Assembly: GCA_945905815.1 (NCBI GenBank)
Contig: CAMDQH010000031.1
Span: 1 to 32,377, forward strand
Direction of reading: 5' to 3'
From: Bacteriovorax stolpii
GTDB lineage: Bacteria; Bdellovibrionota; Bacteriovoracia; Bacteriovoracales; Bacteriovoracaceae
Length of the DNA stretch: 32,377 nt
Below the pieces are notes generated by a model. The model was not told where the DNA came from and made no database searches. It worked only from the letters and a program-made list of their open reading frames with translations. Positions within the stretch are counted from its first letter, which is position 1, and the number at the start of each line of letters is the position of its first letter. This document shows, in pieces, positions 1 through 32,377 of this stretch. The translations under genes were made by a program, and so were the position numbers.

Positions 1-504
1 AGCTGAAGACTCAGAAGTGTTCATTCCCGGCGTGGGCAAAAGTCCCTCTGAGCTAGTTGTTGCATAGGCCCCTGCCGCCCCATATCTATAAACCAACTCA
101 CCTCCGGATTCACCTGCTTTATAAGCGAGAAAACATGAGACAAGACTGAGTACACAAATTCCCAAAGTAACAGGAAACTGAAGTTCTTTCTTAAGAAAAA
201 AAGCCGCAGTAGATAGCACGAGGAGAATAACAGTAGAACCTACAAAAACTTCTGCGGCTTCTTCGTGCTCACCTATAATTTTTTTGCTCACAATTTTTTC
301 AACCTGATCCTCTTCGTTTTCACCGGCATTCATGGCGACATATCCTGAAATACTAGTAGCAATTTGCAAACCAATGATGATCAACCACGTCTGGTGGGAC
401 ATTTTATTATTCTTAATCATGAAGATAAAAACCAACATCAAAAATGGAAGAATAAATGTCAGCGCTATCGGAAAATGAACAATAATCGGATGAAAAGGAA
501 CCAT
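1..504 (-). CDS. DUF2231-like integral membrane protein (partial, C-terminus off window)
   Basis: An open frame runs from an ATG at 504 to the left edge without a stop (168 codons), so the C-terminus is missing. The protein begins MVPFHPIIVHFPIALTF, which matches the His-Pro-x-x-Val-His-Phe-Pro opening typical of DUF2231 membrane proteins. Hydrophobic segments lie at about residues 8-30, 40-56, 85-103 and 108-124, so it should sit in the cytoplasmic membrane. A purine-rich AGGCAGGA stretch precedes the ATG and a TATAAT box lies 26 nt upstream. Members of this family are often near redox or heme proteins, but nothing here shows a function. It is divergent from the dksA-like gene. Family call moderately sure, function unknown. 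Confidence 0.7.
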   Translation of the reverse strand, partial: MVPFHPIIVHFPIALTFILPFLMLVFIFMIKNNKMSHQTWLIIIGLQIATSISGYVAMNAGENEEDQVEKIVSKKIIGEHEEAAEVFVGSTVILLVLSTAAFFLKKELQFPVTLGICVLSLVSCFLAYKAGESGGELVYRYGAAGAYATTSSEGLLPTPGMNTSESSA

Positions 505-529
505 GGATCCTGCCTTTTTAGTTAAACCA

Positions 530-535
530 ATTATA
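530..535 (-). promoter_or_regulatory. candidate -10 box for the DUF2231-like gene
   Basis: Read on the minus strand this is a perfect TATAAT, 25 nt upstream of the ATG at 504. The -35 region is poor (CTTTAT-like at 17-18 nt spacing), so only the -10 is convincing. Confidence 0.35.
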
Positions 536-750
536 GATTGAGGCCTAAAAGAAATAAAGCGAAGGATTTTTAATTTGAGATCAATTTTGCAGGTCGTTGA
601 ACATTTTACGAGTGTCAAAAAAACGTCATTTTTTTATTTTTTGGCCAGAAGATTTCCTTTATGTGCCCGAGATTCAACTCTCGCCTTACTTCCTCTCTCA
701 ATCCTGAAAGCAAATGTTAGATAAAACAGCATCTTACCCCTGTAATAAAG
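536..750. other. intergenic region between divergent genes
   Basis: This stretch between the DUF2231-like gene and the DksA-like gene is A/T-rich with several T runs near 620-640. No frame with a ribosome-binding site and no strong inverted repeat was seen. It probably holds only the two divergent promoters. Confidence 0.4.
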
Positions 751-779
751 TTGGCAAAGAATTTCGAGACTGTTTTAAT
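751..779 (+). promoter_or_regulatory. sigma-70-type promoter of the dksA-like/yciO operon
   Basis: TTGGCA at 751-756 and TTTAAT at 774-779 are separated by exactly 17 nt; each box matches five of six consensus bases. The predicted start near 786 leaves a leader of about 40 nt before the AAGGAGA ribosome-binding site of the gene at 828. Confidence 0.6.
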
Positions 780-827
780 TTTCAGAACACATTTACACAC
801 ACCCACCTGTAACAAGGAGAACTAAGG

Positions 828-1271
828 ATGTCAGTTCGACTAAACAGTCATTTGTCAGATAAGCAGGTTAAAGCGCTTAAAGACAAACTTTTAGCTGAAG
901 CAGAGCGTATCAGAACCAATTTCCAACTCAAAAAACATGAGTACGAAAATAGTTCTGTCACAGGCGCTAAAGATGAAGTGGACTCGGCCAACGACAATAT
1001 TTTGCTCGCTGCCGATATGCGCTTCTCTAACCGCGAAAGCCTTTATTTTAAAAAAATCATGAAGACCCTTAATAAGGTTGAAACTGAGCAATACGGTATG
1101 TGCGATGAGTGTGGCGACCCCATTACTTATACTCGTCTGATCGCTCGTCCAACTTCAGAGATGTGTATTCTTTGCAAAGAAGAATCTGAGAGAGAAGAAT
1201 CTCAGAACTTCTTCGAGCGCCGCTCGAAATCTCTGGGCCGTGAAATGAGTGTCAGCACTGCTCAACACTAA
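828..1271 (+). CDS. DksA/TraR-family C4 zinc-finger protein
   Basis: A 147-residue protein with an N-terminal helical part and a C-terminal C4 zinc finger: Cys92, Cys95, Cys113 and Cys116 (CX2C-X17-CX2C), within GMCDECG and MCILCK. This is the DksA/TraR family, whose members bind RNA polymerase through the secondary channel, often together with ppGpp, and adjust transcription in stress. The usual DksA coiled-coil tip aspartates are not obvious here; residues DEVDSANDN near 41-49 resemble the acidic part seen in many family members. The start is set by AAGGAGA about 8 nt upstream. The YciO-family gene starts 3 nt after the stop, so the two are probably co-transcribed. Sure of the family, not of strict DksA orthology. 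Confidence 0.9.
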   Translation: MSVRLNSHLSDKQVKALKDKLLAEAERIRTNFQLKKHEYENSSVTGAKDEVDSANDNILLAADMRFSNRESLYFKKIMKTLNKVETEQYGMCDECGDPITYTRLIARPTSEMCILCKEESEREESQNFFERRSKSLGREMSVSTAQH

Positions 1272-1274
1272 TCG

Positions 1275-1904
1275 ATGATCGAATACGTCGTCGAACACAA
1301 TCCAGACGACCGCACATTAAAAAAAGCCTCCCAAATCTTACGAAATGGGGGGCTTATTTGTTTCCCCACCGAAACAAATTGGGTAGTGGTTGCAGATCCT
1401 TTCAATAAAGAAGGGGTTGAAAAGCTTTACCGCTTTCGTCATGTCGAAAACACCAAGCACTTCACAATTCTATGCGACAGCTTCCAAAAAGCTCAGGAAG
1501 TTTCTTTTATTGATGATAGTTCCTTTAGACTTCTCAAAAAAATGATTCCGGGTTCATATACTTTTATATTTGAAGCCAAAAAACAAATCACCAAGTACCT
1601 CAAGGCCTCCAAAACAGATAAAGAAGTTGGAATTCGTTTTCCGCCCAAGATCTTGTGTCTAAAACTCTTGGAAGTTCATGGTGAGGTCGTTATCTCTACT
1701 CACCTCACTCGAGAAATGCTTGAACTGGAAGATGACGGGATTCCTCTTTATAGCGCTTTGATTGAGGACCATTTTGGAAACCAAATTGATCTTATTATTG
1801 ATCCAGGTGAGTATGATTTTATTGGTAATCACACCACTATTATCGATTTCACCAGCGGCGCTCCAGAAATTATCCGTGAAGGTGCTGGTAAAATCGTTTT
1901 CTAA
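1275..1904 (+). CDS. yciO: YciO/YrdC/Sua5-family protein (threonylcarbamoyl-AMP synthase fold)
   Basis: A 209-residue single-domain protein of the Sua5/YrdC/YciO family. Conserved blocks are the glycine-rich beta segment GGLICFPTETNW (about residues 25-36), FTILC (about 65), PGSYTFIF at 92-99, GIRFP at 119-123 and STHL at 141-144. The PGSYTFIF block and the STHL in place of the Ser-x-Asn motif of TsaC look more like E. coli YciO than a true TsaC. TsaC makes threonylcarbamoyl-AMP for tRNA t6A; the role of YciO proteins is less certain. The gene follows the DksA-like gene by 3 nt. It converges on the orphan at 1908 with only 3 nt between stops, so no room for a separate terminator. Confidence 0.85.
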   Translation: MIEYVVEHNPDDRTLKKASQILRNGGLICFPTETNWVVVADPFNKEGVEKLYRFRHVENTKHFTILCDSFQKAQEVSFIDDSSFRLLKKMIPGSYTFIFEAKKQITKYLKASKTDKEVGIRFPPKILCLKLLEVHGEVVISTHLTREMLELEDDGIPLYSALIEDHFGNQIDLIIDPGEYDFIGNHTTIIDFTSGAPEIIREGAGKIVF

Positions 1905-1907
1905 TCT

Positions 1908-3683
1908 CTATTTAGCAAGTAGAGGAAACTTAAATGCAGGACAGGTCTTTTTAATTAAATCGTAAAGCTCTTCATCCTTTTGAAATTTTAATCTTGTACA
2001 GGACCATTCACTTGATAAATGACCTTCTTGTCCGTTGGGTATGTATGATCCATAATCATACTGCCAGATGTCCTCGGATTTAAGCTTACAAACCTGCAAA
2101 ACACCACCCACAAGTGCCTTCACAGGGACAACCGAACCAGGCTTTCTCTCATCTTTATCAGAGGTGACTTTAGATTCAATATATAGCCCTTCACCTTGAT
2201 AAGAAAAATCCGCATCAGGATAGGTTCGCTTATTTGTTGGTCTGACCTCTACTTTATTTTTTGCCGGAATTTCTTTACCTACTCCAGAAACCACTCTCCC
2301 GCTTTTTGTATCAACTGTAATTTCTTCGCCAGTTGTAAGCTTCATAAAAATTTTATCGTCTCGTTTTTTGACCGAAGGAACATTTTTTCTTGGAAAAAAT
2401 GTAAGCTGAGTCATTCTCAGATCAGTTGACAAATATCTCTCCACTAACTTTTTATCTTTAAAGACCTCTTTTACTGGCATATCCACAATCTCAAAAACGG
2501 ACTCTTTGCCTCGCCCCTCATATGAGTCCGAGTATGTTCTCTGTGGATACATTGGCGCCATCTCTTCGCTGCTGTATTCCACCCCTTCCTCGATGTACGA
2601 ATAACCTTGTGGACCCATCCTGTCAGCGTCTATACCGTATCCCCCAACGACTCTATGCTCTTTGTCTTCACCTTGCTGTTGGTAAGTTACATCGATAGAA
2701 ACTCCGTTGTCAGAATCTGAAAAGACGCCTTGAGAGTACTTCTCCCGAGCATTTCCCTTCTGATTTCCTGCGCAGAAATCTTTTTCAGTCACTTTGTTTT
2801 GATCAATTGGTTCTGAAGCTTCTTCAGGTGATAAAATCTCATCAAGATTCTGCATTTTTTTCTCTTGCTCACATTTCTCACATATAACTTTGCTATTTAG
2901 CTCAACAGTTACAACTGGAATTTCGTTTACTTTATCAACAGTCTTGACGATCTCTTCTTTTAAACCTTCGTCTTCAACAATCAAGCCCTTATCCACAACC
3001 TGAACTTCTTTACTCTTGTTGTCGACTGCCGCCTTCCCTGGAAAGTTCGCTTTAACAGCAGCAACTTTCTTTTTTAAGTTTGAACACATGCCAGTCTTAG
3101 ACTGAAAGGTCCCCAGCTCACAGATATCGTGTACCAGCCCAAATATCTCATCAGCAAGAGGAGCAACCTCTTCTTTACCTAGATCCTTAGCAAGTTCTTC
3201 AAGCGTCATCCCACTCTTTTCAAATTTCTGCTGACACTGAGAGAATGCCGAGTTTCTTTGGGCCTTGGTTTTTGCTTCAATGCAAAGTTTCGAACCAAAT
3301 AAAACTGGCTGACAAAGTAGTTCACCTTTACCGCAAGTCTCAGCAAGTTTTTGATACTGAGGATTAGATTTTAGCGGTGATGAACAATATGTTTTTTTCT
3401 GACCATCAGTCGTAACTGTCTTTTTAATGCTCGGCCAACCGGCATAGAAGCAATTAAACTCACCCGACGCAAAAGCTTGATCGACTAGAAAAAAGCGAAG
3501 CCTGGCAGTAAGTTCTTCAGTCTCATTTTCATTTTTTAAAACTTCTTGGATAAAACCTTTGTAGGCATTAAGAACTTGTACTTTTTGTTTTATGGATAAT
3601 TGTTGATATTCTTGCGGGGTCACGAGATTTCCGGCGAAAAGCAACGAGGGAAGAAGACTCAACAATAATAAGAATAATTTCAC
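1908..3683 (-). CDS. large secreted protein of unknown function
   Basis: A 591-residue protein that I do not recognise. It starts with a GTG (AGGTAGGT just upstream) and has a clear signal peptide, MKLFLLLLSLLPSLLFAGN, so it should be exported. Residues about 20-230 are cysteine-containing and helical; the centre (about 230-300) is acidic and Lys/Glu/Val-rich with a CEKCEQEKK motif; the C-terminal half is rich in Gly, Tyr, Ser and charged residues (for example YEGRGKESVFEIVD) and ends in a segment with two more cysteines. Cysteines throughout suggest disulfides in the periplasm or on the surface. No catalytic motif was seen. It stands alone, convergent with yciO. Confidence 0.75.
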   Translation of the reverse strand: MKLFLLLLSLLPSLLFAGNLVTPQEYQQLSIKQKVQVLNAYKGFIQEVLKNENETEELTARLRFFLVDQAFASGEFNCFYAGWPSIKKTVTTDGQKKTYCSSPLKSNPQYQKLAETCGKGELLCQPVLFGSKLCIEAKTKAQRNSAFSQCQQKFEKSGMTLEELAKDLGKEEVAPLADEIFGLVHDICELGTFQSKTGMCSNLKKKVAAVKANFPGKAAVDNKSKEVQVVDKGLIVEDEGLKEEIVKTVDKVNEIPVVTVELNSKVICEKCEQEKKMQNLDEILSPEEASEPIDQNKVTEKDFCAGNQKGNAREKYSQGVFSDSDNGVSIDVTYQQQGEDKEHRVVGGYGIDADRMGPQGYSYIEEGVEYSSEEMAPMYPQRTYSDSYEGRGKESVFEIVDMPVKEVFKDKKLVERYLSTDLRMTQLTFFPRKNVPSVKKRDDKIFMKLTTGEEITVDTKSGRVVSGVGKEIPAKNKVEVRPTNKRTYPDADFSYQGEGLYIESKVTSDKDERKPGSVVPVKALVGGVLQVCKLKSEDIWQYDYGSYIPNGQEGHLSSEWSCTRLKFQKDEELYDLIKKTCPAFKFPLLAK

Positions 3684-3697
3684 GGGGACCTACCTTT

Positions 3698-3709
3698 CGA
3701 TACTTATCG
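3698..3709 (-). promoter_or_regulatory. short palindrome in the leader of the secreted orphan
   Basis: CGATACTTATCG, with 5-bp arms around CT, lies 15 nt upstream of the GTG start of the orphan gene. It could be an operator or a small leader hairpin; weak evidence only. Confidence 0.25.
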
Positions 3710-3811
3710 GTAGATAGTCCTTTTGAATGAAAGTTCATTGATTACGGCACCTTAAGGTTTTATCCCCTTTTCAAGATTAATAAAAACCAAAAATCTGCAA
3801 GGAGTTCTCTT

Positions 3812-4063
3812 TTAGTTGAAGGTTAAGCTCTTCAAGAGTTGATGCGAACACATACAAATAAACGTTAGGTAAAATTTTTCGCTGGCCGCTGAAAAGATCA
3901 CTTTGATATTCGCAAAAAATGACTTTGCACTTATTTGGTATTTTCCAAAATTCCGTTTTGATTGTGGAATAGAGCCGAGCGCAGACTTTTCATTTGCATG
4001 CATTTTGAGAGAATCAAAATCAACTCTACTTAGCAGTGGACTCTTCACTTTAATGGATGACAT
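3812..4063 (-). CDS. possible small hypothetical protein (83 aa), doubtful
   Basis: An 83-codon frame that begins MSSIKVKSPLLSRVDFD. The only support is a good GAGGGAG ribosome-binding site 5 nt before the ATG and the lack of any other gene in about 770 bp. The predicted protein has no recognised domain, no signal peptide at its start, and a hydrophobic cysteine-containing patch near its end (FICMC). It lies downstream of the old tRNA-Leu terminator and reads in the same direction. It may be spurious. Confidence 0.25.
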   Translation of the reverse strand: MSSIKVKSPLLSRVDFDSLKMHANEKSALGSIPQSKRNFGKYQISAKSFFANIKVIFSAASEKFYLTFICMCSHQLLKSLTFN

Positions 4064-4130
4064 ATGAACTCCCTCGGGTGTGGAACTTATCGGAGAGAAA
4101 GTGAGAGTCAGTTAGGTCGTTGGGTAAAAA

Positions 4131-4158
4131 AAAGCCCCCGGCGCAAGACGAGGGCTTT
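4131..4158 (-). terminator. Rho-independent terminator, the tRNA-Leu terminator of the uninterrupted locus
   Basis: On the minus strand an AAAGCCC/GGGCTTT stem around a TTGCGCC-containing loop is followed by a run of eight T. It lies just outside the left att repeat, where the terminator of tRNA-Leu would be if the element were absent. A near copy is found at 10095-10122. Confidence 0.75.
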
Positions 4159-4179
4159 AAAAGCATTCATACGTTTTTG

Positions 4180-4196
4180 TGGTGCCCGGTGAGGGA
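4180..4196. repeat. att site, distal copy (tRNA 3'-end remnant)
   Basis: TGGTGCCCGGTGAGGGA is identical to the last 17 nt (including CCA) of tRNA-Leu at 10145-10161. After this point the sequence diverges from the tRNA, marking the left edge of the element. Confidence 0.85.
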
Positions 4197-4337
4197 TTGC
4201 TTAAACTAGGTACACTTTCATAAGTAATAGGTATTAAAAAATAACGATCCTTAACAATTCTCCCTCTTAAAACTAACAACCTCAGCCTTACCTTAATTGT
4301 GATCTTCTATGTCCTATTGTGAGCTTTAATGTATGAC

Positions 4338-4358
4338 TTTTACCCCATTTCTACCCCC
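4338..4358 (+). repeat. candidate integrase arm site, left copy
   Basis: A 21-bp TTTTACCCC-N4-CTACCCCC sequence that recurs in the same orientation at 10006-10026 with 18 of 21 bases identical. It lies 141 bp inside the left att repeat. Such subterminal direct repeats suit arm-type sites for a tyrosine integrase; the role is inferred. Confidence 0.45.
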
Positions 4359-4385
4359 CATATCCACTGATTCGGTTGCTAAAAA

Positions 4386-4416
4386 CCCTTGCAAGGGATT
4401 AAACCCCTCGTGAGGG
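4386..4416 (+). promoter_or_regulatory. tandem palindromic operator upstream of the HTH regulator
   Basis: Two related palindromes, CCCTTGCAAGGG at 4386-4397 (perfect) and CCCTCGTGAGGG at 4405-4416 (5-bp arms around GT), are spaced 19 nt start to start, each followed by AT. They fit two turns of the helix and lie 44 nt before the HTH gene, so they are the likely self-regulatory operator. Confidence 0.5.
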
Positions 4417-4459
4417 ATAATGAGTCAGGAGGGAGTAAAAGCTGACGATAGGACTCCAG

Positions 4460-4750
4460 ATGAAAACATTATTAGCTCCAAATTTGAAGCGACTACTTAA
4501 AGATCGTGATCTGACAGTGGCCCAGCTATCAAGGGCCACGAAAGTGCCTGCCCAGACATTAAACAACTGGTTGGCCGGGCTTGAACCAAGAAGTATGACC
4601 CAGGTTAAAATCATCTCTCAGTTTTTTGATATGAGTCTTGATGAACTTGCTTATGGTGAAATTAAGGTTAAAGATCAGAATAAAATAGATCAATACTCCG
4701 ATGAAATCAATGCTGGAATATTTGAAGTAGTACTTAGGAGAGTGAAGTGA
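4460..4750 (+). CDS. XRE/Cro-type helix-turn-helix regulator
   Basis: A 96-residue protein with a helix-turn-helix of the XRE/Cro type at about residues 18-40 (LTVAQLSRATKVPAQTLNNW) followed by a MSLDELAYGE-like segment common in small repressors. The C-terminal 30 residues are short and charged. It is probably the repressor of the element and the palindromes at 4386-4416 are its likely target. The ribosome-binding site before the ATG is weak. Its stop overlaps the GTG start of the lipoprotein gene by 4 nt (GTGA), so the two are translationally coupled. HTH call is firm; the repressor role is inferred. Confidence 0.8.
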   Translation: MKTLLAPNLKRLLKDRDLTVAQLSRATKVPAQTLNNWLAGLEPRSMTQVKIISQFFDMSLDELAYGEIKVKDQNKIDQYSDEINAGIFEVVLRRVK

Positions 4751-5196
4751 TTAAAAATCTCTTTTTTATCGGGGTTATATCATTTCTAATTCAAGCCTGT
4801 GCGACGAAACCAACGAAGCAAGAATTAGACAATGCAAATTATGGGCTTCATCCTTCTGAATCTGATATAGAAAGAATCTATAAAGAAACTGTAAAACAGA
4901 CGCTCATTGATCCAGAATCAGTTCAAACAAGAAATATTCAAGAGCCTAAGAAGTTTTGGCGAAAATCTAATGATTTTCTTCAAGCATATTGGATTATATG
5001 TGGAGAAGTAAATGCAAAGAACAGACTCGGTGGATATACGGGGTTTAAACCTGCAATTATTTGGGCAAACAAAAGTGGTTCTGGAATGGAAGAGACTATA
5101 CCCGGAAGTCCCGGCTGCATTTTAGGAAATATGATTCAAGATGTGGATCCTTGTGGTTTCTACAGCAATCAATCTGACTTTTTCAAATGTAAATAA
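4747..5196 (+). CDS. small lipoprotein carried by the element
   Basis: A 149-residue protein that starts with GTG behind an AGGAG site. It has a lipoprotein signal peptide ending at Ile15-Gln-Ala-Cys18. The mature part includes an IDPESVQTR motif (about residues 56-64), a W-I-I-C-G-E-V-N-A-K-N segment and GGYTGFKP, a pattern I associate with small bacterial lipoproteins of unknown function. The C-terminus holds several more cysteines. It should be anchored to a membrane on the periplasmic side. Coupled to the HTH gene and followed after 18 nt by a second lipoprotein, it is probably cargo; a surface role such as exclusion of phages or related elements is possible but not shown. Confidence 0.75.
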   Translation: MIKNLFFIGVISFLIQACATKPTKQELDNANYGLHPSESDIERIYKETVKQTLIDPESVQTRNIQEPKKFWRKSNDFLQAYWIICGEVNAKNRLGGYTGFKPAIIWANKSGSGMEETIPGSPGCILGNMIQDVDPCGFYSNQSDFFKCK

Positions 5197-5214
5197 TAAA
5201 AGAGAGGATCCAAA

Positions 5215-5874
5215 ATGAAGTATTCAAAACATTTACCAATACTATTTATTGCACTAATCTCAACTTCTTGTGCAAACATAAGAACTTCACAAACGCCTCT
5301 GCCGACAGCCAAATTCATGAAAGCGAGGACTACTGCTACTATAACTAAAACATCCGTCTCAAATATCAGTATTATCAATCCAGGCGAAAAGAATCAAGAT
5401 CCAGTTCTGTGCTTTATGAATGTATCTGCATGGGGTACACAACATGCGAAGAAAGAGGATTTGGTACAGTCATTAGTGCAAGAAGCATCTAAGTTAAATG
5501 CGGATTACCTCTATCTTGGTGATTTTAAATCTCAAATTGCTGGATCAATTTCTCAGCATATTGGTTATGGAATTGTTACAAACAATCCAGTCTATCAAAA
5601 TTATCTTGGTGGAACTGCATGCATTAAGTCGGAGGTTACGCTCGGTATAGTCCATGAGAAAGGCAAGATTCAATATGTCCAAAAGAATTCTTTAGCCGAG
5701 AAACAGGGAATGAAGGAAGGCATGCAAATTATAGCAGTAAATGGAAGGGCAATTGCTTCTGATGAATTTACAATGCAAATTGAAATCAATGCCAAGTCTA
5801 AGGGAGATCAAACAAATGTTGAAATTATTGATCTCAAAGGAAATAAAAAATCATTTGATTTTAAACTAGAATGA
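5215..5874 (+). CDS. lipoprotein with C-terminal PDZ domain, carried by the element
   Basis: A 219-residue protein with a lipoprotein-type signal peptide (lipobox LISTSC, Cys19; the -3 residue is Ser, so slightly atypical). The middle, about residues 60-135, has the pattern ASKLNADYLYLGD, like small envelope lipoproteins that carry an A-x-x-x-x-A-[DN] helix-strand unit. Residues about 142-219 form a PDZ domain: TLGIVHEKG, NSLAEKQGMKEGMQIIAVNG and a final strand pair. PDZ domains bind C-termini or exposed strands of partner proteins, so this protein may recruit or sense an envelope protein. A GAGAGGATCC stretch precedes the ATG. No protease domain accompanies the PDZ. Likely in one operon with the two upstream genes. 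Confidence 0.75.
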   Translation: MKYSKHLPILFIALISTSCANIRTSQTPLPTAKFMKARTTATITKTSVSNISIINPGEKNQDPVLCFMNVSAWGTQHAKKEDLVQSLVQEASKLNADYLYLGDFKSQIAGSISQHIGYGIVTNNPVYQNYLGGTACIKSEVTLGIVHEKGKIQYVQKNSLAEKQGMKEGMQIIAVNGRAIASDEFTMQIEINAKSKGDQTNVEIIDLKGNKKSFDFKLE

Positions 5875-5943
5875 ATAAACAGATTTTCTAACAATACTTC
5901 GAATAGGTCAAAGCACTGTTCAAGTAGGAAGTCATGTATGTTC

Positions 5944-5965
5944 GTCATATTCGTCACAACGTCAT
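5944..5965 (+). repeat. three-fold GTCAT array, copy 1
   Basis: GTCAT at 5944, GTCAC at 5953 and GTCAT at 5961, spaced 9 and 8 nt; a fourth GTCAT is at 5931. The same three-part array with the same spacing occurs at 8749-8770. Probably binding sites for an element protein. Confidence 0.5.
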
Positions 5966-6093
5966 CTGTGCCCATGAGGCGACGAGGGGGGACTATCTAG
6001 TAACTACTTGAAAGGCCATAAATCGTCGGTTACTCGAGTTCATGCGTGACTCAAATTTTTAAAGCAAAGCCCATTGTACTAATCGTCAGAGCC

Positions 6094-6123
6094 TTGACAC
6101 TTTAACAATCAACTAGACATAAA
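6094..6123 (+). promoter_or_regulatory. candidate promoter of the 216-residue protein
   Basis: A perfect TTGACA at 6094-6099 is followed after 18 nt by CATAAA (4 of 6 to the -10 consensus). The start at 6150 would have only a 15-20 nt leader, in keeping with the absence of a Shine-Dalgarno sequence there. Confidence 0.35.
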
Positions 6124-6149
6124 AGCACCTCTATTGTTTAACATGCGAT

Positions 6150-6800
6150 ATGAAGCAAAATCACGATATATATATTTCAAAAGTAATTCTTGATCATGGA
6201 AATAAACTCGTAAGTTCACACCTTACTCAACTAACCGATAAAGAATTTTATAAAAGTCTGAACGTAATTAAAAGTATCCTTGAGAATTTTGAAAGCCATT
6301 GCTCTCCTTATTCCCATTTTGATAAGGCGAGGATGAAGTCCTTTCAGAAAACTTTACTTGAGAACATACTATTCGAGGCTTCTAAACCAATAAGTCTTAA
6401 GAGTGATGGAATTAACTTATGCCAGGAAACATATACTCCATTCATCTATGTTAAGAGAAAAGACTTATCTAAAAGGACTCTTGATAGCTTCAAATGGGAT
6501 TTTTCATGGATGACTTACCCATTAATTAAAAGTTACATGAAAAAAGAAATTGGTACTAAATACCGAGACGATTTAGATAGGATTTTAAATCGCATCCAGA
6601 TTAAGAATCCAGCCTACTTTCGCCTTCTCGGATTTAAAAAAGTAGATTGTATAGACATTAAAGAAATTGAACAAAAATTCAATAGATTAAAAAAAGAACA
6701 TAATATAACTGAAAAAGATTACTACCAAATTGATGACAAGGACCACGACGAATATATGAAAGATATCGAAAGATCTTGTTATCTTCCTTCAAAGCAGTAA
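6150..6800 (+). CDS. unknown protein of the element (216 aa)
   Basis: I do not recognise this protein. It is 216 residues, Lys-rich, soluble, with no signal peptide and no membrane segment. Visible features are an N-terminal helical part, a FKWDFSWMTYPLIKSYMKKE segment at about 122-141, and a C-terminal part with an acidic patch (YYQIDDKDHDEYMKDIERS). No ribosome-binding site precedes the ATG. The codon use is A/T-rich compared with the chromosomal genes. It sits between the lipoprotein cargo and the replication/excision genes, after a 275-nt gap with its own putative promoter, so it may be independently expressed cargo or a replication accessory protein. Confidence 0.6.
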   Translation: MKQNHDIYISKVILDHGNKLVSSHLTQLTDKEFYKSLNVIKSILENFESHCSPYSHFDKARMKSFQKTLLENILFEASKPISLKSDGINLCQETYTPFIYVKRKDLSKRTLDSFKWDFSWMTYPLIKSYMKKEIGTKYRDDLDRILNRIQIKNPAYFRLLGFKKVDCIDIKEIEQKFNRLKKEHNITEKDYYQIDDKDHDEYMKDIERSCYLPSKQ

Positions 6801-6847
6801 AAAAAAATAATTCTCCAGAAGGAAGTTTTCTAAACAAATCATAGTAT

Positions 6848-6868
6848 CCTCCAGATCACTTTAGGAGG
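6848..6868 (+). promoter_or_regulatory. hairpin that can mask the ribosome-binding site of the AlpA-like gene
   Basis: CCTCC at 6848-6852 can pair perfectly with GGAGG at 6864-6868, the Shine-Dalgarno sequence of the AlpA-like gene (ATG 6874), across an 11-nt loop. This could keep excisionase translation low. Confidence 0.4.
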
Positions 6869-6873
6869 TACTC

Positions 6874-7050
6874 ATGAGTAATTTATCACAATTCCTCACA
6901 ATCAAAGACGCTAGCATCATGCTCAACGTGAAAGTTAGTTGGCTTCGCAGACAAGTCTTTCTCAGAACTATTCCATTTCAAAAACTTGGTCGTTTAGTTC
7001 GATTCAATAAGGAGGAGCTTGTGATCTGGCTTAACCAGCAAAAAGCCTAG
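6874..7050 (+). CDS. AlpA/excisionase-like HTH protein (58 aa)
   Basis: A 58-residue protein too short for many gene finders: it begins MSNLSQFLTIKDASIMLNV and continues with KVSWLRRQV, IPFQKLGRLVRFNKEELVIWL. This is the winged helix-turn-helix layout of AlpA/HTH_17 excisionase-like proteins: helix (LTIKDASIMLNV), recognition helix (VSWLRRQV), wing (IPFQKLGRLVRF) and a final helix. AGGAGG lies 5 nt before the ATG, a very strong site. Such proteins act as recombination directionality factors or activate integrase genes. Its position before the ATPase, in an element with a tyrosine integrase, fits an excisionase. The stop codon lies in a perfect inverted repeat. Confidence 0.8.
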   Translation: MSNLSQFLTIKDASIMLNVKVSWLRRQVFLRTIPFQKLGRLVRFNKEELVIWLNQQKA

Positions 7051-7069
7051 ATACATCATCGTATCTAGG
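7046..7069 (+). terminator. inverted repeat over the AlpA-like stop codon
   Basis: CCTAGATAC and GTATCTAGG are perfect 9-bp arms around a 6-nt loop; the TAG stop of the AlpA-like gene is inside the left arm. No T run follows, so it is not a classic terminator; it could attenuate transcription, protect the mRNA end or bind a protein. Confidence 0.4.
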
Positions 7070-7112
7070 AGGAACTGAGGGTTTGATCTCGTAATTAGTC
7101 GTTACAACTATC

Positions 7113-7129
7113 ATACCAAATTTTGGTAT
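7113..7129 (+). promoter_or_regulatory. palindromic operator candidate upstream of the ATPase gene
   Basis: ATACCAAA and TTTGGTAT are perfect 8-bp arms around a single T. It lies 69 nt before the ATPase start in a non-coding region. A second, weaker repeat (GTTTC/GAAAC) is at 7144-7160. Likely protein binding sites near a promoter. Confidence 0.45.
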
Positions 7130-7197
7130 TAATTAAAGCCTTGGTTTCGAAAATTGAAACACAAGCAAAGTAGGCCGTTGGGCTAAAAGGAACTAGT

Positions 7198-8736
7198 ATG
7201 TCCGGTATTAATCATAATGAATCAAAAATGACCGAATCTATGGATGATGATTCAGAATCATCGAATCACCAAAAAAAAGGACGGTCTCAACTCGAACTTT
7301 TCTTTAAAAACTTCCACCCTATTTATCAACCCGAGTTTTTCTCAAATTTTGACGGGGGTAACTTTGTAACAATCCATATTGGGAAAAGAATGGTGACATT
7401 CAGACTTGGCTCTAGGATGTTTAGTGATTTTGTCATTAAGTGCCTTAGAGAGTTTGGATACAGGGGTGGACAAAGTAGAAAAATGGCAGAGTCGATTATT
7501 GATGAATTCCATGGTAATGTGGTTTTAAGTGGTATTAAAAAGAAAGTGCATATTAGGGCCAGCAAGTTTCAGGATATTGTTTTAATAGATTTGGCAGATA
7601 AGGAAGGTCGATTCGTTGAAATTGATAGAAATGGATTTAGAATTAAGGATACTTCCCCGGTTTCATTTCTTACTCTACCAAAACAACTTCCTCTTCCAAT
7701 ACCAGAAATCATTCCATTACTTGATTTTCTTGAAATCTGGAAAAAACTGTTCAACTTCAGGGATGAAAACGCTTTTTACATGGCACTAGCATATGTTGTT
7801 AAGATTTTACTGCCTTCAAGTGGGGCAAATCCAATTCTTCTATATGAAGGGCCACAGGGAAGTGGGAAAAGTACTGCATCCTCGGGGACAAAGCGACTGG
7901 TTGACCCAACTGAGCCTATGTTATTAAGTCCACCAAAATGTGAGCAAGATGTTTTGGTCATGGCGAGTAACGGGTATCTGTTATCACTAGATAATTTGTC
8001 CTATCTTTCACCTGATATGTCTGATGTTTTTTGCCGTGTTGCTACTGGTGGCGGTATTTCTCATCGCAAACTTTACACTGACGATGATGAAAAGGTTTAT
8101 GATATCGCAAGACCAGTTATCTTTAATGGAATTGAGGAACTTACAGAGAGGCCAGATTTCATTGAAAGAGCACTTATACTTCACTTGAAGCCTATAAGTA
8201 AGGAACATCGGATTTCGGAGTCAGAATATTGGAAGAACTTTGAGGAGTTATACCCTAAGCTTCTTGGTGGTATTTATACATTAGTGTCCCAAGCTATTAA
8301 GCATTTACCAGATATTCGTAATACAAATCTTCACAGGATGACAGAGTTCCATCGTGTCGGACTGACGTTAGATAGGGCATTTGGGTTCAAAGACGATTAT
8401 TTTACTGAAGTTCTAAACGCTCACCATGATGAGAAATTTCAAAATATTTTTCAAAATGATCTCTTTTGCCAAACGATCCTGCAAACTTTAGAGAAATTGC
8501 CCAGTAAAGAACTCAAAGGAACAATATCAGAACTTATGGATAAAATTTTCAAATCAAAACACCATAGGAACTCTGGTTTTCTTATTCCGAAAAGTCCACG
8601 GCAATTTTCTGGAAAAATTCAGAGGCATAAAATGGTCCTGGAAAGTAATGGGATTGAGTTTGGAAACCTCTCAAGAACTTCAAAAAGACGTGAAATGTTT
8701 ATTAGGCTAAGGGATGAATCTATGGATTCACTTTAA
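7198..8736 (+). CDS. phage/ICE-type P-loop ATPase (replicative helicase-like)
   Basis: A 512-residue protein. The N-terminal 150 residues are an accessory domain (FVEIDRNGFRIKDTSPVSF at its end resembles the family's 'GW.v....PVkF' border). Residues about 175-400 are a P-loop ATPase with Walker A GPQGSGKST at 218-226, a Walker B-like YLLSLDNLS near 261-269, the motif CRVATGGGISHRKLYTDDDE and a sensor-like RPVIFNGI and ERPDFIERAL segment. These motifs match the 'ATP-binding protein' family found in integrative elements and prophages next to primases or excisionases and related to helicases of the D5/DUF927 type. It probably unwinds or remodels element DNA. AAAGGA precedes the ATG by 7 nt. No primase domain is fused. 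Confidence 0.8.
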   Translation: MSGINHNESKMTESMDDDSESSNHQKKGRSQLELFFKNFHPIYQPEFFSNFDGGNFVTIHIGKRMVTFRLGSRMFSDFVIKCLREFGYRGGQSRKMAESIIDEFHGNVVLSGIKKKVHIRASKFQDIVLIDLADKEGRFVEIDRNGFRIKDTSPVSFLTLPKQLPLPIPEIIPLLDFLEIWKKLFNFRDENAFYMALAYVVKILLPSSGANPILLYEGPQGSGKSTASSGTKRLVDPTEPMLLSPPKCEQDVLVMASNGYLLSLDNLSYLSPDMSDVFCRVATGGGISHRKLYTDDDEKVYDIARPVIFNGIEELTERPDFIERALILHLKPISKEHRISESEYWKNFEELYPKLLGGIYTLVSQAIKHLPDIRNTNLHRMTEFHRVGLTLDRAFGFKDDYFTEVLNAHHDEKFQNIFQNDLFCQTILQTLEKLPSKELKGTISELMDKIFKSKHHRNSGFLIPKSPRQFSGKIQRHKMVLESNGIEFGNLSRTSKRREMFIRLRDESMDSL

Positions 8737-8748
8737 TCACTTACTTTT

Positions 8749-8806
8749 GTCATAATTGTCATTTCGTCATTGGAAAAAGTAGATGACCAATGACAGTTCT
8801 GACGAA
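8749..8806 (+). repeat. three-fold GTCAT array, copy 2, with inverted partners
   Basis: GTCAT at 8749, 8758 and 8766 have the same 9- and 8-nt spacing as the array at 5944. They are followed by inverted ATGAC units at 8783 and 8790 and TGACGAAG at 8799-8806. GTCATTGG (8766-8773) and CCAATGAC (8787-8794) are perfect 8-bp arms with a 13-nt loop. Possible origin iterons or recombination-protein sites between the ATPase and integrase genes. Confidence 0.5.
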
Positions 8807-8850
8807 GTTTTTCAAGGTTCATTACTTTGACTTCCTAACGTGCTATTACC

Positions 8851-8877
8851 AGCTATCCTTCACAACGAAGGATAGCT
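8851..8877 (+). terminator. perfect 11-bp hairpin between the ATPase and integrase genes
   Basis: AGCTATCCTTC and GAAGGATAGCT are perfect arms around ACAAC, followed by CTTTG only, so the T run is weak. It may end the ATPase transcript or regulate the integrase. Confidence 0.55.
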
Positions 8878-8935
8878 CTTTGACAATAGAATATGGAAGA
8901 TCACAAAAGGTAATGGCTTTCTAACAGGAGTCATT

Positions 8936-10081
8936 ATGGAAATTAGAAATGGAAAATACAGAGAAATGATCTGGATGGGTAATAAGCTCATTAAAGGGCC
9001 TTACTTTAAAAGAAAGACAGATGCAGTAACTTGGAAAGCCAACAAGCTAAATGAAAGAACTAAGATGCAAGTTCTTGGGGATGATTACAAAACGCAAAGT
9101 AAGCTTTCTTTTTCCGAGTTTGCAATGAATTGGCTTGAGTTAAAAATAAGGCCTTCAAAAACTCAAAGCACTTACAAAGATTATGAGCGACTTCTTCGAT
9201 GCCATTTGCTCCCCACGTTGGGTACCAAATCGATGAAAGAAATTAGAATCAAAGATGCTGATCAGTTAGTTTCTTGGCATATCAAAAACGGGAAAAGTCC
9301 TAAAGGAGTACAAGATATTTTGACTCTTTTAAAACAGATTCTAAATTATGCTGAAAGAAGCGAAGAGATTGTTAAAAATCATCTTAGGCATTACAAAACT
9401 CCTAAGATTCCTGAAAAGCACTTCAAGTATTGGTCGGATTCTGAAATCAACAAATTTTTCCTCTGTAGTCGATTGGATCCCTACTATCCATTCTTTGTCA
9501 CAGCTTTCTATACGGGAATGAGAAAAGGAGAAATTGCAGCACTTAGATGGGAGTGCATTGATTTCAATAATAATCTGATCACTGTTAAAGGTACCTTAGA
9601 TAAATTTGGTCATAGAGAATCTACTAAATCTGGTCGAATCAGATACGTTCCTATGAATGACTTCTTAAAAGGAATCATTATTGAGCTTTTCAAAAAGCGG
9701 TCTACCAATACTGAATACGTATTCTTTTTCAAAGATCAGCCAATAGATACTAATCATCTCTATCGAGTGTTTAAGAGCTACCAAAAGAAGGCCGGGATCA
9801 CGAACCAAATCAGGGTACATGATACGAGACATACGTTTGCATCTCAGTACATGATGAAGGGTCTTGGAAGCCTTTATGACTTAAGCCAGATTTTAGGCCA
9901 CTCAGATACTAAAATGACACAGAGGTACGCACATCTTTCCCCACTTCACTTATCTAAAGCTACTCAGAACCTAAAATTTGGAATGGAAGGGGAACTTTCG
10001 AAAGATTTTACCCCTATCCTACCCCCGAAGCATTGTGGAGCAGATTTAGATGTGGGCTTAATGCTCATAGGAAGTGTGTAA
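8936..10081 (+). CDS. int: tyrosine site-specific integrase of the element
   Basis: A 381-residue tyrosine recombinase. Residues 1-50 form an Arm-type DNA-binding region, 57-155 a SAM-like core-binding domain (LSFSEFAMNWLELKIRPSKT, then STYKDYERLL), and 165-350 the catalytic domain. Catalytic residues can all be seen: Arg196 in GMRKGE, His295 and Arg298 in HDTRH, His322 in LGHSD and the nucleophile Tyr331 in QRYAHLS. AACAGGAG lies upstream of the ATG. The gene points at the tRNA-Leu whose 3' end forms the att site, the usual arrangement. The last 30 residues (from about 352) overlap the right-end 21-bp repeat. Confidence 0.95.
   Translation: MEIRNGKYREMIWMGNKLIKGPYFKRKTDAVTWKANKLNERTKMQVLGDDYKTQSKLSFSEFAMNWLELKIRPSKTQSTYKDYERLLRCHLLPTLGTKSMKEIRIKDADQLVSWHIKNGKSPKGVQDILTLLKQILNYAERSEEIVKNHLRHYKTPKIPEKHFKYWSDSEINKFFLCSRLDPYYPFFVTAFYTGMRKGEIAALRWECIDFNNNLITVKGTLDKFGHRESTKSGRIRYVPMNDFLKGIIIELFKKRSTNTEYVFFFKDQPIDTNHLYRVFKSYQKKAGITNQIRVHDTRHTFASQYMMKGLGSLYDLSQILGHSDTKMTQRYAHLSPLHLSKATQNLKFGMEGELSKDFTPILPPKHCGADLDVGLMLIGSV
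10006..10026 (+). repeat. candidate integrase arm site, right copy
   Basis: TTTTACCCC-N4-CTACCCCC, 18 of 21 bases identical to the left copy at 4338-4358 and in the same orientation. It lies inside the 3' end of the integrase gene, 118 bp from the right att repeat. Confidence 0.45.
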
Positions 10082-10094
10082 CTGGCTGAAAAAA

Positions 10095-10122
10095 AAAGCC
10101 CCTGGCGCAAGGCAGGGGCTTT
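10095..10122 (-). terminator. element-borne terminator for tRNA-Leu
   Basis: On the minus strand, perfect 10-bp arms AAAGCCCCTG/CAGGGGCTTT with a CCTTGCGC loop are followed by a run of nine T. It stands directly downstream of tRNA-Leu and is a diverged copy of the terminator at 4131-4158 (27 of 31 bases identical over 10096-10126 and 4132-4162). It may also end integrase transcription on the other strand, where the trailing T run is short. Confidence 0.75.
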
Positions 10123-10144
10123 AAAAATACGCTCGTACATTTTA

Positions 10145-10161
10145 TGGTGCCCGGTGAGGGA
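10145..10161. repeat. att site, tRNA-proximal copy
   Basis: The 17-bp TGGTGCCCGGTGAGGGA repeat here is the true 3' end of tRNA-Leu (acceptor strand, part of the T arm and CCA) and matches 4180-4196 exactly. Confidence 0.85.
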
Positions 10162-10227
10162 CTCGAACCCCCACGCTTGCGCACTAGGTTCTAAGCCTAG
10201 CGTGTCTACCAATTCCACCAACCGGGC
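10145..10227 (-). tRNA. tRNA-Leu(UAG)
   Basis: The minus strand folds as a type II tRNA: acceptor GCCCGGT/ACCGGGC, discriminator A and encoded CCA; D loop AATTGGTAGA; anticodon stem CTAGG/CCTAG with loop CTTAGAA giving anticodon TAG (at 10191-10193); a short variable arm with a CGC/GCG stem; T arm GGGGG-TTCGAGT-CCCTC. It reads CUA and other CUN leucine codons. The 3' end is the integration site of the element, and its sequence is fully preserved, so the tRNA should be functional. Confidence 0.95.
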
Positions 10228-10282
10228 ACTGATATATGAATGGAGATGATATTCTTTGAAATCAAATAATCTGGCAAGGCTT

Positions 10283-12856
10283 TTATGCAGCCTGACCTGA
10301 GCTTCCTGGCTTTTGGGGCGCTGCGCCCTTCGCTTTATCTAGGTCTTTTTTCATTTTATCAAACTGATTCTGAAGGGCAATCTTGTCTTGGCGCAACTTA
10401 TTAGTCTCTTTTTTCATTTCGCCTAACTGATTTCGATTCTCAACCAGATCCTGGGTAAGCTTACGAACGTTATTTTCAAGATGGGCAGTTTTACCCTTAG
10501 TGCTTGTTTCATCAGCAACGATATCTTTCTTTTGGTTTTTTAGAGCGTCTTGGAGCTTAACTTCAAGTTCTTTTTGAATCATGATTTTTTGTTTTAACTG
10601 TGAATCCAGGAAATCATGCTGAAGCTGAAGCTTCTTCATGTCTTGATCCTGCTGTTGGTTACTTAAGTTTGCCAGCACTTCTTTCTTAGAATCATCCGCC
10701 GCTTTTTTGAGTTGTTGTTCAAGTTTGGCCTTGTCCACCTTAAGGACGTTCATGGCAGCTGAATCTAAAGCTAGCCTTTCTTGATATTTAGTTAAATCTT
10801 TTTTAGCTATTTCTAACTGATTTTTCATCTGATTATTGATTAGCTGTAAACGTTTGCTCTCGTCTTTTGATGAATCATCTTCGGTTTTGGCCCCAGGCTT
10901 TTGAATGATCTTCGTTTTATAAATTTCAATCATTTTTTCGTGGTTCATAACTTGTCTTTCTAGATCCCTGATCTGCTGAACCTGGTTTTGAGATTGACTT
11001 GCGGCCATAAGTTTACTGGTCTGATTAAGCTTCTTATTCAAATTACCTATTTCGAGAACTTTTTGTTCAACTAGTTTTGAAAAATCTTCTTTAGTTTTCT
11101 TGAACACAAGTTCTTTTGCTCTAAGGGATCGATTAATCTTATCAATCTCTGCAGAAAAGAATGTTTCTTTTTGAGACATTTCAATCCGCATTTTCCTAAG
11201 CTCAATTTCCTGCTCCCTCGATTCCTTTAGAAAGGTGGCCTCTTTCTGAAATACTTCTTCAAGTCTTTTAGTATCCTCTGCGCTCAGGCTTTTTTGAAGA
11301 GTCATCTTCTCCATAATTTCTGCTTTTAAAGCTTTGTCAGCAGAAGAAGATTCATTTTTACTAATAGCTGTTAATGTTGCGGCTTGAGCGGCTTGCGCTG
11401 CCTTCATTTGAATTTCTGACATTAGAGTCTTCGACTCTTTGAGTATTTTGACTTCACTCATAAGAGTTTTCATCTTAGACTTAAGAATTTCATTTTCAGC
11501 ATTAAGAGTAATTACTTTAAGATCAAAAGCTTTTTGAGCATCTTTACTCGCAGGAGTATCTACATCTATTTTATGCGAAGTTTGTTTGATAATCTGTGGA
11601 ATTTCAACATCGTTAAAATTTTTAAACTCTTCCTCGCTAAGATCATCCGCAGACTTGTTTAACTTAGAAGCGTAAGCGTGAAAACTACTCTTGATTGCAT
11701 CTGGCAATTCATTCTTTAAAGATGTAACTTTTAAATGATTTTCGCCTTTCTTTTTATCTTCAATCCCAGAAGATATCCGAAAGGCGTATTTTTCAACATC
11801 GAAGTCCTTAGGGCCAGAGATTTTAAAAGCCTTCTCTTCCTCTTTAGCACTGCCTTTAATAATGTTTATCACTTCTTCTTCAGCTTTACTTCCGCGAACA
11901 GTGGTCTTGAATTCTTCCTCTGCTGCTGAGGGGGGAAGAACAATTTTATCTGACAAATCACTAAGGGGTTGAGCATTTACTTGAAATGAGGTGATCCCTT
12001 CTGTTGGATAGCTTGTAATTGAGGCCGAGGCAGACAAATCATTAAATAATAGCCCACGATTTTCAGACTGAATCCTATCATCTTTAGTCCATAACCCAGT
12101 GATCACAGTTTTATTTACTTGACGTAGTAAGGTAAAATCAAAAAAATCACTCGATTTGACAGCAATATTTAAAAGGTACTCTTCTGCTTTTTTTGAAATA
12201 TTACTAGATAGGCTTGATGTTACGTCTTCTAAAAGAAGATCTTTGGTAAAAAAATGAAGTTGAACACCAAATACATCCTCAAAGTACCCATACATAACTT
12301 CAATTGGCATGCCCAATTTACTCTTATTCTTGAGCCCAGTCAGATACATGACTAAATGATCAAAAAAGGTTTTAATTGAAAGGCCACTCACGCCTTCAAG
12401 ATATGCACTTTGGACCATTTGATCGAGATATTCTCCCGTATTAAATGGATTCGTAATAATAAACGAACCTTTTTCTTTAAATGTGGGGTAATTATCACCC
12501 AAAGCAATTCCTCCAGACTCCTGTAGAAATTTATCCAGAATGAATGCACCTAAACTATTCTTCATCCAAAGTTCATCTAAAATGAGCTTACCATTTGAAA
12601 CAACAAAGTTCTGAAGATCTTCTACTGCTGTTAGAGAAATAATTTTTACATCTTTCTCTATAGTGTCGTACATATTACTTAAATTTGTAAAATCGTGAGT
12701 ATTCTTAGTCAGGACATGTGTCCATATGTGACTTGTATTGTCTGATTCAGGATCAACGATAACTATCTCTTTCTGGGCAAAGTAATTGGACAACTCTGGT
12801 GAGAGTTCACCAGCAAGGTTTAGAATGGCAAGTTTGGTTTTAACCATTTTGTCCAT
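10283..12856 (-). CDS. large coiled-coil protein of unknown function
   Basis: An 857-residue protein without signal peptide or membrane segment. Residues about 1-270 look globular with beta-alpha alternation (LAILNLAGELSPEL, IVIVDPESDN), perhaps a degenerate receiver-like fold. Residues about 330-430 are charged and low in structure. From about 440 to 840 there is a long heptad-rich coiled coil, heavy in Lys, Glu, Gln, Leu and Ala. The end is a flexible Gly/Pro/Ala tail (AAPQKPGSSGQAA). Its ATG shares one base with the stop of the upstream degenerate HD-GYP gene (TAATG), so the two are translationally coupled and probably act together. A structural or scaffold role is likely; the specific function is unknown. 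Confidence 0.75.
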   Translation of the reverse strand: MDKMVKTKLAILNLAGELSPELSNYFAQKEIVIVDPESDNTSHIWTHVLTKNTHDFTNLSNMYDTIEKDVKIISLTAVEDLQNFVVSNGKLILDELWMKNSLGAFILDKFLQESGGIALGDNYPTFKEKGSFIITNPFNTGEYLDQMVQSAYLEGVSGLSIKTFFDHLVMYLTGLKNKSKLGMPIEVMYGYFEDVFGVQLHFFTKDLLLEDVTSSLSSNISKKAEEYLLNIAVKSSDFFDFTLLRQVNKTVITGLWTKDDRIQSENRGLLFNDLSASASITSYPTEGITSFQVNAQPLSDLSDKIVLPPSAAEEEFKTTVRGSKAEEEVINIIKGSAKEEEKAFKISGPKDFDVEKYAFRISSGIEDKKKGENHLKVTSLKNELPDAIKSSFHAYASKLNKSADDLSEEEFKNFNDVEIPQIIKQTSHKIDVDTPASKDAQKAFDLKVITLNAENEILKSKMKTLMSEVKILKESKTLMSEIQMKAAQAAQAATLTAISKNESSSADKALKAEIMEKMTLQKSLSAEDTKRLEEVFQKEATFLKESREQEIELRKMRIEMSQKETFFSAEIDKINRSLRAKELVFKKTKEDFSKLVEQKVLEIGNLNKKLNQTSKLMAASQSQNQVQQIRDLERQVMNHEKMIEIYKTKIIQKPGAKTEDDSSKDESKRLQLINNQMKNQLEIAKKDLTKYQERLALDSAAMNVLKVDKAKLEQQLKKAADDSKKEVLANLSNQQQDQDMKKLQLQHDFLDSQLKQKIMIQKELEVKLQDALKNQKKDIVADETSTKGKTAHLENNVRKLTQDLVENRNQLGEMKKETNKLRQDKIALQNQFDKMKKDLDKAKGAAPQKPGSSGQAA

Positions 12857-13857
12857 TAGCCCGCATTCTCCTTAAGCTTGAAAATATCACCTAATCCCAT
12901 GCAAAGTTTTTGATACACGCGGTGGACTGGTAGGTCTGACAGTTTCTGATTTTCAAAAGAGAATAAATAATTGATGACTTCACATTCGAATTTGTACTCA
13001 TCACAAATCTCAACCAATGAATCGGCCAATACGACCACTGCTTCCCAGCTTGAAACTTGCCCTTTAGGGATTCCACGAGGAAAACCATTTCCATTTGAAA
13101 TTTCATGTTGGTAAAGCGCAATTTCTATTAATTCCGGATAAGCAAAAAGATCAGAGTGATCCTGAAAATACTTATGGCCTATTACTGGATGCTGTAAAAA
13201 TACATTTAATTCTAAATCCGTTGCACCTTCGTTTTTCATCCACGCGCGACCTGAACCGGGAGCCTGATTTTCACGATTACAGGCTTCAGCAACAAAATAA
13301 CTATATTGCGAATCACATAATCCGAGATCCAGTCCGAGAGTCACATTATAAAAGTCCTTAATCATAGGATAATGATAAAAATCATTTGTGAAACCAATGA
13401 TTACAGCCAAGGCTGCTGAATAGAGTGATTTTCGAAATAGATGAAGATCAGTCTCATGCATTCTTTGCAGGTCTTCTGCAGGAAGTGCACAAAACTCATT
13501 ATAGCATGCCATTGCAAAACTCAAGAAGTGAACATCTTTTTCAAAAGTCCCTTTGAAGAAATCAACAATATCTTTGGTCTTCAATCGAAGATCTTTTTCG
13601 AATTGTAGATATTTAAGTTCTCGAAAAAGAGTTGTGAACTGAGCAGTGACGATATTATCTGTCACGGAAGAATACTCAAAAACTGTTTGAGCGGCAGCAT
13701 GCTTTTTTATAAAGGATTCATCAATTCTAATTCCGGGCTTCATCAAATAAAATCTTCGCCCCTCTTTCGAGCTAAGGTAAAGATGGCCATCACAGATGAT
13801 TTTTTTTGCAAAATCTTTTATGGGCATGGAGATTGTTTTTACATTTGTTGGTTTCAT
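12856..13857 (-). CDS. degenerate HD-GYP-domain protein
   Basis: A 333-residue protein. Residues about 1-110 are an N-terminal domain seen in front of HD-GYP domains (MPIKDFAKKIICDGHLYLSS). Residues about 120-330 follow the HD-GYP fold: HPVIGH at 223-228, YQHEISNGNGFPRG at about 249-262 and VVVLADSLVEI after it. The key catalytic HD pair is missing (the region reads DLGLCDSQYS), the HHE is QHE, and the GYP motif is GFP in NGNGFPRG. It therefore cannot bind metals in the usual way and may sense c-di-GMP or be a scaffold rather than cleave it. It is coupled by a one-base overlap to the coiled-coil gene at 10283. Confidence 0.75.
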   Translation of the reverse strand: MKPTNVKTISMPIKDFAKKIICDGHLYLSSKEGRRFYLMKPGIRIDESFIKKHAAAQTVFEYSSVTDNIVTAQFTTLFRELKYLQFEKDLRLKTKDIVDFFKGTFEKDVHFLSFAMACYNEFCALPAEDLQRMHETDLHLFRKSLYSAALAVIIGFTNDFYHYPMIKDFYNVTLGLDLGLCDSQYSYFVAEACNRENQAPGSGRAWMKNEGATDLELNVFLQHPVIGHKYFQDHSDLFAYPELIEIALYQHEISNGNGFPRGIPKGQVSSWEAVVVLADSLVEICDEYKFECEVINYLFSFENQKLSDLPVHRVYQKLCMGLGDIFKLKENAG

Positions 13858-13989
13858 TTTTATCCAGTATTTCTAAATACATATCGGGTATTGAGAGATG
13901 AAATTGAGACAAAAGACCCAGGAATCTTGAAGAGAGCAAAGTAGACGTCTCTAATCCACTATTGTAGAATTAAAAATAAAGGAATTTTA

Positions 13990-15450
13990 ATGAATATTCA
14001 GCTAATTGATTGGCTTTTTGTAATTGCATACGTGGTAGCTATCTTTGTGATTGCCTTGGTATCTAGAGAAACCATGCATGAAGCTGGCCTAAAAAAACCC
14101 GAGGAGATTGCTCAAGAGAAGTATATGGCAAATAAATCACTCACTTTTTTTGAGTCTATTTGCTCAATTATTGCCACGGAAGTCTCCGCTCTGACCTTTG
14201 TCGGGATTCCTGCGTTTGCCTTCAAAAACAACTTTTCTTTTATCCAAATTTATATCGGTGCCATAGCTGCTCGATTTATAATTGCCTTTGTATTTTTGCC
14301 TAGAGTTTACGATCAGGGACTTACTATCTACGAAGTGATGGCGAAGGCCACTGGACTTCCATCGGGTCGAAGAACAGTTGCTCTATTCTATTCTTGCAGC
14401 AAAGTTGTTTCAGTTGGTGTGCGCCTTTTCTCTGGTTCAATTTTAGTTGCACAATTTTTTTCTCTCTCAATTCCAATGGCACTAATAGGTGTGACACTTC
14501 TGACTTTGATATACATCCAGGTTGGCGGTCTCAAGGCAGTAGTAAGAACTGATATTTTACAATTATCTCTTTTTATCCTTGGCGGTGCCCTGGCCCATTA
14601 TTTGATTCCAAAGGTCAGTGGTCAAAACTGGGGTGACATGATGCTCATGGCACAGGCAGCAGGTAAAACATCTTTCGTAGATTTCACAAATCCATGGCCT
14701 TTTGTTATTGGCCTTATGGGGGGATTTCTTTTTGATATGTCGACCCACGGTGTGGACCAGGATTTTGCCCAAAGAATAACAGCAAATAAAAGTATTCGGG
14801 GCGGGCAGTATGCCATTTTCTTTTCGTCATTCATTTCAATAGGAGTCGGACTATTATTTTTAAGTGTTGGTGCCCTTCTTTGGTCACACTACCAAACACA
14901 CCCAATCCCAGCATCCGTTCCAAATGCTGACCACTTGTTTCCCCATTTTATTGTGAATTACTTTCCGACAGGACTTCGTGGGATTATGGTGGCAGGTGTG
15001 TTAGCGGCGACTATGAGTGTTTTGGATTCAACCATCAATGCTCTTTGTGCTACTTTTTATAATGATATATTTCCTGCTCGTGATCCAAAGAAAATGAAGT
15101 TTTATGCGTTCACCGATTCCATTCTCGTTGCTGGTCTAATTTTAATTGTGGCGTTGATAGCATCTAACAATGATGGATTGTTATTACTTGGCTTAAAGGC
15201 ACAATCATGGACAGGCGGATCACTCCTTGCTTTGTTCGTCTCAAAAGTCATTTTCAAAAAATGGTTTCAGTATCGACTAACACCAGTAAGTGTTATTGGT
15301 GCTTATGCGTTTGGAATGACCGGTGTTTACTTGAACACGCGTGTGCTTATGTGGGACTGGAACCTCAACGTCTATTGGGGATTTATCATGAGTACAATAT
15401 TTCTTAAGCTCTATTGCACTCTTAAACCAATGAAGCCATTGACTGCTTAG
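13990..15450 (+). CDS. sodium:solute symporter (SSS family)
   Basis: A 486-residue integral membrane protein with about thirteen hydrophobic helices and the sodium:solute symporter layout, including [19 protein letters not shown] in the early helices, [19 protein letters not shown] (a family signature region) and [21 protein letters not shown] in the later core. The family takes up sugars, amino acids, vitamins or nucleosides with sodium; the substrate cannot be told from the sequence. AAGGAATTTT precedes the ATG. It is divergent from the degenerate HD-GYP gene. Its last 29 nt overlap the 3' end of the ABC ATPase gene on the other strand. Confidence 0.9.
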
Positions 15451-17149
15451 TTTCCCCCTTAGGGATCGCAGAAAGTAAGGCGCGAGTATAATCTTGCTTA
15501 GCGTTTTTATAAATGTTGCTGGCCTTATCCATTTCGATGATTTTGCCAGCGTACATGACTCCAACTTCATCTGCGATAAAATTAACCACACTCAAATCAT
15601 GCGAAATAAAGATGTAGGTTAAACCAAACTCTTCCTGAAGATCTAAAAGTAAGTTCAATACCTGGGCCTGAATAGAAACATCGAGAGCTGAAACTGATTC
15701 ATCGCAAACCACAAATTCAGGTCTTAGCATCAAAGCTCTAGCGATACAAATTCGTTGTCTTTGTCCACCCGAGAACTCATGAGGATATCGATTCATTTGA
15801 TTTGAATTTAATCCTACTTTTTCGATCAAGGCCCTCGCCATGTCAAAACGCTGGGCCTTAGTTCCACCTTCATTATGAATAACGAGCGGTTCCATCAAAA
15901 TATCACTAATCGTCATCCTTGGGTTTAATGAAGAATATGGATCCTGAAAGATTATCTGCATTTTTTTGCGTAATTGACGAAGCTCTTCATGTTTGAAATG
16001 AGTAATATCTTTTCCATCATAGATGATACTTCCGGCCGCTGGTTCTACTAGTCTTAGAATTGATCTTCCTAAAGTCGTTTTACCACATCCTGACTCCCCT
16101 ACGAGGCCGAAAGTCTTACCTTTTTTTATTTTAAAACTGACATCATTTACTGCCTTAAACTGATCAACAGTTCCACCGAAAAATCCACCCTTAATTGGAA
16201 ATTGCGTAACTAGATTTTTAACTTCTAGCAAAACGTGGTCTGTCTTGTCAGCAACTGTTTCTTTATCAAAAACTTGTACGCGATCAACGGGAATAACTTT
16301 TTCCTTACCTTCCTCAGTCATAAAATCACTTACTGTTAACAATCGGCGAGGATTCGCACCGAGCTTAGGTCTGCATGCAAGCAAACCTTTTGTATAAGGA
16401 TGCATAGCACTTTTAAAAATATTCTGAGCATTGTTTTTCTCAACAACATTTGAACGATACATGACAACAACATCATCAGCAATATCACCAATAACACCCA
16501 AGTCATGAGTAATAAACATCATGCTCATGTGATACTCTTGCTGAAGCTTAAACAAAAGTTCCAAAACTTGTTTCTGAATTGTTACATCTAGGGCTGTCGT
16601 AGGTTCATCTGCGATAAGAAGTTTTGGTTCACAAGAAATTGCCATCGCGATCATAACACGTTGTTTTTGACCTCCAGACATTTCATGTGGGAATTTATGC
16701 GCACTTATAGCTGGATTAGGAATTCCAACTTGATTCATTAAATGAACTGCTTTTTCCCAAGCCTCTTTTTTAGATAAGTTTTTATGAATACGAAGGGCCT
16801 CAGCAATTTGTTCTCCTACTTTAAATACAGGATTCAAGCTAGTCATTGGTTCCTGAAAAATCATTGAGATCTGATTTCCACGAAGCTCACGCATTTTGCT
16901 TTCACTACATTTTAAGAGATCAACACCATTAAATAAAATTTCACCTTGTGGAACGACAGCAGCAGGCTTCTGGAGTAAACCCATGACTGCGAGCGAAGTT
17001 ACGCTCTTGCCTGAGCCCGATTCACCTACTATACCAATAGTCTTTCCGATGGGAATATCAAATGAAACATTGTTAACAGCTCGAACGATGCCGTCGCCGG
17101 TCTGAAACTCAACCACAAGGTCTTTTACTGATAAAAGTGGTGTTGTCAT
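15422..17149 (-). CDS. fused double ABC ATPase of a peptide importer (DppD-DppF/YejF-like)
   Basis: A 575-residue protein with two complete ABC ATPase domains in tandem, equal to OppD plus OppF. First: Walker A GESGSGKS at 42-49, signature MSGGQKQR, Walker [13 protein letters not shown]. Second: Walker A GESGCGKT near 350, signature FSGGQRQR, Walker [13 protein letters not shown] (Ser replaces the usual Pro). Each domain carries the oligopeptide-type C-terminal extension ([16 protein letters not shown]). It energises import of peptides in the cytoplasmic membrane. It is the last gene of a four-gene operon, 2 nt after the second permease, and overlaps the symporter gene tail to tail. Confidence 0.93.
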
Positions 17150-17151
17150 AG

Positions 17152-18003
17152 CTACTTTCCTTTTAGCTTGGGATCAAGTGCATCTCTTAAGGCGTCACTT
17201 AAAATATTAAAGGCGAGAAGAATAAAAAACATAGCAAATGTGGCCCCTGCTAGCTGCCACCATACCCCACGAACTAATTCCAATTTGGCATCATCAATCA
17301 TTGTGCCCCATGAAGGCTCACCTTGAACACCAAGTCCAAGATACGAAAGGATCACTTCAGATTTGATAGCTATTTGAAACTGGGCAGACGTATTGATAAT
17401 AATGATATGACTTACGTTCGGTAAAATATGGCGAAATAATTTTCTAAGGTGACCGCCGCCAATTGCACTTGCTGCCTGGACGTATTCTCTCTCTTTGTGC
17501 TTCATAACCTCGCCTCGAATCAGACGACAAAGAGTCACCCAACTCGTGGCACCCAAAGCGATGTATACGGCCACAATTCCTTTACCCAAAATGAGAGTAA
17601 TTGAAATCAAGAGCATAATATTGGGAACGGAAGAAAAAGTTGTGTAAAGCCATGTGACAAAATCATCAATCCATCCACCGAAATATCCGGCAAAAGCCCC
17701 CAGCAATACTCCTATTGGTATAGCGATAATTGAGGCAGCAACTCCCACTGACATGGCCACTTGTGTTCCGCGTATCACTTTTAATAAAACGCTTCTGCCA
17801 AAAATATCCGTGCCGAATAAATTTTCCAGTGATGGGGCAAGATTTGAAGCTCCTACTTCCTGTGACCAATTCGAAGCAACTAGACCAAAAGAAGAAAGGA
17901 TTGCGATAATAAAATATGTTAGCACAATAAATAATGATGCAAGCGCTAGCCTGTCCTTAGATAATCTCAAAAAAGCATCTTTCCACAAAGAATTAGATTT
18001 CAT
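17152..18003 (-). CDS. peptide ABC transporter permease, DppC/OppC type
   Basis: A 283-residue permease from an ATG at 18003 with AAGG five nt before it. A longer frame opens at 18042 with TTG but would overlap the first permease gene and has no ribosome-binding site, so the shorter start is preferred. It has the OppC N-terminal segment ([19 protein letters not shown]), an [17 protein letters not shown] motif, six membrane helices and the EAA-type loop [25 protein letters not shown], which docks on the ATPases. It pairs with the permease at 18014 to form the channel. Ends [10 protein letters not shown], typical of the family. Confidence 0.92.
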
Positions 18004-18013
18004 CCAAACCTTA

Positions 18014-18949
18014 TTATTTAAACTTAATACGAGGATCAGCAACCGTGTACAAAATATCGGAAATTAAACCGAAAATGATGTAGCCGACACTGGATATAAT
18101 TGCCATGGCCTTCATAACTGGAAAATCTGAAGAATTTAAAGCATTCAACGTCATTCCACCTAGGCCAGGAATACTAAAAAAGTTTTCAAGCAAAAGTGCA
18201 CCTAGAATTAAGGATGGAATCTGGATCACAACATAAGTAATGATCGGAATCATGGCATTTCTCAAAACATGATGAAGCAAAATTGTCATTTCTGAAAGCC
18301 CTTTTGAACGGGCCGTTCTGACATAGTCCTGATAAATCTCATCTAGGATAACGGTTCTAAAAAATCGAACGTCAGGTCCAATACTTAAGACAATCCAAAT
18401 GATGGCAGGCAAGGCGATATAAGGAATAAAATTTGGAAATCCGTCTTCAAAACCGGATATCTCAAACCAGCCAAGTTTGTAAGCAAAAAACCATTGAAAG
18501 AAAAGTATGTAGGCCAACGCTGAAATACTCATCCCCGCAATACAAACAACGCGAACAAATAAATCGATGCCTTTACCGCGGTAATAAGCAACGAAGACTG
18601 AAATAAAAAGAGAGATCACTGTTGAGATGATGAAGGCCGGAACTGATAGGCAAAGTGAAGGATATGCACCTTGCCTAATCATTTTAGAAATTTCTTGTTT
18701 GGTCGCCCAAGAATGACCAAAATCAAAAGTGAATGCCGATTTCACGATATCTATATATTGCAAGAAGAGAGATTTATTTAAGCCCAATTGTTCTTTTAGT
18801 TCCGCCATCTGTCGAGCAGTCGCATGTCTTCCTAAAAGAACAGCCGTTGGGTCACCTGATACAACGTTAAACAAGACAAAAATAATGAGACTCACTCCCA
18901 ACAGCACTGGGATCATATAAAGAAGCCTGCGGATTATGTACTTTGTCAT
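18014..18949 (-). CDS. peptide ABC transporter permease, DppB/OppB type
   Basis: A 311-residue permease starting MTKYIIRRLLYMIPVLLGVSLIIF, the usual OppB/DppB start, followed by GDPTAVLLGRHAT, six membrane helices, the EAA-type loop YQDYVRTARSKGLSEMTILLHHVLRNAMIP and the end YTVADPRIKFK. AAAGG precedes the ATG. It follows the binding-protein gene by 8 nt and is followed by the DppC-type permease after 10 nt. Confidence 0.93.
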   Translation of the reverse strand: MTKYIIRRLLYMIPVLLGVSLIIFVLFNVVSGDPTAVLLGRHATARQMAELKEQLGLNKSLFLQYIDIVKSAFTFDFGHSWATKQEISKMIRQGAYPSLCLSVPAFIISTVISLFISVFVAYYRGKGIDLFVRVVCIAGMSISALAYILFFQWFFAYKLGWFEISGFEDGFPNFIPYIALPAIIWIVLSIGPDVRFFRTVILDEIYQDYVRTARSKGLSEMTILLHHVLRNAMIPIITYVVIQIPSLILGALLLENFFSIPGLGGMTLNALNSSDFPVMKAMAIISSVGYIIFGLISDILYTVADPRIKFK

Positions 18950-18957
18950 TTATGCCT

Positions 18958-20718
18958 TTAGAACTTTTTACTCAACTCTTTTTTCACTTCCAAATCAACG
19001 CTTAGATATTGAAACTGTGTATGATTGAACTCCATGAACTTGTAGTTTTTAAGCCATGCTTGAGAGAGATAGAACTTGGTACGATGAAAACCGAAAACCC
19101 AAGGATTCTCCATTCCAATTGATTCGTTCATTTTTTCATACATAGTACTTCTCTCGGGCGAATCCTGAAGGATGGTGGCAGTTTTAAATAAATTATCAAA
19201 GATGGGATTACAGTAATTTGATCCATTGGATCCAGGAGAAGCATTCGGGCAATAGAGAAGACCCAGAAAGTTTTCAGCATCGGGATAATCTGCTCCCCAT
19301 GCCATGGTATACATTTGATGCTGACGTTTCGTCACTTTGTTCACTAGTTCAGGCCAAGTATTCATTCCTACTTTTATCGTTACACCAATTTTCTCAAGAT
19401 TTTTTGCAAAGTGCTCAATAATCTGACGTGCAACCGTTTCATTTCTAGTCTGAATAGTTATGGGAGGTAAACCTTTGCCTCCCGGGTAGCCGGCTTCAGC
19501 AAGAAGCTTCTTCGACTGTTCTAAATCAAATTTAACATAAGGATTTTTAAATTCCTTGCGGTACCCACCTAGTCCAGGAGGAATCACGCTTTGGGCTTCA
19601 ATAGCTGAATTATTATAGAAAAGCTTATTGGCCTCTTCTCTATTCCAGGCGAGTGAGATGGCCTGACGAAGTTTTTTATTAGTTTTGAAAAGAGGATCAT
19701 CATTATTAAATGCAAAGAATGTTGTATCTAGTTGAGCGTTTGCAAAAAGACGGATCCCTTTTGATTTTAAATCAGGGGCCAATTCTTTACCGCCAACAAC
19801 GGCAGAATCAAAAAAGTCTTTGGGGATTTCAAATAGATCTGCTTTCGCTTTTTGGAAAGAAAGCCATTTTGGTTGAGCCTCAACAATAATATCAACGATA
19901 ATTTTATCAACTAATGGAATTCTTTTTCCAGCATCAGCTAGCAAACCTAATTTGTCATCGCCTTCTTCACCTTCTGAAGGATAAAATTTTTCACGAAAAG
20001 TTGGGTTTTTTAAATAAACGATCCTGTTCGTTTGATCAAAGACGGGAAGAATAAATGGACCCGTTCCAACAGGGTGGTTAAGAAATTCTTTCCCAAAGTG
20101 CTCCACAGCTTCTTTCGCAACAATAGAAGTATAAGGCATCGCTAGTGCGTAGAGGAACTGGGGAAAAGGCTTCTTTAGCTTGATGGCCAAAGTGTGGTCA
20201 TCAATTTTTTTAAGACCTTCAATTTCTTCAGAATAATTAGAAGATTCAATTGCAGCATTTTTATCTTTCCATTCATTTAATCCTGCAATCCGGTCATCCA
20301 GAACCCACCAACCTTTTGCTTGGAGTTTTGGATCGGCTAGACGCTTAAGTGAATAAAGAACATCATCAGACTTTAGCTCGCGACCCTTACCAGCTGGGAA
20401 GGCCGGGCTGTCGTGAAACTTAACACCTTTCTTAATTGTAAAAGTATAAGTAAGACCATCTTCACTTACTGTCGGAAGACTCTCAGCAAGATTTGGAATT
20501 AATTCATAAGGCCGCTTAAGCGGATGAAATTCAAACAATCCTTCGTAAACTTTTCCAGCTTCGTTTCCAGAATACATATCAGAAACTTGAATTGGATCAA
20601 AACTTGCGATTTTTTCTGGTGAAATGAGATTCAATTCTCTCTCGTCAAAATTTCTGTCTTTGGAGCAACCCCATGACAGCATTAAAATCCCAGAAAGTAC
20701 CAAAACTAGAGGTTTCAT
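18958..20718 (-). CDS. peptide-binding lipoprotein of an ABC importer (SBP family 5)
   Basis: A 586-residue periplasmic binding lipoprotein with signal peptide and lipobox MLSWGC (Cys18; Trp at -2 is atypical). Family 5 motifs are seen: YTFTIKKGVKFHD (about residues 90-102), SDDVLYSLKRL, PVGTGPFIL and LRQAISLAWNREE, then a C-terminal lobe with GADYPDAENFLGLLY, the usual peptide/solute region. It captures peptides and hands them to the permeases downstream. This is the first gene of the operon, with TAGGAGCT before its ATG. The length is somewhat above the usual 500-550. Specific peptide unknown; a predator or scavenger would benefit from such uptake. Confidence 0.92.
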   Translation of the reverse strand: MKPLVLVLSGILMLSWGCSKDRNFDERELNLISPEKIASFDPIQVSDMYSGNEAGKVYEGLFEFHPLKRPYELIPNLAESLPTVSEDGLTYTFTIKKGVKFHDSPAFPAGKGRELKSDDVLYSLKRLADPKLQAKGWWVLDDRIAGLNEWKDKNAAIESSNYSEEIEGLKKIDDHTLAIKLKKPFPQFLYALAMPYTSIVAKEAVEHFGKEFLNHPVGTGPFILPVFDQTNRIVYLKNPTFREKFYPSEGEEGDDKLGLLADAGKRIPLVDKIIVDIIVEAQPKWLSFQKAKADLFEIPKDFFDSAVVGGKELAPDLKSKGIRLFANAQLDTTFFAFNNDDPLFKTNKKLRQAISLAWNREEANKLFYNNSAIEAQSVIPPGLGGYRKEFKNPYVKFDLEQSKKLLAEAGYPGGKGLPPITIQTRNETVARQIIEHFAKNLEKIGVTIKVGMNTWPELVNKVTKRQHQMYTMAWGADYPDAENFLGLLYCPNASPGSNGSNYCNPIFDNLFKTATILQDSPERSTMYEKMNESIGMENPWVFGFHRTKFYLSQAWLKNYKFMEFNHTQFQYLSVDLEVKKELSKKF

Positions 20719-20843
20719 AGCTTAAAGCTCCTAAAAAATGGATATCAATAATTGTATTCGTATCCTTTATATTATCACTATAAAAACAGTAAGCCCCTGA
20801 CAAGAGGTGCTTTTTGTCACCATTTAGGTCAACTATTTAATTT

Positions 20844-21503
20844 TTACTTCCAGAATAGTTCTAAGGAGAGCAAAGTCAGCGCGGATGATGATTTGTTTTT
20901 AGATTGAAGATAGATATTACTTCTTCGAAAGATAGATTCAGTAAGATTCATCGCAGTAAACTCAATTTCAAAGTCTTTAGAAAGAGATCTTTTTAATGAT
21001 AGCTGCTTAGAAGTGGCTTCAACCTGATAAATTGCCTCGCCTATCCGGCACTCTTTTTGTGAACAAGATAGCTCTAAACCCAATTTTTTATGCAAAATCA
21101 ATCGCATGATGGTTCTAAGTTCCAAAAGAAAATCTTTACTCAAATGGGGGGATTGTTTTTGTGATTTTAGGTAATCACTGATGCCTTGTTGAATTCTGAT
21201 CTCCAGTCCATCTGCCTTGTCCTCGTCTACACTTACTTTTTCTAGATTTCTAAGCATAAGGACTTCTTCGCCATGAAGGGGAATATTAGCGGCCAATATC
21301 CAGTCATTATTTTCTTTTAAGAGCGCATCGAAACCAAAAAGATACTGTTGCCGGTTGATACCAAGACGTCCCTTACCTTCACCGGTGCCTTGTAGATAAG
21401 AAACAAGGTCCTCAATTTTCTTTTCTTGAATATTTTGACTTTTAAAAAGTGAGCATGAGCTTACAGTTACAAATAGAATTAAAAGATATATGCGACTCAA
21501 CAT
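20844..21503 (-). CDS. LolB-like outer-membrane lipoprotein (tentative)
   Basis: A 219-residue protein with a good lipobox, VSSC (Cys17). After it, GTGEGKGRLGINRQQYLFGFDALLKE and NDWILAANIPLHGEEVLML follow the pattern of LolB and related DUF4292 proteins (an 'F.G...l....W.l....P.G...l.l' sheet). LolB inserts lipoproteins into the outer membrane. The neighbour upstream is a TPR lipoprotein; in Pseudomonas a TPR protein also stands next to lolB, which supports the call. It follows the TPR gene by 5 nt. Assignment is by pattern only, moderate confidence. Confidence 0.5.
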   Translation of the reverse strand: MLSRIYLLILFVTVSSCSLFKSQNIQEKKIEDLVSYLQGTGEGKGRLGINRQQYLFGFDALLKENNDWILAANIPLHGEEVLMLRNLEKVSVDEDKADGLEIRIQQGISDYLKSQKQSPHLSKDFLLELRTIMRLILHKKLGLELSCSQKECRIGEAIYQVEATSKQLSLKRSLSKDFEIEFTAMNLTESIFRRSNIYLQSKNKSSSALTLLSLELFWK

Positions 21504-21508
21504 ACCTT

Positions 21509-23356
21509 TTAGTCCATTTTTCCGGATGCAGGTAATCGGTCTGTTTCAAGTTGTTCAAGAGAAACCATAATTTCCTGACGCTCAGTTGTAAAACGCACAT
21601 GCTTCAAAGCTGTTTCAAGATAAGATTTTGCTTTCTTAAAGTCTTTAAGTTCAGCATGAACAGTCGCCAAATGTTTTAAAATTTCAATATCATCAGGAAC
21701 TTTAGATAGCGCAAATGTTAATTCAGCTTGAGCTTTTTTAATATCGCCTCTTTTAAAATAATACCAGCCCAAAGAATCCCTGATGTATCCGTCATCAGGA
21801 CTAATTTTGAGTGCTGTTTGTATAAATTCAAAAGCACGGTCCATTTCATTTCCGCGTACTACCATAGAATATCCAAGAAAATTCCAAGCATGAGCATTCT
21901 TAGGCTCTTTCTCGATGATTCCCATTATTAAATTGGTAGATTCTTCAAATTTATGTTCTTTCTCATAGAGATTGGCCAGGTAGTATTTGTGCTGAGTGGA
22001 AAAGCTTTTCTCATCTTGAACCACCATCATTGCTTCCATCGCTTTTTTGTATTGTCCTGTACCTTCATAAAAACCAGATTTAACTACAGTAAACTCAACT
22101 CTTAGGTCTTTATGCTCTTCAATTTTTTTATTAACAAAACCAAGAAATTGCTTTTGCAACTTACTTTCTTCCTGAGAATCGAATTCTGCTTGCGCCAAAG
22201 TAGAAAGCATATTCGCCATTTGCACTGAACTATCAGTGTAAAGACCGCTACTTGAAGGGATTTGATTAAAATATTCAATCGACTCCTGGAACTCTTTCAT
22301 CTCCTGATGAATTGCTCCCAAGTAATAGAGGATTTTATCTGATTCCGGAGCTGCGGCAAGAAGATCTTTAAATACTGAGATTGCTTCAGGGAATTTTTTG
22401 GCATCAGTGTAGAGAACGCCAAGCTTAACTTTTAAATTAAGATTATCAGGTTCAAGATCACTTAGCCTTTCAGCATAAGGGATCACTTCATGATATTTTT
22501 CTCTGGTAAAAAGAATCTGAACCATTCGGCTAAGGATCGGAGCGTCGCCAGGGGTCAAAGTTAAATGTTTCTCATATAACTTTATGGCAGCATCAAACTG
22601 TTCACGATCTTCATACATAAAGCCTAGTGCAGACACTGACTGGCTTAATTCAGGCTGCTTTTGATTCGATTTTTTAAAATAACTGATCGCTTGATCCAGC
22701 TTATTTTGATCAATGCTCATTTTACCCATGTAATAATCGTATATCCCGCTCTTCGGGTTGTTTTTAGCGCATTTGTTTAAATACTGATAAGCCTTGGTCA
22801 TGTCCTTAGCAACAGCAAACGACTTACTTAGGAAAATACAAGCATCTTCATTTTTTGGATTAACCGCTAACAGATCTTTGTAAAGCGATCCAGCTTTATC
22901 TTCTTTATCTAGGCCAGTATAGACTCCGGCCAGAATCATTCCCACTTTCTCTTCTTTGCCTGACGAATAAAGCTTTTCGAGAACTAGTTGAGCTTCTTCA
23001 AGATTTCCAACGCGGATAAGACTAATGGCATATTTTTTCTGAACAAAGCCATCATCAGGTGCAAGATCTGAAACATATTTAAAAAGAACTGAGGCGGTAG
23101 CAAAATCGCCTTCGAGCAAAGACATGTTTGCCTTCAAAAATAGATCGCTCGAAAGATAATTCACAGATTGCGGATTATTTTTCGCCTGAATAACCATTTG
23201 CTCTAATCGTTGTGAAGCGATGATAAGTGCTTCTTTGTTTAGTTTATCCATCTGTTCAGAATCCAAATCAGCATAGGACTGCGGTTTGGATGAAAGAAAT
23301 GAACAACTAGCAAAGAATTGTAGAAAAACGAGGGAAAGCGGAAAAAGCACTCTCAT
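21509..23356 (-). CDS. TPR-repeat lipoprotein
   Basis: A 615-residue protein if it starts at the ATG at 23356, which has CAGGA about 6 nt upstream; an in-frame ATG nine codons earlier (23383) has no ribosome-binding site. The signal peptide ends in a lipobox, FFASC (Cys18). The rest is made of about ten to thirteen tetratricopeptide repeats (for example FATASVLFKYVSDLAPDDG, YEKHLTLTPGDAPILSRM and a final pair near residues 520-590), which bind other proteins. Together with the LolB-like gene 5 nt downstream it may help lipoprotein handling at the outer membrane. Direct role unknown. Confidence 0.88.
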   Translation of the reverse strand: MRVLFPLSLVFLQFFASCSFLSSKPQSYADLDSEQMDKLNKEALIIASQRLEQMVIQAKNNPQSVNYLSSDLFLKANMSLLEGDFATASVLFKYVSDLAPDDGFVQKKYAISLIRVGNLEEAQLVLEKLYSSGKEEKVGMILAGVYTGLDKEDKAGSLYKDLLAVNPKNEDACIFLSKSFAVAKDMTKAYQYLNKCAKNNPKSGIYDYYMGKMSIDQNKLDQAISYFKKSNQKQPELSQSVSALGFMYEDREQFDAAIKLYEKHLTLTPGDAPILSRMVQILFTREKYHEVIPYAERLSDLEPDNLNLKVKLGVLYTDAKKFPEAISVFKDLLAAAPESDKILYYLGAIHQEMKEFQESIEYFNQIPSSSGLYTDSSVQMANMLSTLAQAEFDSQEESKLQKQFLGFVNKKIEEHKDLRVEFTVVKSGFYEGTGQYKKAMEAMMVVQDEKSFSTQHKYYLANLYEKEHKFEESTNLIMGIIEKEPKNAHAWNFLGYSMVVRGNEMDRAFEFIQTALKISPDDGYIRDSLGWYYFKRGDIKKAQAELTFALSKVPDDIEILKHLATVHAELKDFKKAKSYLETALKHVRFTTERQEIMVSLEQLETDRLPASGKMD

Positions 23357-23747
23357 TGGCATCCTGCTCTGGGTAAGGGCCATTCAATTGGCCACTTTTT
23401 AGACTTTTCGGCATTTGCAGCTAGTTTTTGAGAAAATTGGACGTTTGGCGTAAAAATACACGATCTACAGATAAATCCCGTAACTTAATGCAATTACTAT
23501 AATGACCTTAAAAAGAGGGGGGAAAAAATTACCCTCTTAAGGAAGAATTATTTTCCTTATGAATTATTTTTGACTGAACGAGTTGACTTGTTTGGCGGGT
23601 CTTAGTAAAACCACCCCGATTCGAAGTGTGTAGCCATTGCGCAAAAACAAAAGTTCTTTGTGTGGTGCCCACTTCTAAATGAAAACCATTAACTAATATA
23701 CCTTTAAAATGATTTAAAAGGGTATAAACCACAAATAGGGGAATAAC
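23357..23747. other. intergenic region before the PhaR-like operon
   Basis: No gene was found. It contains a TATAAT at 23498-23503 on the plus strand, two hairpins behind it (23513-23538 and 23539-23558) and an imperfect A/T-rich palindrome near 23699-23722 just before the ribosome-binding site of the gene at 23748. It probably holds the promoter and a structured leader. Confidence 0.4.
23513..23558 (+). promoter_or_regulatory. double hairpin in the leader of the PhaR-like operon
   Basis: AAGAGGG (23513-23519) pairs with CCCTCTT (23532-23538), and AAGGAA (23539-23544) pairs with TTCCTT (23553-23558), directly after each other. A TATAAT box lies 10 nt upstream of the first arm. Could be leader structure, a small RNA or a terminator for the other direction; a good -35 box is missing. 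Confidence 0.3.
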
Positions 23748-24137
23748 ATGAAAGACGTACGTATCATCAAGCGTTACCAGAATCGCAAGCTCTACGACAC
23801 TTTCCAAAGCTGCTATGTAACTCTTGAAGAGATCGCTCAGATTATCCGTGAAGGTCACGAAATCCAAGTTATCGATAATAAGTCTAAGAACGACATTAGC
23901 TATATGACTCAAATCCAGCTTCTTTTTGATCAAGAGAGAAAGTCTCTTAAGCCAGGTAACGTTAATCTTCTTAAGCGTGTTATCCGTTCTGAAGAAGGTA
24001 CTCTTACTGGTTACATCCAAGGTCTTGAAAGCAAGTTAAACCTTACTTTCGAAGTTCCAGCTGCTGTTGAAGCGGTTATGCCGTTCATCACTACTAATTT
24101 GAATTCTTCTATGGAAAATTCAACTACTCTGAACTAA
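23748..24137 (+). CDS. PhaR-type DNA-binding regulator (PHB/PHA accumulation regulator family)
   Basis: A 129-residue protein whose N-terminal 60 residues match the PHB accumulation regulator DNA-binding domain: IIKRYQNRKLYDTFQSCYVTL at about 5-25, then EEIAQIIREGHEIQVIDNKS and DISYMTQIQLL. The family includes PhaR, which represses polyhydroxyalkanoate genes, but many Deltaproteobacteria-like lineages carry it as a general regulator and no PHA gene is seen in this window. AGGGGAATAAC precedes the ATG. It is the first gene of a six-gene run, 10 nt before the outer-membrane barrel. Family sure, target unknown. Confidence 0.88.
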   Translation: MKDVRIIKRYQNRKLYDTFQSCYVTLEEIAQIIREGHEIQVIDNKSKNDISYMTQIQLLFDQERKSLKPGNVNLLKRVIRSEEGTLTGYIQGLESKLNLTFEVPAAVEAVMPFITTNLNSSMENSTTLN

Positions 24138-24147
24138 TCTAAGGTCC

Positions 24148-24900
24148 ATGAGTAACAAAAAATTTTCAGCTATACTCATGGCCCTTGTGGCCATGAGTTT
24201 TTTTAAGTCCTCTCTTTCTTTTGCCCAGTTCAACGCACCCAAACCGTTGAACATGAATACCTCGACCCAGATGCCAAGTTCCAAAATCAAAACTCCCGAC
24301 ACTAAAAAGCAATTAGTCGAAGACAAATCAGCTGGAGTTAATGAGCTTGATGAAGAGCCTAAAGAAGAGTCCTCTAATAATCAAAATTCGGCTGCCTCTC
24401 CTCGTAAACTACACCAGCACGGGCTAGGTATCGGTATCGGTGAAACTTTCCTATTAGGCAAATATTCAAAATATGGTGCAGATAAAATCACAGCGGATAT
24501 TCTCTACTCGTACGCTGCAAGCTACTCCTTTGATCTTCTCGTGAATGCTCATATGTCTGAACATGAGGACAAAAATGAGCGTATGAAAGTGATGGGTCTA
24601 ACGTCTTCAATCAAAGGGCGCTTTGTCGAATACGATAATTTCTCCCCCTACTTTCTTGGAGGTTTGGGCTTTTATGCTCCCCAAGCTAAGCGAGTTGTGA
24701 CCGGAGACAATCAATGGTCTGACCGTAAAATCACGTTTGGCCTAAACTTTGGCGGTGGTGTTGATCTTAGATTAAATGAACATTACGTCGTTGGTATAAT
24801 GGGACAAATGCATTGCCCTTTTACAATACAACAAGATGAAGGTCCCGACGTTCAAGGTTACTATTTTAAACTTCTCATCACAGGAATGTACCTTTTCTAA
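24148..24900 (+). CDS. outer-membrane beta-barrel protein
   Basis: A 250-residue protein with a signal peptide (KKFSAILMALVAMSFFKSSLSFA, cleavage near residue 26), a Pro/Ser/Glu-rich linker to about residue 90, then eight or so amphipathic strands with Gly/Tyr/Phe patterning (HGLGIGIGETFLLGKYS, YFLGGLGFYAP, GLNFGGGVDLRL) and a C-terminal phenylalanine, the outer-membrane insertion signal. It resembles OmpA/OmpW-type eight-stranded barrels. The stop TAA overlaps the ATG of the first ArsA-like gene by one base. Position as first structural gene suggests the operon works at the envelope. Specific function unknown. Confidence 0.8.
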   Translation: MSNKKFSAILMALVAMSFFKSSLSFAQFNAPKPLNMNTSTQMPSSKIKTPDTKKQLVEDKSAGVNELDEEPKEESSNNQNSAASPRKLHQHGLGIGIGETFLLGKYSKYGADKITADILYSYAASYSFDLLVNAHMSEHEDKNERMKVMGLTSSIKGRFVEYDNFSPYFLGGLGFYAPQAKRVVTGDNQWSDRKITFGLNFGGGVDLRLNEHYVVGIMGQMHCPFTIQQDEGPDVQGYYFKLLITGMYLF

Positions 24901-25721
24901 TGACTACACAACCTCGCCGCCTATACATTTTCACTGGCAAAGGCGGCGTGGGAAAAACCACACTCAGCAAAGCTTTCGTACGCTACTTGGTTGAACATGA
25001 TCATGAAGCTGTCTATCTAACGTTTAAAAACCAATCTCTAAGTGAAACACATAAAGATAGCAATTCTGAAACGACTGTTGATGGGATTAGAGAAATCTCG
25101 TTGGATCTTGAAGAGTCGGCCAGAACTTATATTGAAAGACGGTTGAGTTCAAAAATGATTGCCGGCTGGATTGTAAAAACGCCCTTCTTTCGGGCGTTAA
25201 TCAATATGGTTCCGGGATTTAATTATCTTATATACCTTGGAAGAGTTCTAGAATATGGCAAAAATAACCCAAGAATGATTGTGGTGCTTGATGCTCCTGC
25301 CTCAGGACATGCACTTACGATGGTTGAATCGACCACAAACTTTCAGAATATTTTTGAATCAGGAATCATTTTTGACGACACGAGAAAAATGCTTTCCAGG
25401 TTGAATGATCCTGATTACACAAAAATTCATGTTGTGAGTCTACCTAGTCAAATGTCATGGCAGGAAGCTATTGAGCTCAAATCTGGTCTTAAAGAAAGAA
25501 CTCCTGTTGACGTTCATATTACCGTTAATAACTGCCTCTACCCTCTGGTTGAACAAAATCTCAAAGATTTACCGTCTGGACTAAGAGAAAAGGCCCTAAA
25601 CGAAAAAAGAATCATTGAAGAGCATCAATCAGAGATGCAATGCATCCTGCCGCACTCTCTGGGAATTAATTCTAAGACTGTAGAGTTAGATTTAGTAGGT
25701 TCTCTCTCAAAACTCATATAG
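24900..25721 (+). CDS. ArsA/Get3-family ATPase, subunit 1
   Basis: A 273-residue SIMIBI-class ATPase with deviant Walker A FTGKGGVGKTT (signature Lys14, P-loop Lys19) and a switch II-like LDAPASGHAL (Asp131, His137). The switch I site is altered: the segment reads LTFKNQSLSE, so the aspartate of the usual T-D-P-A motif is replaced by Phe42. This aspartate activates water in Get3/ArsA, so the protein may not hydrolyse ATP alone. It is coupled by a one-base overlap to the barrel gene and followed after 9 nt by a second family member. Members drive tail-anchored protein targeting or arsenite export; here arsenic genes are absent. Confidence 0.88.
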   Translation: MTTQPRRLYIFTGKGGVGKTTLSKAFVRYLVEHDHEAVYLTFKNQSLSETHKDSNSETTVDGIREISLDLEESARTYIERRLSSKMIAGWIVKTPFFRALINMVPGFNYLIYLGRVLEYGKNNPRMIVVLDAPASGHALTMVESTTNFQNIFESGIIFDDTRKMLSRLNDPDYTKIHVVSLPSQMSWQEAIELKSGLKERTPVDVHITVNNCLYPLVEQNLKDLPSGLREKALNEKRIIEEHQSEMQCILPHSLGINSKTVELDLVGSLSKLI

Positions 25722-25730
25722 AATTCCCAA

Positions 25731-26768
25731 GTGACCATTCTCACTAAATCATTCGAGATATTTTGTGGCACCGGCGGTGTTGGAAAGACCACCCTGGCCA
25801 CTTCAAGGGCCTTAAGCCAGGCCAGTTCGGGACTCAGAGTCCTGCTTATAACTATTGACCCTGCAAAACGATTGAAAGATCTTCTCAAACTAACGGGTGA
25901 CTCTGTAGGTGAGGTGACACCTGTCGAAGTGAGTAACATTAAGCTCGATGCGCTTCTTATGTCCCCAGAAAAGACTATTCAGAGGATGGCATTAAAATAT
26001 CATACCCCTGATTTGGCATCTAATCGCATAGTGAAAATCTTATCCAGACCATACGGCGGTATGAATGAAATCCTTTCTCTGGTTGAAGTGCAAATGCAAT
26101 TTGATTCGGGCAAGTACGATGTGATTGTTCTAGATACACCACCAGGTGCCCACTTCTTGGATTTCCTGGAGGGCATCGGAAAGATCCAATCTTTTTTTGA
26201 TCAAAGTTTTGTTGAATTATTTACCTATCTTGGTTCTAAAACTGTTAACGCTGGAAAAAAATTTGGTTTTGGAATTATTAATCGCGTGATCTCTGGAGGA
26301 CTCAGAAAACTTTTGGGTTATTTACAAAAAGTGACTGATGCCAAATTTATTGAAGATTTTATTATTGCGGTTCAGATTATTTACAAGTCAAAAGAAGCCT
26401 TCCTTAAAGGCTTAAGCCTCCAAGAGAGACTAAAATCAAAATCTGAATGTAACTGGTTTTTAGTGACTTCGGTTGAGCAAGGTAAAGCGCAGGAAGCACT
26501 CGAAATGAAACAGCATGCAAAAAGTTTTATGCATCAGGATCATTTCTTAGTCCTAAATAAATGTCTTGAACAAGAAATGAGTGATTGGAATCCAGTAGAT
26601 GTAAAACTTCAGGCGATAAAAACATCCCTGGACAGTAGAGAAAAAGAACTAAAAATTATTCTTAAACAATCTTTTCCTGTCGTTCTAGAATTTCCAGAAA
26701 TCATGAGCCTTGAGCCCATCGAGCACGTTATCAATTTAACTCATAAATGGAAAACCTATGTCATATAA
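25731..26768 (+). CDS. ArsA/Get3-family ATPase, subunit 2
   Basis: A 345-residue family member starting with GTG and lacking a clear ribosome-binding site, consistent with coupling to the gene before it. P-loop FCGTGGVGKTT has Thr14 in place of the signature lysine but keeps Lys19. Switch I is intact, ITIDPAKRLKD with Asp43, and switch II is LDTPPGAHFLDFLE (Asp135, His141). It is thus complementary to subunit 1. The middle has a hydrophobic helical part (about 160-215) like the substrate-binding region of Get3. Its 3' end overlaps gshA by 11 nt. Function with the upstream barrel or with membrane proteins is likely but unproven. Confidence 0.88.
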   Translation: MTILTKSFEIFCGTGGVGKTTLATSRALSQASSGLRVLLITIDPAKRLKDLLKLTGDSVGEVTPVEVSNIKLDALLMSPEKTIQRMALKYHTPDLASNRIVKILSRPYGGMNEILSLVEVQMQFDSGKYDVIVLDTPPGAHFLDFLEGIGKIQSFFDQSFVELFTYLGSKTVNAGKKFGFGIINRVISGGLRKLLGYLQKVTDAKFIEDFIIAVQIIYKSKEAFLKGLSLQERLKSKSECNWFLVTSVEQGKAQEALEMKQHAKSFMHQDHFLVLNKCLEQEMSDWNPVDVKLQAIKTSLDSREKELKIILKQSFPVVLEFPEIMSLEPIEHVINLTHKWKTYVI

Positions 26769-27993
26769 AGTTTCAACTAAAGCTGAACTTGAGCAGTTTT
26801 TCTGCCATAACTGGAACGAAATTAATCAGTGGATTGATAAAGAGCAGTCAATGCTTACTCAACCGCTCACTTCAAGTGTTGATGTTAGGGAGAGCAAATC
26901 AAAATTTGCACCAGTTGATCACAACATGTATCCAGCTGGTTTCAATAATCTCTGCAGCAAAGACCTCCTGCACTGTGCAGACAGATTTAAAGAAGCTTTT
27001 AATCAGATTAATCCTAAGATAAAAAGAATTGGTCTGCTGCCAGAATCACACACAAAAAACAAATACTATCTGGATCATCTGCATAAGCTTAAATCAACGA
27101 TTGAAATGGCAGGCACTGAGGTCATTTTTTTCTCACCGGACAAAGATCTTTTTAAAGAAACTAGCTCTACAACAATTGAACTTGAATCATTTTCAGGAAA
27201 CTCTATTATTATTCACGAAGCGCAAGTGATGGATGGAATATTTCAAAGTATGAGTCCAGAAATCAAATTTAATTTTGATGCAATCGTTTTAAACAATGAT
27301 CAATCTAATCCTCTGCCTGTTAAATGGAAGTCAATATCAACGCCCGTTTTACCTTCACCATTTGTAGGTTGGTACAAACGTCAAAAGAATCATCACTTCA
27401 AGTGGTATAGAACAACGGCCAATCAATTTGCAAAACATTTTGATATTAATCCTGACCTCATACAGGCCCAGTTTTCAACAGTTGAAAACGTTGACTATAG
27501 TACCAAAGAAGGACTGGATGAACTTGCAAATGAAGTCGATAAACTACTTGCGACTCTTCCTGCCGATTCACATGTTTTTGTAAAAGCATCACAAGGTACT
27601 TATGGAATGGGTATTTCGGTCGTTACTTCCGGTGAAGAAATTAAAACGATGAACCGTAAAGTTAGAAATAAAATGGATGTTGGAAAAAATAATCTAAAAT
27701 TCACCTCTGTCCTGATACAGGAAGGGGTAGAAACAATTGTTAAATATGACGAAGCTCCAGCTGAAGTGACTATTTATCTTATAAATGGGAGAAGTTCTGG
27801 CGGGTTCATGAGAACAAATCCTCTTAAAGGAACTCAGTCCAACCTAAACTCTCAAGGAATGATTTATCAAAAGCTTTGTCTGTCAGATGTTAAACAAGAT
27901 TGTGATCACAAAATGAAAGAAGCTGTCTATTCAGTTGTGGCAAGATTATCAACTTTGGCAGCTTCACACGAAATGAAAGAGTTAATGGAGTAA
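26758..27993 (+). CDS. gshA: glutamate-cysteine ligase, GshA family (Acidithiobacillus type)
   Basis: A 411-residue protein of the GshA family distinct from E. coli GshA. The VDHNMYPAGFNNLC segment (Asp54-His55 onwards) is the family hallmark; VFVKASQGTYGMGISVV at about 277-293 and INGRSSGGFMR at about 343-353 resemble ATP-grasp nucleotide and metal sites. It joins glutamate to cysteine with ATP, the first step to glutathione, in the cytosol. It overlaps the ArsA gene by 11 nt and is followed after 3 nt by the trans-sulfuration enzyme that would supply cysteine. No gshB is in the window. Confidence 0.85.
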   Translation: MSYKVSTKAELEQFFCHNWNEINQWIDKEQSMLTQPLTSSVDVRESKSKFAPVDHNMYPAGFNNLCSKDLLHCADRFKEAFNQINPKIKRIGLLPESHTKNKYYLDHLHKLKSTIEMAGTEVIFFSPDKDLFKETSSTTIELESFSGNSIIIHEAQVMDGIFQSMSPEIKFNFDAIVLNNDQSNPLPVKWKSISTPVLPSPFVGWYKRQKNHHFKWYRTTANQFAKHFDINPDLIQAQFSTVENVDYSTKEGLDELANEVDKLLATLPADSHVFVKASQGTYGMGISVVTSGEEIKTMNRKVRNKMDVGKNNLKFTSVLIQEGVETIVKYDEAPAEVTIYLINGRSSGGFMRTNPLKGTQSNLNSQGMIYQKLCLSDVKQDCDHKMKEAVYSVVARLSTLAASHEMKELME

Positions 27994-27996
27994 ATA

Positions 27997-29148
27997 ATGA
28001 AAAATATGAAATTTGAAACTAGAGTCATTCACGTTGGCGGGGAACCAGATCCAACAACTGGTGCGATCATGCCACCTATCTATCAAACATCTACCTATGT
28101 GCAGTCTTCCCCAGGAGAACACAAAGGATATGAATACACTCGGTCACACAACCCAACTCGTACACGCCTTGAGGAATGTCTTGCGTCACTCGAAAATGCA
28201 AAACATTGTTTTGTTACTGCAAGTGGATTATCGGCCTCTACATTAATTATGCATATGCTTCCGAAGGGATCAAAAATAATCTGCGGCGATGATGTATATG
28301 GCGGGACCTATCGTTTATTTGCAAAAGTATTTCCTGACATTCATGAATTTAAATTTGTGGATACAACCGACCTTAAAAATCTTGAGAAAGAGATTCAGGC
28401 ATTTAAGCCGGCCCTTGTCTGGCTTGAAACTCCTACCAATCCTTTATTAAAGATTTCGGATATTGCCGCAGTCTCTGTTCTGGCGAAAAAAGCAAATGCC
28501 CTCGTGGTTGTAGATAATACATTTATGAGTCCATTTTTTCAAAATCCTCTAGATCAGGGTGCCGACATTGTTCTTCACTCCATGACAAAATTCATTAATG
28601 GTCACTCTGATGTCGTTGGGGGGGCCATGATGTTTAATTCAGATGAAATTCGCGAAAAAATATTCTTCTACCAAAATGCAATTGGACCTTGTCACTCACC
28701 TTTTGATAGTTGGCTAGTGTTAAGAGGAATCAAGACTTTAGCTATAAGAATGAAAGCGCATGAACAGAACGCATTCAAAATTTCAAACTTTTTAGAAAAC
28801 CATCCCAAAGTTGAAAAAGTTGTTTATCCGGGGCTAAAATCTCACCCACAATACGAGCTTGCAAAGAAACAAATGAAAGGCTTTGGTGGAATGATTACTT
28901 TTTTCCTTAAAGGTGGGATCAATGAATCCCGTCGTTTTTTGGAAAATGTTAAGCTATTTGCTTTAGCAGAAAGTCTTGGTGGTGTTGAGAGCTTAGTAGA
29001 TCATCCAGCAATTATGACCCACGCTTCAATCCCTAAGGCCGTAAGAGAACAACTAGGTATCCACGATAATCTCATTAGACTCTCCGTGGGTATTGAGGAC
29101 AGCGATGATTTAATGGCTGATTTAGAGTACGCTTTTAGCAAGGTCTAA
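27997..29148 (+). CDS. cystathionine gamma-lyase/gamma-synthase family PLP enzyme
   Basis: A 383-residue Cys/Met-metabolism PLP enzyme. Visible motifs: YEYTRSHNPTRTRLEECLASLE (about 45-66), ASGLSA, WLETPTNPLL, VVDNTFMSPFFQNP, the PLP lysine Lys198 in HSMTKFINGHSD, and SLGGVESLVDHPAIMTHASIP near the end. The sequence fits cystathionine gamma-lyase, gamma-synthase or methionine gamma-lyase; the exact reaction is not certain. With gshA just upstream it probably releases cysteine from cystathionine for glutathione. It ends the operon and overlaps the orphan on the other strand by 4 nt. Confidence 0.92.
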   Translation: MKNMKFETRVIHVGGEPDPTTGAIMPPIYQTSTYVQSSPGEHKGYEYTRSHNPTRTRLEECLASLENAKHCFVTASGLSASTLIMHMLPKGSKIICGDDVYGGTYRLFAKVFPDIHEFKFVDTTDLKNLEKEIQAFKPALVWLETPTNPLLKISDIAAVSVLAKKANALVVVDNTFMSPFFQNPLDQGADIVLHSMTKFINGHSDVVGGAMMFNSDEIREKIFFYQNAIGPCHSPFDSWLVLRGIKTLAIRMKAHEQNAFKISNFLENHPKVEKVVYPGLKSHPQYELAKKQMKGFGGMITFFLKGGINESRRFLENVKLFALAESLGGVESLVDHPAIMTHASIPKAVREQLGIHDNLIRLSVGIEDSDDLMADLEYAFSKV

Positions 29149-29789
29149 AAGATTGCTTTTGCTGGATCCTGATATCCCTCAGCTTTTGTCTGTTGGTCTG
29201 CTGGATTACCTTTTGTTTCTTCTGGAGCCGCAGGAGCAAGAGGAACAGCAGGAATCTCTTTTAATTTCTCAATAAAGATATCCTGAACCTCAGTGTACCG
29301 ACTGAAAACAACAGAATCATTTAGGTATTTTTTTAGCAGCAGGTAACTACAATAAGTTCTTCCATGTGCAGAATTTAAATTATCTCGATCACCCTCGGCA
29401 AAAATAAGACCATCATCTTGAATAACATCCATCATTGTAAAATATTGAGAACAAAAGTCACTTGTATCACGAGAGTTATCTTTTTTCGTGCACTCTGCTT
29501 CTTTCTTTGCCACGTCAACGCCAGTCGCTGATGTCACTTTGATATGAACCGGCTCCCTACATACATCAACAATCCATTCTTTTGGCAGATATTTTTTGTG
29601 TGTAATGTGTATGATACAATTCTTCTTTTCAATAAAGAATTCCTGCTTTAATAAACCAAAGAGAGGTCCTTTTTGTACCATCTTCATCTTATAAGAAGAA
29701 TCAAGGCAACTCTTTGAACTGAACCTCGTTTGAGCTGAGGCAGAACCAATAAGAAGAATGCTAATAATACTAAATTTGATGAATTGCAT
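29145..29789 (-). CDS. small secreted protein of unknown function
   Basis: A 214-residue protein with signal peptide MQFIKFSIISILLIGSASAQ. Mature part has several cysteines (CLDSSYKMK, NCIIHI, VCREP, ECTKK, FCSQYF, YCSYLL) and a Pro/Ala-rich end with VPLAPAAPEETKG. No domain is recognised. Likely periplasmic or secreted, with disulfides. It overlaps the end of the SpoIIE-like gene by 20 nt (29770-29789), so is in its operon. Confidence 0.75.
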   Translation of the reverse strand: MQFIKFSIISILLIGSASAQTRFSSKSCLDSSYKMKMVQKGPLFGLLKQEFFIEKKNCIIHITHKKYLPKEWIVDVCREPVHIKVTSATGVDVAKKEAECTKKDNSRDTSDFCSQYFTMMDVIQDDGLIFAEGDRDNLNSAHGRTYCSYLLLKKYLNDSVVFSRYTEVQDIFIEKLKEIPAVPLAPAAPEETKGNPADQQTKAEGYQDPAKAIF

Positions 29790-30921
29790 GTCTGTTTACC
29801 TCCATCATCACTACCGTTGCATCTTTACTTAGAAAATCTGTTTCTTTAACTAAGCTTAGTTGTAGAAAAATTTCCATCATAAGATCCGTTTGAGTTAGCT
29901 GATGATGATCCTTTAAAAATGAATATAACTCTTTTTTAATTCGACCTTCTCTCCAATTAAATATAAATCCTGGGGAGAATACAATGATTTTTTCTGCTTT
30001 TGATAGCTGGTAGGGTAAAGAAACAGTCGAGCCTTGCGAAGCACTAAGTCCGAGGTCTACTTTTCCCTTAAATTGGCTGTAAAACTCGGCTTGGCCCCAA
30101 CCATAAAGCTTAAGCGTAAGCTGGGAGGTATCCATTTCAATAACAATGACCTCGGCTTCGGATTTTTTCTTCTTGGCGCTATTAATCGTCTGGATTTCCG
30201 TGCGTGCATCTAAAAGAAAGGCTTCTGGTTGAAAATCTTTTTGTTTATGAAGATTAAGTACGCCTATCAGAGAGCTTGAAATCAAATAAGACTGACTTGA
30301 GAGTAGTATCTGGTAAATCTTATTTCCAGTATGGTGAAGATCGTAAAACTCTCCGCCTCCACCATCACCTGAAGCGTATTTATTTAAAAAAGAAACGCCT
30401 TTAATCTCTTCACTTCTTTTAGGGATAAGTACTTCATGAATTTTTTTCGCCTTTAACATTTCAGACTCAGCACCTAGCAAGGCCTGATCCAATTCTTGGC
30501 TAAACTTTACAATGTGCTTCTGAAGATTCTTCTGCTCCTCTAATATATTCCATAAGAATTGTAGCTGATTTGAAAGCATAGTCCATTCAAGCTGTGGCAT
30601 AGGAAGAGAGTACTCACCAATAATTTTAGTTAGGAATCCAGCTTGATCCTTAACCCAAGTTTGAGCCGTCAAATTTTTTTGTTCATGAAAAAAGATCACG
30701 CCAAGAAATGTATTTAAAACAATTTTAAATTTTTCTTGAAGATCGGGATTATTAAGAACAGTCTGAGTATCCACTAAAAGAACATCGGCCCTTCTATTCA
30801 ATGGGAGGTCACAAAGCGACTCCAAAGTATAGGTTTGGTGACCCTCATAGAAATCAAAGATGCCAAATCCCTGATCTTCCAAATGCTTGCCTAAAAATGT
30901 ACGTTCGTCTAATAGGACCAT
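29770..30921 (-). CDS. degenerate SpoIIE/RsbU-like phosphatase-domain protein
   Basis: A 383-residue protein. Residues about 1-125 look like a degenerate receiver domain (RADVLLVDTQTVL). A helical linker (about 125-165) leads to a SpoIIE/RsbU-type domain: KKIHEVLIPKRSEEIKGV and KYASGDGGGGEFYDL match the usual 'iQ..LLP' and 'GGDfyD' regions, but the first metal aspartate is Glu (GGGEFYD). The C-terminal DATVVMMEVNR resembles the final 'DDaTlv' motif. RsbU-type phosphatases control anti-sigma systems; the Asp to Glu change and divergent motifs may reduce activity. AAAGGTG precedes the ATG. Confidence 0.65.
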   Translation of the reverse strand: MVLLDERTFLGKHLEDQGFGIFDFYEGHQTYTLESLCDLPLNRRADVLLVDTQTVLNNPDLQEKFKIVLNTFLGVIFFHEQKNLTAQTWVKDQAGFLTKIIGEYSLPMPQLEWTMLSNQLQFLWNILEEQKNLQKHIVKFSQELDQALLGAESEMLKAKKIHEVLIPKRSEEIKGVSFLNKYASGDGGGGEFYDLHHTGNKIYQILLSSQSYLISSSLIGVLNLHKQKDFQPEAFLLDARTEIQTINSAKKKKSEAEVIVIEMDTSQLTLKLYGWGQAEFYSQFKGKVDLGLSASQGSTVSLPYQLSKAEKIIVFSPGFIFNWREGRIKKELYSFLKDHHQLTQTDLMMEIFLQLSLVKETDFLSKDATVVMMEVNRHAIHQI

Positions 30922-31062
30922 TTAAACACCTTTAATTCTCATCTTTTCAACAACTTAAGACATTATCTTCTATCCCCCTTATTTTACTGTTTATTTTTCT
31001 GCAAAACAACCGAAGAGAATTCATTGGGTGAATGCATTTATTGCTAATTCACTTTTACTGAG

Positions 31063-31797
31063 TTGGATGAACTTATGAAAAAAAATAATGTCTTTGAGCT
31101 TCCATCATTGAGCATTGCCCTCTCCTTGCTGGGCATGGCAGGCCAAGTTGAACAGCTTAAAAATGAAAATAAGAAGATTAGTGAACAAGCCGCTCGTACC
31201 ATCCTAAAAGCCCTTGACGCAAAAGACAGCTATACTTTTGGCCATAGTATGAGAGTTGCCTATTTTTCATTGGTAACAGGAAACGAAGCTAAACTCTCAA
31301 AAGACGATATGTATGAGCTAGAGCTTTCGGCTATTTTTCATGATATCGGCAAAATTGGTACACCTGATATTGTTTTAAACAAACCCTCACGTCTCTCTGA
31401 GGATGAATTTCAGATAATGAAACAGCATCCTGAAAAAAGTTGGGAAATACTGCAAGATTACCCTGGATTTGAAAAAATTGCTGCAAATGCCAGATTTCAT
31501 CATGAAAGATATGACGGAAAAGGTTATCCACTAGGCCTCAAGGGTGAAGAAATTCCGACAGCGGCAAGAATTATACTTATTGCTGACACATTTGATGCCA
31601 TGACTTCATCAAGACCTTACCGCAAGGGCCTAGCTTATGATGTGGCATTTGATGAACTTATCCAGTTTTCAGGAACTCAATTCGACCAAAATCTCGTAAA
31701 ACTCTTCATTGAGGGAATGAGAAAAGAAGCTCTTAAGGGCGAAGAAGAATTTTTTATTCCGTTAATGGACAGAAAATTCAATAAAAATGCTGCTTAA
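31063..31797 (+). CDS. HD-GYP domain c-di-GMP phosphodiesterase
   Basis: A 244-residue protein that is almost only an HD-GYP domain, with a short N-terminal helix. Metal and substrate residues are intact: His61, His93-Asp94 in HDIGK, His122, His146-His147-Glu148, and the DGKGYP motif at 151-156. Such enzymes cleave c-di-GMP, a signal that in Bdellovibrio-like bacteria controls the switch between free and predatory lifestyles. No sensor domain is fused. Alternative start at 31075. Divergent from the SpoIIE-like gene, and its stop overlaps the next minus-strand gene by 4 nt. Confidence 0.93.
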   Translation: MDELMKKNNVFELPSLSIALSLLGMAGQVEQLKNENKKISEQAARTILKALDAKDSYTFGHSMRVAYFSLVTGNEAKLSKDDMYELELSAIFHDIGKIGTPDIVLNKPSRLSEDEFQIMKQHPEKSWEILQDYPGFEKIAANARFHHERYDGKGYPLGLKGEEIPTAARIILIADTFDAMTSSRPYRKGLAYDVAFDELIQFSGTQFDQNLVKLFIEGMRKEALKGEEEFFIPLMDRKFNKNAA

Positions 31798-32377
31798 TTT
31801 CCAGAGCAAAAACCTGTTTTAGCATTAGAAGAAACCACTCGGTTTTGCATGGATTCACAACCTTTCTTACTGGTATAGATGTTGAATGGATAACATTCAA
31901 TTTTTTTCTTTTTGAAAGTCGTAGAAGAAAAATTGTCCTCACAAGATTTGTAACTCGGACCATCCACACATGCCCAATGTTTACCTGCGCAGTTATAAAC
32001 TAATCCACGGCCCTTATATTCGTAATCAGGTGGACTTACATATTCCTTTTTAGCTTCTTTTGGTTTATCTTTTTTAACTTGTTTTTCAAGATCTTCCAAG
32101 ATTTTATCGGTCATTGTGCTTTCGTCAGTGTCTGTGTCCTTGCCATCAACTGTATCAGTAGAAGTTGTTGTAGTGTCAGTTGTAGTGTCAGTTGTAGTAT
32201 CAGTTGTAGTGTCGGTTGTAGTGTCACTCGTAGTCGGAGTATCTGTTTTAGTGTCAGTCGTAGTGTCAGTCGTAGTATCAGTTGTAGTGTCAGATGTAGT
32301 ATCAGTTGTAGTATCAGTTGTAGTATCAGTTGTAGTGTCAGTTGTAGTATCAGTTGTAGTATCAGTTGTAGTATCAG
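31794..32377 (-). CDS. partial surface protein with Asp-Thr-Thr-Thr repeats and cysteine-rich C-terminus
   Basis: The frame continues upstream of the internal ATG at 32114 without a stop to the right edge (87 more codons from 32375), so the N-terminus is off the window. The visible part is an Asp-Thr-Thr-Thr tetrapeptide repeat (with a few Ser, Pro and Lys changes) encoded by a 12-nt minisatellite, a linker (DGKDTDTDEST), a Lys/Glu-rich part, and a C-terminal 75-residue domain with seven cysteines (CAGKHWACVDG, SCEDN, ECYPF, GCESM, FCSGN). This suggests a flexible, possibly glycosylated stalk joined to a disulfide-bonded head. The gene converges on the HD-GYP gene. Confidence 0.75.
   Translation of the reverse strand, partial: DTTTDTTTDTTTDTTTDTTTDTTTDTTSDTTTDTTTDTTTDTKTDTPTTSDTTTDTTTDTTTDTTTDTTTTSTDTVDGKDTDTDESTMTDKILEDLEKQVKKDKPKEAKKEYVSPPDYEYKGRGLVYNCAGKHWACVDGPSYKSCEDNFSSTTFKKKKIECYPFNIYTSKKGCESMQNRVVSSNAKTGFCSGN
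32170..32377. repeat. 12-nt minisatellite, GTAGTRTCAGTT
   Basis: About seventeen units of GTAGTATCAGTT or GTAGTGTCAGTT run to the window edge, with one irregular 6-nt insertion at 32242-32247. The unit is a multiple of three, so changes in number keep the frame of the coding sequence it lies in. Confidence 0.9.

Follow-up and report, generated by a model that had tools for sequence, protein, structure and literature searches.

The window analysed here, a 32,377-nucleotide stretch of a Bacteriovorax stolpii contig, contains a 5,965 bp element bounded by 17 bp direct repeats (TGGTGCCCGGTGAGGGA) that occur in the window only as these two exact copies, even when three mismatches are allowed (Table 1). 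One copy forms the 3' end of a tRNA-Leu(UAG) gene, which is single-copy in the genome, the sole further match being 34 nt within tRNA-Leu(CAA). The duplication extends over the tRNA terminator as 37 nt segments with 89% identity, so the element supplies a new terminator for the tRNA. The original host terminator probably lies on the far side of the distal repeat, where sequence comparison identifies a hairpin as the probable displaced copy. The G+C content of the region (33-39%) is near the host value. The tRNA 3'-end repeats enclose an integrase gene and the tRNA is restored. It is near certain that the locus is an integrated mobile element.

Table 1. Features of the tRNA-Leu element and its ends, numbered as in the window.
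Feature	Position	Strand	Basis
Terminator-like hairpin adjoining distal att	4126..4162	.	Repeat with 10090-10126; flank resembles G019 empty site
att core, distal copy, 17 bp	4180..4196	.	Repeat match
24-nt inverted copy of sequence just upstream of int	4297..4320	.	88% complementary to 8883-8906
Left-end TACCCC pair at 11-bp spacing, TTTTACCCCATTTCTACCCCC; putative integrase arm sites	4338..4358	+	
CI/Cro-type HTH, probable repressor	4460..4750	+	HTH_26 and HTH_3 above cut-off
LP1, phrog_2320-family lipoprotein	4747..5196	+	GTG start overlaps HTH stop codon by 4 nt
LP2, lipoprotein-like, PDZ-like C-terminal part	5215..5874	+	Weak PDZ matches
U216, protein without family assignment	6150..6800	+	Four libraries
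AlpA-like/excisionase-type HTH_17 protein, 58 aa	6874..7050	+	Pfam HTH_17, TIGR01764
P-loop ATPase, probable replication helicase/initiator	7198..8736	+	Distant plasmid homologues, invariant residues
Counterpart of 4297-4320, lying 30-53 nt before int start	8883..8906	.	
Tyrosine integrase	8936..10081	+	Phage_integrase E=7e-32 and Phage_int_SAM_3
Right-end TACCCC pair at 11-bp spacing, TTTTACCCCTATCCTACCCCC, within int 3' end; putative integrase arm sites	10006..10026	+	
Replacement tRNA terminator, element-borne	10090..10126	.	89% copy of 4126-4162
att core, tRNA-proximal copy, 17 bp, tRNA-Leu 3' end	10145..10161	.	Repeat match
tRNA-Leu(UAG), target gene, intact after insertion	10145..10227	-	ARAGORN; anticodon TAG

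Seven genes with intact reading frames lie on a single strand, in the order CI-type HTH, LP1, LP2, U216, AlpA-like, ATPase and integrase. The AlpA-like gene fell below the cut-off of the first list of open reading frames and was located by reading the sequence and from two matches above cut-off, to Pfam HTH_17 (PF12728, E=2.8e-8) and to TIGR01764 excise (E=2.9e-8). The HTH protein has its best relative (phmmer E=9e-27) in an element that carries a terminase small subunit (TerS) gene, L125. U216 has no family match in four libraries and its structure prediction is unusable (pLDDT 37); its proposed homology to the unknown genes that precede AlpA in two related elements (L078 and L097) was rejected, as hhalign gave none. 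A 275 bp gene-free gap (5875-6149) separates it from LP2. Searches with Pfam, PHROGs, NCBIfam and PADLOC gave no structural, relaxase or conjugation (type IV secretion) gene, and the gene set described in the sequence-only reading (integrase, excisionase-like protein, ATPase, HTH and three cargo genes, with no phage structural or conjugation genes) holds. The element has neither TerS nor a satellite-type DUF3987/DUF5906 primase. The helper phage that the same reading proposed to look for was sought in the host genome, where no resident prophage of this kind was detected, there being no HK97-type capsid (PF05065) and no Terminase_6N TerL (PF03237). By homology, excision by the integrase and AlpA-like protein, replication by the ATPase and repression by the HTH protein are likely.

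Both ends of the element carry a shared signature, TTTTACCCC(N)5TACCCCC at 4338 and 10006, with TACCCC-N5-TACCCC at 4341 and 10009. No other TACCCC pair at 11-bp spacing is present in the window, and a signature of this kind was shared by 0 of 20,000 randomly drawn pairs of 400 bp windows outside the element. Four sister elements, which have att repeats of their own, likewise carry 11-bp-spaced repeats at each end, in which the motifs differ and the layout is alike: TGAACCC in L078, AGCGCCA in L082, and the imperfect TAACCACA-type and TTAGCCCA-type motifs in L074 and L087, respectively. By analogy with integrases carrying arm-binding domains, the TACCCC pairs are probably integrase arm sites. 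The 24 nt inverted pair near the left end and upstream of int is possibly an operator.

Comparison with other genomes identifies empty sites. G019 has an allele (L023) in which a homologue of 1275-1904 is followed directly by the tRNA-Leu and then by a homologue of 10283-12856, the element being absent, and in G021 the flanking genes and tRNA are as in the window, with integrase and ATPase both absent. The gene at 1908-3683 also adjoins 1275-1904 in G021 and G025 and is missing in G019; on this comparison it is host flank. G012 contains a 54-residue fragment of an integrase relative (67% identity) next to the same tRNA. The cargo genes are absent elsewhere in the genus, and the element has neither another copy nor a close relative there. 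The att repeats, arm sites, empty relatives and genus-absent cargo together bear out the proposal of a 6 kb tRNA-Leu integrative element between exact 17 bp att repeats, for which a search for empty tRNA-Leu sites had been suggested. Nor is the cargo fixed in relatives without the integrase and ATPase, which had been named as contrary evidence: LP1 has a relative in none and LP2 in one of the other 128 family genomes.

An alignment of eight LP1-family sequences shows an invariant C18 (lipobox), DP.S and NAKN..G.Y.G. Members of the family lie in the tail-gene regions of phages KpF5, ES18 and LMessi, with the KpF5 and ES18 copies immediately preceding the tape-measure gene and ES18 gp20 annotated as a 'possible moron'; other LP1 relatives are on 4-6 kb plasmids, several of which are typed mobilizable. 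To judge from these relatives, the distribution of the LP1 family is that of lysogenic-conversion or exclusion genes. The PDZ matches of LP2 are weak (E about 3e-4, below cut-off), and its one distant relative in the family, in L113, sits beside an HTH gene, an AlpA-type protein and the start of a primase. An envelope or exclusion function for the LP1 and LP2 cargo is plausible.

The ATPase is the sole replication-type gene of the element, and no primase domain was found in it or elsewhere in the element. It belongs to no Pfam or PHROGs family, its sole PHROGs match having E=0.05. Small plasmids encode relatives with 23-30% identity in archaea, Alphaproteobacteria, cyanobacteria and Streptomyces, and one phage in the phage collection encodes another; the nearest outside the family are on Methanothrix pH6Ac (12 kb) and on Methylobacterium, Stanieria and Streptomyces plasmids, and in two Streptomyces plasmids examined a primase-polymerase gene adjoins the ATPase gene. 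The alignment shows an invariant Walker A lysine, DN at the Walker B position and a downstream R324, as expected of a predicted replicative helicase or initiator. A PDB search with the ATPase profile returned P-loop matches only, to ABC transporters and similar proteins, and a structure predicted from a two-sequence alignment is unusable (pLDDT 37). A relationship to the DUF3987 helicases was rejected, there being no detectable profile similarity. The ATPase is present in six of 129 family genomes, and in two elements at tRNA-Phe (L095 and L096) it lies beside a gene at the serine-recombinase position, Pfam-confirmed for L095. Because it also accompanies a serine recombinase, the ATPase is a swappable module.

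Integrase relatives (E<=1e-40) are present in 41 of the 129 Bacteriovoracaceae genomes sampled, and an AlpA-like gene is near int in most of the 20 loci read. Both ends were found for five elements, that in the window included (4.4, 6.0, 6.9, 8.8 and 9.2 kb). The replication gene varies: it is the ATPase in the window, L078, L081 and L097, DNA polymerase A in L074, a primase-polymerase in L084 and a DUF3987 primase in L085. The combination of integrase, AlpA and ATPase, for which a search of relatives had been suggested, recurs at tRNA-Leu(UAG) in G132 (L078) and G102. The former has the layout closest to the window (6.85 kb, with a 70 bp att repeat) and a weaker TerS-like gene (phrog_309, E=1.4e-6); the latter (JABFRR010000004.1, a Bacteriovoracaceae MAG) gave the sole match in single-protein pattern scans of genome and viral contigs, and limited pattern scans of IMG/VR gave no relative. 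L097, an AlpA-ATPase sister, carries CBASS genes (cyclase, E1-E2 and JAB). TerS (PF03592) matches occur at seven places in the family, of which all but the one in G144 were read in their gene context. Of these six, two (L126 and L128) look like real phages, judged from neighbouring reading frames, and four (L085, L124, L125 and L127) are near integrase and AlpA genes, where no adjoining TerL was seen; three of the four matches are confident and that in L127 is borderline. L085 is at a tRNA-Ala site with TerS, AlpA, integrase and the DUF3987 primase, and L124 (8.3 kb) and L125 (6.9 kb) are at tRNA-Pro with AlpA and integrase. Comparison of the L085 TerS with a TerL-bearing contig of the same genome gave no match.

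On these data, small elements integrated at tRNA genes appear to be numerous in Bacteriovoracaceae genomes. The backbone of the integrase tree is not resolved; the window joins L086 at no more than 80/87, is not placed firmly with the ATPase-bearing sisters and is not joined to the TerS-bearing elements. The same integrase clade also occurs in elements with HerA/TraG-like ATPase or Replic_Relax proteins. The sisters and the element are a modular pool rather than a single lineage. The suggestion of an undescribed family is too strong for a single family, since the integrase does not group firmly with those of the ATPase-bearing sisters and the ATPase is also found with a serine recombinase.

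Several small integrase-AlpA elements carry TerS and parts of this element's gene set recur in family elements, so the best reading, held with modest confidence on the gene comparisons, is a minimal integrative element of the PICMI/PICI-like phage-satellite type that transfers as a satellite. The satellite resemblance seen earlier gains indirect support from the TerS, AlpA and integrase sisters without structural genes, and is weakened for the window copy by the lack of TerS, of a recognisable primase and of a detectable resident helper prophage. These same absences, together with the plasmid relatives of the ATPase, make an integrative plasmid a real rival, which we consider unlikely yet worth serious attention. 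The element would then be an excisable replicon (integrase, AlpA-like Xis and plasmid-type ATPase) that is independent of phage and depends for its movement on a conjugative element acting in trans, or on transformation. The plasmid-borne LP1 relatives and the integrase clade shared with HerA/TraG-like ATPase and Replic_Relax elements would fit this; however, the element has no relaxase or recognisable oriT-processing gene, relatives of its AlpA, HTH and LP2 proteins occur in satellite-like elements, and a TerS-like gene is present in L078, a sister that bears the ATPase. Under either mode of transfer, movement probably needs a borrowed virus or plasmid, with self-excision and self-copying predicted.

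Distinctly less probable is that a larger island or satellite has left a stranded remnant here, immobile since the loss of its gene for packaging or transfer. This would account for the lack of a transfer gene of any kind, the gene-free gap and the absence of another copy or a close relative within the genus, but the seven intact frames, the identical att cores and the equal arm-pair spacing at both ends argue against decay, and satellites without TerS are known (PICMI115, PMC10803314; some PICIs, PMC6092414). That these are fixed host genes beside a chance repeat of a tRNA end is hardly credible in spite of the host-like G+C content, being refuted by the G019 empty site and contradicted by the other empty alleles, by cargo missing from family genomes bar one distant LP2 relative, and by the integrase, the unique 17 bp repeat and the arm sites.

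A plausible scenario for the satellite reading starts with insertion at the 3' end of tRNA-Leu(UAG), with the tRNA preserved and a new terminator supplied, as sequence comparison shows. In the integrated state the HTH protein would repress the element, while the translationally coupled lipoproteins would be made as lysogeny-type cargo, altering the host envelope and most likely limiting competing phages. Helper-phage infection is the probable signal upon which the AlpA-like protein would act as directionality factor for an integrase acting on the core and paired TACCCC arm sites, giving a 5,965 bp circle whose replication would be driven by the ATPase. Packaging would be carried out by a helper phage whose packaging signal the element mimics, which is proposed because the element lacks a TerS gene.

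Most of what is known about phage satellites comes from a few bacterial groups, and literature searches on satellites in Bdellovibrio or Bdellovibrionota gave no description of them. We regard it as evenly balanced whether predatory Bacteriovoracia host their own modular satellite pool that moves envelope lipoproteins and CBASS between predators. Such a pool would combine integrase and AlpA with an exchangeable ATPase, DUF3987 primase, primase-polymerase or DNA polymerase A, with TerS optional. If true, there would be active virus-satellite conflict inside bacteria that live by invading bacteria. The sisters and the element, itself a tiny one, provide testable systems for excision, for replication with an unusual ATPase and for defence and envelope gene transfer between predators.

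Among known systems, integrative conjugative or mobilizable elements are defined by relaxase or type IV secretion genes, none of which were found here with four libraries. PICMI115 is a 6,110 bp satellite in which int, alpA and prim are accompanied by three other genes, with TerS unlisted (PMC10803314). Like it, the element is about 6 kb with an integrase, a PF12728 AlpA, a single replication gene and a few genes that are unknown or accessory, and neither has structural genes or a listed TerS; however, the replication gene here encodes an unrelated P-loop ATPase, and insertion is at tRNA-Leu, not fis. In Vibrionaceae the PICMI model calls for an integrase (PF00589), AlpA (PF05930 or PF12728) and a DUF3987/DUF5906 primase, with fis as the locus used (PMC10803314). 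The element has the PF00589 integrase and PF12728 AlpA, but it has no such primase and is not integrated downstream of fis, and is therefore not filed as a PICMI. With PICIs it shares a specific att site, an integrase, an AlpA-type regulator or excisionase and accessory genes, with the ATPase as a candidate replication module; it differs in having no recognised primase homologue or known phage-interference gene. TerS is optional in PICIs, some of which lack it and rely on pac or cos mimicry (PMC6092414), and sisters of the element carry it. Plasmids pH6Ac, pM44602 and pFP11 encode a similar replication-type ATPase (23-30% identity), but are free plasmids without the tRNA-integrated integrase and AlpA layout. 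Finally, whereas the phrog_2320 lipoproteins such as ES18 gp20 are found in phage tail-gene regions or on plasmids, and LP1 is coupled to a repressor gene in a 6 kb element, they share with LP1 the lipobox Cys and the DPxS and NAKNxxGxYxG motifs.

The interval beside the tRNA-Leu at which the window element resides is a hot spot where genes are acquired and lost. Between the homologue of a host gene in the left flank of the window and the tRNA-Leu, two relatives (G021 and G016; loci L021 and L029) carry approximately 5-6.5 kb of unrelated genes, and almost nothing separates the two in G019. An integrase remnant in G012, with 67% identity over 54 aa, adjoins this same tRNA-Leu and is a scar left by an earlier element.

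Coordinates of features in the window and in related loci
Feature	Locus (genome)	Position
Host gene, left flank	window	1275-1904
24 nt repeat, copy near left end of element	window	4297-4320
24 nt repeat, inverted copy just upstream of int	window	8883-8906
Integrase remnant	L025 (G012)	7658-7819
CBASS genes (oligonucleotide cyclase, E1-E2, JAB)	L097 (G109)	998-4335

Within the element, a 24 nt sequence is present in two copies in inverted orientation, and is possibly an operator or an excisionase site.

The same ATPase family is found in the tRNA-Phe elements L095 (G157) and L096 (G099), in which a large gene occupies the recombinase position, and this shows that the ATPase module is exchanged between integrase types; the large gene is confirmed as a serine recombinase in L095. 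In L097 the CBASS genes adjoin an AlpA-ATPase module of the window-element kind, and no integrase is seen before the contig end. Three genomes (loci L072, L073 and L076) share a near-identical layout in which two large genes, of approximately 890 and 775 aa, precede int, with no tRNA seen in the stretch.

Four small elements (L085, L124, L125 and L127) each carry an integrase, an AlpA-like gene and a TerS, that of L127 being a borderline match, and are satellite candidates in the Bacteriovoracaceae. Two of these, L085 and L127, are in G145, together with L112 (G145:C60), the sole Terminase_6N TerL locus among 12 tested genomes and a possible helper prophage.
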